Below are positions 1 through 64,000 of a stretch of DNA of 64,000 bases, piece by piece (position 1 is the first letter of the stretch; every line of letters starts with the position of its first letter). Below the pieces are notes generated by a model that was not told the origin of the DNA, did not search any database, and saw only the letters and a list, made by a program, of their open reading frames with translations. The position numbers and the translations under genes were made by a program. The stretch is taken from positions 1,426,001 through 1,490,000 of the forward strand of contig NC_014098.1 of NCBI RefSeq assembly GCF_000092905.1, given 5' to 3'. This DNA is from Kyrpidia tusciae DSM 2912. Its GTDB lineage: Bacteria > Bacillota > Bacilli > Kyrpidiales > Kyrpidiaceae.

Positions 1-1047
1 CCGCCATTGATCGGCCTCTGCCGCCTCTTGCAACTGTTCATTCCAGCGGGCCATGCGATGTTCCAGGGCACTCAACGCCCCTCGAACGACCGCGGTCAAG
101 GACTGGGCCAACCCCGAAGCCGCCCTATCCATGCGGTCCGCGTAGAAAGTCGCCACCGCGGCGTTCACCGTTTTAAAAGGGACCACCCGCCCCCGCGATT
201 CCCAATGATGCAGGTACATCCCGGAGACCACCTTGGGGGTTCCGTTTCCGTCGTAAGCGATGCAAGGCGCAAATCGCCCCGCCGACACTTCCGCCGCGCT
301 CTGGGAAATCGCCGCCCAGAGAGCTTGCGAGAAGGCTTCTCCATTGTCCTCGGATGTCCGCTTTAGGGCCCGGTGCATCCACTCCTCGGCCGCCGCCGGC
401 CCGATGCCTTGATACCGGCCCATCAAGTCTTTGGCCGTCAGATTCGCCCCCTGGGAACCCAGCCAGCGATAAAATCCCTCTCGGGTCTCCTCCCGAGGGT
501 CGATTTTATGTTGTTCCGGAGGCGGAATGTAGGGGCGGCCGGGCAGTACCACCCGATGTCGGCTTATCCCCGGGCTCACGCGAACAATCGCGTCCACCAC
601 CCGGCCCCGGGCCAGCCCTTCCTCTCCCCGGATTTCGTCATCTTCGTGAGCCACCAGGACGATATTGCTGTGGCGGCCCATGATCTCCACCACCACATCG
701 TACCACTCGGGGTCGCCCAGGTCACTGCGACTCTCGACCCCGATCCGCACGATCCGCTCCATGCCCACCTGCCGGATGTACCGGACGCGCCCGCCTTCAA
801 GGCGGCGCCGGGCAAGGGCCAGGAAAGGGGAGGGATCACCAGAGGACGGCGGGCGTTCGCCTTCCACTGTGTGGAGACGGGCCGCCCCGGCATCAGCGCT
901 GATCCGGAGCCGGACCGACCGCCCGGGCAGGCGTATGCGAATCTCTAAATCCCGATCCTCCGGTTGATAGAGGCGCTCGATGCGACCGTCTTCAAGAATC
1001 TGGATCTCGGTCACGATGCCCGCCAGGGTCAGACCGTCCACAGCCAC
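1..1047 (-). CDS. rqcH: RqcH/NFACT ribosome quality-control factor (5' part, runs off window)
   Basis: Reading the minus strand from 1047 gives 349 open codons with no stop before the window edge, so the C-terminal half is outside. The start MAVDGLTLAGIVTEI fits the conserved NFACT-N opening (M-x-[FVL]-DG), followed by RIERLYQPE, GRHSNIVLV and VDAIVRVSPGISRHR-type segments. In B. subtilis RqcH (YloA) binds obstructed 50S subunits and recruits tRNA-Ala to add alanine tails. I chose GTG at 1047 because it lies 8 nt after a strong AGGAGG (1061-1056) and matches the family N-terminus; an ATG two codons upstream (1053) is too close to the ribosome site. It is divergent from the Ca2+ ATPase gene, as a yloA-yloB pair with one member inverted. 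Confidence 0.93.
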   Translation of the reverse strand, partial: MAVDGLTLAGIVTEIQILEDGRIERLYQPEDRDLEIRIRLPGRSVRLRISADAGAARLHTVEGERPPSSGDPSPFLALARRRLEGGRVRYIRQVGMERIVRIGVESRSDLGDPEWYDVVVEIMGRHSNIVLVAHEDDEIRGEEGLARGRVVDAIVRVSPGISRHRVVLPGRPYIPPPEQHKIDPREETREGFYRWLGSQGANLTAKDLMGRYQGIGPAAAEEWMHRALKRTSEDNGEAFSQALWAAISQSAAEVSAGRFAPCIAYDGNGTPKVVSGMYLHHWESRGRVVPFKTVNAAVATFYADRMDRAASGLAQSLTAVVRGALSALEHRMARWNEQLQEAAEADQWR

Positions 1048-1076
1048 CGCCATCTCCTCCTATCGATAACAGCACC

Positions 1077-1106
1077 AGTATAGGAATCTCTTCGGGCTGC
1101 CGTCAA
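1077..1106 (-). promoter_or_regulatory. Sigma-A type promoter for rqcH
   Basis: On the minus strand TTGACG (1106-1101), an 18-nt spacer and TATACT (1082-1077) form a near-consensus promoter about 30 bp upstream of the rqcH ribosome site. The opposite direction, toward the ATPase, shows no equally good promoter. Confidence 0.65.
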
Positions 1107-1188
1107 ACCCCCTACCGTCATGGACGGACCTGACAAGGCATAGACATCGTCTAGTGACAGACCTGGAGGACGGAAAAGGGGTGGCGAT

Positions 1189-3915
1189 GTGGAAAAGGTC
1201 TATTGGCACACCGTGGACGGAGAAACGGCGCTGTCCCTGCTGGGGTCGTCGTTGGAGGGCCTGGATGAGGAGGAGGCTGGACGCCGCCTCGGAGAGTACG
1301 GGCCGAATCGAATTGAGGAAGGGAAAAAACTGTCGCCTCTGGGGATTCTCCTCAATCAATTTCGGGATTTCATGGTTTTGGTGCTTTTGGCGGCCACGCT
1401 GATTTCCGGGTTGCTCGGAGAATACACCGATGCGGTGGCCATCATCGCCATTATTATCGTCAATGGGATCCTGGGGTTTGTTCAGGAATTTCGGGCGGAA
1501 AAATCCCTCGCATCCCTGCGGGAGCTCACGGCTCCCACGGCCCATGTGCTGAGGGGCGGGAAAAAGTGGATCATCCCTGCCGCCGACCTGGTGCCCGGGG
1601 ATATCGTGTTTCTCGAAGCGGGGGACCGGGTGCCCGCCGATCTGCGGCTCTTGCAGGGCCAGGGCCTCGAGATCGAAGAGTCCTCCCTGACCGGGGAATC
1701 GGTTCCAGTCCGAAAGACTTTCGGGCCCCTGGAGGAAGAACACCTGTCACTGGGCGATCGCAAGAACATGGCCTACATGGGCACCCTCGTTACCCGGGGC
1801 AAGGCCATGGCCGTCGTCATCGCCACCGGCATGCAGACAGAAATGGGGCTCATTGCCGATCTGATCCAGCAGTCTGAAGACACCCAAACGCCTTTGCAGC
1901 GCCGTCTCGACCAGCTCGGAAAAATTCTCGTGTGGGTCGCGCTCGGTGTCACGGCGTTGGTGGTGGTCATCGGCATCTCCCGGGGACATGACGTATACAA
2001 CATGTTTCTCGCCGGGGTGAGCCTTGCCGTAGCGGTGATTCCCGAAGGTCTCCCCGCCATCGTCACCATTGCCTTGGCCCTCGGGGTGCAGCGCATGATT
2101 CGGCGCCGGGCCATTGTGCGGCGACTCCCGGCCGTGGAGACGCTGGGGTGCGCCACAGTGATCTGTTCGGACAAAACCGGCACCCTCACCCAGAACAAGA
2201 TGACTGTCCAGAGCCTGTGGGTCGGCGGCACCCGCCTGGAAGTGAGTGGAATCGGGTACACGCCAGAAGGGAAGTTCTTTAAAGGCGAACACGTGGTGAA
2301 CCCAAAGACCCATCCAGATCTGAAGAAACTTTTGGAAATCGCCGTCCTATGCAATAGTTCCGATCTGATCGAGGAGCCCAAAGCGCCGGAGGGATGGACG
2401 ATTCACGGGGACCCCACCGAGGGGGCGCTTCTGGTCCTCGCCGGCAAAGCGGACATGTGGAGCGATGTCCTCGCGGCAAAATACGAAAAAGTCCTGGAAA
2501 ACCCCTTTGACTCCAATCGCAAGATGATGTCGGTGGTGGTCCGGCAGACCGGCGAGGAAGAGTCTTACCTGCTGATGGCCAAAGGGGCCCCGGATGTCCT
2601 GTTGGACCGCTGTGATTTTATCTTGTGGAACGGTCGCGTGACGGCCCTGACGGCCGCCCATCGCCGGGAAATCCTCGCCATCAACGCAGAGATGGCGGGG
2701 ACGGCGATGCGGAATTTGGCCTTTGCCTATCGGCCCCTTCAACAGGCTCAGGTGCGGCGGGAAGAGAATCAACAAGAGACGGAGATGGTGTTTGTCGGCC
2801 TGGCGGGCATGATCGATCCTCCGAGAGAGGAGGTTTTCCAAGCGATTCAGACTTGTCGCCGGGCGGGGATCCGGACGGTGATGATCACCGGCGACCATCA
2901 GGCCACCGCCGAAGCCATCGCCCGGCGCCTCGGCATCCTCCCGAAGAATGGGTTGACGGTCAGCGGGGCGGATCTTTACAATATGTCCGACAAGCAATTG
3001 GCGGAGCGCGCGGATCGGATCTATGTGTACGCCCGGGTTTCGCCCGAACACAAGTTGCGCATTGTGAAAGCCCTTCAGGCCCGGGGCCATGTGGTGGCGA
3101 TGACCGGGGACGGGGTCAACGACGCCCCGGCGATCAAGGCGGCGGACATCGGTGTGGCCATGGGGCAAGGGGGAACGGACGTCGCCAAGGAAGCTTCATC
3201 GTTGATCCTCGCCGACGATAACTTCGCCACCATTGTGGCGGCGGTGGAGGAAGGCCGGGGGATTTACGACAATATCCGCAAGTTTGTCCGTTATCTTTTG
3301 TCTTGCAACGTCGGGGAGATCGTCACCTTGTTCACGGCGATGCTGGTGGGTCTGCCCCTCCCCCTGGTGCCGATCCAGATTCTGTGGGTGAATTTGGTGA
3401 CCGACGGCCTCCCGGCCATTGCCCTCGGGGTGGATCCCCCGGAGGGAGATCTCATGGAACGGCCGCCCCGGGACGTGAAGGAGAGTATATTTGCCGGGGG
3501 GTTGGGTTTTAAAATTATTAGCCGCGGTTTGTTCATCGGCCTGGCGGCCTTAGCGGTGTTTTGGCTGGAGTGGCGGTCGGCCCCGGATGCTCTCGCGAAA
3601 GCGCAAACGATGGCTTTTTGTACCTTGGTGATGTCCCAGCTCATCCACGTCTTCGACTGCCGCAGCGTGGATCAAGGCATTTTTTCGAGGAATATCTTTG
3701 GAAATCCATGGTTGGTGGCGGCGGTGCTGTCCTCGGTGGCGCTCATGGCGCTGGTCCTGTACACGCCGGCCCTGCAACCGGTATTCCGGACGGTGCCCCT
3801 CGGAATTTCGGACTGGGCGACCATTCTGCTGGCGGCGGCGATTCCGACTTTTGCCCTGAACTTCCGCAGCCTGTCCCGACCCACCCGCTCCCGGTTGAGC
3901 CCGAGCCGGGGATAG
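1189..3915 (+). CDS. yloB: SERCA-like P-type calcium-transporting ATPase (YloB type)
   Basis: 908 residues, the usual length of bacterial P2A ATPases; exports Ca2+ from the cytoplasm using ATP. Visible in order: N-terminal cation-ATPase domain, actuator motif TGES (168-171), M4 motif PEGLP (285-289), phosphorylation loop DKTGTLT with Asp328, nucleotide-binding domain, hinge TGDGVND (639-645), and M5/M6 helices with SCNVGEIV and NLVTDGLPAIALG. These carry the Asn, Glu and Asp residues that ligate Ca2+ in SERCA. The start is GTG 1189 after AAAAGGGG; the 18-nt start region is repeated before the YicC gene at 5020. dapF follows 12 nt downstream and is probably cotranscribed. B. subtilis YloB is expressed in sporulation; no sporulation promoter was identified here. 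Confidence 0.95.
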   Translation: MEKVYWHTVDGETALSLLGSSLEGLDEEEAGRRLGEYGPNRIEEGKKLSPLGILLNQFRDFMVLVLLAATLISGLLGEYTDAVAIIAIIIVNGILGFVQEFRAEKSLASLRELTAPTAHVLRGGKKWIIPAADLVPGDIVFLEAGDRVPADLRLLQGQGLEIEESSLTGESVPVRKTFGPLEEEHLSLGDRKNMAYMGTLVTRGKAMAVVIATGMQTEMGLIADLIQQSEDTQTPLQRRLDQLGKILVWVALGVTALVVVIGISRGHDVYNMFLAGVSLAVAVIPEGLPAIVTIALALGVQRMIRRRAIVRRLPAVETLGCATVICSDKTGTLTQNKMTVQSLWVGGTRLEVSGIGYTPEGKFFKGEHVVNPKTHPDLKKLLEIAVLCNSSDLIEEPKAPEGWTIHGDPTEGALLVLAGKADMWSDVLAAKYEKVLENPFDSNRKMMSVVVRQTGEEESYLLMAKGAPDVLLDRCDFILWNGRVTALTAAHRREILAINAEMAGTAMRNLAFAYRPLQQAQVRREENQQETEMVFVGLAGMIDPPREEVFQAIQTCRRAGIRTVMITGDHQATAEAIARRLGILPKNGLTVSGADLYNMSDKQLAERADRIYVYARVSPEHKLRIVKALQARGHVVAMTGDGVNDAPAIKAADIGVAMGQGGTDVAKEASSLILADDNFATIVAAVEEGRGIYDNIRKFVRYLLSCNVGEIVTLFTAMLVGLPLPLVPIQILWVNLVTDGLPAIALGVDPPEGDLMERPPRDVKESIFAGGLGFKIISRGLFIGLAALAVFWLEWRSAPDALAKAQTMAFCTLVMSQLIHVFDCRSVDQGIFSRNIFGNPWLVAAVLSSVALMALVLYTPALQPVFRTVPLGISDWATILLAAAIPTFALNFRSLSRPTRSRLSPSRG

Positions 3916-3927
3916 GAGGCTTCTCAG

Positions 3928-4761
3928 TTGAAATTTGTCAAGATGCACGGCCTTGGAAACGATTTTATTGTGGTGGAAGGTCACGCCTTGCCGCTGGATC
4001 CGGGAGCCCTGGCTCGGAATTGGTGCGACCGCCATTTCGGCATTGGCGCCGACGGGTTGGTGTTTGTGCTTCCGTCGGACCGGGCAGATGTGCAGATGCG
4101 AATTTTTAATGCGGACGGGTCGGAAGCGGAACAGTGCGGCAATGCCGTGCGATGCGTGGGGAAGTACGCCTTTGAACGGGGTTTGGTCCGACGCCGGGAT
4201 CTCGTGGTGGAAACGTTGGCCGGAGTGCAGCGCATTGTGCTCGGAGGCAATGGTTCCCGGGTGGAAGAGGTCACCGTGGACATGGGCGAGCCGATTCTTG
4301 AGCCGGGCCGGATACCCGTGGCATTAGCCGAGGGCGGCACTCCCTCGGGGAGGGTGGAGGCGGCCGGGCGGGAATGGGCGTTTACGGCAGTGTCCATGGG
4401 TAATCCCCATGCGGTCATTTTCGTGGACGATGTGGAAGGCACGGATGTGCGAGGCGTGGGGTCGGAGGTTGAGACGAACCGCCTGTTCCCGAATCGAGTG
4501 AACGTGGAATTCGTTGAGACTCTGGATCCTGGGGAGATTCGCGTGCGGGTGTGGGAGCGGGGATGTGGAGAAACCCTGGCCTGTGGGACCGGGGCCTGTG
4601 CCGCCGTGGTGGCCGGGGCGCTGGAAGGTCGATCCGGGCGGAAGGTTCGGGTGCATTTGCCCGGCGGTACGCTGAAGATCGAGTGGGCTGAGGATGGTCG
4701 GGTGTACATGACGGGGCCTGCGGTAGAGGTGTTTCGGGGGGAAATCGGACAGCCGGACTAA
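3928..4761 (+). CDS. dapF: Diaminopimelate epimerase
   Basis: 277 residues; converts LL- to meso-diaminopimelate in the cytoplasm, supplying lysine and peptidoglycan. The N-terminus KFVKMHGLGNDF is diagnostic, and the two catalytic cysteines are in EQCGNAVRC (Cys70) and GETLACGTGAC (Cys219). Start is TTG 3928, 8 nt after AGGAGG (3914-3919). It sits between yloB and yloC homologues, a position where B. subtilis has no gene, and is closed by a terminator, so yloB-dapF is probably one transcription unit. Confidence 0.96.
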   Translation: MKFVKMHGLGNDFIVVEGHALPLDPGALARNWCDRHFGIGADGLVFVLPSDRADVQMRIFNADGSEAEQCGNAVRCVGKYAFERGLVRRRDLVVETLAGVQRIVLGGNGSRVEEVTVDMGEPILEPGRIPVALAEGGTPSGRVEAAGREWAFTAVSMGNPHAVIFVDDVEGTDVRGVGSEVETNRLFPNRVNVEFVETLDPGEIRVRVWERGCGETLACGTGACAAVVAGALEGRSGRKVRVHLPGGTLKIEWAEDGRVYMTGPAVEVFRGEIGQPD

Positions 4762-4796
4762 GGTGCCAAAATGGGTGGAAAAGTTCGCTCCACGGG

Positions 4797-4825
4797 GTCC
4801 GCGGATGTTGACCGCGGGCTTTTTT
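4797..4825 (+). terminator. Rho-independent terminator after dapF
   Basis: A stem formed by CCGCGG (4799-4804) and CCGCGG (4812-4817), extended by two flanking pairs, has a 7-nt loop and is followed by CTTTTTT (4819-4825). Confidence 0.85.
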
Positions 4826-4950
4826 CATGTCATTCCTCCCAAGTGAGGCGATCCCCATCGAAAAGCCTCCCGCTTCGCCTTCCTTCGCAGGAGTCTGAGA
4901 TCCGGCGGAGCATAGCCGATGGATTTTGTCAAGGGCCGTATGCGTGCATA

Positions 4951-4962
4951 GCTTTGCAAAGC
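4951..4962. repeat. Perfect 12-bp palindrome upstream of the yicC promoter
   Basis: GCTTTGCAAAGC lies about 18 bp upstream of the candidate -35 box at 4981. The intergenic stretch 4826-4980 otherwise shows nothing I recognise. It might be an operator, but no regulator is implied by the context. Confidence 0.3.
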
Positions 4963-4980
4963 CGGCAGTGAGGTGGCCTG

Positions 4981-5010
4981 TTGTCTGTGGTTCCCGGGTT
5001 GAAGTAGAAT
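4981..5010 (+). promoter_or_regulatory. Candidate sigma-A promoter for the yicC-remA-gmk-rpoZ operon
   Basis: TTGTCT (4981-4986), 18 nt, TAGAAT (5005-5010); transcription would start near 5017, just ahead of the ribosome site at about 5022. Confidence 0.5.
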
Positions 5011-5034
5011 GGAGTGTGAAAAAGGGGTGGCGAT

Positions 5035-5913
5035 GTGCTGAAAAGCATGACCGGGTATGGACGCGGGACCGGCCATGGGGCCGGATACACGGTGGGAGTG
5101 GAGATTCGTTCGGTGAATCACCGATTTCGGGAGATCGCGATCCGTGGGCCCCGCGAGTGGCTCGCTCTGGAGGATGATCTCCGCCGGGCAGTGGCCCGAG
5201 AGATCTCCCGGGGCCGGGTTGACGTATACATATCCGCTCTACCTGACCTGACCGCGGGGGACCCGGCGATTCTCGACATCGCCCTCGCCCGGGCGGTGAA
5301 AAAAGCCGGAGATGCCCTCGCGGCGGAGCTAGGCTTTTCCGACCGGATTAACCTGCGGGATATTTTGGCGATACCGGGGGTGGTGCGCCCCCAGGAGGCG
5401 GCCGTCGATCCGGAGGTGGCCCGCCCGGTTGTGCAGCGGGCCTTGGATGCCGCGCTGAGGATGCTGGCTGCGGCCCGGCGCAGGGAGGGGGAGCGGTTGG
5501 AAGAGGATGCCCGGCGCCGTTTCTCCCATCTGAGCCGACTGGTGGAAGAGATCGCTCTGCTGGCCGCGGAGGTCCCCAAGGAGTATCGGCGGCGCTTGGA
5601 GGAGAAGCTGCAAGAATGGAATCTCCCGGGGTTTGTGGATGCCGGACGGATTGCGGTGGAGGTGGCGATGCTGGCCGATCGGGCGAGCGTAGAGGAGGAG
5701 ATCGTCCGGCTCTCCAGTCACCTGGGTCAATTCGAGGCGGCGCTGGGCAGCCGAGAAGCTGTGGGGCGGCGGTTGGATTTTTTATTGCAAGAGATGTTTC
5801 GGGAGTTCAATACGATTGGGGCCAAAGCGGGTAGCGCCGAGATTGCCCTGCGGGTGGTGGACGCGAAAACGGTTCTCGAACAGTTGCGGGAACAGGTGCA
5901 GAACGTCGAGTGA
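5035..5913 (+). CDS. yicC: YicC/YloC family endoribonuclease
   Basis: 292 residues with the family opening [11 protein letters not shown], a central [11 protein letters not shown] block and the C-terminal DUF1732 motif [14 protein letters not shown] close to the end. YicC-type proteins are Mn2+-dependent RNases; the B. subtilis orthologue is YloC. Start is GTG 5035 after AAGGGG. It heads a conserved cluster yloC-remA-gmk-rpoZ with short gaps (31 nt to remA), the B. subtilis order. Confidence 0.93.
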
Positions 5914-5944
5914 TCCCGATTCGTATGGCTGGGAGGAATGCGGA

Positions 5945-6211
5945 GTGAGTATTCGATTGATCAATATTGGGTTTGGCAATATCGTATCCGCCAACCGGAT
6001 TGTATCCATCGTCAGCCCTGAGTCAGCCCCGATCAAGCGCATCATTCAGGAAGCCAGGGATCGGGGAATGCTGATTGACGCCACCTACGGCCGTCGAACC
6101 CGGGCGGTGATCATTACCGACAGCGACCATATCATTCTGTCCGCCGTGCAGCCGGAAACGGTGGCCCACCGTTTGGTGGCTCGGGACGCGGCGTCGGAAG
6201 AGGAGGAATAA
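5945..6211 (+). CDS. remA: RemA extracellular-matrix regulator (DUF370)
   Basis: 88 residues. The sequence [30 protein letters not shown] and [18 protein letters not shown] covers the whole DUF370 fold with its conserved Arg-rich DNA-contact segment. In B. subtilis RemA is an oligomeric DNA-binding activator of biofilm matrix and osmoprotection operons. Start GTG 5945 lies 8-9 nt after GGGAGG. An in-frame ATG far upstream would run back into yicC and is not needed. Confidence 0.95.
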
Positions 6212-6239
6212 CGCCACGGCCATGGATCAGGGGAAGACG

Positions 6240-6905
6240 ATGGATCGGCCCGAGGGACTCCTGGTCGTCCTGTCGGGTCCTTCCGGTGCGGGCAAGGGAA
6301 CCGTCTGCACCGCATTGCGCGAACACCTGCCTGCGATGAAATATTCCGTATCGGTCACTACGCGGTTGCCCAGGCAAGGGGAGCGGGAAGGGGTGAACTA
6401 TTTCTTCCGATCCCGGCAGGAATTCGAACGCATGATTCGGGATGGCGAATTGCTGGAATGGGCCGAGGTGTACGGGAACTACTACGGCACGCCGCGGAAA
6501 TACGTGGAAGACCAACTGCGGGCGGGGCTCGATGTGCTTTTAGAAATCGATATCCAGGGGGCTCGCAAGGTCAAGGAGCAGTTCCCCCGGGGGGTGTTTG
6601 TGTTTTTGCTCCCTCCTTCGGTACGGGAATTGAAAAATCGGATTCTTGGCCGGGGTTCGGAGACTGCCGAGAGTTTCCGGCTGCGCTTTGGGGCGGTTTC
6701 GGACGAAATTCGACAGTTGTGGGAGTATGATTACGTGGTCATTAACGACGAGGTTGAACTGGCGTGCCACCGCATCCAATCGATTATCGTCGCAGAACAC
6801 CACAGCGTTCGGCGCAACCGGAAATTTTACGAATCGTGGATTGAAAGGGGGATTGCAGATGCTGTATCCATCCATCGATCAACTGATGACAAAGGTGGAA
6901 AGTAA
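6240..6905 (+). CDS. gmk: Guanylate kinase
   Basis: 221 residues from the chosen start; phosphorylates GMP to GDP. The P-loop LSGPSGAGKGT is near the N-terminus, followed by SVTTRLPRQGEREGVNYFF (GMP-binding Arg/Tyr segment) and a DIQGARKV lid-side motif. ATG 6240 gives the typical short N-terminus ending in GLLVVLSGPSG; ATG 6222 is an alternative with AGGAGG 15 nt away, adding six residues. The last 47 nt overlap the start of rpoZ, so the two are translationally linked. Confidence 0.95.
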   Translation: MDRPEGLLVVLSGPSGAGKGTVCTALREHLPAMKYSVSVTTRLPRQGEREGVNYFFRSRQEFERMIRDGELLEWAEVYGNYYGTPRKYVEDQLRAGLDVLLEIDIQGARKVKEQFPRGVFVFLLPPSVRELKNRILGRGSETAESFRLRFGAVSDEIRQLWEYDYVVINDEVELACHRIQSIIVAEHHSVRRNRKFYESWIERGIADAVSIHRSTDDKGGK

Positions 6906-7053
6906 ATACGCCCTGGTGGTGGCGGCAGCCCGCCGTGCCAGGCGGCTCCAGGAAGGGGCGCGTTCTCTTGTGTCAGTTCCTTCCGGGAAAGTCGTCTCGG
7001 TGGCGTTGTTTGAGATCGCCGCGGATAAGGTAAAATGCGTGCTGTCCAAGTAA
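6859..7053 (+). CDS. rpoZ: RNA polymerase omega subunit
   Basis: 64 residues, MLYPSIDQLMTKVESKYALV followed by AAARRARRLQEGA, the conserved omega core that latches the beta-prime C-terminus and aids polymerase assembly. Start ATG 6859 is 8 nt after AAGGGGG and lies inside gmk, overlapping it by 47 nt. An intrinsic terminator follows 10 nt after the stop codon. Confidence 0.95.
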   Translation: MLYPSIDQLMTKVESKYALVVAAARRARRLQEGARSLVSVPSGKVVSVALFEIAADKVKCVLSK

Positions 7054-7063
7054 TGGGGCGAGG

Positions 7064-7090
7064 GAACAACCGATGGGGTTGTTCTTTTTT
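7064..7090 (+). terminator. Intrinsic terminator between rpoZ and coaBC
   Basis: GAACAACC (7064-7071) pairs with GGTTGTTC (7077-7084) over a 5-nt loop, followed by six T. It sits only 17 nt before the coaBC start, so coaBC must be reached by read-through or by its own promoter. Confidence 0.9.
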
Positions 7091-7107
7091 CTCGGGAGGG
7101 GAACAGG

Positions 7108-8319
7108 GTGAAAGACCGTGAGATCATCGTTGGGGTGACCGGAGGCATCGCCGCCTACAAGTCGGCAGCCCTGTGCAGTCGTTTCGTGAAATCCGGCGCC
7201 AGGGTTCACGTCATTCTAACCGAAGGGGCCGCGAAGTTCATCACGCCCCTGACGTTCCAAAGCATTACGAAACACCCCGTGGCGGTGGACGTATTCGACG
7301 AGACGGATCCTTCGGTCATCCAGCACATTCACCTGGCGGATTTGGCGGATGTGTTCGTGGTGGCGCCGGCAACAGCCGACATTCTCGCAAAAGCCGCTTG
7401 GGGGCTGGCGGATGACATGCTGTCCACCACGCTGCTCGCCACGAGGTCTCCGGTCATCTTCGCCCCGGCGATGAACGTTCACATGTTTGGCCACCCTGCT
7501 GTCCAAGAAAATATCGCCCGCCTCCGGGCCCGGGGCTGTGTCATCGTCGACCCCGGGGAGGGCCCCTTGGCTTGCGGGTATACCGGGAAGGGCCGCATGG
7601 CGGAACCCGATGAGATCGCCGAAGTCGTGGAGGCCGTGTTAAACCGCCGCCGGGACTTTGCGGACGTCCGCGTGTTGGTGACCGCCGGTGCCACGTGGGA
7701 GCCCTTTGATCCCGTCCGGATACTGTCCAACCGCTCCACCGGCAAAATGGGTTATGCCGTGGCGGAAGCGGCCCGGGATCGCGGGGCAACCGTGACCCTA
7801 GTGGCAGGGCCGGGAGAGCTCCGCTCCCCGGAGGGGGTTCGCCTCATCCGGGTCGAGACGGCCCTGGAGATGCGGGACGCTGTTCTTGCAAACCTTCCGA
7901 TGCATGATGTTTTAATCAAGGCCGCGGCGGTGTCAGATTATCGGCCGGCGGTGGTTCACCCCTCGAAGGTCAAAAAGGCGGAAGGTCCGCTCACTGTGGA
8001 GTTGGTCCGCAACCCGGATATTCTGATGGAAGTATCCAGGCATCGTCGACCGGATCAGGTGATCGTCGGTTTTGCCGCGGAAACGGAAGATGTAGAGAAA
8101 AACGCTCTGGAAAAGTTAAGACGCAAGAGCCTCGACTACATCGTCGCCAATGATGTCTCCATGGCCGGGGCGGGGTTTGCCGTCGATACGAATATTGTGA
8201 CGATCTACGGCAGGGACGGTACCGCTTTGGCGCTTCCTCCGCTGTCAAAACGGGAGGTGGCAGATCGCCTCTTGGACGTGATTCGGGACACCCCGGGCAA
8301 GGTGGGGGCAGGATCGTGA
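7108..8319 (+). CDS. coaBC: Bifunctional phosphopantothenoylcysteine decarboxylase / phosphopantothenate-cysteine ligase
   Basis: 403 residues, two domains. CoaC part (1-190): GVTGGIAAYKSA, the flavin-site motif APAMN (PAMN at 120-123) and the active-site Cys156 in LACGYTGKGRM. CoaB part: VTAGATWEPFDPVR, NRSTGKMG, AAAVSDYRP and the Lys-containing KVKK segment that binds CTP and phosphopantothenate. Together they make 4'-phosphopantetheine for CoA. Start GTG 7108 has GGGAGG upstream. The stop overlaps priA by 4 nt (GTGA). Confidence 0.96.
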   Translation: MKDREIIVGVTGGIAAYKSAALCSRFVKSGARVHVILTEGAAKFITPLTFQSITKHPVAVDVFDETDPSVIQHIHLADLADVFVVAPATADILAKAAWGLADDMLSTTLLATRSPVIFAPAMNVHMFGHPAVQENIARLRARGCVIVDPGEGPLACGYTGKGRMAEPDEIAEVVEAVLNRRRDFADVRVLVTAGATWEPFDPVRILSNRSTGKMGYAVAEAARDRGATVTLVAGPGELRSPEGVRLIRVETALEMRDAVLANLPMHDVLIKAAAVSDYRPAVVHPSKVKKAEGPLTVELVRNPDILMEVSRHRRPDQVIVGFAAETEDVEKNALEKLRRKSLDYIVANDVSMAGAGFAVDTNIVTIYGRDGTALALPPLSKREVADRLLDVIRDTPGKVGAGS

Positions 8320-10760
8320 TTGCCGTTGAAGTGTTGACAGAACTCCGGGTCCAGGCGGTGGACCGGACGTTTACGTACCGGGTGCCTGAATCCCTGAAGT
8401 CTTGGGCGCTACCGGGTGCCCGGGTGTTGGTCCCCTTCGGGCGGCGGTCGGTGATGGGGATTATCGTGGAGCGGACCGATCCGCAGCTTGCGGAGTCCCT
8501 GGCCGAACTCAAGCCGATCCGGGACGTGCTGGACACGGAACCGGTGGTGCCCGGGGATCTTCTCGAACTCGCCGCATGGCTTTCCGAACGGTATCTGTGT
8601 ACCCGATCCGCGGCTTTCCGCACGGTGTTGCCGCCCGGGGCTTTTGGCAAGGTGAACCGGTATTACGAACCGGGACCCGGAGCCGCAGAGGCGGCCCATA
8701 TCGCCGGAGTTGGCGGCGGGGTGATGGGTCGTTTGGCCCGTAGGCCCCTGTCCAGGGAGCAGCTCTTGGCGGCTTTGGGCGGTGACCTGGGCACCCTGAG
8801 AACGGGGCTTGCCAGGGGATGGTGGGTGGAACGGACCGAGGGCCAAGTGGTCGGACCGAAAACGGTCCGGGTGGCCGTTCCTGTCTTGGATAAGAAATCC
8901 CTCCAGGAAGCCGCTGAGAGGATGCGCGGTCGGGCGCCTCGGCAAGCAGAACTTTTGACTTGGTGGCTCTCCCGGGATCTCGACCCACTCCCCGTCGGGG
9001 AGATGGCCCGGTTGTCCGGTGTCAGCCGGGAGGCGGTGAGCGGACTGGTCAAGCGCGGCCTGGTGCAGTTGGAGTCCCGGGCGATCCGGAGGGACCCGGG
9101 ATCGGGCCGCGACCCGGGGTGGGATACCGGGGAGAGGCCGGAGTTGAATGAAGATCAGCGCCGGGCCTTGGCGGCGATTGTGACCCAGATGGAGGCGCCG
9201 GACCATAGGCCGGTGTTATTGTATGGAGTGACGGGCAGCGGGAAGACCGAGGTGTATCTTCGGGCGATGGAAGAGGCGCTTCGCCGGGGGCGCCGGGCCA
9301 TCGTGTTGGTGCCGGAGATCGCTTTGACCCCACAGACCGTGGCGCGGTTCCGGGGTCGATTCGGGGAGCAGGTGGCGGTCCTGCACAGTCGTTTGTCCCC
9401 GGGGGAGCGCCACGACGAGTGGATGCGACTCCGGCGCGGGGAGGCGGCCGTGGCCGTCGGGGCGCGGTCGGCGATTTTTGCTCCGGTGGACCACCTGGGT
9501 CTGGTCGTCATGGACGAAGAGCACGAGGTGTCGTATAAACAAGAGGAGTCCCCCCGTTATGTGACCCGGGAGGTGGCCTGGAAGCGGGCGGCCCAGCACG
9601 GAGCCGTGTTGGTGCTGGGAAGTGCCACGCCATCCCTGGAGGCGATTCATTTAGTGGAACGGGGACGGGCCGTGTCGACCTCGCTGAAAGAGCGGGTGGG
9701 CGGGCGCCCCCTCCCGCAGTGCGTGGTGGTGGACATGCGCCGGGAACTTCGGGAGGGGAATCGCTCGATGTTTAGCCGTCGACTGGAGCGGGAGATGGCG
9801 GAACGGCTGGACCGGGGTGAGCAGGCGGTTATCCTTATGAACCGCCGGGGCTACAGCACTTTCGTGTTGTGCCGGGCTTGTGGTCACGTCATGCGCTGTC
9901 CTCACTGCGATATCTCTTTGACGTACCACCGGTCTGGGGAAGATTTGCGGTGCCACTACTGTGGGTATACCACCCCCTACGCGGAGACGTGTCCCAACTG
10001 CGGGTCGCCGTACATCCGGTATTTTGGCACTGGGACCCAAAGGGTGGAGGAAGAACTGCGGCATCTCTTTCCCACGGCCGAAATTGTGCGAATGGATGTG
10101 GACACGACCCGGCGCAAGGGGGCTCATGAAGAGCTCCTGGGCCGTTTTGCCCGGGGAGAGGCGAACATACTCCTCGGCACGCAAATGATCGCCAAAGGTC
10201 TCGATTTTCCCAACGTTGGACTGGTGGGCGTCATTTCTGCCGATACTTCTCTGCATGTGCCCGATTTTCGTGCAGCGGAACGCACCTATCAACTGCTCGT
10301 CCAGGTGGCGGGGAGGGCCGGTCGGGGGGACACTCCGGGGATCACGGTCATCCAAACCTACAATCCGGACCATTACGCCATCCGGGCGGCGGCGGACCAA
10401 CAGCCCCGGGTGTTTTACCTCCGAGAGCTGGCCGGCCGGCGCGCCGGGGACTACCCCCCTTTCTCGGAGCTCGCGGTTTGGCGGACAGGACACCCCGAGG
10501 CCGATCGAGCGGCCCGGGCGGCGGGCAGCATCGAACGCCGGCTGAAAGAAGTCCTGCCCCCCGGGGCGGGTCGGGTGCTTCGGGCTGGCCCGGCCCCTCT
10601 GGGACGCCTGCGGGGTTTGTACCGCCACCAGGTGGTGGTGAAATATCGCCAATGGTCGGACGTGGCGGAGGCGTTTCGAGAGGTGTGGCGGGAATCGGCG
10701 GGACTGTGCGATCCCGAAGGATCGGTGAGCGTGGACGTGGCGGCCCAGATGTTGTTGTAG
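8316..10760 (+). CDS. priA: Primosomal replication-restart helicase PriA
   Basis: 814 residues. N-terminal 3'-DNA-binding domain, then helicase core with Walker A GVTGSGKT (304-311) and DEEH (400-403). Zinc-binding cysteine pairs follow in CRACG, CPHCD, CHYCG and CPNCG, and the GTQMIAKGLDFPNV and QVAGRAGRG motifs of helicase domain 2. PriA reloads the replisome at stalled forks. The GTG start overlaps the coaBC stop (GTGA), implying coupled translation; def follows after 59 nt. Confidence 0.97.
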   Translation: MIAVEVLTELRVQAVDRTFTYRVPESLKSWALPGARVLVPFGRRSVMGIIVERTDPQLAESLAELKPIRDVLDTEPVVPGDLLELAAWLSERYLCTRSAAFRTVLPPGAFGKVNRYYEPGPGAAEAAHIAGVGGGVMGRLARRPLSREQLLAALGGDLGTLRTGLARGWWVERTEGQVVGPKTVRVAVPVLDKKSLQEAAERMRGRAPRQAELLTWWLSRDLDPLPVGEMARLSGVSREAVSGLVKRGLVQLESRAIRRDPGSGRDPGWDTGERPELNEDQRRALAAIVTQMEAPDHRPVLLYGVTGSGKTEVYLRAMEEALRRGRRAIVLVPEIALTPQTVARFRGRFGEQVAVLHSRLSPGERHDEWMRLRRGEAAVAVGARSAIFAPVDHLGLVVMDEEHEVSYKQEESPRYVTREVAWKRAAQHGAVLVLGSATPSLEAIHLVERGRAVSTSLKERVGGRPLPQCVVVDMRRELREGNRSMFSRRLEREMAERLDRGEQAVILMNRRGYSTFVLCRACGHVMRCPHCDISLTYHRSGEDLRCHYCGYTTPYAETCPNCGSPYIRYFGTGTQRVEEELRHLFPTAEIVRMDVDTTRRKGAHEELLGRFARGEANILLGTQMIAKGLDFPNVGLVGVISADTSLHVPDFRAAERTYQLLVQVAGRAGRGDTPGITVIQTYNPDHYAIRAAADQQPRVFYLRELAGRRAGDYPPFSELAVWRTGHPEADRAARAAGSIERRLKEVLPPGAGRVLRAGPAPLGRLRGLYRHQVVVKYRQWSDVAEAFREVWRESAGLCDPEGSVSVDVAAQMLL

Positions 10761-10819
10761 CGGTGTTGCAGCCGGGGCGCATCCCGATTGGGGTCGCGCC
10801 GTTAAAGGAGTGAGTTTCA

Positions 10820-11287
10820 GTGGCGATACGAATCATCCGTTTGCAAGGGGATCCGATACTGCGGGAAAAGGCCAAACCGGTCAGCAAGGTCACCCCGAAC
10901 ATTCAGCGGCTGATCGACGATATGGCGGACACGATGTACAATGCCGATGGAATCGGTCTGGCGGCTCCCCAAGTGGGGATTCTGAAGCGGGTCATCGTCG
11001 CAGATATTGGCGAAGGCCTGCTCGGGTTGGTGAATCCGGAGGTCGTATTGGAGGAAGGCGAACAGACCGGGCCAGAGGGTTGCTTGAGCATCCCCGGCAT
11101 CCAGGCGGATGTCACCCGGGCTCATCATGTGATCGTGCGGGCCCAGGATCGGAACGGGGAACCCCTCGTGGTGGACGCCGAGGGACTCCTGGCCCGCTGT
11201 TTGCTCCACGAAATCGACCACCTGGACGGGATTCTTTTTCTCGACCGGGTGACCGATCCGCGTTCCATCCGGAGGGTCGAAACGTGA
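10820..11287 (+). CDS. def: Peptide deformylase
   Basis: 155 residues; removes the formyl group from nascent chains. The three metal-site motifs are complete: [15 protein letters not shown] with Cys88, and HEIDH with His130, Glu131, His134. Start GTG 10820 is 9 nt after AAAGGAG. Followed by fmt with a 4-nt overlap, so formylation and deformylation genes are coupled. Confidence 0.97.
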
Positions 11288-12222
11288 CCAACGTATTGTT
11301 CATGGGCACGCCGGAGTTTGCCGTTCCCTCCCTGAAGGCGTTAGTCAAGGCGGGGTGGAAGGTGGGGGCGGTGGTGACCCGCCCAGACCGCCCGGTGGGG
11401 CGCCGTCAGGTCCCGTCGCCGCCGGCGGTCAAGCGCGCCGCCGAGGAGTTGGGTCTCCCCGTTTGGCAACCCGAACGGGTGAAAGACGGGGAGTTTTTAC
11501 AGCGTGTTCGGGACCTGGCCCCGGAGGTGGCGGTGACCGCCGCCTATGGGCGGATCCTTCCTCAAGAACTGCTCGATCTGCCACCCCGGGGATGTTTGAA
11601 CATCCACGCGTCTCTGTTGCCCAGATACCGCGGGGCTGCGCCGATACAGCGGTGCTTGATGGACGGACAGGACCGGACGGGCATCACCATCATGAAAATG
11701 GTGCAAGCTTTGGACGCGGGGCCGATTGTCGCTCAGGAAGAACTGGCGGTGGGCGAGGAGGATGACGCCGGCACGTTGACCGAGCGCCTGGCCGAGTTGG
11801 GGGCGCGGCTCCTGGTGGACGTGCTGCCGAGATGGTTGGCCGGGGAAATCGAACCCCGGGAACAGGACGAATCTTTGGCCACCTATGCACCTCCCCTTCG
11901 CCGGGAGGACGAGAAGATCGACTGGTCGCAAGCGGCCCTGGCGATCCACAACCGAATTCGGGCTCTGCGCCCGTGGGCGGGTGGTTACACCCTCCACCGG
12001 GGCAAGGTGTTGAAAATTTGGCGGACGACCGTTGAGGAGCGCACCGGGAGTTTCGGCGCACCCGGTGAGATCCTGGTCGTGGAACGGAGCGGGGTGTTGG
12101 TGGCAGCAGGGGCGGGAGCCCTGTGGCTGCACCAGGTTCAGCCCGAAAGCAAGAATCGGATGGAGGCGGAAGCGTGGGCGCGGGGAAGGCGCATCGAAAC
12201 TGGGGAGGCTCTGGGGAAGTGA
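11284..12222 (+). CDS. fmt: Methionyl-tRNA formyltransferase
   Basis: 312 residues; formylates Met-tRNA(fMet) with 10-formyl-THF. The opening [16 protein letters not shown], the catalytic block [16 protein letters not shown] and the C-terminal tRNA-binding domain ([20 protein letters not shown]) are all present. Start GTG 11284 overlaps the def stop (GTGA). A longer in-frame reading beginning at 10810 is only read-through antisense to def's frame and is not the gene. Confidence 0.97.
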
Positions 12223-13679
12223 GCCCGGATGCCCGGGCGGCGAATCCTGTGCGAGACCCGCGGCGCCGGGTTTCGGGGAGGGCAGGGGCGGTATCACCCG
12301 CCCGGCGCGGCGCCTTTGAGGTCCTGCTCCTTGTCGAAGAGCGGCGGGCCTATAGCCACATCGCTTTAAGGCAGGTGTTAAACCGCCTGGGTGCGGACCG
12401 GCGGGACAGCGCCCTGGCTACGGAGATTGTTCAGGGCACGTTGCGGTGGCAGCGATGGCTAGATGAACAGATCAACGCCAAGTCCCGAATCCCCATTGCT
12501 CGCCTTGATGCCGTCGTCCGGGTCACGCTGCGAATGGCGGTTTATCAGTTATATAAACTGCGCCACTGTGCCCCTCACGCCGTGGTGAACGATGCGGTCG
12601 AATTGGTCAAAGGCACTCAGCCCCGGGCCGCGAGTTATGTGAACGGTGTGTTGCGAGCCCTGGAGCGTGAACAACAAACGCCTTCCCCACCCCGGGCCGC
12701 AAGATCCCGGAACGCTCCCGGGAACCCGGAAGAGCTGGCTCGGCGCACCTCCCATCCGACGTGGATGGTGGAACGCTGGTGGTCGTGGCTCGGCCCAGAA
12801 GCGACGATCGCCCTTTGTGAAAGCAACAACGAGCCGCCGCCTCTCACCCTTCGGGTGAACCTTCTGCGCTCATCCGTCGCTGAGGTTATGGAGTCGGTCA
12901 GGGAAGCAGGGGGGGAAGGGCGGCCGTCGCCGGTGATCCCCGGAGTCCTGCGAGTCAGCGGAGTCGACGTTTCCCGTCTGTCTACCTTTCGGTCCGGTGC
13001 TTGCAGCGTGCAGGATGAGAGCGCCACCCTCGCCGCCTGGACCTTGCAACCGGAACCGGGGTGGGAGGTCCTGGATCTTTGCGCCGCCCCGGGGGGAAAA
13101 TCTGCCCATCTAGCCGAGTGGATGAAGGGCACCGGGCGGGTTACCGCAGTGGATATCCATCCTCATAAAATCCCTTTGATCGAGCGGACCGCCCGACGCC
13201 TGGGATTACCAAACGTTCATCCGGTTTGTGCCGATGGGAGAGATGCCCCGTCCCTTGGGATTTTTGACGCCGCCTTGGTGGATGCTCCCTGTAGCGGCCT
13301 CGGGGTGTTGCGACGGCGGCCGGAGTTAAAGTGGCGTCGGCGCCCCGAAGACATTCAGGACCTGGTCAAACTGCAGGGTGAGTTGCTGGCGGCCGCGGCC
13401 AGGGCCTTGCGGCCGGACGGAATATTGGTCTACGCGACCTGCACCGTCTGTGAAGCAGAAAATGATGGGGTCGTGGAGGCTTTTCTGGCAGGGCCCGGGG
13501 GAGCGGCCTTTGATCTCGAAGACCCGGCAGCCCTCTGGCCGGACCCCCTCGGCCAAATGACGCTTTCCACTCGGTTTGGTCGACAGATTCTTCCATTTCA
13601 TTTTGGAGGGGACGGTTTCTATTATGCTCGACTCCGCCGAAAACCCTCGGGGGCTCAAAGGGGGATCCGCCGTGACTGA
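12219..13679 (+). CDS. rsmB: 16S rRNA m5C967 methyltransferase RsmB
   Basis: 486 residues. N-terminal NusB-like domain (about 30-170), then a Rossmann methyltransferase with LCAAPGGKSAHLAEWM, DAPCSGLGVLRRRPELKWRR and YATCTVCEAEND. The two family cysteines (motifs IV and VI) form and resolve the covalent rRNA adduct. The GTG start at 12219 overlaps the fmt stop and lies after GGGGAGG. A proline/arginine-rich, low-complexity N-terminal tail precedes the NusB domain; the true start could be further in. Confidence 0.94.
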   Translation: MSPDARAANPVRDPRRRVSGRAGAVSPARRGAFEVLLLVEERRAYSHIALRQVLNRLGADRRDSALATEIVQGTLRWQRWLDEQINAKSRIPIARLDAVVRVTLRMAVYQLYKLRHCAPHAVVNDAVELVKGTQPRAASYVNGVLRALEREQQTPSPPRAARSRNAPGNPEELARRTSHPTWMVERWWSWLGPEATIALCESNNEPPPLTLRVNLLRSSVAEVMESVREAGGEGRPSPVIPGVLRVSGVDVSRLSTFRSGACSVQDESATLAAWTLQPEPGWEVLDLCAAPGGKSAHLAEWMKGTGRVTAVDIHPHKIPLIERTARRLGLPNVHPVCADGRDAPSLGIFDAALVDAPCSGLGVLRRRPELKWRRRPEDIQDLVKLQGELLAAAARALRPDGILVYATCTVCEAENDGVVEAFLAGPGGAAFDLEDPAALWPDPLGQMTLSTRFGRQILPFHFGGDGFYYARLRRKPSGAQRGIRRD

Positions 13680-14754
13680 ACAAAACACCCAGAGCAAAGG
13701 CCGCGAGCCGTGGATTCACTTGTACGGTCTGACGCTGGCTGAGCTCCGGACGTGGCTGGAGGAACAGGGTGAACCGGGGTACCGGGCCGCGCAACTGTTC
13801 GATTGGATGTATAAAAAGCGCGTGACGAGTGTGGATGCGATGACCAATCTCCCCAAGGCCCTGCGAAATGTGCTTCGGGAGAGGGCCCGGCTCGGGACCA
13901 TGGAGGAACTGACCCGTCAGGTGTCGAAAAAGGATGGGACGACAAAATTCCTCTTTCGCCTATTCGACGGGGCGACGGTGGAAACGGTGCTCATGCGCCA
14001 TTCTTATGGCCACAGCGTGTGTGTTTCCTCTCAGGTAGGCTGTCATATGGGGTGTCAGTTCTGCGCATCGACTTTGGGCGGATTGGTTCGGAACTTGGAA
14101 GCCGGCGAGATGGTGGAACAGGTTCTCGCATGCCAGCGCATGCTCGATCAACAGGGGCAGCGGGTCTCATCCGTGGTGGTGATGGGGTCTGGAGAACCGC
14201 TGGAGAATTATGGGGCCACCCTTCGCTTTATCCGTTTGATCACCGCTGATGAGGGACTGCGCATCGGACAGCGACATATTACCGTCTCCACGAGTGGCAT
14301 GGTGCCCGCCATCCGAAAGTTGGCGGAGGAGCGCCTTCAGATCACTTTGGCGGTATCGCTGCACGCCTCGAACGACGAGGTGCGCAGTCGCCTCATGCCC
14401 ATCAACCGCGCCTACCCCATCGCCGTCTTGTTGGAGGCCTGCCGGGAGTATTGGGAAAAGACCGGGAGACGCCTGACCTTTGAGTATGCTCTCATCGGTG
14501 GAATCAACGATCGACTGGATCAGGCGGATGAACTGGCGGATCGGCTCAGGGGTTTGCCGTGTCATGTGAACCTCATTCCGGTCAATTACGTACCGGAGCG
14601 CCGGTTCGACCGGACCCCGCGCCGGCAGGTGGAAGCGTTTCGCGAGCGGTTGGAGCGGCACGGGATTTCTTGCACCGTTCGCCGAGAGATGGGAGCGGAT
14701 ATCGCCGCGGCCTGTGGGCAGTTGCGGGCGGGTTATGAGTTGACGGAGGCGTAG
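13672..14754 (+). CDS. rlmN: Dual-specificity 23S rRNA/tRNA A2 methyltransferase RlmN (radical SAM)
   Basis: 360 residues. CHMGCQFC at 124-131 holds the three cysteines that ligate the radical-SAM 4Fe-4S cluster; GEPLENY and VSLHASNDEVR follow, and the C-terminal CTVRREMGADIAAACGQL includes the methyl-carrying cysteine. It methylates A2503 of 23S rRNA and A37 of some tRNAs. GTG 13672 (after AAAGGGGG, overlapping the rsmB stop by 8 nt) gives a typical length; ATG 13624 would add 16 residues. Confidence 0.96.
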   Translation: MTEQNTQSKGREPWIHLYGLTLAELRTWLEEQGEPGYRAAQLFDWMYKKRVTSVDAMTNLPKALRNVLRERARLGTMEELTRQVSKKDGTTKFLFRLFDGATVETVLMRHSYGHSVCVSSQVGCHMGCQFCASTLGGLVRNLEAGEMVEQVLACQRMLDQQGQRVSSVVVMGSGEPLENYGATLRFIRLITADEGLRIGQRHITVSTSGMVPAIRKLAEERLQITLAVSLHASNDEVRSRLMPINRAYPIAVLLEACREYWEKTGRRLTFEYALIGGINDRLDQADELADRLRGLPCHVNLIPVNYVPERRFDRTPRRQVEAFRERLERHGISCTVRREMGADIAAACGQLRAGYELTEA

Positions 14755-14777
14755 GGGAAGCGGGAAGAGGTGTGCGT

Positions 14778-15536
14778 ATGCAGGTGGAAGTCGCGGCCAG
14801 GTCCCATGTGGGTTTGGTGCGCTCGATCAATCAGGATGGGTATGCCATCCACATGGATTTAGAACCGTTAAAAGCGGCCCTCCTAGCCGATGGCATGGGC
14901 GGCCACCGGGCAGGGGAGGTGGCGAGCCAGTTGGCCATCGACGTGATCGGCCGCCAGCTCCACAGCTCGACCGGTCCGGCGGGGCAACGTTTACTCGAAG
15001 CCATCCGGGAGGCGAACCGGGTGGTTTACGAGCGGTCCCACGATCCTTCCGCCACAGACTTGGCGGGCATGGGCACCACTGTGGTGGCCGCCCTGTTTGA
15101 CGAGCGGGAGATCTGGGTGGGTCATATCGGCGACAGTCGGGCCTACCTGATCGCCGGGGCGGCTATCCGCCAGTTGACCGATGATCACTCTTTGGTGAAC
15201 GAGCTCCGCAAAAGCGGGGAATTGAGCGAGGCAGAAAGCCGGGTTCACCCGAGGCGCAACGTGTTGACCCGGGCCCTGGGCATGGAACCCCGGGTTGAAG
15301 TGGATATCGCCCGGGTTTCCTGGGAAGCGGGCGGCATCTTGCTCCTTTGCTCCGACGGGCTGTCCAATATGGTGGAAGAGGGCGAGATTCTGGAGACGAT
15401 GCGGGTTGGAACGGTCCCGCTGGAAGGGCGGCTCGATCGTTTGATCGAAGCGGCCCTGGGAAGGGGCGGACCCGACAACATTACGGTGGTGGCGGTGGAG
15501 CATGGGGCGCCCGGGGAGCGGGGGGATCGCCTGTGA
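14778..15536 (+). CDS. prpC: PP2C-type Ser/Thr protein phosphatase (PrpC/Stp)
   Basis: 252 residues, single PP2C domain: HVGLVRSINQDG, LADGMGGHRAGEVAS, GMGTTVVA, HIGDSRAYL, DHSLVNELRKSGEL and GGPDNITVV carry the metal-binding aspartates. It dephosphorylates PrkC and its targets. Motif I reads NQD rather than NED, a common variant among Firmicute Stp proteins. ATG 14778 is 7 nt from AGAGG; the GTG at 14772 is too near the ribosome site. It overlaps prkC by 4 nt, the classic phosphatase-kinase pair. Confidence 0.95.
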   Translation: MQVEVAARSHVGLVRSINQDGYAIHMDLEPLKAALLADGMGGHRAGEVASQLAIDVIGRQLHSSTGPAGQRLLEAIREANRVVYERSHDPSATDLAGMGTTVVAALFDEREIWVGHIGDSRAYLIAGAAIRQLTDDHSLVNELRKSGELSEAESRVHPRRNVLTRALGMEPRVEVDIARVSWEAGGILLLCSDGLSNMVEEGEILETMRVGTVPLEGRLDRLIEAALGRGGPDNITVVAVEHGAPGERGDRL

Positions 15537-17467
15537 TCGGACGCTTGCTGGGTGGTCGATATCAGATTGAACAGGCGGTGGGCGGAGGCGGCATGTCGGT
15601 GGTGTACCGGGCACTGGACACCGTCCTGGGGCGCCGGGTGGCTGTCAAGGTATTGCGCAGCCAATTTGGCGACGATGCGGACTTTATCCGCCGTTTTCGC
15701 CGGGAGGCTCAGGCGGCCGCTTCATTATCCCATCCGAATATCGTGAATATCTTTGACGTCGGCACTGACGGGGACGATCATTTTATCGTCATGGAGTACG
15801 TCGAAGGTCATACCCTTAAAGAGTGGATCCAACAGCGGGGACCCCTTCCGGTGGAAGAAGTGGTGGAGATCGGAAGACAAGTGTGCGCGGCCTTGGCCCA
15901 TGCCCACGATCGCGGCATCGTCCATCGAGACATCAAGCCCCATAATATTTTGATCACCGATGCCCGGGTTGTCAAAGTGACCGATTTCGGCATCGCCCGG
16001 GCAATCACGGCGAACACGATTACCTATGCGGGATCGGTGATCGGGTCTGTGCATTATTTTTCACCCGAGCAAGCCCGGGGAGAGATGACTGATATTAAAT
16101 CAGACATCTATTCCCTGGGGGTCGTGCTATATGAGATGGTCACCGGCCATCTGCCTTTCTCCGGGGATTCGCCCATCAGTGTGGCCTTGAAGCACGTGCG
16201 GGAACCCCTGGTGGAGCCTCGCCAACTCATTCCCGGAATTCCCCAAAGTATGGAGAACGTGATTCTGCGCGCCATGGCCAAAAATCCGCTGGATCGGTAT
16301 GATTCAGTTAGAGAAATGGCGGCGGATCTCGATGTCGTCCTCGAACTGAAGGATGTCCCGAAATTCGTTCCCCAGCACGGTGACGGGCAGTCCGAGGAGA
16401 CGCGATTGTACACACCGGTGTCCGGCGCCGAGAACAGTGCTGATCGAAAGGCGGCGGACGAGGCGGCCAAACCCCGGCGTCGCGGCTGGTCTTATGTGAA
16501 ACGGGCGGCATTGTGGACGTTGGCGGTGCTTCTCGTCATGGCGGTGCTGGGGGTTGGGGCGTATTATGCATTTACAACCTGGATGCGGGTGCCCGACGTC
16601 ACCATGCCGAATGTCGTGGGGAAACCTTACGCCGATGCGGTGGCCCAACTCACACAAAGCGGATTTTCTCAAAATAACATCCAGCGGGTGGACATGCCGA
16701 GCAATGCGGTGCCTCCTGGAGCGGTGTTCAAACAAGATCCCGATGCTGGAATTACGGTGAAAGCGAACCGCTCCATTACCCTGTGGGTGAGCATCGGCCA
16801 GGAAACCGTGGCTATGCCGGCGGTGGAAAACATGCCGCTCTCCCAGGCGAAACAACTGCTTAAACAAAACGGGATTCCGGATTCTCAGATCGCGGTGAAT
16901 TATGAGTACAGCGACCAGCCGAAAGACACGGTGATCCGGCAATATCCCCGGGAAGAAGTGGCGGTGGTCCCCGGTAAGGACCAAGTGCAACTGGTGGTCA
17001 GCCAGGGGCCTCAATTGGTGACCGTGCCGAATGTGGTGGGCAGCACGGAACAAGATGCCCGGCAACAGTTGACGGCAGCCGGGTTGACCGTGGGCAAAGT
17101 CCAAACCCAGCCCGATTATAAAGCGCCGAGCGGAGTGGTGATTCAACAGGCGCCTTACAAGCCCGGGGACCAGGTCCCCAAGGGCCGGGCGGTGGATTTG
17201 TGGGTTTCCAGCGGTTATCCCCAAGACGCGAAAACCGCAGTGTTTCCGGTGGCGGTGGCCATTCCGCCCGGTCATCCGCCCGTTCAGGTGAAGATTGTGG
17301 TTACGGACGCCCGAGAGGCCAATCAAACGGTGGTCTCGGAGACGACATCGGTGAGTAAAGTGTATCCGGTGCAGGTGGTTCTCAGCCCGGATACGGGCGC
17401 GGATATCAAGTGGTACGTGGATGGACAGCAACAGGGAGAAAAAGTGATCCCGTACAATGGAACGTAG
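15533..17467 (+). CDS. prkC: PASTA-domain Ser/Thr protein kinase PrkC
   Basis: 644 residues. Cytoplasmic Hanks kinase: glycine loop GGGGMSVVY, ATP Lys39, HRDIKPHN (Asp133), DFG Asp151, activation segment with several Thr/Ser. A single membrane helix follows at about 324-348, then three PASTA repeats (about 354-423, 424-493, 494-560), each starting [VT]-x-[MV]-P-x-V. A C-terminal beta-rich extracellular domain runs from about 565. PrkC senses muropeptides or lipid II and controls germination and cell-wall genes in Bacillus. GTG start at 15533 overlaps prpC; the three-PASTA plus cap layout matches the B. subtilis protein. Confidence 0.97.
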   Translation: MIGRLLGGRYQIEQAVGGGGMSVVYRALDTVLGRRVAVKVLRSQFGDDADFIRRFRREAQAAASLSHPNIVNIFDVGTDGDDHFIVMEYVEGHTLKEWIQQRGPLPVEEVVEIGRQVCAALAHAHDRGIVHRDIKPHNILITDARVVKVTDFGIARAITANTITYAGSVIGSVHYFSPEQARGEMTDIKSDIYSLGVVLYEMVTGHLPFSGDSPISVALKHVREPLVEPRQLIPGIPQSMENVILRAMAKNPLDRYDSVREMAADLDVVLELKDVPKFVPQHGDGQSEETRLYTPVSGAENSADRKAADEAAKPRRRGWSYVKRAALWTLAVLLVMAVLGVGAYYAFTTWMRVPDVTMPNVVGKPYADAVAQLTQSGFSQNNIQRVDMPSNAVPPGAVFKQDPDAGITVKANRSITLWVSIGQETVAMPAVENMPLSQAKQLLKQNGIPDSQIAVNYEYSDQPKDTVIRQYPREEVAVVPGKDQVQLVVSQGPQLVTVPNVVGSTEQDARQQLTAAGLTVGKVQTQPDYKAPSGVVIQQAPYKPGDQVPKGRAVDLWVSSGYPQDAKTAVFPVAVAIPPGHPPVQVKIVVTDAREANQTVVSETTSVSKVYPVQVVLSPDTGADIKWYVDGQQQGEKVIPYNGT

Positions 17468-17489
17468 CAGGAAGAGGGGGGAGAGCGGC

Positions 17490-18386
17490 GTGCCGGAGGG
17501 GGCACAGGGCCGGATTGTCCGGGTGGTGGCCGGATTCTACGACGTAGATCTCAAAGGGCGAACGGTGCGCTGCCGCGCCCGGGGTGTTCTAAAGAAGCGG
17601 GGGATGCATCCCGTGGTCGGAGACGAGGTGCGTGTCCATCTGTCCGGGCTCTCCGAGGGCGTGGTGGAGGACGTGCTGGCTCGGACAAACATCTTGGTCC
17701 GCCCCCCAGTGGCGAACGTGGACTTGGCTGTGCTGGTCTTTTCCATCCGGGAACCCGATCTGAATCGCCACCTTCTCGACCGCCTGCTCGTGTCTGTGGA
17801 GTTGCAAAACGTCCCCGCTTTGCTGTGCTGGAGTAAAGCGGACCTCCTTCAGGACCGGGCCGATTTTGAAAGGGAGGTGTCGGTATACGGGCGATTGGGG
17901 TACCCGACCCTGTACGCGTCCTCCCTGACCGGGGAGGGCATCGATGCCCTTCGCACCCGGTTGCGAGGAAAGGTGAGCGTCCTCGCCGGTCAGTCCGGAG
18001 TGGGCAAATCCAGCTTGATCAACGCTCTGCATCCCGGGTTGAATCGGGCCGTGGGCGACGTCAGCCGGCGTCTGGGCAGGGGTCGCCACACCACCCGGCA
18101 GGTGGAGCTCCTCCGATTGGAAGAGAATACTTATGTCGCCGATACGCCGGGGTTTGGGGTTTTGGCCTTCGACAAGGACTTGGAGCCTGAAAAGCTGTCG
18201 AAGGGATTTCCGGAACTGGTAGAGGTGGGCAGAAACTGTCGATACCGCGGTTGCCTGCACGAAGAAGAGGAGGGGTGCGCGGTCCCCGCGGCCCTGGCCG
18301 AGGGGCGGATCGATCCTTTGCGTTATGACCATTATCGGGAATGGCTGAAAGAACTGCGCGAGGCTCGGGAAGAGCGATACCGCTGA
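17490..18386 (+). CDS. rsgA: Ribosome small-subunit GTPase RsgA (CpgA)
   Basis: 298 residues: OB-fold N-terminus, circularly permuted GTPase with G1 GQSGVGKSS from residue 167, RHTT and DTPGFG, and a C-terminal zinc site (CRYRGCLHEEEEGC). It checks late 30S assembly. I start it at GTG 17490 because MPEGAQGRIVRVVAGFY matches the B. subtilis start MPEGKI and a purine-rich AGGGGGGAG lies just upstream. The ATG at 17457, inside prkC, would add 11 basic residues. Confidence 0.95.
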   Translation: MPEGAQGRIVRVVAGFYDVDLKGRTVRCRARGVLKKRGMHPVVGDEVRVHLSGLSEGVVEDVLARTNILVRPPVANVDLAVLVFSIREPDLNRHLLDRLLVSVELQNVPALLCWSKADLLQDRADFEREVSVYGRLGYPTLYASSLTGEGIDALRTRLRGKVSVLAGQSGVGKSSLINALHPGLNRAVGDVSRRLGRGRHTTRQVELLRLEENTYVADTPGFGVLAFDKDLEPEKLSKGFPELVEVGRNCRYRGCLHEEEEGCAVPAALAEGRIDPLRYDHYREWLKELREAREERYR

Positions 18387-18433
18387 CGATGACCCTTCGT
18401 GAACAGCGGAGATTGTGAAAGGGGGCATGGACG

Positions 18434-19099
18434 ATGAGAAGATCGGTGATGATGGCGCCGTCGATCCTGTCGGCGGATTTTGCCCGATTAGCCGAAGAAG
18501 TGGAATCGGTGACCCGGGCGGGAGCGAATTGGATTCATGTGGACGTGATGGACGGGCAGTTTGTTCCAAATATTACGATCGGGCCGCCGGTGGTGGCGAG
18601 TCTCCGCAGGGTCACCGATTTGCCCTTGGATGTGCATTTGATGATTGCCAATCCGGATCGCTATATTGAGGATTTTGCCCGGGCCGGGGCGGACCGAATC
18701 ACCGTCCATGTTGAAGCTTGTCCACATCTGCACCGAACGATCCAGAGTATCCGGGCGACAGGGGCGAAACCCGGGGTTGCTCTCAACCCGGCCACGCCGC
18801 CCGAAATGGTGCGCTGGGTGTTGGAGGATGTGGAGTTGGTTTTGGTCATGACGGTCAACCCCGGGTTCGGAGGACAGGCGTTTCTTCCTCGAACGGTGGA
18901 GAAAATCCCTCTTTTGCGAGAATGGGCAGGGGATCGGGACGACCTTTACGTCGAGGTGGATGGGGGGATCGATCCTTCAACCGCTCCCAAGGCGGTGAAG
19001 GCGGGGGCCGATGTGCTGGTGGCCGGCTCAGCGGTGTTTGGACGGGCGGACCGAAAAAAAGCGTTGGGCGATATCCTGGAGGCGATTGCACACATTTAG
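18434..19099 (+). CDS. rpe: Ribulose-phosphate 3-epimerase
   Basis: 221 residues, TIM barrel of the pentose phosphate pathway interconverting ribulose-5-P and xylulose-5-P. MAPSILSADFARL, HVDVMDGQFVPNITIGP, VHLMIANPD, VMTVNPGFGGQ and EVDGGID carry the metal-binding His and Asp residues. Start ATG 18434, 8 nt after AAGGGGG. The thiN gene that follows rpe in B. subtilis is absent; spoVM comes next. Confidence 0.97.
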   Translation: MRRSVMMAPSILSADFARLAEEVESVTRAGANWIHVDVMDGQFVPNITIGPPVVASLRRVTDLPLDVHLMIANPDRYIEDFARAGADRITVHVEACPHLHRTIQSIRATGAKPGVALNPATPPEMVRWVLEDVELVLVMTVNPGFGGQAFLPRTVEKIPLLREWAGDRDDLYVEVDGGIDPSTAPKAVKAGADVLVAGSAVFGRADRKKALGDILEAIAHI

Positions 19100-19196
19100 C
19101 CCGAGAAGGAATATACATAAAGAGCAATGGGACCGCAACGCGTTTGAAAGAAGGGCCAGTCCGAGTACGGATACCGGAGGCGGAGGAGGGGTTTTT

Positions 19197-19277
19197 GTGC
19201 GCTTTTATACCATCAAACTGCCTCGTTTCCTTGGGGAGATCGTAAAAGCGATTCTGAACGCCTTTCACAAAGACTAA
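19197..19277 (+). CDS. spoVM: Stage V sporulation protein M
   Basis: A 26-codon gene whose product begins MRFYTIKLPRFLGEIV and ends NAFHKD. It aligns over its full length with B. subtilis SpoVM, keeping Ile6, Pro9 and the C-terminal Lys-Asp; Gly14 there is Glu here. SpoVM is an amphipathic helix that recognises the convex forespore membrane and anchors the coat ATPase SpoIVA. The start is GTG 19197, about 7-9 nt after GGAGGAGG. A terminator follows at once. Its position after rpe and before rpmB is the same as in B. subtilis. Confidence 0.96.
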   Translation: MRFYTIKLPRFLGEIVKAILNAFHKD

Positions 19278-19279
19278 AC

Positions 19280-19306
19280 AAAAAAGCACCTCCGCGGTGC
19301 TTTTTT
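19280..19306. terminator. Bidirectional terminator between spoVM and rpmB
   Basis: AAAAAAGCACC (19280-19290), loop TCCGC, then GGTGCTTTTTT (19296-19306). The symmetric A and T tracts allow it to end spoVM (plus) and rpmB (minus). Confidence 0.92.
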
Positions 19307-19309
19307 GTT

Positions 19310-19501
19310 TCAAAGAGCCCTTTTGACCTTTCCGGCCTTCAGGCAGCGGGCACACACCCGAATGCGGCGAACACTGCCGCCGACCTCCGCCCTAATCTTG
19401 TGGATGTTGGGCATCCAGCGGCGTTTCGTGAGTATATGGGAGTGGCTCACCGCGTGCCCGGTCGCCGGCCCACGTCCACAGATTTCACAACGCTTGGCCA
19501 T
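19310..19501 (-). CDS. rpmB: Large ribosomal subunit protein bL28
   Basis: 63 residues, MAKRCEICGRGPATGHAVSH then THRR-like KRRWMPNIHKIRA and CARCLKAGKV. The CxxC pairs (CEIC, CARC) make this the zinc-binding form of bL28. Reads opposite to its neighbours, as in B. subtilis. ATG at 19501 is about 7 nt after GGGGGTG; an upstream in-frame start at 19570 is rejected because it would lie on top of the promoter. Confidence 0.97.
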   Translation of the reverse strand: MAKRCEICGRGPATGHAVSHSHILTKRRWMPNIHKIRAEVGGSVRRIRVCARCLKAGKVKRAL

Positions 19502-19560
19502 CCGTTTCACCCCCGTCCGGTCGATGGATCCGCGGCCGCTCACGGCATGTCGACTTTCCC

Positions 19561-19589
19561 ATGCTACCACACGGTCGATGTTCGATCAA
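19561..19589 (-). promoter_or_regulatory. Sigma-A promoter for rpmB
   Basis: On the minus strand TTGATC (19589-19584), 17 nt, TAGCAT (19566-19561), 60 bp ahead of the rpmB start. Confidence 0.55.
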
Positions 19590-19748
19590 GGGACTCGGGG
19601 GGCCGAACTCCGGAATTTTCCCTTTCGCCCCCGGAAGAGGGGGTGAGCGCCCTTCGTCCCTTTTCCGAGGTCGCCCGATTGTAGTAAAATGCAAGGGAAG
19701 TCACACCGTCACGCCCGGATTCCGGGGTGCGAGGGGGAACGATGGGAG

Positions 19749-20114
19749 ATGCCGAAAGAACTGCAGACCGCGATTGGGAAGATTTTCATTGTCGAAGACG
19801 TCATTGCCACGATTGCAGGGACCGCAGCCATGGAGTGTTACGGGTTGGCGGGGATGGCCTCCCGACGCCAGGTCAAAGACAGCCTGACAGAGTTTTTGGG
19901 CCGGGACAACCCTGGTCGAGGCGTGGAGGTACAGATTCGGGATGACAAGACCGTGGTGGATCTCCACATCATTGTCGTGTACGGCATGAAAATTTCCGAA
20001 GTAGCCCACAATGTGATCGAAAAGGTGCGGTACACCTTGCAGGATACCCTCGGAATCACCCCGGATCGCATCAACGTGTACGTTCAGGGCGTTCGGGTGC
20101 CGGAAGAGAAGTAG
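19749..20114 (+). CDS. yloU: Asp23/Gls24 family protein (YloU type)
   Basis: 121 residues. IGKIFIVEDVIATIAGTAAMECYGLAGM and VDLHIIVVYGMKISEVA are the Asp23 core, an envelope-stress-associated fold of unknown biochemical role. Start ATG 19749 after GAGGGGGAAC; 12 nt before the fatty-acid kinase gene, a pairing conserved in Firmicutes (yloU-yloV), which suggests a functional link. Confidence 0.92.
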   Translation: MPKELQTAIGKIFIVEDVIATIAGTAAMECYGLAGMASRRQVKDSLTEFLGRDNPGRGVEVQIRDDKTVVDLHIIVVYGMKISEVAHNVIEKVRYTLQDTLGITPDRINVYVQGVRVPEEK

Positions 20115-20126
20115 GAGGGCGTTGGG

Positions 20127-21815
20127 TTGGAGGACAGGCGATTGGACGGGCAGACGCTCGTCCGGGCATTGGAGGCGGCGGGGCGGCGATTGAATGAGGC
20201 AGGACCGACCATCAACCGCCTGAATGTCTTTCCCGTTCCCGATGCGGACACGGGGACAAACTTATCGTTGACGTTTGATGCTGGGCTCCGGGCGTTGGCT
20301 GAACATCCTGCCTCGGGAGCGGCTGAAGTGCTCAGTCGATTCGCCAAAGGGCTGATCTTCGGTGCGAGGGGTAACTCCGGCGTCATTCTTTCACAGTTTT
20401 TTCTAGGTCTGGCCGGCAGCCTCCGGGGGGAAGTGGAGCTGTCCCTCCCCAAGTGGAGTGAGGCGTGGAATCACGGGGCGGAAGCAGCCTACCGGGCAGT
20501 GCAGAAACCGGTGGAAGGTACGATGCTCAGCATTGCCCGGGATACGGCCCGGGCTTGGATAGACGGATCCAGCGAGGGCTGGGAGGCAGCCGCCCGGGCG
20601 GCTGTTGCCGCGGCGGAATCGGTGCTTGAGGGGGGAGCCCCGGATCCTTCGGGGCGTCGCCAACCGGGGGTGGTGGATTCCGGTGCCCTCGGTTTTGCCG
20701 TGATACTCGATGCTTTTGTTGAAACGCTCGCCGGAGTATCGTTGCCGTGGGAGGCGGACATCGCGGTTGTGGCCAAGGGACGGCGGGAAGACCGCATGGC
20801 AGTATCCTCCGCCTCGATGGACGAAGCCCTCTCAATCGAATGCCGGCGGGATGAAAGCGGCGCCGGTTACGGCTATTGCACCGAGTGTTTGATCCAAGTC
20901 GCCGGGCGAGGGGAATCGATGACCGCCCGGCTCGAACAGTCGTTGTCCGGGCTCGGGGACTCCTTGCTCGTGGTCCAGGTGGACGAGTGGATCAAAGTAC
21001 ACATTCATAGTTTTCACCCGGGGACGGTTTTAGAGCGTTGTTTGTCCTTTGGCCCCCTTGATCGGATCAAGATTGACAATATGCAAATGCAAGTGAACCA
21101 AGAGCCCAAATCCTCGGAAGTTGCCCCAGCCAGTCCCCAGCCGCGATCTACGGTTCCCCGGCGTTCTCTGGTTGCGGCGGTGGACGACGAAGGAGCGGCT
21201 CGATTGTTTGAAGGGGCGGGCGTTCCCGCTGTCGTTCTCTCGGAAGTGGGCGGGAAATCCGGGGCGGTGTCTGTGTTATCTCGGGTTGTACAAGAGACCG
21301 GGAGTGCGGAGACGGCGGTTTTGGTGTGTCAGAGCCGGTCCGAAGCAGATGTCAAACGGGCCCTGCGTACGCTGGGAACCGGGGTGCTTCGTGTGATTCG
21401 CGCCGGCAGTGTTCCGGAAGGCTTGGCGGCCGCTTGTGTGTTCGAGCCCACCCGCCCTTTGGACGAGAATGAACGCCGGATGAAGGAGGCCATGGCCAGG
21501 GTCCGCTCGGGATTCATCCGGAAAGTTTCTCATTCCGGGCCCTTGCGACCCGGTGCGCGGTCCGGCCTTTATGAGGGAATGGTGGACGGCCAAGTGGTGG
21601 CGGTGGGTGAAACCATTTCTCCCGTTCTCCTTGGTTTGATAGAACGCCTCGGAGTTGAAGAGGCCGAATTGGTCACGGTGATCTGGGGAAAGCGGGTGAG
21701 TGCTCAGGAGGAGAGGGCGGTCCGAGAACAGGTGTCCGTCAAGTTTCCGAACCTCTCTTTTGAATGGCTTCGGGGAGATGAAACGACTTACGACGCTGTG
21801 GTGGGTGTGGAGTGA
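20127..21815 (+). CDS. fakA: Fatty acid kinase catalytic subunit FakA (YloV; DhaL-DegV-like)
   Basis: 562 residues. N-terminal DhaL-type kinase domain with NVFPVPDADTGTNLSLT (Mg-ATP aspartates) and GARGNSGVILSQF, a middle linker domain, and a C-terminal domain related to DegV partners. With a FakB (DegV) protein, not in this window, it phosphorylates exogenous fatty acids to acyl-phosphate for PlsX/PlsY, which fits the lipid genes at 28410-33293. Start TTG 20127, 8 nt after AGGAGG. The sdaAB-sdaAA genes found next in B. subtilis are missing. Confidence 0.93.
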   Translation: MEDRRLDGQTLVRALEAAGRRLNEAGPTINRLNVFPVPDADTGTNLSLTFDAGLRALAEHPASGAAEVLSRFAKGLIFGARGNSGVILSQFFLGLAGSLRGEVELSLPKWSEAWNHGAEAAYRAVQKPVEGTMLSIARDTARAWIDGSSEGWEAAARAAVAAAESVLEGGAPDPSGRRQPGVVDSGALGFAVILDAFVETLAGVSLPWEADIAVVAKGRREDRMAVSSASMDEALSIECRRDESGAGYGYCTECLIQVAGRGESMTARLEQSLSGLGDSLLVVQVDEWIKVHIHSFHPGTVLERCLSFGPLDRIKIDNMQMQVNQEPKSSEVAPASPQPRSTVPRRSLVAAVDDEGAARLFEGAGVPAVVLSEVGGKSGAVSVLSRVVQETGSAETAVLVCQSRSEADVKRALRTLGTGVLRVIRAGSVPEGLAAACVFEPTRPLDENERRMKEAMARVRSGFIRKVSHSGPLRPGARSGLYEGMVDGQVVAVGETISPVLLGLIERLGVEEAELVTVIWGKRVSAQEERAVREQVSVKFPNLSFEWLRGDETTYDAVVGVE

Positions 21816-23884
21816 TGGAGAGGGATCCCCGCGCTTGGCAGGACCCGCTCGCCCGGCCGGTTACGTTCTTGCCTGGCGTCGGCCCCCGGAGGGCCAGGGC
21901 TTTGGAGAGTTTGGGGATTCGGTCAATTGGCGATCTCCTTTATCATTATCCCTTTCGTTATGAGGATCTCCGTCTTCGCCGTCCTGGAGAGTGGGAAGAC
22001 GGCCGCCGGGTGGCGGTGGAAGGGACTGTGGCGGGGAAGCCCCGGGTGAGCAGAGGTGGGCGGGTCCCGGTGGTGGCGGTGCCGATGGACGTTCAAGGAA
22101 TTCGCATTCATGCGGTCTGGTTTCGTCAGGCTTATGTCCTTGAACGGTTGACTCGTTATCGGCGATGGCGGTTGGCGGGCCGGTGGCAGGCCGCCCGGCG
22201 CAGCCTGGTGGTGGAACATATGGAGCCGGTATCCGAGGGCGGCGCTGGTCATTCTGTCCACGCGGGCAGGATTGTGCCCGTGTACCAAACCAGCGGGGAT
22301 CTCCGTCCCAAATGGCTGCGTACGTGGATCGCGTCCGCCTTGAAAGAAGCTGAGCCCCATCTCGTCGATCCCCTGCCGTGGCGCTGGAGGGCGAAACTGG
22401 GCCTCATGGACAAAGCCGAGGCCCTGCGAGAGATTCACTTTCCCCGGGACTGGGAGCGACTTGGTCGGGCCCGGGAAAGATTGGTATACGAAGAATGCCT
22501 CAGGTTTCAGCTTCCGCTCCAGTGTGCCCGGTGGAGGCAGAAAAGCCGACGGGCCCCGGCCCTCAGACTGACCCGGAGGGAGTGGGAAGAATTTTTGGCG
22601 GCTCTTCCGTTTTCTCCCACGGAAGGGCAGCGGCGGGTGTTGCGGGCGGTGGCGGCGGAGATCGCCGGACATGCTCCCATGCGCCGGCTCATCCTCGGCG
22701 ACGTCGGTTCCGGGAAGACGGTGATCGCGGCCGCCGCTCTCTTTGCGGCGGCGATGAGCGGCGGACAAGGGGTATTGTTGGCTCCCACAGAAATTCTGGC
22801 CGAGCAACACGCCCGCACGTTGTCTGGTTGGTTCGCGGGCTTTTCTTTTCCAGTTTGGCTGTTAACGGGAGGGACCGACCGGGCCGAACGCACCCGATGC
22901 TTTGCCGATATTTCCGCCGGCCGCCCGGGGATCCTCGTGGGAACCCATGCGGTGCTCGGCCATGTCCCGTACTCCGCTCTTCGGGTGGCCGTGTGTGATG
23001 AGCAGCAGCGATTCGGGGTCGTGCAGCGGATGGCCCTGCTGCGGCCAAACGAGTCTATCCACCTGTTGTCCATGTCGGCAACGCCGATTCCGCGTACGTT
23101 GGCCATGGCCCTTTTTGGCGATGTCGACGTCTCCTTTTTACCTGCTCGCCCTGAAACCCCAGGCCGGCGCGTCACTCGGTGGCTGCCGCTGGAGCGGGAA
23201 GAAGAGGTCGTCCTTGAACTGCGTCAGCGATTGAGTCGGGGTGAGCGGGCATACGTGGTGGCTCCGGCGATCGGAAGGCCGGGTGAACAGCCGGAATCGA
23301 AAAAAGATGTCCTTTCTCTGTTCGACTGGTTTCGGGAACAATTGGCGGGGTTTGCCGTCGGCTTGTTGCACGGGCGCATGTCTCCCGGGGAAAAAGAACG
23401 GGTGATGCGGGCTTTTGCGGAGGGCGCTATACAGGCTTTGGTGGCGACAACCGTCGTGGAGGTGGGCGTCGACGTTCCCGAGGCCACGATGATGGTGATT
23501 TATCACGCTGAACGATTTGGCCTCAGCCAGTTGCATCAGTTGCGCGGACGAATCGGCCGGTCGGGGCAGGATGCGGTGTGTTTTGTCCTAACGGGGCCCC
23601 TGACGGACATCGCTCGTCAGCGGATCGAGGCCTTTCAAGCGGTGAATGATGGATACTTATTGGCCAAAAAAGATCTGGAGCTGCGGGGGCCGGGGGATTG
23701 GGCGGGTCTGGCCCAGAGCGGTTGGCCAGATTTCGCACTTTTCGACCCGATTCGAGATGAAATCTGGATGCGCCGGGCCAAACACCATGCCCACCATCTT
23801 GTGCGGAGCCGAGAATTCTGGCTTTTGCCGGAGTTTGCCTCCCTGCGGGAAGGACTGGCCGTCAGCGGTGAAGGGATCCACTGA
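21812..23884 (+). CDS. recG: ATP-dependent DNA helicase RecG
   Basis: 690 residues. Wedge/OB domain in the first third, then Walker A LGDVGSGKT, DEQQRFGV (motif II, DEQQ instead of DEQH), MSATPIPRT (III), and TTVVEVGVDVPEATMMVIYHAERFGLSQLHQLRGRIGRSG in the C-terminal domain. RecG remodels forks and Holliday junctions. The GTG (21812) or ATG (21815) overlaps the fakA stop. Confidence 0.96.
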   Translation: MMERDPRAWQDPLARPVTFLPGVGPRRARALESLGIRSIGDLLYHYPFRYEDLRLRRPGEWEDGRRVAVEGTVAGKPRVSRGGRVPVVAVPMDVQGIRIHAVWFRQAYVLERLTRYRRWRLAGRWQAARRSLVVEHMEPVSEGGAGHSVHAGRIVPVYQTSGDLRPKWLRTWIASALKEAEPHLVDPLPWRWRAKLGLMDKAEALREIHFPRDWERLGRARERLVYEECLRFQLPLQCARWRQKSRRAPALRLTRREWEEFLAALPFSPTEGQRRVLRAVAAEIAGHAPMRRLILGDVGSGKTVIAAAALFAAAMSGGQGVLLAPTEILAEQHARTLSGWFAGFSFPVWLLTGGTDRAERTRCFADISAGRPGILVGTHAVLGHVPYSALRVAVCDEQQRFGVVQRMALLRPNESIHLLSMSATPIPRTLAMALFGDVDVSFLPARPETPGRRVTRWLPLEREEEVVLELRQRLSRGERAYVVAPAIGRPGEQPESKKDVLSLFDWFREQLAGFAVGLLHGRMSPGEKERVMRAFAEGAIQALVATTVVEVGVDVPEATMMVIYHAERFGLSQLHQLRGRIGRSGQDAVCFVLTGPLTDIARQRIEAFQAVNDGYLLAKKDLELRGPGDWAGLAQSGWPDFALFDPIRDEIWMRRAKHHAHHLVRSREFWLLPEFASLREGLAVSGEGIH

Positions 23885-23901
23885 CGTGTATGCGGGGGGA
23901 T

Positions 23902-24063
23902 TTAAGATTCCGGCCGTCGGGGTGGCTCCGGTACGTCCATTGGGGATTGTCTCCGGGATGAAGAAACCGGCGGCATCCCCAGAGTGAAAAAAATGACAAA
24001 AGCGAGGACAAGGACGAAAAAGATAGCCCCGATCACCATTCCTTCGGTGTATGACAACGGCAT
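23902..24063 (-). CDS. Small single-pass membrane protein, unrecognised
   Basis: 53 residues: a short N-terminus MPLSYTEGM, one strongly hydrophobic helix (about residues 9-30, VIGAIFFVLVLAFVIFF) and a proline/arginine-rich tail. The start ATG 24063 follows GAGGTGAT at 24075-24068 with good spacing, better than the upstream ATGs at 24081 and 24111. It reads against recG and rsmD. I do not recognise the family. Hydrophobic pattern plus a good ribosome site make it likely real. Confidence 0.55.
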   Translation of the reverse strand: MPLSYTEGMVIGAIFFVLVLAFVIFFTLGMPPVSSSRRQSPMDVPEPPRRPES

Positions 24064-24112
24064 GCGGATCACCTCGTGCATAGGTTGCCCAGGGATCAAT
24101 TGTTGATTCATG

Positions 24113-24144
24113 AAAAATCCCCCTCGTCCGGGTCAACGAGGGGG
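24113..24144 (-). terminator. Terminator-like hairpin upstream of the small membrane protein gene
   Basis: A perfect 9-bp stem (24119-24127 with 24136-24144, CCCCCTCGT and its complement) is followed on the minus strand by ATTTTT (24118-24113). No minus-strand gene lies upstream of it, so it may be an attenuator in the leader of the 53-residue gene or a relic. Confidence 0.7.
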
Positions 24145-24304
24145 TTGTCGCATGGCCTTCGCCAGACGACACGGGAGAGGAGAAACCGGAGGAGAGCATA
24201 TGGGGATACCCTGCTGCTCCACGGTTTGCGGCGTCGGTTGACAACCGCCGGTTATCATCATGGACAGGTTTGCGAGCGTTTATACATGTCGGGCACGTCA
24301 AATG

Positions 24305-24313
24305 TGGTACACT
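24305..24313 (+). promoter_or_regulatory. Extended -10 promoter before rsmD
   Basis: TGG immediately before TACACT (24308-24313) makes an extended -10; no clear -35 at the right spacing. It is 30 bp ahead of the rsmD start and would drive rsmD-coaD and possibly the following genes. Confidence 0.45.
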
Positions 24314-24343
24314 CTTTCCAACAGGGCGGTGGAGGTGAGTCAC

Positions 24344-24931
24344 ATGCGGGTCGTCGCCGGAGAGCTGGGTGGCCGCCCACTGGCTGGCGTGCCGGGCCGA
24401 GGGACGCGTCCCACCGCCGATCGGGTCAAAGAAGCGATGTTCAGTATCCTGGGCGGCAGCCTGGACGGGGGATGGGCGCTGGATGCCTTTGCCGGCACCG
24501 GAGCTCTTGGTATCGAGGCCTTGAGCCGGGGGGCGGAGCGGGCCGTTTTCATCGAAAAATCCCCGGCGGCCCTCCGGGTTTTACGGGGCAACCTGAAACG
24601 CCTTGGGTTGGATGCGCGTTGCCGGGTTTTGCCGATGGACGTCCGGGTCGCCTTGCACAGGTTGAATGCCCTGATACCGGTCGCCGGAGTTTCGGGCCAG
24701 GCGATGGCGTTTCGCTGGGTGTTTTTTGATCCCCCGTACAAAATGGCCGGGGCGGTGGATCTACTCGGGGAGTTGGACCGCCTGGGATTGGTGGAAGCGG
24801 GGGCTGTGGCCGTGGTGGAGACTTCCGCACAAACGGCGGTTCCAGATAAGATCGGGATGTGGATCCATTGGAAGCGATCGACCTATGGCGATACCGCCCT
24901 GACGTTTTATCGAAAGGAGTCGACAGAATGA
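24344..24931 (+). CDS. rsmD: 16S rRNA m2G966 methyltransferase RsmD
   Basis: 195 residues: MRVVAGELGGRPL, TRPTADRVKEAMFSIL, DAFAGTGALGIEALSRGA (SAM loop) and FFDPPYKM (catalytic N/D-PPY-type motif) define the family. Start ATG 24344 is 8 nt after GGAGGTGAG. Overlaps coaD by 4 nt, the widespread rsmD-coaD pair (B. subtilis ylbH-coaD). Confidence 0.96.
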   Translation: MRVVAGELGGRPLAGVPGRGTRPTADRVKEAMFSILGGSLDGGWALDAFAGTGALGIEALSRGAERAVFIEKSPAALRVLRGNLKRLGLDARCRVLPMDVRVALHRLNALIPVAGVSGQAMAFRWVFFDPPYKMAGAVDLLGELDRLGLVEAGAVAVVETSAQTAVPDKIGMWIHWKRSTYGDTALTFYRKESTE

Positions 24932-25407
24932 TCACAGCCATTTATCCGGGAAGTTTTGATCCGATCACCATGGGGCACTTGGACATCATTGAACGCGGCG
25001 CCCAGATATTTGACGCCGTCGTGGTTGCAGTGTTAGAAAATCCGCACAAGAGTGCTCTATTCGCGGTTGAAGAAAGAAAGCAATTGATCGAACGGTCTGT
25101 CGAGGGATTCGATAACGTGCGGGTGGAGACCTTCATGGGTCTTTTGGTCGATTACCTCAAACAAAGGGGCGCCAGGGTGGTGATTCGGGGACTTCGAGCT
25201 GTTTCCGATTTTGAGTTCGAGCTGCAAAATGCCACCATGAACCGTAAGTTGTGGCCTTGGGCGGAAACATTTTTTATGCCGACAAGCACCAATTACTCTT
25301 ATCTCAGTTCAAGTATTGTGAAAGAAATCGCGAAGTACGGCGGCGATGTGTCAGGCTTGGTGCCGCCCCACGTAGAGGAGGCGCTCCGGGCCAAATACCG
25401 GCCTTAG
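24928..25407 (+). CDS. coaD: Phosphopantetheine adenylyltransferase
   Basis: 159 residues; penultimate CoA step (ATP + phosphopantetheine to dephospho-CoA). AIYPGSFDPITMGHLDI holds the nucleotidyltransferase TxGH-type signature, and YSYLSSSIVKEIAKYGGDV the ISSTxxR-like site (here SSSIVKE). ATG 24928 overlaps the rsmD stop (ATGA) with AAAGGAG 9 nt upstream. coaBC, the preceding steps, is at 7108. Confidence 0.96.
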   Translation: MITAIYPGSFDPITMGHLDIIERGAQIFDAVVVAVLENPHKSALFAVEERKQLIERSVEGFDNVRVETFMGLLVDYLKQRGARVVIRGLRAVSDFEFELQNATMNRKLWPWAETFFMPTSTNYSYLSSSIVKEIAKYGGDVSGLVPPHVEEALRAKYRP

Positions 25408-25496
25408 ACGGTATGTGTGGAGTCGAGCCTGTCATATCATGAAAAGAGGACGATCGGCCGATTTGGTGGGATCGTTCGAGAAGGGAGAACCGGACC

Positions 25497-26300
25497 GTGG
25501 GAAGACCCAGGATCGGGCTGGCCCTGGGGGCAGGGAGTGCCCGGGGGTTCGCTCATATCGGAGTGTTGCAAGTGCTGGAGGAGCATCGGATTCCCATCGA
25601 TCTGATGGCGGGGACCAGTATGGGCGCCTTGGTCGGGTCGTTGTACGCCTCGGGGATCGGACCCGGGGATCTCGGAAAGCTGGCGTGTTCACTCCCGCGC
25701 CGATCGTGGGTGGACCCGGCCGTCCCAAAGATGGGACTGGTTTTGGGGGACAAAATCACGGAGGTGGTCCGGTTTCTAACCAAGGGGATGGCTTTGGAAC
25801 AGATGTCGCCGCCGTTATGGGTGGTGGCGACAGATCTGGAGGCGGGCCAGAGGGTGGTATTTCGGAAAGGCCCGGCCTTTCGGGCCGTTCGCGCAAGCAT
25901 TTCGATTCCCGGAATCTTTGTTCCGGTGGTATCCGAAGGGCGCCTGTTGGTGGATGGAGGGGTGATTGAACGGGTGCCGGTGCGTACCGCCAGGGAAATG
26001 GGGGCGGATGTGGTGGTGGCCGTGGACGTGGGAAAGGGCCAAGCCGGGCCTGTCCGCCATATTTTCGATGTCATTCTTCAAAGTATCGACATCATGGAAC
26101 GACAGATTGTGGACGTCCGCCTTCCCGAGGCGGATGTCGTTATTCAACCGGATCTGGGAGCCATCGGTTCCACGGCTTTCAGCCAGGCTGAGGCGATGAT
26201 CGAACGGGGGCGGGAGGCGGCGCTCCACATGATTCCCCGGATTCGGGAGTTGATGGGCAGCGCGGACGGGGAGGACGGATCGACGGCGGAGGGGGCGTGA
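25497..26300 (+). CDS. ylbK: Patatin-like phospholipase (RssA/YlbK type)
   Basis: 267 residues. Oxyanion loop GAGSARGFAHIGVL, nucleophile elbow GTSMG (Ser41) and catalytic Asp153 in VDGGVIE give the complete Ser-Asp dyad of bacterial patatins. No signal peptide, so cytosolic or membrane-peripheral; the substrate is unknown. Start GTG 25497 after AAGGGAG. Position between coaD and the Lon-PDZ protease matches B. subtilis ylbK; the intervening ylbJ (membrane protein) is absent. Confidence 0.9.
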   Translation: MGRPRIGLALGAGSARGFAHIGVLQVLEEHRIPIDLMAGTSMGALVGSLYASGIGPGDLGKLACSLPRRSWVDPAVPKMGLVLGDKITEVVRFLTKGMALEQMSPPLWVVATDLEAGQRVVFRKGPAFRAVRASISIPGIFVPVVSEGRLLVDGGVIERVPVRTAREMGADVVVAVDVGKGQAGPVRHIFDVILQSIDIMERQIVDVRLPEADVVIQPDLGAIGSTAFSQAEAMIERGREAALHMIPRIRELMGSADGEDGSTAEGA

Positions 26301-26304
26301 CCGT

Positions 26305-27369
26305 ATGAGGCGGGTCGTCCGCAGGTTGTGGAAAAACTACAAGGGATGGGTGTTGGCTCTGGCGGTGCTGGTGGTGCTCGCCTTGGTTCCGCTGCCCTAT
26401 TACTTGTTTATGCCGGGATCCGCCGACCCGGTGGAGCCTGTTGTCACCGTGCAAGGAGGCCACAAGGACGAGCGGGGAAAGCTGCTGCTGACCACCGTAT
26501 ACTCGCTTCCGGTGAGCAATGTCTATCTCCTCGCCTACGGTTTGGTGACCGGGAGCGAAATTGAGCCGAAAAACCAGGCGACCTTCGGTTTGAATGATGC
26601 CGATTATGAAGTGTTGATGAAACAGATGATGGAAGGGTCTCAAAATAGCGCGGTGGTCGCCGCCCTCCGGTACCTCGGCAAACCCGTGCAGGTGGTGCAG
26701 AAGGGAGTTGAAGTTCGCGGGATTCTTCCCAATTCCGCAGCCCAGGGTATCCTCCACCAAGGGGACGTAATTACCGCTGTGGATGGCCAGGCGGTGGCGA
26801 ACCAAGACCAACTGGTGCGGGACATAAAAAGTCGTTCTCCGGGCCAGACGGTCCGCCTCGCCGTCAAGCGGGGCAATGCTGCTCTGGAGTTGACAGTCCC
26901 TTTGATCCAGCTTTCGGGGAGCACGGGGCAGGATGCGCCCCAGACGGGCCTCGGAGTTCAGGTGGTCACTGTGCAGAAGGTCGAATCGCCTGTGCGGGTG
27001 GATTTTCAGACCGGGAATATCGGTGGACCTTCAGCGGGCCTGATGTTCGCCCTTGAAATTGTGAATCAGCTTATGCCCGGGGACCTGACAAAAGGGCATA
27101 TTATTGCAGGAACCGGGACGATTGACGTCGATGGCCGAGTCGGTCAAATTGGCGGGGTCGAACACAAAGTGGTGGCCGCTGAACGGGCCGGAGCGGAGGT
27201 CTTTTTCGTTCCCGCCGACGCTCTGCCCCAAGACCACAATCAGCGAGACGCCGAGGCGGCAGCTCGTCGGATCGGCGCCAAGATGCGAATTATTCCTGTC
27301 CACACGTTGGCCGAGGCCGTGATGTTCTTGCAGTCTCTTCCGGTCAAGCCGTCAAGTTCTAACCGTTGA
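26305..27369 (+). CDS. ylbL: Membrane-anchored PDZ-Lon serine protease (SepM/YlbL type)
   Basis: 354 residues: N-terminal membrane helix (about 12-34), an extracellular PDZ domain (GVEVRGILPNSAAQGILHQGD), and a Lon-type proteolytic domain with Ser243 in GGPSAGL and Lys288 in GGVEHKV forming the dyad. In streptococci SepM trims a signal peptide outside the cell; B. subtilis YlbL affects recovery from DNA damage by degrading YneA. ATG 26305, 4 nt after the patatin stop. Its stop codon TGA is part of the -35 box of the next promoter. Confidence 0.93.
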   Translation: MRRVVRRLWKNYKGWVLALAVLVVLALVPLPYYLFMPGSADPVEPVVTVQGGHKDERGKLLLTTVYSLPVSNVYLLAYGLVTGSEIEPKNQATFGLNDADYEVLMKQMMEGSQNSAVVAALRYLGKPVQVVQKGVEVRGILPNSAAQGILHQGDVITAVDGQAVANQDQLVRDIKSRSPGQTVRLAVKRGNAALELTVPLIQLSGSTGQDAPQTGLGVQVVTVQKVESPVRVDFQTGNIGGPSAGLMFALEIVNQLMPGDLTKGHIIAGTGTIDVDGRVGQIGGVEHKVVAAERAGAEVFFVPADALPQDHNQRDAEAAARRIGAKMRIIPVHTLAEAVMFLQSLPVKPSSSNR

Positions 27370-27394
27370 CAAAAGTCGGCCCCATCGTTATAAT
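27366..27394 (+). promoter_or_regulatory. Perfect-consensus sigma-A promoter for yceD-rpmF
   Basis: TTGACA (27366-27371), 17 nt, TATAAT (27389-27394): exact consensus and ideal spacing. The -35 overlaps the TGA stop of the upstream protease gene. The transcript would start near 27401, leaving a leader of about 23 nt. Confidence 0.92.
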
Positions 27395-27423
27395 TCAGTG
27401 CGGTTGCACACGAGGTGATCCCG

Positions 27424-27963
27424 ATGAAGCTGATGTTGCACGACCTCCGGGGACGCCCCGAAGGGATGGCGGTATGCGGCCGTGTTTCAGTGGACGAGGT
27501 GGCCCGTCGGGATCGCTCAGTTGCGGCGGTGGAACCCGTGCAGGTCGAGCTCGAGGCCCGGGAGATTTCCCCCGGCGTATTCCAAGTGGATGGAACCCTG
27601 AAAACGCGCGTGGCCTATCGGTGTTCCCGATGTTTGACGGAGTTTTGGGAACCTCTCGAAACACCCTTTCACGAGCGCTTCGTGCGGCTACCGACACCCG
27701 CCGGCGAGTGGGATCAAGAGGATGACATGACCCCCATTGAATCGGACGAGGTCGACCTCGCGCCCTATGTCGAGCAGGCCTTGATTCTGGCCCTGCCCTG
27801 GCGGCCGTTGTGTCGCCCGCAGTGTCGCGGGCTGTGTCCGGAATGTGGGGCCAATCTCAACGAGGGACCTTGCGGTTGCTCGGACCGGGCGACCGACCCG
27901 CGTTGGGAGAAACTGGGGGAATTATGGAAGGGGATATCTGGGTCCTCCGGTGGTTCCGGATGA
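27424..27963 (+). CDS. yceD: YceD family protein (DUF177), linked to 23S rRNA/bL32
   Basis: 179 residues. The C-terminus has the DUF177 cysteine cluster CRPQCRGLCPECGANLN, with an earlier CSRCL, a likely zinc site. YceD homologues are nearly always next to rpmF; the E. coli and plant proteins are needed for 23S rRNA accumulation. ATG 27424 lies after GAGGTGATC; the GTG at 27415 is part of that ribosome site. Strong dedicated promoter upstream. Confidence 0.92.
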   Translation: MKLMLHDLRGRPEGMAVCGRVSVDEVARRDRSVAAVEPVQVELEAREISPGVFQVDGTLKTRVAYRCSRCLTEFWEPLETPFHERFVRLPTPAGEWDQEDDMTPIESDEVDLAPYVEQALILALPWRPLCRPQCRGLCPECGANLNEGPCGCSDRATDPRWEKLGELWKGISGSSGGSG

Positions 27964-27975
27964 GGAGGTGGTAGC

Positions 27976-28152
27976 GTGGCTGTTCCGTTTCGAAAAACGT
28001 CGAAAAGGCGTAAACGTTTGCGTCGGACGCACTATAAACTGTTGGTGCCGGGCATGACCCCCTGCCCGCAGTGTGGCGAGCCGAAGTTGTCCCATCGGGT
28101 TTGCCCGACTTGCGGTTACTATAAAGGGCGACGGGTGGCGGAAGGGAAGTAA
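27976..28152 (+). CDS. rpmF: Large ribosomal subunit protein bL32
   Basis: 58 residues, too short for most ORF filters: [20 protein letters not shown], then [23 protein letters not shown]. The two CxxC pairs make it the zinc-binding (C+) bL32. GTG 27976 after GAGGAGG, 12 nt behind yceD. Followed by a strong terminator, so yceD-rpmF is one short unit. Confidence 0.97.
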
Positions 28153-28197
28153 TGGACAACGATCCGGGTGGAGCGGGGGCCCGGGTCGGCGTGGAAA

Positions 28198-28244
28198 CCC
28201 GAGGCTGTTGATGGAAGCGGATCAGCGGCCTCGGGCCGTTTTAT
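28198..28244 (+). terminator. Terminator of the yceD-rpmF unit
   Basis: A 15-bp stem with only two G-U pairs (28198-28212 with 28221-28235), 8-nt loop, then CCGTTTTAT. Confidence 0.82.
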
Positions 28245-28305
28245 GGCCGTTTCCCTTTGCCGACGCCAAGGCTCCGTGACCCAGGACCGCCGGCTGTTCT
28301 CGGCA

Positions 28306-28335
28306 TTGCACGAAAATCCTCTCTTCATGTATACT
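28306..28335 (+). promoter_or_regulatory. Sigma-A promoter of the fapR operon
   Basis: TTGCAC (28306-28311), 18 nt, TATACT (28330-28335). The predicted transcription start falls inside the FapR operator at 28340-28356. Confidence 0.8.
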
Positions 28336-28339
28336 GTTT

Positions 28340-28356
28340 TTAGTATCTGGTACTAA
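28340..28356. promoter_or_regulatory. FapR operator
   Basis: The 17-bp sequence TTAGTATCTGGTACTAA is an inverted repeat with 7 of 8 arm positions matching and agrees with the known FapR box (TTAGTACC core arms). Lying just downstream of the -10, it would block transcription until malonyl-CoA releases FapR. This implies autoregulation of fapR-plsX-fabD-fabG-acpP-fabF. Confidence 0.92.
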
Positions 28357-28409
28357 ATGCCGTGGTCCGGGGTCCCCGGCGGGGGATCGGTCAGTGGGAG
28401 GGAAACGCC

Positions 28410-29006
28410 GTGGCTGTTCGCAATCGAAGGGAAAGGCAGACGGCGTTGCAAGCGCTGCTGGAGGGCAACCCTTTTCTCACAGATGAGGAGATTGCCGCGC
28501 GGTTCGGGGTGAGCGTGCAGACGATCCGATTGGACCGCATGGCCCTCGGGATTCCCGAAGTCCGGGAAAGGATCCGGGCAGTGGCAAGAAAACGGCTGGA
28601 AGGACCGCGTTCCCTGGATACCGGTGAGTTGATCGGCGAATTGATCGAACTCGAACTGAACCGAATGGCGATCTCCATCTTTGAAGTGGGAGAAGATCAC
28701 GTTTTTTACCGGACGCGCATCGCCCGGGGACATCATCTTTTTGCCCAGGCGAACTCGTTGGCCGTGGCGGTGATCGACGCTCCGGTGGCGCTCACGGCGG
28801 CGGCAGACGTGCGGTTTATTCGCCCAGCTTATCTAGGGGAACGGTTGGTGGCCAAAGCCGTGGTGAGACAGAAAAAACGCGATCTCGCCCAGGTGGACGT
28901 ATGGACCCGTTCGGGGGACGATCGTGTGTTTGAAGGGCGATTTCTGGTGGTGCAGCCCCGCGGGGAACGGGAAGGAGTGGCCGGTAGCGGTGAAGATAGC
29001 CATTGA
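28410..29006 (+). CDS. fapR: Fatty-acid and phospholipid synthesis repressor FapR
   Basis: 198 residues. N-terminal DeoR-like HTH (FLTDEEIAARFGVSVQTIRLDR), linker helix, and a C-terminal hot-dog effector domain with IARGHHLFAQANSLAVAVID, the malonyl-CoA site. GTG 28410, 7 nt after GGGAGGG, matches the B. subtilis N-terminus; the GTG at 28362 is immediately after the operator and lacks a ribosome site. Overlaps plsX by 17 nt. Confidence 0.97.
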   Translation: MAVRNRRERQTALQALLEGNPFLTDEEIAARFGVSVQTIRLDRMALGIPEVRERIRAVARKRLEGPRSLDTGELIGELIELELNRMAISIFEVGEDHVFYRTRIARGHHLFAQANSLAVAVIDAPVALTAAADVRFIRPAYLGERLVAKAVVRQKKRDLAQVDVWTRSGDDRVFEGRFLVVQPRGEREGVAGSGEDSH

Positions 29007-30027
29007 TGCCATGGGCGGCGATCAGGGGCCTGCGGCGGCGGTGGAGGGGACTGTAGCCGCCGCACGCCGGTATCCGGATTTAGACCTGGTCGTCGTCGGA
29101 CGGGAGGAACAGGTTCGACCGCTTTTAACGGACGCTCCGGAGAACGTGTCCTTTCTTCACGCCGAGGAGGTCATCGCCCCGGAGGACGAGCCGGTTCGGG
29201 CGGTTCGCCGCAAGGCGCGCTCTTCCATCGTCACCGCGGCCCGGCTGGTGAAAGAAGGCTCCTGTGACGCCATGTTGTCGGCGGGAAACACCGGCGCCCT
29301 GATGACCGCCGGTTTGTTAATTGTCGGCCGATTGCAGGGTGTCGCCCGGCCGGCCTTGGCGCCGATCTTGCCGACGGTGCGGGGAAAGGGCGTATTGGTC
29401 CTGGACGTGGGAGCGAATATGGACCCGGAGCCGAGCCACCTCGTTCAGTACGCCGTGATGGGGAATGTCTACGCGGAAAAAGTGTTGGGAATTCGTCGCC
29501 CGAGTATCGGTTTGCTCAATGTCGGGACCGAGGCGGGGAAAGGGAATCGCCTCGTCAAGGAAACCTACCCCCTATTGTCCCGGTCGCCGCTTCATTTTAT
29601 CGGCAATGTCGAGGCCCGGGACGTTTTTGCTGAAGCCTGCGACGTCGTGGTGTGTGACGGCTTCGTGGGCAACGTCCTCTTGAAAACCCTGGAGGGTGTG
29701 GGACTCGGGGTATTTGTGCAATTGAAGGAGATGTTTACCACATCGGGGGCGGGAAAGTTGGCGGCAGTTTTGATGCACCGCGGGTTGAAGGAGTTTCACC
29801 GGCGGATGGATTACCGGGAGTATGGGGGGGCGCCCTTGCTCGGTTTACGCGGGTTGGTGGTCAAGGTCCACGGGGCCTCCAATGGCCGGGCTTTCGAGGT
29901 GGCGATCGGCCAGACTCGAAAGTTTGTATCGGAACACGTCACCGACCTCATGCAGAAGCGGTTGAAGGAGACGGCATTTGCCAGTGGAGATCACGAAGGA
30001 ACGCGTCGAGCGCAGGAGGAGGGATGA
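28990..30027 (+). CDS. plsX: Phosphate acyltransferase PlsX
   Basis: 345 residues. KIAIDAMGGDQGP start, ISAGNTGALMTAGL-type SAGNTGALMTAGLLIVG, LDVGANMD, NVGTEAGKGN and GNVEARD all present. PlsX converts acyl-ACP to acyl-phosphate for PlsY at the membrane. GTG 28990 gives the family N-terminus; AAGGAG lies about 11 nt upstream inside fapR. The stop overlaps fabD (ATGA). Confidence 0.97.
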   Translation: MKIAIDAMGGDQGPAAAVEGTVAAARRYPDLDLVVVGREEQVRPLLTDAPENVSFLHAEEVIAPEDEPVRAVRRKARSSIVTAARLVKEGSCDAMLSAGNTGALMTAGLLIVGRLQGVARPALAPILPTVRGKGVLVLDVGANMDPEPSHLVQYAVMGNVYAEKVLGIRRPSIGLLNVGTEAGKGNRLVKETYPLLSRSPLHFIGNVEARDVFAEACDVVVCDGFVGNVLLKTLEGVGLGVFVQLKEMFTTSGAGKLAAVLMHRGLKEFHRRMDYREYGGAPLLGLRGLVVKVHGASNGRAFEVAIGQTRKFVSEHVTDLMQKRLKETAFASGDHEGTRRAQEEG

Positions 30028-30974
30028 GGATGTGGGCGTGGGTGTTTCCGGGGCAGGGCGCTCAGAAGGTCGGGATGGGCAAAGCGGTGTATGATACATA
30101 CGAGGAAGCGAAGAAAACGTTTCAGGAAGCGGACGCGGCGCTGGGCTTTTCGCTTTCGGACCTTTGTTTCAATGGGCCCGAAGAGAAGTTGCGGCAGACA
30201 ACGTACACCCAACCGGCGATCTTGACGGCGAGTGTGGCCGTGTGGCGGGTTCTCGAGGCCCGGGGTGTGCGGCCGGACGTGGCGGCGGGGCACAGTCTGG
30301 GAGAGTACAGCGCCCTGGTGGCGGCGGGGGCGCTGGATTTTGCCGATGCGGTGCGGGTGGTACACCGGCGGGGCCAGTACATGCAAGAGGCGGTCCCGGC
30401 GGGTGGAGGGACGATGGCGGCGGTTCTTCAGGCCGACCGGGACACGGTGACCGAGGTCTGTGCGGAGGTCAGCCGGGAGGTTGGACCGGTGGAGTTGGCC
30501 AATGTCAACTGCCCGGGTCAATTGGTTATTTCAGGAAGGACCGAGGCGGTGCAGGAGGCCGGCAAGAGACTTTTGGAGCGGGGGGCGAAGAGAGTGCTTC
30601 CCCTGGAAGTCAGTGGACCTTTTCACAGTTCTTTGATGAAGCCTGCGGCCCAGCGGTTAGCCGAGGATTTGGCCCGTGTCCCCCTGCGGGACGCGATCTG
30701 CCCTGTGGTGAGCAATATCGACGCGAAACCGAGGCGCAAGGCGGATGAGATTCGCGAGGCGCTGGCTCGCCAGGTGGCGGGTCCGGTGTTGTGGGAAGAC
30801 GGAGTGAGGACGATGCTCGCCATGGGGGTGACCCGGGTGGCAGAGGTGGGCCCAGGTCGGGTTGTGTCCGGGTTGGTTCGAAAAGTGGATCGGAATGTCG
30901 AGATCCTCGCGGCGGAGGATCCGGATAGTTTGGAAGCTTTGTGGAATCGCTGGGAGGCGGTGAAAGAATCGTGA
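30024..30974 (+). CDS. fabD: Malonyl-CoA:ACP transacylase
   Basis: 316 residues: FPGQGAQ near the N-terminus, nucleophile elbow GHSLGEYSALVA (Ser91), catalytic His in SGPFHSSLM. Loads malonate onto ACP for chain elongation. ATG 30024 (or 30030) follows AGGAGGAGGG and overlaps plsX; the stop overlaps fabG. Confidence 0.97.
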   Translation: MRMWAWVFPGQGAQKVGMGKAVYDTYEEAKKTFQEADAALGFSLSDLCFNGPEEKLRQTTYTQPAILTASVAVWRVLEARGVRPDVAAGHSLGEYSALVAAGALDFADAVRVVHRRGQYMQEAVPAGGGTMAAVLQADRDTVTEVCAEVSREVGPVELANVNCPGQLVISGRTEAVQEAGKRLLERGAKRVLPLEVSGPFHSSLMKPAAQRLAEDLARVPLRDAICPVVSNIDAKPRRKADEIREALARQVAGPVLWEDGVRTMLAMGVTRVAEVGPGRVVSGLVRKVDRNVEILAAEDPDSLEALWNRWEAVKES

Positions 30975-31723
30975 CCAATGCGCCACAAGAAGGAAGGGTT
31001 GCCCTGGTCACCGGAGGATCCCGGGGGATTGGCCGAGCCGTGTGTTTGGCATTGGCCGCCCGGGGGACGGCTGTGGCGGTAAACTACGTCCATCGGGAAG
31101 AGGCCGCCGCTGACGTGGTTCGGCGGATCGAAGCAGCCGGGGGACGAGCCCGGGCTTTTGGCGGAGACGTCTCGGACCCGTCCCAGGCTGACGGGTTGGT
31201 GCGGGAGGTCCTCGAGGCTTTTGGTCGTCTGGATATTCTCGTGAACAACGCCGGGATTACCCGGGACATGTTGATCCTGCGCATGAAGGATGACGATTGG
31301 GATGCGGTGATGAACACCAACCTCAAAGGCGCTTTTCACTGTATTCGCGCCGCAGCCCGACCCATGATGAAGCAACGCTACGGGAGGATTGTCAACATCA
31401 CGTCGGTGGCCGGTGTGATGGGCAACCCCGGCCAGGCCAACTACTCGGCGGCCAAGGCTGGATTGATTGGGCTGACCAAAACGGCCGCCCGGGAATTCGC
31501 TTCCCGGGGGATAACCGTTAACGCCGTGGCGCCAGGATTGATTGAGACGGACATGACGGCGGCCATGACAGAAGAAGCGGTGCAGGCTCTTCACGACCAG
31601 ATTCCCCTGGGGCGCCTGGGGCGTCCCGAGGAGGTGGCTGAAGCGGTGGCTTTCCTCAGTTCTGAAGCGGCGGGGTATATTACGGGGCATGTACTTCACG
31701 TCGACGGTGGCATGGCCATGTAG
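30971..31723 (+). CDS. fabG: 3-oxoacyl-ACP reductase FabG
   Basis: 250 residues, classical [13 protein letters not shown] (NADPH loop), NNAGITRDM, catalytic Ser in [14 protein letters not shown] and YSAAKAG (Tyr-x-x-x-Lys), C-terminal [15 protein letters not shown]. Reduces beta-ketoacyl-ACP. GTG 30971 overlaps the fabD stop. Confidence 0.97.
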
Positions 31724-31749
31724 TATACTCTGTGAAGGGAGGTGACGAA

Positions 31750-31986
31750 ATGTCTGATACGTTCGATCGCGTCAAGCGGATTATCGTGGACCGCCTGGGC
31801 GTCGATGAAGACAAAGTGACGATGGAAGCGTCGTTTAAAGACGACCTGGGTGCCGATTCCCTCGACATTGTGGAATTGGTCATGGAGTTGGAAGACGAAT
31901 TCGGCATGGAGATTTCCGATGAAGATGCGGAAAAGATTTCGACTGTGGCTGAAGTGGTCCAGTATATTGATTCGCATCAAGGGTAA
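31750..31986 (+). CDS. acpP: Acyl carrier protein
   Basis: 78 residues, acidic four-helix protein with the phosphopantetheine site [15 protein letters not shown] 31750 follows AGGGAGGTGA, a strong site fitting its high expression. Twenty-six nt after fabG. Confidence 0.98.
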
Positions 31987-31997
31987 AACAATAGAGA

Positions 31998-32024
31998 GTC
32001 CCGTACGTTGTTGCGGGACTTTTA
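31998..32024 (+). terminator. Weak terminator-like hairpin between acpP and fabF
   Basis: GTCCCG (31998-32003) pairs with CGGGAC (32014-32019) over a 10-nt loop, then TTTTAT. With a 6-bp stem it probably attenuates, allowing more acpP than fabF transcript. Confidence 0.55.
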
Positions 32025-32048
32025 TGTTACGTGCCGGGGGGGTAGGCC

Positions 32049-33293
32049 GTGAAGCGTCGGGTGGTGGTGACAGGCGTCGGCGTATTGACGCCTATCGGCA
32101 ATTCCGTTTCCGAGTTTTGGTCTCATCTTCTCGCGGGGCGTTCGGGCATTCGGCGAATCGACCGGTTTGACGTTTCCGAATTCCCGACCCAGATTGCGGG
32201 AATGGTGGAGAACTTCGATCCGGAGGCCTTTATCGATCGAAAAGAAGCGCGGCGGATGGACCGGTTTGCCCAGTTTGCTGTGGCGGCCGCGAAGATGGCT
32301 CTCGAAGATGCGGGATTGTCCATGGCCGATACGGATCCCGAACGAGTGGGCGTGTACATAGGTTCCGGAATCGGCGGATTGCACACATTAATGGAGCAGC
32401 ATCAGATTCTATTGGAAAAGGGCCCTCGTCGGGTCAGTCCTTTTTTGATTCCGATGATGATCGCCGACATGGCGTCCGGGCAGGTCTCGATCCAGTTTGG
32501 TGCAAAGGGGCCCAACAGTGCCCCGATTTCCGCGTGTGCCACAGGCACTCATGCGGTGGGGGATGCGACCCGAATGATCCAGTATGGGGCGGCGGACGTG
32601 ATGATCGCCGGCGGCACGGAGGCGACCATCCATCCCATGGCCCTGGCGGGATTCTCGTCGGCCAAGGCCATGTCGACCCGAAACGATGAGCCTGAACGGG
32701 CCGTTCGTCCTTTTGATTTGCAGCGGGACGGCTTTGTGATGAGTGAAGGCGCCGGGGTCTTGATTCTGGAGGCATTGGAGCACGCACAAAAGCGAGGGGC
32801 CCGGATTTACGGTGAAGTGGTGGGTTATGGCATGAGCGGAGACGCCTTCCATGTCACTCAGCCTGCTCCGGAAGGAGACGGCGCCGCCCGGGCCATGGTT
32901 GCCGCTCTGAAAGATGCGGGGCTTCAGCCCGAGGATGTTGATTACATCAATGCCCACGGTACCGGGACCGACTTAAACGACAAATTCGAGACCATCGCCA
33001 TTAAGCGGGTGTTCGGTGACCATGCCTATCGGGTAGCTGTCAGCTCGATCAAATCGATGGTTGGCCACATGTTGGGAGCGGCCGGGGCGGTGGAAGCCAT
33101 TGCCTCCCTGTTGACCCTTCAGGAGGGCAAAATCCCGCCGACGATCAACTATGAGACCCCTGATCCTGACTGCGATCTGGATTATGTCCCGAATGTCTAT
33201 CGGGAGGCCAAGGTGAATGTGGTTCTCTCCAATTCATTCGGTTTCGGCGGCCACAACGCCTGCATTGTGGTGCGGAGGATGCCGGAGGCCTAG
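32049..33293 (+). CDS. fabF: 3-oxoacyl-ACP synthase II (FabF)
   Basis: 414 residues: Cys163 in SACATGTH, His residues in [11 protein letters not shown] and [16 protein letters not shown] complete the Cys-His-His triad. Condenses malonyl-ACP with acyl-ACP. GTG 32049 after a G-rich ribosome site. In B. subtilis fabF is at a separate locus with fabH; here it joins the fapR operon. Confidence 0.97.
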
Positions 33294-33318
33294 CTTTGCT
33301 CGGAACAGGTGGGATACT

Positions 33319-34014
33319 GTGGCGACAAAATGGGATGAGTTGGAGGCGCGCCTCGGGATCACTTTCCGCAACGCATCACTCCTCCGTCAAGCGTTCACGC
33401 ATTCCAGTTACCGAAACGAACACCGGGGCGATGTGGAAGACAACGAGCGATTGGAGTTTCTCGGGGACGCCGTTTTGGAACTGCTGGTCAGCGAGTTTCT
33501 GTTCCGGGCTTATCCTCGGTTTCCGGAAGGAGAATTGACCCGGATGCGGGCCGCCATCGTCTGTGAGCCCTCCCTGGTGCGGTTTGCCACAGCCCTGGGG
33601 TTGGATCAATATATCCGCCTCGGCCGGGGGGAGGAGATGTCCGGGGGGCGGCGCCGGCCGTCTCTATTGGCAGACGTCTACGAGGCGCTGATCGGGGCGA
33701 TTTTCCTCGACCAAGGGCTGGAGGCTGCCCGGGAGTTTTTGCAGCGCATGATGTTTCCGGCCTTGCAACGGGAGCAGGCCCCGATTCTGGATGATTACAA
33801 AACGATGCTGCAGGAGCACGTGCAAAAAGTGGGTTTGGGGCCACTGACGTACCGAATCACGGATGAACGGGGCCCTGCCCATCACCGGGAGTTTGTGGCG
33901 CAGGTGTGGATCGGTGGACAAGCCTACGGGGAGGGGTCTGGGCGCTCCAAGAAAGAGGCCGAACAGCATGCTGCCCGGGAGGCGCTCATGAAATTGACCG
34001 CCCTTCCGTCTTAA
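33319..34014 (+). CDS. rnc: Ribonuclease III
   Basis: 231 residues. RNase III signature ERLEFLGDAVLELLVSEFL with catalytic Glu/Asp, second catalytic patch DVYEALIGAIFLDQG, and a C-terminal dsRNA-binding domain (DYKTMLQEHVQ... SKKEAEQHAAREAL). GTG 33319 is 8 nt after AGGTGGG. Processes rRNA and double-stranded RNA. Precedes smc as in B. subtilis, but with a divergent gene in between. Confidence 0.96.
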   Translation: MATKWDELEARLGITFRNASLLRQAFTHSSYRNEHRGDVEDNERLEFLGDAVLELLVSEFLFRAYPRFPEGELTRMRAAIVCEPSLVRFATALGLDQYIRLGRGEEMSGGRRRPSLLADVYEALIGAIFLDQGLEAAREFLQRMMFPALQREQAPILDDYKTMLQEHVQKVGLGPLTYRITDERGPAHHREFVAQVWIGGQAYGEGSGRSKKEAEQHAAREALMKLTALPS

Positions 34015-34068
34015 TCCTCACCCGGGCCGGAGAGCCCCCGGTGTTCCGCCCGCCAGTATGGGCCCTTC

Positions 34069-34224
34069 ATGTATCGAGCGATCCGCGCCGGCGGACGAAC
34101 TCCGATCTGGCGGGCAATTCCTGCGGTGATCGTGTTGGGGATGGCCGAGCATGTCCTTCACCAACGTTTTTTGTCCTCGGCTTATCGGTGGGGCCCGGTC
34201 CAAGGCGGGGATTCCGATCGGTGA
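34069..34224 (+). CDS. Possible 51-codon ORF, doubtful
   Basis: ATG 34069 to TGA 34224; hydrophobic middle (RAIPAVIVLGMAEHVLH). No ribosome site and only moderate GC at third positions, and its end overlaps the 3' end of the minus-strand exported-protein gene. Listed because the region 34015-34181 after rnc otherwise holds nothing I can name. Could equally be chance. Confidence 0.18.
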   Translation: MYRAIRAGGRTPIWRAIPAVIVLGMAEHVLHQRFLSSAYRWGPVQGGDSDR

Positions 34225-34694
34225 ACCGGTGCCCCGTTCCGCCCCGTGTGGCGGTGGATCCATCGGCGAAGTGGCTCTAGAGAAGACTCCGGCCGGTAAA
34301 CGGTCATTCGATCGTCCGGTTCGAAGGCGATCACCCGGCCGGAGCCCGGCTCCCCCCGGGGCACGACGATCCACAATTCTCGGATCGGGTGAGGCATGCC
34401 GATTTCAACCGCTCCATCGAAGACGACTCGGACAATGTATCCCGCCGGAAAGCGAATCTGGGCCGCCGGATCCATCTGGTGACAGGAGCGGGCGATTTCG
34501 CCGACCAACTCGGCAACCTCCGCATCCCACGGGGCGCGGCCGAGGATTTCGCCGGACCCGGCATCCCCGATCTCGATGCGGGGGCTGTCCGGGTGGGTGG
34601 CTTCAGCACTCGGTTGAACCAGGACACAACTAAACAGCAAGATTGCGAACCGCCACAACCAGGATTTTCCCCTGTTCTTACCCTTGTTTTGCAC
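34182..34694 (-). CDS. Exported protein of unknown function
   Basis: 170 residues with a clear signal peptide: basic N-terminus (MQNKGKNRGKSWLWR), hydrophobic core FAILLFSCVLVQ and a cleavage site around PSAEA-THP. LLFSC could be read as an imperfect lipobox. The mature part is a mixed alpha/beta sequence with IELGD-like, RFPAGYIVRVVFDGAVEIG and a Pro/Arg-rich tail. I do not recognise a family. GTG 34694 has AAAGGGGGGG 6-7 nt upstream. It is divergent from smc and lies between rnc and smc, where B. subtilis has none. Confidence 0.7.
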   Translation of the reverse strand: MQNKGKNRGKSWLWRFAILLFSCVLVQPSAEATHPDSPRIEIGDAGSGEILGRAPWDAEVAELVGEIARSCHQMDPAAQIRFPAGYIVRVVFDGAVEIGMPHPIRELWIVVPRGEPGSGRVIAFEPDDRMTVYRPESSLEPLRRWIHRHTGRNGAPVHRSESPPWTGPHR

Positions 34695-34806
34695 AGTGGC
34701 CCCCCCTTTCTCCAGTACGAGCCCCTCATAGAAGGTGCTCGTGTGGATCTCTTTACCCCGGGCAAGATTCCCTCCATGGCAAACTGGTCGGAACTAGTAT
34801 CCGATC

Positions 34807-34834
34807 TCGACGCGAGTCCCATGTATGCTACAAT
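34807..34834 (+). promoter_or_regulatory. Promoter for smc
   Basis: TACAAT (34829-34834) is preceded directly by TGC, an extended -10; TCGACG at 34807-34812 is a weak -35 at 16 nt. It is 43 bp before the smc start. Confidence 0.5.
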
Positions 34835-34876
34835 GACACTACCGAATCATGGAACGACGGAACGGGGTCGACGCGC

Positions 34877-37800
34877 ATGCACATTAAACGGTTGGAGATC
34901 TCGGGGTTTAAATCTTTCGCAGATCGGACGGAGATCGAACTGCCCCCGGGGATCACGGCGGTTGTCGGGCCCAACGGCAGCGGCAAAAGCAACATCGCCG
35001 AAGCACTGCGATGGGTTCTGGGGGAGCAGTCGGCCAGGAGCCTGCGCGGCGCCCGGATGGAGGATGTGATTTTTGCCGGGAGCGACGGGCGAAAACCGAT
35101 CAATTATTGTGAAGTGTCCTTGACCCTCGACAACGAGGATGGGCGATTACCCCTGGATTATCGGGAGATTACCGTGACCCGCCGCCTGTATCGGTCAGGG
35201 GAAAGTGAATATCGGCTGAACCGTCAAACCTGCCGGCTGAAAGATGTCATCGATCTGTTTTTGGATACTGGCCTTGGCAAAGAAGCCTATTCAATGATCG
35301 GTCAAGGCCGCATTGACGAGGTTCTCTCCAATCGTCCCGAGGATCGCCGGGGAATTTTTGAGGATGCCGCCGGCATTGTAAAATTTAAAGCCAGAAAGCG
35401 CGAGGCGCTGAAGAAGTTAGAAGACACCAAAGCCAATATGATGCGCGTGGAAGATGTCATCCACGAACTGACGGAACAGGCGACTCCCCTCGCCGCGGAG
35501 GCCGAACGGGAACAGCAGTATCGGGCCCTTCAGGAAGAAGCGGCCACCATCGCCGGGCGCTTGGCGGTGCACCGCATTGAACAAACCCACATGGAGTATC
35601 AACGGGCCCAGGATGAAGCGGTCAAAGCGGAACAAGCGGCCGCTCGGGAGGCGGCGGCCCTGGCGGACGCCGAGGCCCATCTGGAGCAGCGGCGGCTGGA
35701 GCTGGTGCGCCAGGACCGAGAACTGGAGGAGATCCAGAGCTCATGGGCCTCGTGGCAGGCAGAGAGGGAACGGGAAGAGGGGCAGCGCCGGCTTTTGGAA
35801 GAGCGTGCCACTCATCTTGATCAGACCTGGACCGAGGCGAAAAATCGCCTTCAAGACCTGATTTCCCGGAGGGAAACGGTTCAAGGGGAGCTTCAGAGAC
35901 TGGAGGTGGAGGTCCGGTCGGCGGAGGCAGAGCTGGAGGAAGGGCGGAGGAGACTGGAAGAAGCGGAAGGGGACGACGGGGATGCGGCCGGAGCGGGGCT
36001 GAAGATTCGCTTGGACGAGTACAAAGCTGAGCTGATCGAACGGCTCAACCAGGCGGCGGCGGCCCGGAATGAAGAACGGCATCGACGCGAGGCCCTGGAG
36101 ATGGCCGCCCGGCGCCGGGACCGCCTGATGGAGGAGTCGGCGGAGCGGGGCCGGGAGGCGCAAGATCTCAAAGTGAAACTCGAAGAGGTACAGCGGCAAA
36201 AGGAGGCCGTGGCAAACCGGGTGAAAAGCTTGGAGGAAGCCGAAGGGGATCGGGTCGCCCAGGAGAGACAACTGCGGGGGCGAATGGATCAGGCAGAAAA
36301 CGGATGGCGCCGGGATCGGGAGCAGCTGGCGGCCCTGGTATCCAGATGGGAGGTTATGAAAGACCTCGAAGAGTCATATGGAGGGTACGGACGGGGAGTC
36401 AAAACTGTGCTCACCGCCGCCAAGGCCGGAAAGCTTTCCGGCGTTCTCGGGGCGGTGGCCGAGGTGATCCGGGTGCCGGAGGGTCTGGACTCTGCCGTGG
36501 AAGCTGCCCTGGGGCCGGCATTGCAGTACGTGGTGGTTCTGGATGAGGAAGCGGGCCGCCGGGCGATCGAGTACCTGAAACGGGTGAAGGAAGGGCGGAT
36601 CACCTGTATTCCCCTAACGGTCATTCGACCTCGGACGATGACGGAGGCCGACCGGCAGACCTTATCCGGGGCGCCAGGCTGGGTCGGAGTGGCGGCCGAT
36701 CTCGTCCAAGCGGAACCCGCCTTTCAGTCGTTGGTATCGTATCTCCTGGGACAGGTCGCCGTGGCGAAGGATTTGCGAGGGGCGGTGGAAATGGCCCGCC
36801 GGGTCCGCCGCCGGTATAGGGTGGTGACGTTGGAAGGGGATGTGGTCCACCCGGGAGGCACGATGAGCGGGGGCGCGCCGATTAAGGGGAGCGGAAGTTT
36901 GCTTTCCCGGCGCCGCCAGGTGGAATTGATGGCCCAGCGGGTGGAGGAGCAGAGAAAGCGCGTCGAAAAGGGAGAGGAGACTCTGAGGAGTCTTCGGGAG
37001 CAAGAAGCTGTTCTCGGGCGGGCAGCCGCAGAATATGAACAAGCGTTGCACGAGGCGCGCACGGAGGGGAACCGACTCCAGGGAATTCAAGATGATCTCG
37101 GGGCCCGGTTAAAAAGCTTGATTGAGCGATTGGAGTGGGATCAATTCGAGATCGATCGCCTCAGCCAGGAAGTGGATGAGCAAAAGCGGGACATGGAGCA
37201 GGCCCGGGAGCGAGCGGTTCAAGCCGAGCGCCAAGCCGCCTTGGTTCAAGAGAAGATCAGCGCCCTCGAGGTCGAGCGCCGGGCGATGGAGGGCCAATTG
37301 GAGGAGCGCCGGGCAATCATCACCGAACTCAAAGTCCAGTTGGCCTCGTTGAGGGAAAGGCGGGCCTACGGTGTTCAGCAGCGTGAGGCCAAAGTTTCCG
37401 AACTTAGGGAGCTGGAGCGCCAGATTGCCGCTCTCGAAGTCGAGATCGGCGAACTTGAAAAACGCCGGGATGAAACCCGAGGCCGACTGATCACGATCTC
37501 GGAGCAACTGGAAGAAGGACAGTCTTTGGCGGCGGAGCGGCTTCGGGAGCTGCAAGAGGCTAAGGGAGCGAGGTTGCGGGGGGCGGAGGCGGTCCAGCAG
37601 GCGGAGGCCGCGGTGGCGGCCCGGCGGCAGGGCCTTCACCGCCTGGAACAAGATCTTCACACGTGGACGATTCGCCGGGAACGGCTCCAGGTCGAACTGC
37701 GGCATGCCCTGGACGATTTGGCGGAGAACTTCCACATGGGGTTCGAACGGGCAAAAGAACGGTTCGGAGACGTGGAGGATCCCGGCCCTCTCTCCCGGCG

Positions 37801-38455
37801 GTTGGAGGAGTTGCGCCGGTCGATGCAAAGTCTTGAACCGGTGCGGTCCGGAGCGGTGGAAGAGTATGGCCGATTGCGGGAACGGCTCGATTTTTTGAGC
37901 GCCCAACGAGATGATCTCCTTGCTGCCTCCGCCCGTCTCAACGACCTGATTCGTGCAATGGACGACGAGATGTCCAGCCGGTTTTTGGCCACCGTCAAGG
38001 AAGTCGGCGCGCAGTTTCAGGAGGTATTTGTCCGCCTCTTCGGGGGAGGACGGGCGCAACTGGAGTTGACCGATCCCGCAGATCCCCTGGGGACGGGGGT
38101 GGAAATCGCGGCGCAGCCGCCGGGGAAAAAGCTTCAAACCCTTTCCCTGCTCAGCGGAGGGGAGCGGGCACTGACGGCCATCGCCCTGTTGTTCGCGATT
38201 CTTCGGGTGAATCCGGTTCCCGTCTGCGTGTTGGACGAGGTGGACGCCGCGTTGGACGAAGCCAATGTCCACCGGTTTGCCAAATACCTTCGGGAATTCT
38301 CCCATGAGACACAGTTTGTGGTGATCACGCACCGCAAAGGTACGATGGAGCAGGCGGACGCCCTGTATGGGGTCGCCATGGAGGAGGCCGGGGTGTCAAA
38401 ATTAGTGGCGGTGCGCATGGTGGATCCGGAACCCGAAGAGCAGACGGCCTCTTGA
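34877..38455 (+). CDS. smc: Chromosome-condensation ATPase SMC
   Basis: 1192 residues (B. subtilis 1186). N-terminal half-ATPase MHIKRLEISGFKSFADR with Walker A GPNGSGKS (31-38), two long Glu/Arg/Gln-rich coiled coils (about 165-500 and 670-1020), a hinge around 520-660 (GVLGAVAEVI... HPGGTMSGG). C-terminal signature LSGGERALTAIALLFAI with VLDEVDAALDEAN (Walker B). Loops and segregates DNA with ScpAB. ATG 34877 matches the family start although its ribosome site is weak. Confidence 0.97.
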   Translation: MHIKRLEISGFKSFADRTEIELPPGITAVVGPNGSGKSNIAEALRWVLGEQSARSLRGARMEDVIFAGSDGRKPINYCEVSLTLDNEDGRLPLDYREITVTRRLYRSGESEYRLNRQTCRLKDVIDLFLDTGLGKEAYSMIGQGRIDEVLSNRPEDRRGIFEDAAGIVKFKARKREALKKLEDTKANMMRVEDVIHELTEQATPLAAEAEREQQYRALQEEAATIAGRLAVHRIEQTHMEYQRAQDEAVKAEQAAAREAAALADAEAHLEQRRLELVRQDRELEEIQSSWASWQAEREREEGQRRLLEERATHLDQTWTEAKNRLQDLISRRETVQGELQRLEVEVRSAEAELEEGRRRLEEAEGDDGDAAGAGLKIRLDEYKAELIERLNQAAAARNEERHRREALEMAARRRDRLMEESAERGREAQDLKVKLEEVQRQKEAVANRVKSLEEAEGDRVAQERQLRGRMDQAENGWRRDREQLAALVSRWEVMKDLEESYGGYGRGVKTVLTAAKAGKLSGVLGAVAEVIRVPEGLDSAVEAALGPALQYVVVLDEEAGRRAIEYLKRVKEGRITCIPLTVIRPRTMTEADRQTLSGAPGWVGVAADLVQAEPAFQSLVSYLLGQVAVAKDLRGAVEMARRVRRRYRVVTLEGDVVHPGGTMSGGAPIKGSGSLLSRRRQVELMAQRVEEQRKRVEKGEETLRSLREQEAVLGRAAAEYEQALHEARTEGNRLQGIQDDLGARLKSLIERLEWDQFEIDRLSQEVDEQKRDMEQARERAVQAERQAALVQEKISALEVERRAMEGQLEERRAIITELKVQLASLRERRAYGVQQREAKVSELRELERQIAALEVEIGELEKRRDETRGRLITISEQLEEGQSLAAERLRELQEAKGARLRGAEAVQQAEAAVAARRQGLHRLEQDLHTWTIRRERLQVELRHALDDLAENFHMGFERAKERFGDVEDPGPLSRRLEELRRSMQSLEPVRSGAVEEYGRLRERLDFLSAQRDDLLAASARLNDLIRAMDDEMSSRFLATVKEVGAQFQEVFVRLFGGGRAQLELTDPADPLGTGVEIAAQPPGKKLQTLSLLSGGERALTAIALLFAILRVNPVPVCVLDEVDAALDEANVHRFAKYLREFSHETQFVVITHRKGTMEQADALYGVAMEEAGVSKLVAVRMVDPEPEEQTAS

Positions 38456-38528
38456 CGGATGTTTGTCCGTGGCGACGCCCCCTCGCCGTGCGGGCCGGCG
38501 GGAATAAGTTGAGAAAGGAGGAGACAGC

Positions 38529-39470
38529 TTGGGTTTGTTCGATCGTTTTCGCCAAGGACTTCAAAAAACCAGGGAGGCTGTTTTCGGCCGGATGAGTTCC
38601 CTGGTGACCGGGCGGCGGCGGTTGGATGATGCGCTGTTTGACGAACTGGAGGAGTTGCTGATTCTTGCCGATGTCGGGGTGGATCAAGCGGTGGAGTGGG
38701 TGGAGGATCTCCGCAAACAGGCCCGGGAACGCGGCGTCCGGGAAGCGGGGGAACTGCGCCCCCTGTTGCGGGAACTTCTTCTCGACGTTCTGGGTCGGGA
38801 TTCTGCGCCTTTACAGATTCATCCCGGATCCCTGTCCGTCGTGCTGGTTGTCGGGGTGAACGGCGCCGGGAAAACCACCACCCTTGGCAAACTGGCTCAT
38901 CGGCTCACGGGCGAAGGCCGCAAGGTACTCCTGGCTGCCGGAGACACCTTCCGGGCGGGGGCCATTGAGCAACTGCATGTATGGGGATCCCGGGCCCAGG
39001 TGGATGTGATTCGCCAACAGCAGGGCAGCGACCCTGCGGCGGTGGTGTTTGACGCCATCCAGGCCGGGCGGTCCCGAGGGGTGGATGTGGTGTTGTGCGA
39101 CACGGCGGGGCGTTTGCACAACAAAACGAATTTGATGGCCGAACTGGAGAAAATCCGCCGGGTGGCGGCCCGGGAGGTCGATGGAGCTCCACACGAGGTG
39201 CTTTTGGTCATCGATGCCACCACGGGGCAGAACGCCCTCACCCAGGCCGAACTGTTCTCTCGATCCGCCGGAGTGACGGGAGTGGTTTTGACAAAATTAG
39301 ACGGGACGGCGAAAGGCGGAATGGCGTTAACGATTCGCCGGCGTCTCGGCATCCCCGTGAAATTCGTCGGGGTGGGGGAGGGAATCGAAGATCTGGAGCC
39401 CTTCGATCCGGAAATCTTTGTGGACGCCCTTCTCGGAACAGATGGGGCTGAGGGCCGGGAGAACTCTTGA
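38529..39470 (+). CDS. ftsY: Signal recognition particle receptor FtsY
   Basis: 313 residues, NG-domain only: helical N domain, G1 GVNGAGKTTTLGKLA from about residue 110, AGDTFRAGAIEQL, DTAGRLHNKTNLM and TKLDGTAKGG. No acidic A domain, as in Gram-positives. Docks ribosome-SRP complexes at the membrane. TTG 38529 after AAAGGAGGAG. Confidence 0.97.
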   Translation: MGLFDRFRQGLQKTREAVFGRMSSLVTGRRRLDDALFDELEELLILADVGVDQAVEWVEDLRKQARERGVREAGELRPLLRELLLDVLGRDSAPLQIHPGSLSVVLVVGVNGAGKTTTLGKLAHRLTGEGRKVLLAAGDTFRAGAIEQLHVWGSRAQVDVIRQQQGSDPAAVVFDAIQAGRSRGVDVVLCDTAGRLHNKTNLMAELEKIRRVAAREVDGAPHEVLLVIDATTGQNALTQAELFSRSAGVTGVVLTKLDGTAKGGMALTIRRRLGIPVKFVGVGEGIEDLEPFDPEIFVDALLGTDGAEGRENS

Positions 39471-39495
39471 CAACGGTCCTGCGATCCGGTAACAT
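39467..39495 (+). promoter_or_regulatory. Sigma-A promoter for ylxM-ffh
   Basis: TTGACA (39467-39472), 17 nt, TAACAT (39490-39495). The -35 contains the TGA stop of ftsY, the same arrangement as at 27366. Confidence 0.8.
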
Positions 39496-39536
39496 TCCGG
39501 TGTAAAGCCGATTGGCTTGACAAGGCGGTGGCGCCG

Positions 39537-39908
39537 GTGCTGGAGAAAACCACGCGGGTGAATCTGCTGTACGATCATTATGGCGCACTCCTGACGGAGA
39601 AACAGCGACGCTTTGTCGAGTTGCATTATTTGGAAGACCTCTCCCTGGGTGAGATTGCCATTCAGTTCGGGGTCAGCCGTCAGGCAGTTCATGATCACCT
39701 GAAGCGGGCGGTGGACCAGTTGGAACAGTACGAGGCCGCACTGGGCCTTGTGAGTCGCCACATGCGCCGGCGGGCGATCCAAAGGCAGCTTGCCGAGGTG
39801 ATCGCCGGGCTTCCGGTGGGCCACGATCAACAGCGGCGCCTGCTTGAGTTGGTCGGGGAACTTTGTGAGGACGGCAACGGGACAGGAGGGGGGGATGGGG
39901 ATGTTTGA
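39537..39908 (+). CDS. ylxM: YlxM family SRP-associated HTH protein
   Basis: 123 residues. LEKTTRVNLLYDHYGALLTEKQ and SLGEIAIQFGVSRQAVHDHLKRAV form a sigma-70-region-4-like HTH. YlxM is always beside ffh and binds SRP components in streptococci. GTG 39537 matches the B. subtilis start (MSLEKTTR); the GTG at 39528 is inside the ribosome site AAGGCGG. Overlaps ffh by 14 nt. Confidence 0.93.
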   Translation: MLEKTTRVNLLYDHYGALLTEKQRRFVELHYLEDLSLGEIAIQFGVSRQAVHDHLKRAVDQLEQYEAALGLVSRHMRRRAIQRQLAEVIAGLPVGHDQQRRLLELVGELCEDGNGTGGGDGDV

Positions 39909-41232
39909 AGGGTTGGCGGGTCGCCTCCAAGAGGCCTTTGCCCGTTTGAAGTCAAAAGGGAAACTCAGCGAGGCGGACGTGGACGAGGCGATGAAAGAAG
40001 TACGCCGGGCCCTGCTGGCTGCCGACGTGAATTTTACCGTGGTCCGGGATTTTGTCGCCAGGGTCCGGGAGCGCGCGGTGGGGCAGGAGGTCATGAAAAG
40101 CCTCACTCCAGCCCAACAGGTGATCAAGATTGTCCACGATGAGTTGACGGCTCTTTTGGGTGGCAAGCCATCCACCCTCAACCTGTCCGGCCGTCCGGCG
40201 GTGGTGATGTTGGTGGGTCTGCAGGGGGCCGGGAAAACGACAACGGCCGGGAAACTGGCTCAGTGGGTGCGCAAGCAGGGCCGTCGGCCCCTGCTGGTTG
40301 CTGCGGATGTTTATCGACCGGCCGCGGTTCGCCAACTGCAAACCCTGGGTGAAGCGCTTAAAGTCCCGGTGTTCTCTGTGGACGGGGATGCCGACCCTGT
40401 GGAGATTTCCAAATCTTCCCTGGAACGGGCTTCTCAAGAAGGATGCGACGTGGTTTTGGTGGACACCGCCGGTCGACTGCACGTGGATGACGCGTTGATG
40501 GAAGAATTGGAGAGGATGAAAGCCGCCGTTGTGCCCGGCGAGATCCTTCTCGTGGTCGACGCGATGACCGGCCAGTCGGCGGTGGAGGTGGCGGAAGCTT
40601 TCCACGGGCGGCTGGGCTTGACCGGAGCGATTTTTACAAAGCTGGACGGCGATACCAAGGGAGGAGCGGCCCTGTCCATCCTGTCGGTGGCTGGCTGTCC
40701 GATTAAATTTGCCGGGGTTGGGGAAAAGCTCGACGCCCTGGAACCCTTTTACCCGGACCGGATGGCCTCCCGGATCTTGGGCATGGGCGACGTCCTGACC
40801 TTGATCGAAAAAGCCCAGCAGACGGTGGATGCGGAGAAGGCGAAGCAGTTGGAGCGGCAGCTGCGGGCCGGGGAGTTCAGCCTCGAAGATTTTCTCGATC
40901 AACTCCGCCAGGTCCGCAAACTCGGTCCTCTGGATCAGTTGCTCGGTATGCTGCCGGGCATGAACAAGATCAAGGGCTTGGGCAATCTCCAGGTGGACGA
41001 GAGGCAGCTGGGCCGGGTGGAAGCCATCATTCTGTCCATGACTCCCGAAGAGCGGCGTCGGCCGGAGTTGATCGACGCCAGCCGGCGGCGGAGGATCGCT
41101 TCGGGAAGCGGGACCCGGGTGGAAGATGTCGGCCGCCTCCTGAAACAGTTCAAAGAGATGCGGAAGATGATGAAGCAGTTTTCCGGCATGGGGAAGAAAA
41201 TGGCTCGACGCAAAGGATTTCGGCCCTTTTAG
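39895..41232 (+). CDS. ffh: Signal recognition particle protein Ffh
   Basis: 445 residues: N domain (MFEGLAGRLQEAFARL), G domain GLQGAGKTTTAGKL (from 108), DVYRPAAVRQL, DTAGRLHVDDALM, TKLDGDTKGGAAL, and a methionine-rich M domain binding SRP RNA and signal peptides. AGGAGG at 39884-39889 serves ATG 39895; ATG 39901 is an equally likely start giving MFEGLAG. Confidence 0.97.
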   Translation: MGMFEGLAGRLQEAFARLKSKGKLSEADVDEAMKEVRRALLAADVNFTVVRDFVARVRERAVGQEVMKSLTPAQQVIKIVHDELTALLGGKPSTLNLSGRPAVVMLVGLQGAGKTTTAGKLAQWVRKQGRRPLLVAADVYRPAAVRQLQTLGEALKVPVFSVDGDADPVEISKSSLERASQEGCDVVLVDTAGRLHVDDALMEELERMKAAVVPGEILLVVDAMTGQSAVEVAEAFHGRLGLTGAIFTKLDGDTKGGAALSILSVAGCPIKFAGVGEKLDALEPFYPDRMASRILGMGDVLTLIEKAQQTVDAEKAKQLERQLRAGEFSLEDFLDQLRQVRKLGPLDQLLGMLPGMNKIKGLGNLQVDERQLGRVEAIILSMTPEERRRPELIDASRRRRIASGSGTRVEDVGRLLKQFKEMRKMMKQFSGMGKKMARRKGFRPF

Positions 41233-41319
41233 GCCGGAGTCCCGCTGGTTGGGTGCGCCGGCCATCCGGGTCGGAGCCGGCAATCCGAATATCTAAAGTC
41301 AAAGGGGGACAAAGGTTCG

Positions 41320-41598
41320 GTGGTGAAGATTCGTTTGAAGCGGATGGGTGCGAAGAAACGTCCATTTTATCGCGTGGTGGTGGCAGATTCCCGGTCGCCC
41401 CGGGACGGACGGTTCATTGAAGAAATTGGAACCTATGATCCATTAGCTGAACCGGCTGCTATCCAGATCAATACCGAGCGGGCGTTGCATTGGCTAGAGA
41501 CCGGGGCTCAGCCTTCGGATACCGCAAGGAGTTTGCTTCGCAAAGCGGGAGTGATGAGAGAGTTTCACGAGCGACGAGCCGGGCGAAACAGCCAGTAA
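41320..41598 (+). CDS. rpsP: Small ribosomal subunit protein bS16
   Basis: 92 residues: [20 protein letters not shown] then [19 protein letters not shown], the entire S16 fold. GTG 41320 (or GTG 41323). The next gene is rimM; the KH-domain gene khpA, which normally follows rpsP in Firmicutes, is not present. Confidence 0.97.
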
Positions 41599-41658
41599 TT
41601 CCCTTTGTTGCACGGCAGTTCCGGGTACCGGGGGGATATCTTCCGAAGGGGGATCGCG

Positions 41659-42186
41659 ATGGCGCCGGAAGAGCCCATGTACACGGTCGGCGTGGTGGTG
41701 GGGACGCACGGTTTGCGAGGAGAAGTTCGCATCTTCCCGCGCACCGATTTTCCTGAAGTCCGGTTCCGGCAGGGGTCGGTCTTGTGGCTGGACGGGGGGA
41801 CGGGTCCCGCCATGGAACTCCGGGTGGAGAAGGCTCGCAAACACAAGAACGTGTTTATCGTCCAGTTTGCCGGATTTCATTCCATCCAGGCGGTGGAGCC
41901 GTGGAAGGGCCGGGAGTTGAAGGTGCCGGAATCGGCACTGATGCCTCTTCCGGAAGGCCGGTACTACATTCATCAGTTGGTGGGCTGTCGGGTGGTGGAC
42001 GAGCACGGCCGGTGGTTGGGTGAGTTGTCGGAGGTCCTTCAACCCGGAGCGAACGATGTGTATGTGGTGCGGCGGCCGGGGGCGAAAGATCTCCTGGTTC
42101 CCGCCATCCCGTCGGTGGTGAAGCGGGTTTCCGTGGAGGACAGGCTCATGGTGGTTTCCCTCCCCGAAGGGTTGGAGGAATTGTGA
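41659..42186 (+). CDS. rimM: 16S rRNA processing protein RimM
   Basis: 175 residues: [18 protein letters not shown] and an N-terminal beta barrel, then a PRC-barrel domain ([16 protein letters not shown], ..[21 protein letters not shown]). Binds S19 during 30S head assembly. ATG 41659 is 7 nt after AAGGGGG. Overlaps trmD by 4 nt. Confidence 0.96.
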
Positions 42187-42986
42187 TCATCGATGTGCTG
42201 ACCCTGTTTCCGGAGATGTTCGAAGGGATCCTTCGCACAAGTATCCTCGGCCGCGCCCTCCAAGCGGGACGGCTCTCAGTGCGCTTGGTGAACTTTAGAG
42301 ATTTTTCCACGAACAAGCATCGCACGGTGGACGATTACCCCTATGGTGGGGGTACGGGGATGGTGTTGGCGCCCGATCCCATCGTCCGGGCCGTGGAGGA
42401 CGTCGTGGCAAAGACACCCGGGGCCCGCCGGCGCGTGGTGCTGCTCAGTCCCCAGGGCAGGCGGCTGACCCAGGACATCGTTGAAGAGTTGGCGGGGTTG
42501 GATCATCTCGTGTTGATCTGTGGCCATTATGAGGGATTCGATGAACGGGTCCGAACCCTGGTGGGGAATGATGAGATTTCCCTCGGTGATTACATCTTGA
42601 CCGGGGGCGAGATCCCCGCCATGGCCATCATTGACGCCGTGGCCAGGTTGCTCCCGGGTGTGCTCGGGAACGAGGAATCGGCCCGACGTGAGAGTTTCTC
42701 TGACGGGTGGCTGGAGTATCCCCAATACACCCGCCCTCCGGTCTATCGGGGTCTGTCGGTGCCCGAAGTGCTTCTCTCCGGTCATCACGGGGAGATCGCC
42801 CGGTGGAGGCGCCGGGAGGCGATCCGGAGGACTCTCTTGAGGCGGCCGGATCTGGTGAACTGGTCGGCCCTCACCCCCGAAGAGCGCAAAGAGGTGGAGG
42901 CCATCGCCCGGGAGGAAAACGTGCCTCTGCCGCATCACATCCCGGAAGGCGGTGCGTCGTCGGCCGACCCCGAGGGGGAAATTTGA
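42183..42986 (+). CDS. trmD: tRNA (guanine37-N1)-methyltransferase TrmD
   Basis: 267 residues. Trefoil-knot SPOUT enzyme: [39 protein letters not shown] and [11 protein letters not shown] (SAM-binding knot), and a C-terminal tRNA-binding domain. GTG 42183 overlaps the rimM stop (GTGA). Confidence 0.97.
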
Positions 42987-43011
42987 TTGGACCATTTTGC
43001 CGACAGTAAGA

Positions 43012-43092
43012 TATAATGAGCGTTGGCGATCAAGGCGGTCCTCTGCGGCTCGGAGGGGCCGGTATGAACGCCTGGTGGAAGGAGGTTGGCCG
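43012..43092 (+). promoter_or_regulatory. -10 box and structured leader of rplS (possible L19 leader)
   Basis: TATAAT at 43012-43017 lies 25 nt after the trmD stop with only a weak -35 (TTGGAC, 42987-42992). The 75-nt leader contains a hairpin (43037-43043 with 43053-43060) enclosed by GGCG/CGCC. Firmicutes often carry an autoregulatory L19 leader here; the match to that RNA family is inferred from position and structure only. Confidence 0.4.
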
Positions 43093-43437
43093 ATGCATCC
43101 GGTCATTCGTCAATTGGCGGAGGAAGGCATGAGAAAAGATATTCCCGCCTTTCGTCCCGGAGATACCCTTCGGGTTCATGTCAAGGTGCGGGAAGGAAAC
43201 CGCGAACGGATTCAGGTTTTTGAAGGCGTGGTGATTAAGCGCCGGGGCGGTGGGATCAGCGAGACGTTCACGGTCCGCAAGGTGTCTTACGGCGTTGGGG
43301 TCGAGCGGACGTTTCCGCTGCACTCTCCGGTGATCGATAAGATCGAGCTGGTCCGTCGAGGCCGGGTCCGCCGCGCAAAACTGTACTACTTGCGCGAGCT
43401 GACAGGGAAAGCCGCGCGTATCAAGGAAATTCGCTGA
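43093..43437 (+). CDS. rplS: Large ribosomal subunit protein bL19
   Basis: 114 residues: [40 protein letters not shown] and a C-terminal [16 protein letters not shown]. At the 30S-50S interface. ATG 43093 after GGAGG. Confidence 0.98.
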
Positions 43438-43441
43438 ACTG

Positions 43442-43477
43442 GGAGAGGGACTTGTTGTCGAAAACAGGTCCCTCTCC
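43442..43477. repeat. 15-bp hairpin between rplS and lepB without U tract
   Basis: 43442-43456 pairs with 43463-43477 (one G-T pair) over loop GTCGAA; the following bases are GGCATCATG, so it is not a standard terminator. It may stabilise the rplS 3' end or separate it from lepB. Confidence 0.7.
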
Positions 43478-43528
43478 GGCATCATGCCCACGGGTGGTGG
43501 AGGAGACCGATCGAGGAGGGGCTACTCA

Positions 43529-44113
43529 TTGTCGATGGAGCGAGAGCAGCGGCCCGCCGGGAAGGCACCCGAGGGAAAGACGCGCGGCACCTCATCCTGG
43601 CGGGAATTGTGGGAGTGGGCGGTCGCGATCGCCGTTGCCCTCCTGCTGGCGTACTTGATTCGGCTGTTTGTCTTTGAAATTTTCGTCGTTGACGGCGAGT
43701 CCATGGAACCGACTCTACATAACGAGGAACGGCTCATTGTGGACAAGCTCATATACGATTTTCACCCACCCCAATACGGAGATGTGGTGATTTTCCGGTA
43801 TCCCGGGGATCCAAGTCAAGATTTCGTGAAACGGGTCATTGGCCTTCCCGGAGATCGCATTGAAATCCGGGATGGGGTTGTTTATCGCAACGGCCAGCCT
43901 TTATCGGAACCGTATATTGCGGCTCCGCCCCGGGCCCCCTACGGGCCGGTGGTGGTGCCCCCGGGTCACCTTTTTGTGATGGGGGATAATCGGAATCACA
44001 GCAAGGACAGCCGGGATCCAACGGTGGGCATGGTTCCGGATGCCAACGTGATCGGCCGGGCCGATGTGATCTTTTGGCCCTTTTCTCAGTTTCGGATTCA
44101 GCCCTTCCGATGA
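43529..44113 (+). CDS. lepB: Type I signal peptidase
   Basis: 194 residues: one N-terminal membrane helix (about 28-48), catalytic Ser58 in DGESMEPTL, Lys101 in DFVKRVIGLPGD, and GDNRNHSKDSR box E. Cleaves signal peptides on the outer face. TTG 43529, about 9 nt after AGGAGG, is preferred over ATG 43535 and over the ATG at 43484, which overlaps the upstream hairpin's end. Confidence 0.95.
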   Translation: MSMEREQRPAGKAPEGKTRGTSSWRELWEWAVAIAVALLLAYLIRLFVFEIFVVDGESMEPTLHNEERLIVDKLIYDFHPPQYGDVVIFRYPGDPSQDFVKRVIGLPGDRIEIRDGVVYRNGQPLSEPYIAAPPRAPYGPVVVPPGHLFVMGDNRNHSKDSRDPTVGMVPDANVIGRADVIFWPFSQFRIQPFR

Positions 44114-44192
44114 TCCGAAGGTTAAGTTTGATTCGGGCAGTTCCTGACGATTACCGAGGTGTCATGCGGTTTGGACGGCAGGGGGGAGATGG

Positions 44193-45065
44193 GTGACGAT
44201 CCAGTGGTATCCGGGTCACATGGCCAAAGCCCGGCGGGAAGTGGCCACAGCCATTCGATGGGTGGATGTGGTTTTGGAACTGGTGGACGCCCGCATTCCT
44301 TCTGCCAGTCGAAATCCGGTACTCGGTGAGTTGATCGGCGATAAACCGCGGCTGATCGTGATGACCAGGGATGATTTGGCAGACCCGGACGTGTCCCGGC
44401 GCTGGATCGGTTTTTTCGCCCGACAAGGGGGGCGGGCAGTGGCGGTGGATGCTCGCAGCGGCCGGGGGTTGAGGGGGATTGGCGGCGCGGTGCGAGAGCT
44501 GGCAGCCCCTTCTGTGGAGCGGTGGAAAAAGCGGGGGGTGCGGAACCGAGGAGTGCGGGTGCTGATTCTGGGTATCCCCAATGTGGGCAAATCTTCGCTG
44601 ATCAACCGCCTGGCCGGGCGGTCTGCGGCAAAAACCGGGGATTTGCCCGGTGTCACCCGGGCTCAGCAGTGGATCCGCACATCGGAGGGATTCGAACTCC
44701 TGGATACGCCGGGAATTCTATGGCCCAAGTTCGAGGACCCGGAGACGGGTCTGCTTCTGGCCGCCACCGGGGCCATCAAGGAGGAGATCCTCCCGTTGGA
44801 AGATGTGGCTGTGTTTCTATTCAAGCGGTTGCAATTGACTTACCCCCGAGCCTTGGCCGGTCGTTACGGCGACCTGACAGGGGAGCCCGAGGATTGGCTG
44901 GAACAGGTGGGGAAGGGTCGGGGGCTTCTGATGGCGGGCGGCCGGGTGAACGTGGCGGCCGCCGCCGAACTGGTCTGTCGAGAATTTCGAACCGGGCGGT
45001 TGGGAAGAATCAGCCTCGAAAAGCCTCCCGATGAGGCCGCATCTGAAGGGGTGGACAAGGGATGA
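44193..45065 (+). CDS. rbgA: Ribosome biogenesis GTPase RbgA (YlqF)
   Basis: 290 residues, circularly permuted GTPase: IQWYPGHMAKARREV, G4-like then G1 GIPNVGKSSLINRLAGR (from 127), G3 DTPGILWP. Drives late 50S assembly (L16 incorporation). The usual TKxD G4 motif appears as TRDD, within VMTRDDLAD. GTG 44193 after GGGGGGAG. Stop overlaps rnhB (ATGA). Confidence 0.94.
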   Translation: MTIQWYPGHMAKARREVATAIRWVDVVLELVDARIPSASRNPVLGELIGDKPRLIVMTRDDLADPDVSRRWIGFFARQGGRAVAVDARSGRGLRGIGGAVRELAAPSVERWKKRGVRNRGVRVLILGIPNVGKSSLINRLAGRSAAKTGDLPGVTRAQQWIRTSEGFELLDTPGILWPKFEDPETGLLLAATGAIKEEILPLEDVAVFLFKRLQLTYPRALAGRYGDLTGEPEDWLEQVGKGRGLLMAGGRVNVAAAAELVCREFRTGRLGRISLEKPPDEAASEGVDKG

Positions 45066-45784
45066 GCCCCGGAAACTCCCGAGGTATCCCGACGCGCCCC
45101 CCCGGGCTCGGGTGGAATTGGGAGCAGTACTGGTGGACAAAAGGCTACTCGCGGATCGCCGGGGTGGACGAGGCCGGAGTGGGACCCCTTGCGGGTCCGG
45201 TGGTGGCGGCGGCGGTGGTGCTCCCCAAAGATTTTGATGTCGCTGGGCTGGGAGATTCAAAGCGACTGACGGCTCGGCAGCGAGAAGAGCAGTTCAAGCG
45301 CCTGCGCCGGGATGCCGTGGCTTTGGAAGTGGCAGTGGTGGACGCGGACCTGATCGATCGGCTGAATATTCTTCAGGCTGCGAGACTGGCCATGCGCCGG
45401 GCGGTGGCGGCACTGGGGGAGCGATGTGAGGCGGTGCTGGTGGACGGCCGAACCGTTCCCGATATGCCGGCTCCCTCTTTGGCGGTGGTTCGGGGGGACG
45501 CGCAGTCGCCCAGCATTGCGGCGGCTTCCATTGTGGCCAAGGTGACCAGGGACCGGTTGATGGTGGAATACGGCCAGCGATACCCCGGCTATGGGTTTGA
45601 ACGGCACAAAGGTTATCCAACGGCGGCGCATTTGGAGGCTTTGGAGAGGCTCGGCCCGTGCCCCATTCATCGGCGAAGTTTCGGTCCCGTGGCCCGGTGG
45701 AAAGAGCCCTGCCCGGGCGGGCCGACGATGTCTGCGGCTTTGCCGTCCCCGGGTGGGTTGGTGGATGAAGACCGGGAGAAGTAA
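45062..45784 (+). CDS. rnhB: Ribonuclease HII
   Basis: 240 residues: IAGVDEAGVGPLAGPV with catalytic Asp36-Glu37, VDGRTVPDM and IAAASIVAKVTRDRLM. Removes ribonucleotides from DNA. ATG 45062 overlaps rbgA. The first 28 residues are a Pro/Gly-rich extension compared with most RNase HII. Confidence 0.95.
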   Translation: MSPGNSRGIPTRPPGLGWNWEQYWWTKGYSRIAGVDEAGVGPLAGPVVAAAVVLPKDFDVAGLGDSKRLTARQREEQFKRLRRDAVALEVAVVDADLIDRLNILQAARLAMRRAVAALGERCEAVLVDGRTVPDMPAPSLAVVRGDAQSPSIAAASIVAKVTRDRLMVEYGQRYPGYGFERHKGYPTAAHLEALERLGPCPIHRRSFGPVARWKEPCPGGPTMSAALPSPGGLVDEDREK

Positions 45785-45787
45785 AAT
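45758..45787 (+). promoter_or_regulatory. Candidate promoter for the PBP gene
   Basis: TTGGTG (45758-45763), 18 nt, TAAAAT (45782-45787); the -10 overlaps the TAA stop of rnhB. Confidence 0.5.
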
Positions 45788-45820
45788 AGGGTCAGCGCGA
45801 GATTGAAGGGGGCTGGCGGC

Positions 45821-47641
45821 GTGTCCAATCCGGAGAACACGACGGTGCGTCGGCGGCGTCTGTTGTTGTTGATGAGTGCGGTGGTCATCCTCCTCGGCGT
45901 ATTGACCAATCGGTTGGTGCAGCTGCAGTTGGTGGAGAGCGCTTCCTATAAACAGTTGGCGGACCGGAATCGCTTCGAAATCCTGACCCGGCCCGCACCC
46001 CGGGGGAAGATCTTCGATCGCAACGGTCAACTCCTGGTGAGCAACAAAGCCTCTTACGGCTTGTACTGGGCCGATCTCACTTCCGACGAAAACGTGGAGA
46101 AACGGATCGCCGATCAACTGGCGCCCGTGCTCCAGATGACCCCGGATGCGATTTTACAGAAGATGAACGACGCTTCCCTGGGACCGATCTGGCGGCCCAT
46201 TAAGCTCGGGCTCACGGATCAACAGAGGTCGTACGTGGCCGAGCATATGGGGGAGCTGAACGGCGTCCAGGTGGTGGCAACCCCCGAGCGGGACTACAAA
46301 GCAGGAACCCTGGCCTGCCACGTGATCGGGTATCTGAACTCCATTGGTCCCGAGCAATTGGACAGCTATCTGGCCAAAGGCTACCGCCGGGACGAGAAGG
46401 TGGGCCAACAGGGCGTTGAAAAATCTTATGAAAAATACCTTCGCGGCACCGATGGGGCGTTCCGGTTTATGGTCAATGCGGCCAATCAGCCCACGGCGGG
46501 GATTCAGGCGGTTTCCCCGGTGCCCGGGGACGATGTGGTTCTGACCATCGATGCCCGGGTCCAACAGGCGACCCAGCAGGCCCTGGCGGACCAAGTGCAG
46601 AGATTGCGCTCCCAGGGCGTGAAAAATGCTGCGGCTGTGCTGTTGGATGTCAACACCGGCCAGGTCATCGCCATGGCCAGTTATCCGTATTACGATCCCA
46701 ATTGGCTTGTGAACGGACTCAGTGAGGCGCACAAGGAACAGTTCGATTTGGCGGAGATGAACCGGGCGATTCAGGATCCCGAGGTGCCTGGGTCCACCGG
46801 CAAGTTGATCACGGCGATCGCCGCATTGCAGGACGGGGTGATCACGCCTTCTTGGACCACCTACGACCCGGGGTACATCCGGATCGGCGCCTACACGATC
46901 CGCGACTGGGAGGCGCACGGGACGGTCAATGTCATCGATGCCATCCGGGAGTCGTGCGACACGTTTTTTTACCGCGTCGGCATCATGGCCAGTCGATGGA
47001 CGCCGGGCATGTCGTATTCCGCCTTGGCCCAGTGGGAGAAGGGGCCGCGGACGGCGTGGATGGACCGGCTTCGGGAATACCAGAAACAGTTCGGCCTCGG
47101 GGTCTTGACGGGGATCGATCTCCCGAACGAGCAACAAGGCAAATTGGAGGACGACGGCCACCTGCCGTCGGTGTATTATTCGGCGATCGGGCAGCTCGAG
47201 CAGTTTACGCCGATTGAACTCGCCCAGTACACTGCGACCATCGCCAACGGCGGCAAGCGTATGGAGCCCCACGTGGTGGATCGGATCGTGGCTCCGGACG
47301 GCACGATCGTCCAGCGGATCGAGCCGAAGGTGCTCAACACGGTGCCGGTTTCCCAGCAGGTCCTGCAGGTGGTGCGACAAGGGATGTACCAGGTGTGCAA
47401 TGTGCCGTCGGGCACGGCGTACGGCGCTTTTGTCGGTGCGCCGTACAAGGCGGCGGGCAAGACCGGGACGGCGGAGACCGGGGTGCAGGGATTCGATAAC
47501 TCGGTGTTTGTCGGTTATGCGCCTTATGATCATCCCGAAGTGGCGGCCGCGGTGGTGGTGCCCGGGGGCGGACATGGGGCGGATTCCGCGGCTATCGTGC
47601 GGAAAATGTTCGACGCGTATTTTGCTGCCAAAGGTCACTGA
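45821..47641 (+). CDS. Class B penicillin-binding protein (PBP2-like transpeptidase)
   Basis: 606 residues: cytoplasmic basic tail, one membrane helix (about 14-34), PBP dimerisation domain, then transpeptidase with active-site Ser325 in GSTGKL (Lys328), ESCDTFFYRVG (SxN equivalent, SCD as in E. coli PBP2) and KTGTAETG. Crosslinks peptidoglycan, most likely with an elongation SEDS partner, although no mreCD or rodA gene is beside it. GTG 45821 is 8 nt after AAGGGGG. Followed by yraN. Confidence 0.92.
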   Translation: MSNPENTTVRRRRLLLLMSAVVILLGVLTNRLVQLQLVESASYKQLADRNRFEILTRPAPRGKIFDRNGQLLVSNKASYGLYWADLTSDENVEKRIADQLAPVLQMTPDAILQKMNDASLGPIWRPIKLGLTDQQRSYVAEHMGELNGVQVVATPERDYKAGTLACHVIGYLNSIGPEQLDSYLAKGYRRDEKVGQQGVEKSYEKYLRGTDGAFRFMVNAANQPTAGIQAVSPVPGDDVVLTIDARVQQATQQALADQVQRLRSQGVKNAAAVLLDVNTGQVIAMASYPYYDPNWLVNGLSEAHKEQFDLAEMNRAIQDPEVPGSTGKLITAIAALQDGVITPSWTTYDPGYIRIGAYTIRDWEAHGTVNVIDAIRESCDTFFYRVGIMASRWTPGMSYSALAQWEKGPRTAWMDRLREYQKQFGLGVLTGIDLPNEQQGKLEDDGHLPSVYYSAIGQLEQFTPIELAQYTATIANGGKRMEPHVVDRIVAPDGTIVQRIEPKVLNTVPVSQQVLQVVRQGMYQVCNVPSGTAYGAFVGAPYKAAGKTGTAETGVQGFDNSVFVGYAPYDHPEVAAAVVVPGGGHGADSAAIVRKMFDAYFAAKGH

Positions 47642-47686
47642 GAGCCGCGGGACCGAAGCCATCCGGATAGGAAAGGGGGAGGAGTC

Positions 47687-48055
47687 GTGGACCGGCGGTC
47701 GTTGGGGCGGTACGGGGAAGAGCTCGCCGCGGGGTATTTGATGAATCTCGGTTACGAGGTTATTGTGCGCAATTGGCGATGTCCGCTCGGAGAGATCGAT
47801 TTGATCTGTTGCGACGGCCCCACCCTCGTGTTTGTTGAAGTTCGAACCCGGACCTCCCGTCGCATGGGTACACCGGAAGAGAGCCTTGACGGTCGCAAAA
47901 AGCGCAAGTTGCACCACTTGGTCCAGGCCTTTTTCCTCTCTCCGGTCCGGCGGCGAATGCTGACCCACGATTACCGAATCGATTTCGTGGCGGTGGAATT
48001 GGCGCCGGATAGGCGCACCCTTCGCCGTATCACTCACATTCAAAATGCCTTTTAA
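47687..48055 (+). CDS. yraN: YraN family protein (UPF0102)
   Basis: 122 residues with [37 protein letters not shown] and [10 protein letters not shown], the endonuclease-like core (E/D-x-n-ExK pattern). Function not established; commonly beside rnhB. GTG 47687 after AAAGGGGGAGG. Confidence 0.92.
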
Positions 48056-48081
48056 TCGCATTCAGATGGAGAGGTGAACCC

Positions 48082-48384
48082 GTGATTTACGTGGAATTCA
48101 TCGGCGTTTTTATTGTCGGGGTCGCGGCGGGTTTTGCGCTGGGCGTGTGGTATTTGCGAAGACAGTTGCAAAACACCCAGATGGACGAAAAACAGGTTCT
48201 GGCCATGGCTCGGAGCATGGGGGTTAATTTGAACCAGAAACAATTGCAAACGGTGATGCGCCATATGAAGCAAAATCTTCCAGCAAGGAAGAGCCCCTTA
48301 GGGGCACTGGCTAAGAACAAACCGCAACTTTCGGGTCAGGCCAGCAAAGAAAAGCCGAAAACGGGCAAACGCCGGACAAAGTGA
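48082..48384 (+). CDS. UPF0154 (YneF-like) single-pass membrane protein
   Basis: 100 residues: N-terminal helix (about 4-24, EFIGVFIVGVAAGFALGVW), then RRQLQNTQMDEKQVLAMARS and a Lys-rich tail. The body MGVNLNQKQLQTVMRHMKQ resembles YneF. Tail is longer than in B. subtilis. GTG 48082 after GAGAGGTGA. No terminator found after it. Confidence 0.72.
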   Translation: MIYVEFIGVFIVGVAAGFALGVWYLRRQLQNTQMDEKQVLAMARSMGVNLNQKQLQTVMRHMKQNLPARKSPLGALAKNKPQLSGQASKEKPKTGKRRTK

Positions 48385-48449
48385 AGGGGGCTCCCGGGGG
48401 TTTCGTTTGAAGAAGTAACGGCCGGGGCCGGAGGCTTGCTCCGTCCCCG

Positions 48450-48581
48450 AGTGTACTCCTGGACGGCATACCCGCCGTTGATCCCCACAGCTTGACCGGT
48501 GATGCTGCGTCCCTTTTCTGAGGCGAGGAAGGCGGCGTAATCCGCCGCTGCGGAGGGTTGGGGGGTGTGCAGCCAAATGTC
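48450..48581 (-). pseudogene. Remnant of an SDR (3-oxoacyl reductase-like) gene C-terminus
   Basis: On the minus strand 44 codons read DIWLHTPQPSAAADYAAFL, SEKGRSITGQAVGINGGYAV and QEYT. This is the C-terminal FLAS...ITGQ...-NGGY segment of classical SDR proteins. There is no upstream catalytic part (the frame degrades beyond 48581) and no stop right after, so it is a decayed or truncated copy. The rest of 48385-48740 shows no gene. Confidence 0.55.
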
Positions 48582-48740
48582 AATACCCGGGCGGTATCAC
48601 CCGGGAAATGAGAAAAATCGAGGGATTTCGATAGTCGGACTCGGATTCTGTCAGAGGCACGTTCACCCTTTTGCCGTGAAAGATTCAATGAGATATCATG
48701 ACTTCCAAGAAAATTTAGCCTACCCAATAAGATTCCCATG

Positions 48741-48749
48741 TGGTATACT
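48741..48749 (+). promoter_or_regulatory. Extended -10 promoter for the etf-fix operon
   Basis: TGG followed by TATACT (48744-48749); no consensus -35. The leader to the etfB start at 48860 is about 105 nt. Confidence 0.5.
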
Positions 48750-48859
48750 ATTGGCGCGACTGAATGAGGGTTTATGATCGCAGTTGGAGTCGGCGCGGCC
48801 GAGACGTGCCCTGCGGAGGGGAAGACGTTGCGGTTGCACACGGGAAGGGAGGAGACGCC

Positions 48860-49693
48860 TTGCTCCATTTGGTCGTTTGTATTAAGCAGGTGCCCGACAG
48901 CCGGGAGATCCGCATTGATCCTAAAACCAACACGTTGGTGCGGCAGGGGGTTCCCGCTATTGTCAATTATTTTGATTTGCACGCACTGGAAGAGGCGTTG
49001 AGGATCAAGGATGAACACGGAGCTCGGGTCACCGTGATCAGCATGGGCCCGCCGTCGGCGGAGAAAGCGCTTCGGCAGTGTGTATCGATGGGCGCCGATG
49101 AAGGGGTTCTCGTGAGCGACCGGGCTTTTGCCGGGGCGGATACCCTGGCGACCTCTTACGTGCTGGCCTCGGCCATTCAAAAAGCCGAAGACGAATGGGG
49201 GCCCGTGGACGCTATTTTCTGCGGAAAACAAACCCTCGACGGAGACACCGGTCAGGTCGGTCCAGGGATCGCTTGCCGCTTGGATATCGACCAACTCACC
49301 TATGTCGAAAAAGTAGAACGATTCGACCCAGAAAAACGAGAGATTATCGTCCACCGCCATCTTGAAGACGGGGTGGAACGAGTCAAGGCGAAGCTTCCGG
49401 TTTTGATCACCGCCCTGGCGGAGTTGAACCGTCCTCGGAGGGCCAGTTTGCCGGGGCTTTTGCGGGCGGCGCGGTACCAACCGATCGTGTGGACCACGGG
49501 CGATTTCGAGAATCTCGACCGATCGAAGATCGGGCTTCGGGGTTCGCCGACGATCGTTTCCAAGACTTGGGTACCCGAGCCCAAGCAGGTGGACACAGAA
49601 TTTCTAGAAGGTGATAGCCCTTCCGCCGTGGCGGAGGCACTGCTGGATCGCCTGTATGCAACTGATCTTCCGCACAAACTGGGCTGGGCTTGA
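48860..49693 (+). CDS. etfB: Electron-transfer flavoprotein beta subunit (EtfB/FixA)
   Basis: 277 residues: LVVCIKQVPDSREIRIDP, DLHALEEALRIKDEHG, SMGPPSAEKALRQCVSMGAD, FCGKQTLDGDTGQVGPGIA. Binds the nucleotide/flavin with EtfA. TTG 48860 lies 7 nt after AGGGAGGAG; an in-frame ATG at 48764, right after the predicted transcription start, would add 32 residues and lacks support. First gene of an etfB-etfA-fixC-fixX operon. Confidence 0.93.
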   Translation: MLHLVVCIKQVPDSREIRIDPKTNTLVRQGVPAIVNYFDLHALEEALRIKDEHGARVTVISMGPPSAEKALRQCVSMGADEGVLVSDRAFAGADTLATSYVLASAIQKAEDEWGPVDAIFCGKQTLDGDTGQVGPGIACRLDIDQLTYVEKVERFDPEKREIIVHRHLEDGVERVKAKLPVLITALAELNRPRRASLPGLLRAARYQPIVWTTGDFENLDRSKIGLRGSPTIVSKTWVPEPKQVDTEFLEGDSPSAVAEALLDRLYATDLPHKLGWA

Positions 49694-49705
49694 GGAGGGA
49701 CGGGT

Positions 49706-50812
49706 ATGGCGGAAAAAGCGCCGAAAAAGCGCAAACCGATGATCGGTCTCCAACCGGAGGGGGATGTGGACTGGTCGACTTACCGAGGAGTCTTGGTGGT
49801 GGTGGAGCAGCGCGGAGGGAGAGCCAAGCCGGTCTCCTGGCAGCTGCTGGGGCAGGCAAGCCGTCTGGCGGCGAAACTTGAGGCGCCGGTTATGGCACTC
49901 GTGATGGGCTCGAACGTTTCGCATCTCGCCCAGGAGGCGATTTATCGCGGCGCGGACCGAGTGTATCTCTGCGACTCACCGGAATTGGAGAATTATCGGA
50001 CCCGGCCATACAGCCGAGTGTGTCTGCACGTGATTCGCACCTATAAGCCCGAGATCGTCCTCATGGGGGCGACCTATACCGGGCGCGATTTGGCCGGTGC
50101 GATCGCCACCCATCTCCCGACGGGCCTGACTGCGGACTCCACTCAACTGGAAGTGGACGATGAGCGACTGCTTTTGGCGAGTCGGCCGGCTTTTTCCGAA
50201 AAGATGCTGGCGACGATCCTCTGCAAACAGTTTAAGCCCCAGATGGCCACGGCCCGGGCTGGGGTGTTTGAGGCGTTGCCCCGGGATGAATCCCGCACCG
50301 GGGAGATCATTCCCGTGCCGCCCCAGATCAAACCGGAAGACATTGCTGTGGAGGTGTTGGAGTTTCTCGAGGCGACCGGAAAAGTCAACCTCGAGGACGC
50401 AGACGTTATCGTCGCAGGCGGACGGGGACTCGGTGGGCCGGCGGGATTTCGCCTTCTCGAGGAGCTAGCCGCCGAGCTCGGTGGAGTGGTCGGCGCCTCC
50501 CGGGCGGCTGTGGATCTGGGGTGGATCAGTCACGATCATCAGGTGGGACAGACGGGGACCACCGTCCGACCGAAGTTGTACTTTGCCATTGGGATTTCCG
50601 GAGCGGTTCAACATGTAGTGGGCATGCAGAATTCCACCTATATCGTTGCGATCAACAAGGATCCTCAAGCGCCGATTTTTAAGATTGCAAACTATGGTAT
50701 TGTTGGTGATTTATTTCACATAGTTCCCGCCATTACGGAAACCCTGCGCAGACGAAAAGCCGGGGTGGGGGTTTCGAGCCAAGGAGCGGTGTCCACACCA
50801 CAGACGGTGTGA
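49706..50812 (+). CDS. etfA: Electron-transfer flavoprotein alpha subunit (EtfA/FixB)
   Basis: 368 residues. Short N-terminal extension, alpha/beta domain I, then the C-terminal FAD-binding domain ADVIVAGGRGLGGPAGF, ASRAAVDLGWI, QVGQTGTTVRPKLYFAIG and ISGAVQHVVGMQNS, typical of EtfA. ATG 49706 after GAGGAGGG, 12 nt behind etfB. Partner of FixC and FixX in quinone-linked or bifurcating complexes. Confidence 0.95.
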   Translation: MAEKAPKKRKPMIGLQPEGDVDWSTYRGVLVVVEQRGGRAKPVSWQLLGQASRLAAKLEAPVMALVMGSNVSHLAQEAIYRGADRVYLCDSPELENYRTRPYSRVCLHVIRTYKPEIVLMGATYTGRDLAGAIATHLPTGLTADSTQLEVDDERLLLASRPAFSEKMLATILCKQFKPQMATARAGVFEALPRDESRTGEIIPVPPQIKPEDIAVEVLEFLEATGKVNLEDADVIVAGGRGLGGPAGFRLLEELAAELGGVVGASRAAVDLGWISHDHQVGQTGTTVRPKLYFAIGISGAVQHVVGMQNSTYIVAINKDPQAPIFKIANYGIVGDLFHIVPAITETLRRRKAGVGVSSQGAVSTPQTV

Positions 50813-50872
50813 GTTTGCCTAGTTTGTAAAGGTAAAACGGGTCCATGTCGGTGAAAGATTGGGGATGAGAGC

Positions 50873-52177
50873 GTGGCAGATGAACGATTTGACGCGATCG
50901 TGGTAGGTGCCGGTCCTGCCGGTACTGCCGCCGCGTATACCATGGCGAAAGGCGGCCTGAAGGTCGCCTTGATCGAGCGGGGAGAGTTCCCGGGGGCCAA
51001 GAACATTTTTGGGGGAGTGTTGTACCGCAAACAGCTGGAAGACCTCCTTCCGGAATTCTGGAAAGAGGCGCCTTTGGAGCGTACCATCGTGGAACAGCGC
51101 CTGTGGTTGCTGGGGGAAGATAGCGCCGTCACCTTCGGTCACCGGAATTCGAAGTTCGTCGATCCCCCGAACTGCTGGACGGGGCTTCGGGTGAAGTTCG
51201 ACCAGTGGTTTGCGAGCAAAGCGGAGCAGGCCGGGGCGATTCCGATCTATGAAACGGTGGTTACTGAGCTGTTGCGGGAAAACGGGCGAGTGGTCGGGGT
51301 TCGAACGGACCGGGAGGACGGCGACCTGCGAGCCAGCGTCGTGGTCATTGCCGACGGCGTCAATTCCTTGCTCGGCAAGTCGCTCGGAGTTCACCGGGAA
51401 TGGCGGCCGGATGAGGTATCCCTGGCGGTGAAAGAGGTCATCGCCTTGCCGAAGCAGACCATCCAGGACCGCTTCAACGTAGAAGGCAATGAAGGGGTCA
51501 CCATTGAGATCGTCGGGCACATGTTCGGCATGGCGGGACTCGGGTTCCTGTACACGAATCAGGAAACCCTTTCCCTGGGTGTCGGAGTGATGGTCAGCGA
51601 TCTCCGGCAAAAACGGATCAAGCCCTATGAGGTTCTTGAGGCGCTCAAGCGGCATCCGATGGTCGCCCGCTTGATCGAGGGGGGCGAAGTGAAAGAATAC
51701 TCCGGGCACTTAATCCCCGAAGGGGGGTTAAACTCCATGCCTCCCCTGGCGGGGGACGGGTGGATGATCTGTGGAGATGCCGCCCAGATGGTCAATGCCG
51801 TGCACCGCGAAGGAACGAACCTGGCAGTGACTTCGGGACGGCTGGCGGGGCAAACCGCCATCTCCGCCCACGCCAAAGGGGATTTCTCATCGGCGACCCT
51901 TGGCGAGTACACCCGGGCGGTGCGGGAATCGTTTATTTACCAAGATCTAAAGAAATATCGCGGCGTTCACGGGTTATTGGCGGCTGGAGAGTCCGAAAAG
52001 CTTTTTGACCAACTGCCTCAGGCGCTTAACGACGCGGCCTACGAAATGATGCTGGTTGATGGTGTGCCAAAGAAGGTCAAACAAAAGGCTGCGGTCGGGC
52101 ATCTTCGTGAAGTGGCGGGCGGGAATATGGGGTTGTTGCGTCTAGCTCTGAAAGGTTGGAGGGCGATGAACGGATGA
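50873..52177 (+). CDS. fixC: FixC: ETF-quinone oxidoreductase-type flavoprotein
   Basis: 434 residues: N-terminal FAD dinucleotide loop AIVVGAGPAGTAAAYTMAKG, LIERGEFPGAKNIFGG, and GDAAQMVNAVHREGTN near the C-terminus. Lacks its own 4Fe-4S domain, which is supplied by FixX next to it. GTG 50873. Receives electrons from EtfAB and passes them to quinone or, in reverse, feeds reductant. Confidence 0.94.
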   Translation: MADERFDAIVVGAGPAGTAAAYTMAKGGLKVALIERGEFPGAKNIFGGVLYRKQLEDLLPEFWKEAPLERTIVEQRLWLLGEDSAVTFGHRNSKFVDPPNCWTGLRVKFDQWFASKAEQAGAIPIYETVVTELLRENGRVVGVRTDREDGDLRASVVVIADGVNSLLGKSLGVHREWRPDEVSLAVKEVIALPKQTIQDRFNVEGNEGVTIEIVGHMFGMAGLGFLYTNQETLSLGVGVMVSDLRQKRIKPYEVLEALKRHPMVARLIEGGEVKEYSGHLIPEGGLNSMPPLAGDGWMICGDAAQMVNAVHREGTNLAVTSGRLAGQTAISAHAKGDFSSATLGEYTRAVRESFIYQDLKKYRGVHGLLAAGESEKLFDQLPQALNDAAYEMMLVDGVPKKVKQKAAVGHLREVAGGNMGLLRLALKGWRAMNG

Positions 52178-52464
52178 CACTGGCCCAGAGCATCGAAGAG
52201 CGGCTTTTCACGATTCGTTACAAAGCGGACGACAAGTCCCACTTGATCATTAAAGACCAGGATATCTGCGCGAAATGCGTGGACAAAGACTGCAACTATT
52301 TTTGCCCGGCGGATGTTTATCTTTGGCACGAGGAGGACAAGATGACTTCCGTCGCCTTTGAAAATTGTATTGAATGTGGAACCTGTCGGTTGGCGTGTCC
52401 CACCTATAACATCGAGTGGGTCTATCCCACTGGGGGGTATGGAATTACTTACAAATTTGGATAA
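52174..52464 (+). CDS. fixX: FixX: ferredoxin-like 4Fe-4S subunit
   Basis: 96 residues with two cysteine groups, CAKCVDKDCNYFCP and CIECGTCRLACP, consistent with 4Fe-4S binding as in FixX and EtfX. ATG 52174 overlaps the fixC stop (ATGA) and lies 10 nt after GGAGGG. The terminator at 52593 closes the operon. Confidence 0.95.
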   Translation: MTLAQSIEERLFTIRYKADDKSHLIIKDQDICAKCVDKDCNYFCPADVYLWHEEDKMTSVAFENCIECGTCRLACPTYNIEWVYPTGGYGITYKFG

Positions 52465-52527
52465 GGGTGAACCCTAGACATTGTTCGTGACTGCCGTCGA
52501 TCCTTCCGGATTCACCGTGTACGAGGA

Positions 52528-52719
52528 TCAAGAACCATCGGTAGAAGACGTGGGCGGTCCGGATTCTACCTCATCCCAAACCAGGCGGGTAACCCGGGTG
52601 AATTCTCCCCGGGCTTTTTCTTTCGTGTCAGCATCCTCGTCCAGCCCTTCCACGCCCTCTGACCCAGGTGCCACGGTGGGCTCCTTTTTTCGCGTGGAAT
52701 TCTCCTGCGGTTTGTCCAC
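52528..52719 (-). CDS. Small charged protein (63 residues), unrecognised
   Basis: GTG 52719 lies about 10 nt after GGGGAGG on the minus strand; the product MDKPQENSTRKKEPTVAPG continues as an acidic, low-hydrophobicity protein with GEFTRVTRLVWDEVE. It runs through the fixX terminator on the opposite strand. An upstream CATACTAT on the minus strand (complement near 52773) resembles a sporulation sigma-E -10, but the -35 is poor. Possibly a small sporulation protein; family not recognised. Confidence 0.4.
   Translation of the reverse strand: MDKPQENSTRKKEPTVAPGSEGVEGLDEDADTKEKARGEFTRVTRLVWDEVESGPPTSSTDGS
52593..52620 (+). terminator. Terminator of the etf-fix operon
   Basis: CCCGGG (52593-52598) pairs with CCCGGG (52608-52613) over a 9-nt loop, followed by CTTTTTC. 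Between it and comM (52621-52931) I see no plus-strand gene or clear promoter. Confidence 0.8.
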
Positions 52720-52931
52720 CGACCATCGCCTCCCCGGGCGAATCTGTGCAGGTAGATCTGTCTCGAAACATAGTATGCCGGCCCAGCTGGCGTCTATTTG
52801 TCATCGGGCGTTTTAAAGGATTTCAAACAAAGGTCCCGGGCGACGGATCCGCCGAATCCCTAAGGGTAGAAAAATTTTTTGTCCAGACGGGGTTGGCGAG
52901 GTCGACCCCTTCCAATGGGGGTGGGGTTATC

Positions 52932-54521
52932 GTGTTTGCAAGGATGCCCAGCGTCGGCTTGTTGGGGGTGGACGGGAAGTTGGTCCATGTGGAGGTAAGT
53001 ATCAGCTCGGGATTGCCGCGGTTTGAGATCGTCGGGTTACCGGGATCTGAGGTGCGGGAAGCGAAGGAGCGGGTGAGGGCGGCCATTGAGAACAGCGGCT
53101 ATCCGTTTCCGCTGCGGCGTATCGTTGCGAATCTGACGCCCGCGGACTGGAAGAAGGAGGGGGCGGGGTGGGACCTTCCCCTCGCCCTCGCCATTCTGGG
53201 TGCGGCTTCGGTGATCCCGGTAGAGCGGGTGGCGCGAATGGTGGCGGTGGGGGAGTTAACTTTGGACGGCGTGGTTAAAGACGTTCGAGGCATGTTGCCG
53301 GTGGCCCGGACGGCGAAGCGAATCGGATTGCCCCTTTTGTGCTCTGTCGACTCGTTGGACTTGGTCCGTACCATTGAAGGACTTCAGGTATTGCCCGTCA
53401 GGTCCCTTCGCCAGGCGGTGGAAGCCGTTCAGGGTACTTTTTTTGGAGCCGCCGTGGCCCGGGAGTCTGTTGCTCCTGATCTGGAGAGGGGGGAGGATTT
53501 TGCCGACTTGATCGGGATGGAACACGCGAAAAGGGCTTGCGAGATCGCCGCAGCCGGGTGGCACCCGCTGTTTCTCACAGGTCCCCCGGGATCTGGAAAG
53601 ACGGCCTTGGGGATGCGAATCACGGGTATTCTACCACCGCTTTCCACGGAGGAAGCTGTGGAAGTGACGAGCATTCACTCCGCTGCCCACCTGTCTGCAG
53701 ACGTGCGGCCTTCCTTTCACCGGCCGTTTCGGAATCCCCATCACAGTATCAGTGCTTCGGGGCTTCTGGGAGGTGGATCCTACCCCAGACCGGGCGAGGT
53801 GAGTCTCGCGCATCGGGGAGTCCTGTTTCTCGACGAGTTCCCGGAGTTTTCCCGAACAGCGGTAGAGGGGCTGCGCCAGCCTCTGGAATCCAGAGAGATC
53901 ACGGTGGTCCGCAATCAAATCCCTGTGACGTTTCCGGCGCAGATTCTGTTCGTGGCCGCTTCCAATTTGTGTCCGTGCGGTCGGAGTGGGACCGACGAAA
54001 CTTGTCACTGTTCTCCGGCGCTGCTGCAGCGGTACTATAGTCGCATGTCGGCGCCCATTTTGGATCGGATGGATCTGTTTGTGGAAGTGGCCCGGTTGCG
54101 CCTGAGTCCCCTCGAAGGGACGAATGGCATTCCCGAGAGCTCGAGGATCATCCGGGCCCGGGTGGAAGCGGCCTGGAAACGGCAGCAGCAGAGACAACCT
54201 AAGTCTGCGTTTCCCTTCAACGCCGGCTATTCGTTGCAGGATCTTCGACGATGGGCTCCCTTGACCCGCCACGCCCGGGATTTATTGGAGACGGCTTACG
54301 ACCGCCTCGGACTTTCCACCCGGGCGTTTCATCGGGTGTGGCGAGTGGCGAGGACCATCGCCGACCTCGCGGGACATGACGCAGTGGAACGCGAAGATGT
54401 GGCGGAGGCCCTGCAGTATCGAAGGCGTCTCAGCGCTTTGGTGGATACGAAGGATATGCCCGGCATCACTCCGGTGAGCCTCGAACCGAACCGAACGGGA
54501 GCCGGGCGGTTTACGGAGTAG
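52932..54521 (+). CDS. comM: YifB/ComM family AAA+ (Mg-chelatase-like) protein
   Basis: 529 residues. Lon-like N-terminal domain (VEVSISSGLPRFEIVGLPG, EVREAKERVRAAIENSGYPFP), AAA+ core with Walker A GPPGSGKT (about 217-224), LDEFPEFSR (Walker B), the CPCG...CHCS cysteine pair and a C-terminal helical domain ending EALQYRRRLSAL. ComM in Vibrio and others is a branch-migration helicase for natural transformation. GTG 52932 follows GGGGGTGG; an in-frame ATG at 52668 overlaps non-coding sequence and is rejected. Confidence 0.92.
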   Translation: MFARMPSVGLLGVDGKLVHVEVSISSGLPRFEIVGLPGSEVREAKERVRAAIENSGYPFPLRRIVANLTPADWKKEGAGWDLPLALAILGAASVIPVERVARMVAVGELTLDGVVKDVRGMLPVARTAKRIGLPLLCSVDSLDLVRTIEGLQVLPVRSLRQAVEAVQGTFFGAAVARESVAPDLERGEDFADLIGMEHAKRACEIAAAGWHPLFLTGPPGSGKTALGMRITGILPPLSTEEAVEVTSIHSAAHLSADVRPSFHRPFRNPHHSISASGLLGGGSYPRPGEVSLAHRGVLFLDEFPEFSRTAVEGLRQPLESREITVVRNQIPVTFPAQILFVAASNLCPCGRSGTDETCHCSPALLQRYYSRMSAPILDRMDLFVEVARLRLSPLEGTNGIPESSRIIRARVEAAWKRQQQRQPKSAFPFNAGYSLQDLRRWAPLTRHARDLLETAYDRLGLSTRAFHRVWRVARTIADLAGHDAVEREDVAEALQYRRRLSALVDTKDMPGITPVSLEPNRTGAGRFTE

Positions 54522-54625
54522 GTAATCCAGGGGCTGGGTGTGGGATGAAGGCCCGCGGGTATGGTCGAGGGCAAAAAGGTGGAGGATAGGGGCAAACCTT
54601 GGAGACTTGATCTTGGAGGAGCGGA

Positions 54626-54655
54626 TTGCACAAAGTCGGGGATTGCGAGTAAGAT
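54626..54655 (+). promoter_or_regulatory. Sigma-A promoter for the glycosyltransferase pair
   Basis: TTGCAC (54626-54631), 18 nt, TAAGAT (54650-54655), 62 bp upstream of the glycosyltransferase start. Confidence 0.6.
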
Positions 54656-54717
54656 GGACGGAGGGATTGGATCACGGTCTGAGCCTTTGCGGTGCTCAGC
54701 AGCCCAGGAGGCATCGG

Positions 54718-55818
54718 ATGAACGTGTTGTCGATCGTGGTACCAACCTATAACGAGAATCAAACGGTACGCCTGCTGATCGACCAACTGGAGGTAGCCCT
54801 GCGAGGACTTTCCTATGAAGTCATTTTTGTTGATGATAGCAGTGACAACACCCCGGAAGTGATCGCCCAATTGTGTGCCGATCACCCTCGGGTGCGCTGC
54901 ATTCACCGCGAGGGTCAGCGAGGCTTGGCCACGGCTGTGCTAGAAGGGTTTCGGATGGCCCGGGGTTCGGTCTTGGCTGTCATGGACGCCGACTTGCAAC
55001 ACCCTCCTGAAGTCCTGCCCAGGATGTACCGCGAGATCGAACAGGGGGCCGACGTGGTCATCGCCAGTCGCCATCTGCCGGGTGGAGACGACGGGGGATT
55101 ACACGGGGTTCGCAGGGTGATTTCTCGAACGGCTCGAATGATCGGGAAAGCGGCGCTGCATCGGGTCCGTTCTGTCAGCGATCCAATGAGCGGTTTTTTT
55201 ATGATTCGGCGCCAAGTGATTGACGGCGTGCACCTGAACCCCGTGGGTTGGAAGATCCTCATGGAGATTGTGGTCAAGGGGAGGTATTCGCACCTCGTTG
55301 AGATTCCGTACGCTTTTCGACCCCGGGCTGCCAATGAATCGAAGATGAGCCCGGCGGAGATCATTCATTACTTGCATCATGTCGCCCGGCTGGTGGTGCA
55401 ATCTCCGGAAGATCGAAGGTTTTGGTTATTTGCACTGGTAGGCATCAGCGGGGTGGCCGTGAATACACTTTTATTTGCTCATTTGACGAAATGGAATATT
55501 TTCCCGGAAACAGCCGCTTTTGTTTCCGGCTCGTTGGCGATGATTTGGAACTTCGCATGGAACTGCGGATTGACGTGGCGGGATGCCCCGCAAAGTGATC
55601 CGTTGGCGGTGACCTTTGCCAAATTTGCCGCGGTGGCCCTAATCGGCATTGCCGTCAACTTGGTCGTGCTCAGTGTGCTGTTCCGGCTCCTGGACGTTCC
55701 AAAACAATGGGCGAACCTAACGGGGATTATCGGAGGAGCTTTGGTGAATTACCGATTAAACGATCGGTGGACCTGGCGGAGAGTGGGAGACAAACGGCCG
55801 CGAATGCGAGTGTCCTGA
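54718..55818 (+). CDS. Dolichyl-phosphate-mannose-synthase-like GT2 fused to GtrA membrane domain
   Basis: 366 residues. Residues 1-220: GT2 domain of the DPM1 type, with VVPTYNENQT, FVDDSSDNT, DADLQHPPEV (DxD motif) and SDPMSGFFMIRR. Residues 240-360: four-helix GtrA domain (LFALVGISGVAVNTLLF, ...FVSGSLAMIWNFAWN, ...ALVNYRLNDRWTW). Such fusions transfer a sugar from a nucleotide donor to polyprenyl phosphate and may flip it. ATG 54718 after CCAGGAGG. Followed by a PIG-V-like mannosyltransferase, which suggests polyprenyl-P-mannose as product; donor sugar not proven. Confidence 0.88.
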   Translation: MNVLSIVVPTYNENQTVRLLIDQLEVALRGLSYEVIFVDDSSDNTPEVIAQLCADHPRVRCIHREGQRGLATAVLEGFRMARGSVLAVMDADLQHPPEVLPRMYREIEQGADVVIASRHLPGGDDGGLHGVRRVISRTARMIGKAALHRVRSVSDPMSGFFMIRRQVIDGVHLNPVGWKILMEIVVKGRYSHLVEIPYAFRPRAANESKMSPAEIIHYLHHVARLVVQSPEDRRFWLFALVGISGVAVNTLLFAHLTKWNIFPETAAFVSGSLAMIWNFAWNCGLTWRDAPQSDPLAVTFAKFAAVALIGIAVNLVVLSVLFRLLDVPKQWANLTGIIGGALVNYRLNDRWTWRRVGDKRPRMRVS

Positions 55819-55873
55819 TTTATGCGGGTGAACTGCGGCGGGAGTTCGGCGTGGGAAGAAATGAGGTGACGGC

Positions 55874-57001
55874 GTGAATCGGGGGCGGGAATGGGCGTAT
55901 GCCGCCGGATCTTTTGTTTTACATAAAATTGTCGTATGGGGCGGAAGTATCTTGTTCAGCATGGAGAAACATCCGGTTGCCCCGCTGACGTCCTTTTTAC
56001 AATACGCCCTGATCCAGAATTTCAGCCGCTGGGATACGCAATGGTACATCGGAATTGCCGCCCACGGATATCGCCCCGCCTCGGCGGCCTTTTTTCCGTT
56101 GTTTCCCTTTCTGATTCGGTACGTCCACCAGTGGACCGGGCTTTCGTACGTCGAAAGTGCCTGGGGGGTTGCAAACGTCTTTTTCTTTTTTGCCCTGTAC
56201 ATCACGGCGAAGCTCTTCCTGCTGGACCAACCTCCCCGGACTGCGTGGCGGGCGTTGGTGCTGATGGTGTTCTTTCCGACCGCGTTTTTCTTTGCAAGCG
56301 GGTATACCGAGCCAGTATTTCTGTTTTTTACCGCTGGGAGTCTCTACTACGCGAGGACCGGGCGTTTCTGGACGGCGGGATTTTTCGGGATGTTCGCGTC
56401 GTTGACCAGAAACACCGGCCTGGCCTTGGTGTTACCGTTTTTATACGAGTATTTTCGACGGCGGGGATTTCGTTGGCAGGGGGTTGGCCCAGATTTGGCG
56501 GCCGTTGCATTAATACCGGCTGGACTTGAAATCTACATGGGTTTGTTAAACGCAAAGCTCGGCGATCCGTTAGCTTTTGTACACGCCCAGCAAAATTGGA
56601 AGCGAGCATTCATGTGGCCTTGGGATACGCTTCGGCTCGGCACCCTCGAGTTGTGGGTCAAGCCGTTGCGCGGTTGGTCATGGATCATCCGGGCGTTTAC
56701 CGTCGGGGTGGTGTGGGCCGAGTTGGCCCTTGTGGCCCTGGCTTTGCCCTTTCGACGCTTGCGCATTCCCGGCAGTTACTATCTTTTTGCCCTGGTCTCC
56801 GCAGTCGTTCCGCTGCTTTCCCCGGCTCGCGACTGGTACTTTCTAAGCATCTCTCGGTTTGTTCTCGTGCTATTTCCGTTATTCTTGATTGCCGCCCGCA
56901 TGTTGAAATTTCGAGTGCTGTTTTACGCCGCCTGTGCCGCGGAGGTGGCGGGGATGTTGCTGATCCTTGAGAACTTTAGCAAAGGGTACTTTGTGGCGTA
57001 G
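55874..57001 (+). CDS. PIG-V-like membrane mannosyltransferase
   Basis: 375 residues with about nine hydrophobic helices. SRWDTQWYIGIAAHGY and FFPLFPFLIRYV near the N-terminus match the luminal-loop signature of GPI mannosyltransferase 2 (PIG-V, GT76) homologues; GYTEPVFLFFTAGSLYYAR and LTRNTGLALVLPF follow. Would use polyprenyl-P-mannose made by the preceding gene to mannosylate an extracytoplasmic acceptor that I cannot name. GTG 55874 after GAGGTGA. Its 3' end overlaps niaR (convergent) by 26 nt. Confidence 0.82.
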   Translation: MNRGREWAYAAGSFVLHKIVVWGGSILFSMEKHPVAPLTSFLQYALIQNFSRWDTQWYIGIAAHGYRPASAAFFPLFPFLIRYVHQWTGLSYVESAWGVANVFFFFALYITAKLFLLDQPPRTAWRALVLMVFFPTAFFFASGYTEPVFLFFTAGSLYYARTGRFWTAGFFGMFASLTRNTGLALVLPFLYEYFRRRGFRWQGVGPDLAAVALIPAGLEIYMGLLNAKLGDPLAFVHAQQNWKRAFMWPWDTLRLGTLELWVKPLRGWSWIIRAFTVGVVWAELALVALALPFRRLRIPGSYYLFALVSAVVPLLSPARDWYFLSISRFVLVLFPLFLIAARMLKFRVLFYAACAAEVAGMLLILENFSKGYFVA

Positions 57002-57503
57002 ATTGAAGGAGGTAAAAGCCGGCTTCGACCAACGCTTTTCGGGCGCGGGCGATCGGTTCGGGCCCCGACGCCAAGAGGGTGTGGTAATGGAGGCCGCCGG
57101 TCACCTCCGAAAAGAGAGGGGCAGGCGACCTGGCGCGAATTTCGAGAAAATGGGCGAGATCTTCCGGGGTGGCAATATCGAGCCGGCCGTGAACCCGCCC
57201 GTACACGGGGTGATCGATCCACACGTCTTCCACACTCACGCCGTGCCCCACGAGGATTTCGAGCTCCCGGGGCAGTTGTTCGGGCGTATGCACAATTCCC
57301 AAAAATTCCCGATAGAAGTGGGGTCGTGTGCCCAGTACGTACCCCTGGGGTGTGCTGAGCACGGCCATTCCTTCCCCTCGCAGTCGGGCGATGTCGCTCA
57401 CCACCGTTTGCCGGCTAACCCCCAGGCGTCGGGCCAGTTCACCCCCTGGGACCGGCCCCGGTTCCCGATATAGGATGTGGAGCAATCGTTCCCGTCTGGT
57501 CAT
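56976..57503 (-). CDS. niaR: NAD-biosynthesis repressor NiaR (YrxA)
   Basis: 175 residues: HTH_11 (GGELARRLGVSRQTVVSDIARLR), then a 3H domain with GVSVEDVWIDHPVYGRVHG and VTGGLHYHTL, whose histidines bind metal. Represses niacin/NAD genes when nicotinic acid is present. ATG 57503 is 9 nt after GGGAGG; an ATG six nt upstream is too close. It follows nadA by 42 nt on the same strand, so nadA-niaR is probably an autoregulated operon. Confidence 0.92.
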   Translation of the reverse strand: MTRRERLLHILYREPGPVPGGELARRLGVSRQTVVSDIARLRGEGMAVLSTPQGYVLGTRPHFYREFLGIVHTPEQLPRELEILVGHGVSVEDVWIDHPVYGRVHGRLDIATPEDLAHFLEIRARSPAPLFSEVTGGLHYHTLLASGPEPIARARKALVEAGFYLLQSTPQSTLC

Positions 57504-57545
57504 GCACATTCGCCTCCCGGGTCATTAAGGGCTTCCGGCCACGGG

Positions 57546-58640
57546 TTAGGATACGTCGAGCATACGGTCGATGGCGAGCCTCGCCCAGCGGGCGGTGTCT
57601 TCCGGAACGTGGATAACGCCGGTGGGCTGGCCGCGGACCAAGCTTTCCAGGGCGTCCGCGAGGTGGGGCCGGTCGATGCGATTCATGGTCAGACAGGGGC
57701 AAACCATCTCATTCAACGAAATGATCGTCTGCTCCGGGTGCTCCTTTGCCAACCGGTGAACAAGATTGTGTTCGGTCCCCACCGCCCACTGAGTGCCCGG
57801 CGGCGCCTGACGAATTGTCCGGATAATGAAATCGGTGGACCCGTTCGCATCGGCGAGTTGGACCGTTTCGTAAGGGCATTCCGGATGTACGATCACCTTG
57901 ATGCCCGGGTATTTCTCCCGGACAGCGCGAACATGTCCGGGTTCAAAACGCTGATGGACCGAACAATGGCCCTTCCACAGAATCACCTTTGGGTCTTCAC
58001 CGCCGTGGGGGAACGAGAGTTCCATCTCCCCTGGATCGTACACGGCTGTCGCTTCCAGGGGAATGCCGAGTTTGACGGCGGTGTTCCGGCCGAGGTGCTG
58101 GTCGGGCAAAAAAAGAATTCGCGGCTTGATGCTCAGCGCGTATTCGAACACACGGTCGGCGTTGGACGAGGTGCAGGTGAGTCCCCCGTGGCGTCCGACA
58201 AAAGCTTTCACGGCGGCTGATGAATTGACATAGGTGACGGGCAGCAAGGTGTCCCCGTACTGATCGGTCAGCAGCTCCCAAGCCTCTTCCACATCTTGAG
58301 CGTCCGCCATATCGGCCATGGAGCAACCCGCATTATGGTCCGGCAGGATCACCGTCTGGCGGTCACCGGTCAAGATGTCTGCCGTTTCCGCCATAAAATG
58401 CACACCGCAGAAGACAATATATTGTACATCGGTCAGCCCCGCCGCGATGCGGGACAATTGCAGGGAATCTCCCCGATAATCCGCAAAGCGAATGACATCT
58501 TCCCGCTGATAATGATGTCCAAGAATCACCACTCGGTCGTTGAGTGCCCGCTTTGCCTCAGCGATGCGCTCGTCCAACTCCTCGGAGGAATAACGGGATA
58601 ACTCGGCGATGCCCGGAGTGAGACATTCCGAAAAAGCCAT
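57546..58640 (-). CDS. nadA: Quinolinate synthase
   Basis: 364 residues, three-domain NadA with the long Bacillus-type N-terminus; makes quinolinate from iminoaspartate and DHAP. 4Fe-4S ligands: Cys106 (NAGCSMADM), Cys255 (HPECPYE) and one of Cys314/316 (EMVCPCLTMN). LGHHYQRED and FCGVHFMAETADIL are active-site strands. ATG 58640 after GGGGAGG. nadB and nadC are not in the window. Confidence 0.96.
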   Translation of the reverse strand: MAFSECLTPGIAELSRYSSEELDERIAEAKRALNDRVVILGHHYQREDVIRFADYRGDSLQLSRIAAGLTDVQYIVFCGVHFMAETADILTGDRQTVILPDHNAGCSMADMADAQDVEEAWELLTDQYGDTLLPVTYVNSSAAVKAFVGRHGGLTCTSSNADRVFEYALSIKPRILFLPDQHLGRNTAVKLGIPLEATAVYDPGEMELSFPHGGEDPKVILWKGHCSVHQRFEPGHVRAVREKYPGIKVIVHPECPYETVQLADANGSTDFIIRTIRQAPPGTQWAVGTEHNLVHRLAKEHPEQTIISLNEMVCPCLTMNRIDRPHLADALESLVRGQPTGVIHVPEDTARWARLAIDRMLDVS

Positions 58641-58669
58641 GGGTCAAACCTCCCCTGAATGATGGTTTC

Positions 58670-58698
58670 ATTATGGTTCTGAGCTTGTCACATGTCAA
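58670..58698 (-). promoter_or_regulatory. Sigma-A promoter for nadA-niaR, overlapping the nifS promoter
   Basis: Minus strand TTGACA (58698-58693), 17 nt, CATAAT (58675-58670). A direct repeat TGACA-TG-TGACA lies in the -35 region and could be part of a NiaR site; that is inference. Confidence 0.75.
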
Positions 58699-58712
58699 GA
58701 CAGGTGTAAAAT
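58685..58712 (+). promoter_or_regulatory. Promoter for nifS, divergent from and overlapping that of nadA
   Basis: TTGTCA (58685-58690), 16 nt, TAAAAT (58707-58712). It shares about 14 bp with the nadA promoter, so the two are mutually exclusive or jointly regulated. Confidence 0.6.
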
Positions 58713-58743
58713 AAGAGCAACACCACCAAGGGGGCGGAACACT

Positions 58744-59910
58744 GTGGCTTCTGGGCGGTATTTTGATCACGCAGCGACGACGCCGATGTATCCCGAGGTG
58801 CTCGCCGCAGTGCACCGGGTCATGGAGGAGGAAATCGGGAACCCTGGCAGTTTACACCAAGCGGGCCTTCGGGCCAAGGAGATCGTTAAGGAGTCGAGAA
58901 GCGTCATTGCCAGGGCCATCGGGGCCCGGGACCGGGAAATCGTGTTCACCGCATCGGGAACCGAGGCCAACAACCTCGCCCTTTTCGGTGCCGCCCGGAG
59001 GCGTGCCAGGAAGGGGGAGGGCCGCCATATCCTGGTGGGCGCCGTGGAACACCCTTCTGTTCTTCGGGTGGCAGACCGGCTCGTCCGGGAAGGATTTGAA
59101 GTCGAACGCTTGCCGGTGGACCGACATGGACGAGTTGACCCTGCTGAGGTCGGACGGAGGTTCCGGCAGGACACCATTCTCGTCAGCCTCATGCACGCCA
59201 ATAACGTCGTGGGATCGATCCAGCCCGTGGAGATCATCGGGGAGATGACACGGGAACGGGGTGTGCTCTTTCACGTAGATGCGGTTCAGAGCTTCGGCAA
59301 GATTCCCGTCGACGTTCGGCGCATCCGGGCGGACCTGCTCACCCTTGATGCCCACAAGATGGGCGGGCCAAAGGGAGCTGCGGCACTGTATGTACACAAG
59401 GGCACGCGGCTTGATCCCATCCTATTCGGCGGAGGTCAAGAACGGCAACTCCGGCCGGGCACGCCTAACGTGCCAGCCATCGCTGGGTTTGGGAAGGCGG
59501 TAGAATTGATGGAGCGATACGCTCTGGGCGAGCGGGGGGCGGCCCTGCGGAAGCGATTGACAGAGCACATTCGCCGGTCGATTCCAGAGTGCGTGGTGTT
59601 CGGCCATCCGGAGGAATCTCTGCCGACCATTTTGACTATTGGAATTCCAAAGGTGGAAGGGCAACTGTTAATGCTCGAACTCGATCGGAGGGGGTTCGCC
59701 GTCTCCAGCGGATCGGCCTGCAGCGCCTCGGAATCCGAACCTTCTTACGTGTTATTGGCGATGGGGTACTCCCGGGACGAAGCATTGGAAAGTCTGCGCA
59801 TCAGCCTCGGGTGGACCAATACGGAAAGTTCGGTGGACGAACTTGGAGAAGCCCTGTCCGAGATTGCGGCGGAGATGCGATCTGCGGCTCTCTCCATCCG
59901 GGGGAAGTGA
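58744..59910 (+). CDS. nifS: Cysteine desulfurase (NifS/IscS family)
   Basis: 388 residues, PLP fold type I: FDHAATTPMYPEV, LDAHKMGGPKG with Lys205, and the sulfur-carrying Cys326 in SSGSACSASESEPS. Supplies sulfur for FeS clusters; next to nadA it probably matures the quinolinate synthase cluster, as B. subtilis NifS does. GTG 58744 after AAGGGGGCGG. Confidence 0.94.
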   Translation: MASGRYFDHAATTPMYPEVLAAVHRVMEEEIGNPGSLHQAGLRAKEIVKESRSVIARAIGARDREIVFTASGTEANNLALFGAARRRARKGEGRHILVGAVEHPSVLRVADRLVREGFEVERLPVDRHGRVDPAEVGRRFRQDTILVSLMHANNVVGSIQPVEIIGEMTRERGVLFHVDAVQSFGKIPVDVRRIRADLLTLDAHKMGGPKGAAALYVHKGTRLDPILFGGGQERQLRPGTPNVPAIAGFGKAVELMERYALGERGAALRKRLTEHIRRSIPECVVFGHPEESLPTILTIGIPKVEGQLLMLELDRRGFAVSSGSACSASESEPSYVLLAMGYSRDEALESLRISLGWTNTESSVDELGEALSEIAAEMRSAALSIRGK

Positions 59911-59993
59911 TCCAACCGTCGGCACGGACAGATCCTGGAATGAGTGTGCGCGATCCCACTGGATTTTGTCTCTTGCCCGATATGTTGCCGTCG

Positions 59994-60023
59994 TTGTCCA
60001 AAAGTTTAAGGAAATGTTATAAT
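59994..60023 (+). promoter_or_regulatory. Promoter of the chemoreceptor gene
   Basis: TTGTCC (59994-59999), 18 nt, TATAAT (60018-60023), with TGT directly before the -10. Strong sigma-A type; no sigma-D motif seen. Confidence 0.7.
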
Positions 60024-60053
60024 GTCCCCAAAAATTCGGGGTAGAGGGTGAAG

Positions 60054-61340
60054 ATGAAGGTGGCAGCCGAACACACCGTCTCGTGGTATCGAAGGAGTCT
60101 GGCCGCGTATTTCTTTTTATTTCACACGGCCCTGGCTTCAGCCGTTGCCGGTGCCGTCCGATTGTTTGATCGGGTTTTCATGTCGGGCACAGATTTTGCA
60201 ATTCTATTCGTCATTCTCGGGATGGCATCGATTTGGACCTGGGTGTACCATCGTTGGCTGATCCCTCCGATGAGAGAGATGGTTCGCGGACTGGCTGCGG
60301 TGACCGATGAGATTGACGTGTCCACCCGGGTGGGGTACCGTTCCTTTCATGAACTTGGTCGGATCTCTCACGGCATCAACCGCATGATCAAGGGATTCTA
60401 CGGGATCCTGCTCAAAGTTCGAGATCACTCCCGGGACATTTCTGCAAGCATTGCGGAAATGGTTGAGCTCTCTGGCCAATCCGCCGATTGGTCTCACAAG
60501 ATATCCGCCGCCATGGACCAGTTTGTCGCCGCCCTGGCCAAACAGACAGAACTCGCCCGGCTCTCGGGCAAAACCGCCCAAGAGACTGCCGCGGCAGCCC
60601 GGGTCGCGGACAGGCGGGCTTCGGAAAGCGCCCGGGCGGCGGAGCGGGCCCGGCGGGAGTTGGACAAGGGACTTCGAGCGGTGGCGGAGATTCGACGGCA
60701 GATTCCGCAAACGGTGACCGCGGCCCACGATACGGCGGCGGCGGTGGAACAACTTGGACAGTTGTCGAAAAGGGTGGAGGAGATCGCCGGGTGGATCGGA
60801 CATATCGCTTCCCAGACTCATTTGTTGGCGCTGAATGCAGGGATTGAGGCCGCCCGGGCCGGGGAAGCAGGACGGGGGTTTTCCGTGGTGGCCCAGGAGG
60901 TCCAGAAGCTGGCGGCTGAGACCCGGGAGGCTGTTCAGCAGATCGGGGGGCTCATCGATAACATCCGGGAACAAGTTGAGATCAGTGTGGCTCGGACTCG
61001 CCGGTCTCAGTCCTTGGTGGATGAGCAAGAGGCTTTGATTCATACGGTGGCGACCGCCTTTGACGATATCGCCGATTCGACAGCTGACGTTGACCGATCG
61101 TTGACGGCTGTCGCCGAAGCGTATCGGGTCATGGCCCAGGGGAACGATACCGTTATTCACGCTGTGGATGACGTCGTCCAAAACGCTGATCACCTGTCGG
61201 CCGCCATCCACGAAGTGTACGCCGCCGTACAACAGCAAACGGCCACGGCCACGGAGATCGCCGCCGAAGCCCGCCGGGCCCAGGAACGGGCTCGGCAGCT
61301 GGAATACGAAGCCATTCGGTGGAAGGGCTTAAGCGGGTAA
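60054..61340 (+). CDS. Methyl-accepting chemotaxis protein without extracellular sensor domain
   Basis: 428 residues. Two membrane helices (about 16-38 and 46-66) separated by only a few residues, a HAMP-like segment ([19 protein letters not shown]...), and a C-terminal coiled-coil signalling hairpin with [30 protein letters not shown], the MCP tip. The tip reads QTH rather than QTN. No CheB/CheR pentapeptide. With no periplasmic loop it likely senses the membrane, energy state or a partner. ATG 60054 (GTG 60048 alternative). Confidence 0.9.
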
Positions 61341-61369
61341 GATCCCGGTTCGCCGCTTCATATACCACC

Positions 61370-62980
61370 TCAAGAGACAATGGACTGAACGCGGACGATC
61401 TGAAGAAAATCTTCTTCTTCCAGAACCTCTTTTTCAAGCAGCCGGGTTGCCACACGGTCCAGCACTGTCCTGTGGCGCGCGAGGATGTCCAGGGCGTTTT
61501 GATAACACTCTCCGAGCACTGCCCGGGCGTGCTGGTTTGCCGCTTCAAGATCGGCGCCTCCGCAGTGGTGAGGCCGGAGGGACAGGAGGCCAAGGGAACT
61601 CATCCCAAATCGGGCGACCACGGACCAGGCGAGATCGGTGGCTTGCTCCAAGTCTTGTTCCGCACCCGTGGAGGTGTCCCCGAAAATCAATTCCTCTGCG
61701 GCCCGTCCTCCCAAGGCCATGGTGATTTTGCCAAGCAACTCCCGTTTGGTGTACAAAACCCTGTCTTCGGGGGATTCTTGCAGGACAAACCCGAGAGCTT
61801 GTCCCCGGGGAAGGATGCTGATTCGTTGGATTCGCTCCACTCCTTCGATCAAACCGACCAAGGCATGTCCCGCTTCGTGATAGGCGGTGATTTGGCGGTC
61901 TTTCTCGCGAAGAACCAAATCCCTGCGAGCATTTCCCGCAACGACGCGATCGATCGCTTGAGAAAAGTGGCGCGCCTCGATCTGTCGGGCCTCTTCCTTG
62001 ACCGCTATGATAGCGGCCTCGTTGCACAGGTGCTTGAGCATCGCTCCGGAAAACCCGGGGGTGCGCCGGGCCAGACTGCGAAAATCCACCGCCGGATGGA
62101 TGGGTTTATTGCGGGCGTGGAGGCGAAGAATTTTCTCCCGGCCCTCGATGGAGGGCAGGTCAACCCGGATATGTCGGTCGAAGCGCCCGGGTCGCAACAA
62201 GGCGGGGTCGAGGATGTCGAGTCGGTTCGTCGCTCCCATGACGATGATGTCCTGGCGTCCGTGGAAACCGTCCAACTGCACCAAGAGTTCGTTGAGGGTC
62301 TGATCCCACTCCTGGGAGCTTCCCGTTTCGCCCCGCCTTCGGCCCAGAGCATCGAGTTCGTCGAAAAAGATGATGGCCGGCCGGCCGATTCGACGCACTT
62401 GATCGAACAGGTCCCGAATTTTTTTGGCCCCGAGGCCGACGTATTGTTCCACAAACTGAGACCCACTGCAAGCGACGAATTCGACCCCGGCTTCACCGGC
62501 CACCGCCCTGGCAAGCAGCGTTTTCCCCGTGCCCGGGGGGCCGTAAAGGATCACACCCTTGGGCATCTCCGCTCCCATTCTTCGGTATTTACCGGGATCT
62601 CGCAGGTAATCCACGATATCCCGGAGTTCGTCCACAGTTTCGTCCACCCCTGCGGCGTCGGCAAAGGTTGCCGTAGGTTGACTGCTGGAGAATTCCTTCG
62701 AGGGCCGGATGACATCTCTCACCACCGGCGCTGTGGGTCTGCTCAGGGGCCCAGGCGTTGGACGATACCTCAACCATGCCCAGAGAAGCCCGGTCATGCC
62801 GACGGATGCGAGAATCCCGGCCAGCCATTCGCCGCTGAAGATGGGTATTCCACCCGCAATCCAAATCGGGAATGGAAATGACTTTTGCCCCCACCAGACC
62901 GTTCCGGCCGCGATCAGCATCAGAACGGACATGAAGCCAATCACCCTTCGAGAGTGACGGCGTTTTCGAATATCTCGCAT
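61370..62980 (-). CDS. FtsH-like AAA+ zinc metalloprotease, short-loop paralogue
   Basis: 536 residues (housekeeping FtsH about 610-650). Two membrane helices (about 13-30 and 52-71) with a loop near 20 residues, Walker A GPPGTGKT (147-154), Walker B FFDELD (Asp207-Glu208), pore motif YVGLGA in place of FVGVGA, SRH TNRLDILDPALLRPGRFDR, zinc site HEAGH (368-372) and Asp443. All catalytic residues are present. The typical 75-residue extracellular domain is lost. ATG 62980 after GAGGGGGC. Convergent with the chemoreceptor. Likely a second FtsH specialised for other substrates. Confidence 0.9.
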   Translation of the reverse strand: MRDIRKRRHSRRVIGFMSVLMLIAAGTVWWGQKSFPFPIWIAGGIPIFSGEWLAGILASVGMTGLLWAWLRYRPTPGPLSRPTAPVVRDVIRPSKEFSSSQPTATFADAAGVDETVDELRDIVDYLRDPGKYRRMGAEMPKGVILYGPPGTGKTLLARAVAGEAGVEFVACSGSQFVEQYVGLGAKKIRDLFDQVRRIGRPAIIFFDELDALGRRRGETGSSQEWDQTLNELLVQLDGFHGRQDIIVMGATNRLDILDPALLRPGRFDRHIRVDLPSIEGREKILRLHARNKPIHPAVDFRSLARRTPGFSGAMLKHLCNEAAIIAVKEEARQIEARHFSQAIDRVVAGNARRDLVLREKDRQITAYHEAGHALVGLIEGVERIQRISILPRGQALGFVLQESPEDRVLYTKRELLGKITMALGGRAAEELIFGDTSTGAEQDLEQATDLAWSVVARFGMSSLGLLSLRPHHCGGADLEAANQHARAVLGECYQNALDILARHRTVLDRVATRLLEKEVLEEEDFLQIVRVQSIVS

Positions 62981-63090
62981 TTGGTCTGCCCCCTCATCCG
63001 ACGAGAATCAACATCTGCCACAATTCGTCCTACGGACCAGTCTCGCCGAGAAAACGAGTAGTCAAACCGCAGCGGAGGGGCAGGTGTCTC

Positions 63091-63120
63091 TTGGCTGGGA
63101 GGCCGGAGTCACGTTATAAT
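63091..63120 (+). promoter_or_regulatory. Promoter for the 63178 gene
   Basis: TTGGCT (63091-63096), 18 nt, TATAAT (63115-63120). Because it overlaps the longest version of the downstream ORF, that version's start at 63091 cannot be used. Confidence 0.65.
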
Positions 63121-63177
63121 CATGGTGCTGGGAATCCCTTCAGGTTTCCACTTAAGAAAAGGTGCGGTGTTGCCAAG

Positions 63178-63789
63178 GTGTGGTTTTCATCGTTTTGGAA
63201 AAAGCAGATGCAGCCGGAATCCCGGCTGGAACGACAGCGGAAACTGGTGGCTAAAAAAAGATACGTGGTGGATATTAACGTTATGTGCAATTGTCCCCCG
63301 TTGTTCTACACCGAGGGCGTTACCCTGGTGATGCCGATCAGCGTCTATAAAGGGGCTTTTCGTTACTGGGACTCGCTGCTGAACCACCCAGATCCCGGGG
63401 AGTTCGAACGAAGTGACATGACGGCACTGTGCCAGTTGATGCCGCAATTGTCCACCGATTTTATTCGATGGCAGGCCCAAACGGTGGAGCGGGTGGGGGG
63501 CGACTACTATCGGGGCAAGCCGCTGCTTCTTAACGGCAAGGTCAAGTTGCAGTTGGTGTGGGCGTATTTTTCTGATCTCCTCCCGACGGAGGCTTTGTCG
63601 GAAGTGATCGACGAGGACTACCTGTTGGACTGCCTCATCGCTGCGGCAGAGGAGAATGCCCCGTATCTGGTCACCGATGAAACGGAGTACATTGTAGAGG
63701 ACTTGCGGCGGGAGTTTCGCCTCCACGTTCCTTGTCTTGATGTGGACGAAGTGATGAAGGGTTTGCGGCACAATCGCTCAAACGGGTGA
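63178..63789 (+). CDS. Hypothetical protein of about 203 residues
   Basis: From GTG 63178: MWFSSFWKKQMQPESRLE, then VDINVMCNCPPLFYTEGVTL, LMPQLSTDFIRWQAQTVERVG and acidic helices ending near LDVDEVMKGLRHNRSNG. No signal peptide, no repeated motif; a CNCP cysteine pair. I do not recognise the family. A ribosome site AAAGGTG is 13 nt upstream; ATG 63208 is an alternative start. The hairpin at 63795-63816 follows. Confidence 0.7.
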   Translation: MWFSSFWKKQMQPESRLERQRKLVAKKRYVVDINVMCNCPPLFYTEGVTLVMPISVYKGAFRYWDSLLNHPDPGEFERSDMTALCQLMPQLSTDFIRWQAQTVERVGGDYYRGKPLLLNGKVKLQLVWAYFSDLLPTEALSEVIDEDYLLDCLIAAAEENAPYLVTDETEYIVEDLRREFRLHVPCLDVDEVMKGLRHNRSNG

Positions 63790-63794
63790 CAGCA

Positions 63795-63816
63795 GCCCCC
63801 GCTGCGTCGCGGGGGC
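63795..63816. terminator. Hairpin between convergent genes, no U tract
   Basis: GCCCCCGC (63795-63802) pairs with GCGGGGGC (63809-63816) over TGCGTC. Neither side carries a T run, so it is a transcription barrier or a fold for 3' ends rather than a textbook terminator. Confidence 0.5.
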
Positions 63817-63824
63817 AGCCGGAA

Positions 63825-64000
63825 TTACCGGGTTTTGCCGTTGCCGCGTTTTTTGACCGATGTGATTCGGGGCGCTCCGGGCCGCTTGAAAACTGCAGTG
63901 CAGTGAAACTGTCCCGGTATCGGCACGATCGACACCAGTTCCCATCCCTGTTGTCCCATGTTGTTCAGTTGGTTGCGAATCCCCTCGACATGATTGACCA
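63825..64000 (-). CDS. DUF4177-type protein, C-terminal part (5' end outside window)
   Basis: Minus strand from the window edge to TAA at 63825: at least 57 codons, containing IRNQLNNMGQQGWELVSIV and PGQFHCTAVFKRP, the GWELVS...FKRP pattern of DUF4177 (a small alpha/beta fold of unknown function), then a basic tail. The start lies beyond 64000. Confidence 0.7.
   Translation of the reverse strand, partial: VNHVEGIRNQLNNMGQQGWELVSIVPIPGQFHCTAVFKRPGAPRITSVKKRGNGKTR

Follow-up and report, generated by a model that had tools for sequence, protein, structure and literature searches.

A predicted two-gene unit for mannosylation outside the cell in Kyrpidia tusciae: a putative type III polyprenyl-phosphate-mannose synthase beside a PIG-V-like GT-C glycosyltransferase

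The DNA analysed here (the window) is a stretch of 64,000 bases, corresponding to bases 1,426,001-1,490,000 of the 3,384,766-base contig of Kyrpidia tusciae DSM 2912. The available text of the genome paper describes this organism (strain T2, DSM 2912) as a thermophilic, hydrogen-oxidising Gram-positive spore former (PMC3236038). Two adjacent genes, here called A and B, will be discussed (Table 1). Gene A begins with ATG at 54718, preceded by the sequence AGGAGG, and ends with TGA (55816-55818); gene B begins with GTG at 55874 and ends with TAG (56999-57001), the two being separated by 55 bases on the same strand. A comM-like Mg-chelatase gene is located upstream of the pair, while downstream lie, in this order, a convergent 3H-domain regulator, the frame of which runs 26 bases into the 3′ end of gene B, nadA and an aminotransferase class V gene. 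The coordinates of the two reading frames, as well as their surroundings, agree with an initial annotation, which had also noted that no acceptor gene stood alongside; no acceptor-like gene adjoins the pair.

Table 1. Features of the A-B gene pair (positions in the window)
Feature	Position	Strand	Description
Gene A	54718..55818	+	Predicted type III (GT2 + GtrA) polyprenyl-phosphate-mannose synthase, 366 aa; PF00535, PF04138 and 5mlz match
GT2 catalytic domain of gene A	54730..55221	+	Residues 5-168; PF00535, 125 bits (cut-off 23.3)
GtrA/DPMS transmembrane domain of gene A	55429..55776	+	Residues 238-353; PF04138, 84.8 bits (cut-off 26.1)
Gene B	55874..57001	+	Predicted polytopic glycosyltransferase of GT-C type, 375 aa, its motifs resembling those of PIG-V; PF04188, AlphaFold2 model, fold matches
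RWDTQWY motif of gene B	56027..56047	+	Residues 52-58; includes Asp54, likely catalytic (by GT-C topology)
FFPLFP motif of gene B	56090..56107	+	Residues 73-78; F73, P75 and P78 invariant in 75/75

Both genes are conserved in the relatives G398, G399 and G400, with identities of 95, 82 and 68%, respectively, for gene A and 94, 77 and 59% for gene B. The dN/dS ratio (Nei-Gojobori) is 0.06-0.21 in the five computable comparisons of A and B, dS being saturated for gene A versus G400, which therefore yields no ratio. PF04188 and PF04138 are each found once in the K. tusciae genome. Among the stretches of equal length sampled in the window, none has a lower G+C content than the pair (54718-57001), at 0.554 compared with a mean of 0.605 (sd 0.019); membrane-protein codons or a foreign origin could account for this.

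Gene A had been annotated as a fusion of a GT2 domain with a GtrA membrane domain, and the Pfam search bears this out, PF00535 and PF04138 both scoring above their curated cut-offs. A GT2 domain joined to a four-helix membrane domain is the architecture called type III in the available text of PMC5526996. The closest relative among solved structures is the full-length dolichyl-phosphate mannose synthase of Pyrococcus furiosus (PfDPMS; 5mlz, E 1.1e-80, residues 4-354), ArnC and GtrB being much weaker relatives (E 1.8e-18 to 4.8e-12) that cover residues 4-254 at most. NCBIfam returned several sugar transferase matches for A, all of them below cut-off.

Twelve active-site residues of PfDPMS were compared with gene A by sequence alignment to 5mlz, the PfDPMS residue numbers being assigned by hand from this alignment, and 11 of them proved identical: Glu12 (E13 in A), Asp39 (D40), Asp89 (D90), Asp91 (D92), Gln93 (Q94), His94 (H95), Arg117 (R118), Arg131 (R132), Ser135 (S136), Arg202 (R203) and Lys208 (K209). 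They include those of the motif DADLQH, which occupies residues 90-95 of A. According to the available text on PfDPMS, Asp91 and Gln93 bind the metal and the diphosphate, Asp89 and His94 contact the mannosyl group, Asp39 contacts guanine, the acceptor phosphate site consists of Ser135, Arg117 and Arg131, and the closing loop of Arg202, Lys208 and Glu12 (PMC5526996). Across 16 aligned A proteins ten of the 11 residues are invariant, the eleventh, S136, being conserved in at least 90%. The position of His94 is occupied by Asp in GtrB, by Asn in ArnC and by His in A. Gene A, homologous to PfDPMS over its full length, has both the type III architecture and the PfDPMS active site. It differs from PfDPMS in being bacterial, in having a GT-C gene next to it in the same direction, and in the sole mismatch among the 12 residues, Trp178 in place of the gate residue Phe177.

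From this active site, and from the ManC-type genes that adjoin A in four genomes besides that of K. tusciae, we infer that the sugar handled by A is mannose; the mannose proposed initially gains support from both. ManC is the recurring link among the neighbours. The four genomes are G442 and G410, where B is present, and G346 (L100) and G151 (L101), which contain no B homologue. A WecA/TagO-like gene is found together with the ManC-type gene by A in G442 and G410, both assignments in G410 being made by membership in the same clusters as G442. In K. tusciae, locus L079 carries manA (TIGR00218, above cut-off) and, 218 bases on, a sugar-phosphate nucleotidyltransferase gene, the top NCBIfam match of which, below cut-off, is mannose-1-phosphate guanylyltransferase. 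Judged by these matches, it is the best candidate for GDP-mannose synthesis among the five NTP_transferase genes found in the genome; the remaining four are read as RmlA, GalU and GlmU (by eye) and one gene without assignment.

Gene B scores 44.7 bits with the PIG-V profile (PF04188; cut-off 22.4), residues 45-185 of the protein matching positions 53-205 of the 443 in the profile, and this is its sole Pfam match at E 1. NCBIfam gave a match to AZOBR_p60025 only, below cut-off. No solved structure is related to B by sequence at E 10, and scanning named genomes with the one protein B gave no match. The RWD and FFPLFP motifs are, we assume, signatures of PIG-V. All 75 aligned B-family sequences agree at eight positions, including Asp54, Pro75, Pro78 and Arg328 (this alignment starts at residue 2, so its own numbering is one lower). 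Asp54 is also invariant in 23/23 sequences of a second alignment (A1, comprising 23 of the 30 B-search sequences; the seven weakest were omitted and are hence absent from the tree described below).

An AlphaFold2 model of B made with the 75-sequence alignment reached a pLDDT of 94.0 and a pTM of 0.93. A fold search with this model (Foldseek, VIA-align 2) gave AglB and Pmt4 (Z 20.4 each), ALG12 (19.7), ArnT and Pmt1-Pmt2 (19.4 each), GPI mannosyltransferase I (15.9) and PimE (12.4), where rows no more than one Z unit apart count as ties; nearly all of the 50 VIA matches listed, with Z from 20.4 down to 10.9, are GT-C proteins. At the sequence level, PF04188 is matched by 67/75 B-family members at E 0.01, PMT_2 also by 28/75, and PF09594 (GT87) by 5/75. 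On the strength of the model, gene B is securely placed in the GT-C fold. Its membership of GT76 is not secure, because the PF04188 match is of half length and because of those members that also match PMT_2. The initial label of "PIG-V, GT76" therefore holds for the profile match above cut-off and the two motifs, and less surely for the family. In the model, Asp54 follows helix 2-28 and stands at the start of helix 53-63. Given the GT-C topology, with an acidic residue in the first outside loop (available text of PMC6801728), Asp54 is likely the catalytic acidic residue of that loop, and would presumably face the outside.

The distribution of the two genes was surveyed in 61 relatives and in 398 genomes of the phylum, the own genome being included in both sets. 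Among the relatives, full-length A occurs in 10, B (E 0.001) in 11 and both in 9, adjacent in 7. In the phylum set A (E 1e-40) is found in 12 genomes, a count that may be low since at most five candidates were scored per genome, B in 17 and both in 8, again adjacent in 7. By chance A and B would be expected together in 1.8 of the 61 and in 0.5 of the 398, a statistic which ignores kinship. The non-adjacent exception in the phylum set, G397, has a GT2 match without the GtrA part and a weak B on the same contig. A without B was encountered in G438 of the 61 and in G015, G151, G183 and G346 of the 398; in G183 the GT-C gene adjoining A is of the PMT_2 type and not B-like. G183 has two A homologues (L097 and L104), both close to a GT-C gene of the PMT_2 type; the match to the second contains one stop.

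A scan of named genomes, from which 78 of 394 matched loci were kept (four of the 78 were omitted from alignment A4 for length or a broken frame), placed full-length A next to B in five: Kyrpidia sp., an Alicyclobacillaceae MAG, Desulfovirgula, Desulfofundulus and Firmicutes HGW-8. Three of these five are genomes already counted, the Kyrpidia sp., Alicyclobacillaceae MAG and Firmicutes HGW-8 loci being copies of G399, G400 and G161. In another 2/78 a GT2 gene without a GtrA match adjoins B. Beyond the Bacillota, B relatives have no A next to them; none of the actinobacterial and chloroflexal B loci among the 78 has a full-length A nearby, and in a few a GT2 gene with a weaker match lies at a distance of 0.2 to 4.6 kb.

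Over all sets, the adjacent pair is present in 15 distinct genomes, with A preceding B in five, B preceding A in eight and the two genes divergent in two. Adjacency kept despite changed gene orders is the best evidence for a joint function of A and B; at the level of the genus it is partly shared ancestry. In a tree of 94 B proteins (built without L105, L106 and L109, which duplicate L026, L027 and L008), 14 of the 15 paired rows fall within one 17-row group with a support of 91 by a quick method; the fifteenth, L021, lies outside it, and a separate group of three has an adjoining GT2 gene lacking a GtrA match. In the tree of 24 A proteins, those from pairs fall to the same side of a weakly supported branch (59/82). 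Clustering of the neighbours in 21 stretches (the window plus 20 fetched ones, most of 20 kb) revealed no third partner shared beyond close relatives, with the exception of one family in 6/21 stretches, by eye ABC-transporter ATPases; a few other families join two or three stretches.

We consider it likely that A and B form a two-gene unit for extracytoplasmic mannosylation, A making polyprenyl-phosphate mannose and B using it outside. At the cytoplasmic face, the GT2 domain of A would transfer mannose from GDP-mannose to polyprenyl phosphate, presumably undecaprenyl phosphate since the host is bacterial. The fused four-helix GtrA domain would then hold the lipid and probably aid its crossing of the membrane, and B, with Asp54 in its first outside loop, would move the mannose from the lipid to an acceptor outside. 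The proposal is based on domain identity, active-site identity, the GT-C fold and conserved adjacency, drawn from sequence and model; B would use the product of A. Flipping of the lipid by the GtrA domain is something we infer, since the P. furiosus enzyme retained comparable activity when its membrane domain was removed, and the function of the domain was left open in the available text of PMC5526996. The donor-plus-transfer system read by the initial annotation finds support, at the level of sequence, in the profile matches that it predicted and in the co-occurrence of the pair in relatives. Against such a unit stand the wider B family, most of which has no A nearby, the genomes with A but no B, and three further GT-C genes (PMT_2) of K. 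tusciae, which could use the same lipid.

Gene B resembles PIG-V (GPI mannosyltransferase 2, GT76) in its above-cut-off match to PF04188 and in its GT-C fold; it differs in that its 375 residues match the N-terminal half of the profile only. We know of no GPI pathway in bacteria. PimE and other actinobacterial users of polyprenyl-phosphate mannose transfer mannose outside from a polyprenyl donor. The fold of PimE (9dm5) is common to B, whereas PimE belongs to a different sequence family, GT87, the profile of which is matched by just the five B-family members given above. Multi-component transmembrane glycosylation systems consist of a GT-A enzyme, a GtrA protein and a GT-C enzyme (available text of PMC8035078), and the pair has all three parts, as do the Gram-positive systems CsbB-GtcA-YfhO, GtlA-GtcA-GtlB and CsdCD-CflA. 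In contrast to these, the GT-A and GtrA parts are fused here, the GT-C enzyme is PIG-V-like, the sugar is predicted to be mannose, and the K. tusciae genome gave no match to the polymerase families of classical teichoic acids. The pair is in this reading a compact form of a known sugar-decorating system with two of its three parts fused. The terms "PIG-V", "PF04188" and "fusion" are absent from the available text of the review (PMC8035078), and the literature text available to our search contained no description of this A/B pair. If the proposal is true, the donor enzyme for a PIG-V-like GT-C protein comes from the neighbouring gene, a two-gene module suffices to test mannosylation outside by such an enzyme in a simple bacterial membrane, and mannose joins the sugars of the Gram-positive transmembrane glycosylation systems, in an organism whose genome showed none of the usual polymerase families for teichoic acids.

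The same lipid-linked mannose might be made for other enzymes. A could supply polyprenyl-phosphate mannose to the three PMT_2 GT-C proteins encoded elsewhere in the genome, with B drawing on another lipid-linked sugar or pool and the adjacency being mainly inherited. The PMT_2 neighbours of A in G183, which has no B, and the many B relatives without an adjoining A speak for this arrangement. It is nevertheless unlikely, as one of the three PMT_2 genes comes with a GT2 and a DUF2304 gene of its own, and the adjacency of A and B persists across 15 genomes and three gene orders. The identity of the sugar may also be questioned: like GtrB or CsbB, A might be a polyprenyl transferase for a UDP-hexose or UDP-HexNAc, in which case B would add that sugar to a surface polymer. 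Characterised Gram-positive systems of like plan carry GlcNAc, galactose or glucose, according to the available text of PMC8035078, and the NCBIfam matches of A, below cut-off, are to several sugar transferases. We regard a sugar other than mannose as quite improbable, however, in view of the 11/12 residues shared with a mannose synthase, the differing residues of GtrB and ArnC at the mannosyl-contacting His, and the ManC-type genes by A in four genomes.

A further question concerns the acceptor and arises within the preferred reading of a mannosylation unit, with which it overlaps. B may be a protein O-mannosyltransferase acting on secreted proteins or lipoproteins, for which its model matches Pmt4 and Pmt1-Pmt2 and the 28/75 family members matching PMT_2 can be cited. 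We treat this choice as a possible, less favoured one: the lipid-acceptor enzymes ALG12 and ArnT are tied with these matches, within about one Z unit, and the sole Pfam match of B at E 1 is to PIG-V, a lipid-acceptor family.

The likeliest acceptors of the proposed unit are a membrane glycolipid or lipoglycan and a secreted or surface glycan or protein. The initial list of targets had comprised glycolipid, teichoic acid and protein, and of these teichoic acid has become unlikely. PF00884 (LtaS type) and PF04464 (TagB/F type) have no match in the K. tusciae genome, while the B. subtilis control among 14 control genomes was positive for both; neither LtaS-type lipoteichoic acid nor wall teichoic acid of the TagB/F type is therefore a likely acceptor, though both are possible, and other polymers may serve. 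The lack of matches to both families in a Gram-positive genome suggests unusual or absent teichoic acids. A speculative and rather doubtful extension is that Kyrpidia, and perhaps other Bacillota without LtaS and TagB/F, use the pair to build a mannosylated membrane lipid or lipoglycan, which would be a bacterial counterpart of luminal GPI mannosylation and, much as actinobacterial lipomannans do, would take the functional place of lipoteichoic acid.

Two other observations were made in a separate stretch of the genome (L186). The protein encoded at 17022-18581 on the reverse strand carries Ig-like domains in addition to three SLH domains, and the available text of the genome paper reports no protein coat (PMC3236038). 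A set consisting of a GT2 gene, one of the three PMT_2 GT-C genes and a DUF2304 gene is located at 10643-12986, also on the reverse strand (about 3,206,600-3,209,000 of contig C1 of the K. tusciae genome, G000). With GacJ presumably being a DUF2304 protein, this set looks like one of the GacI-GacJ-GacL type, and like a second, separate system in K. tusciae.
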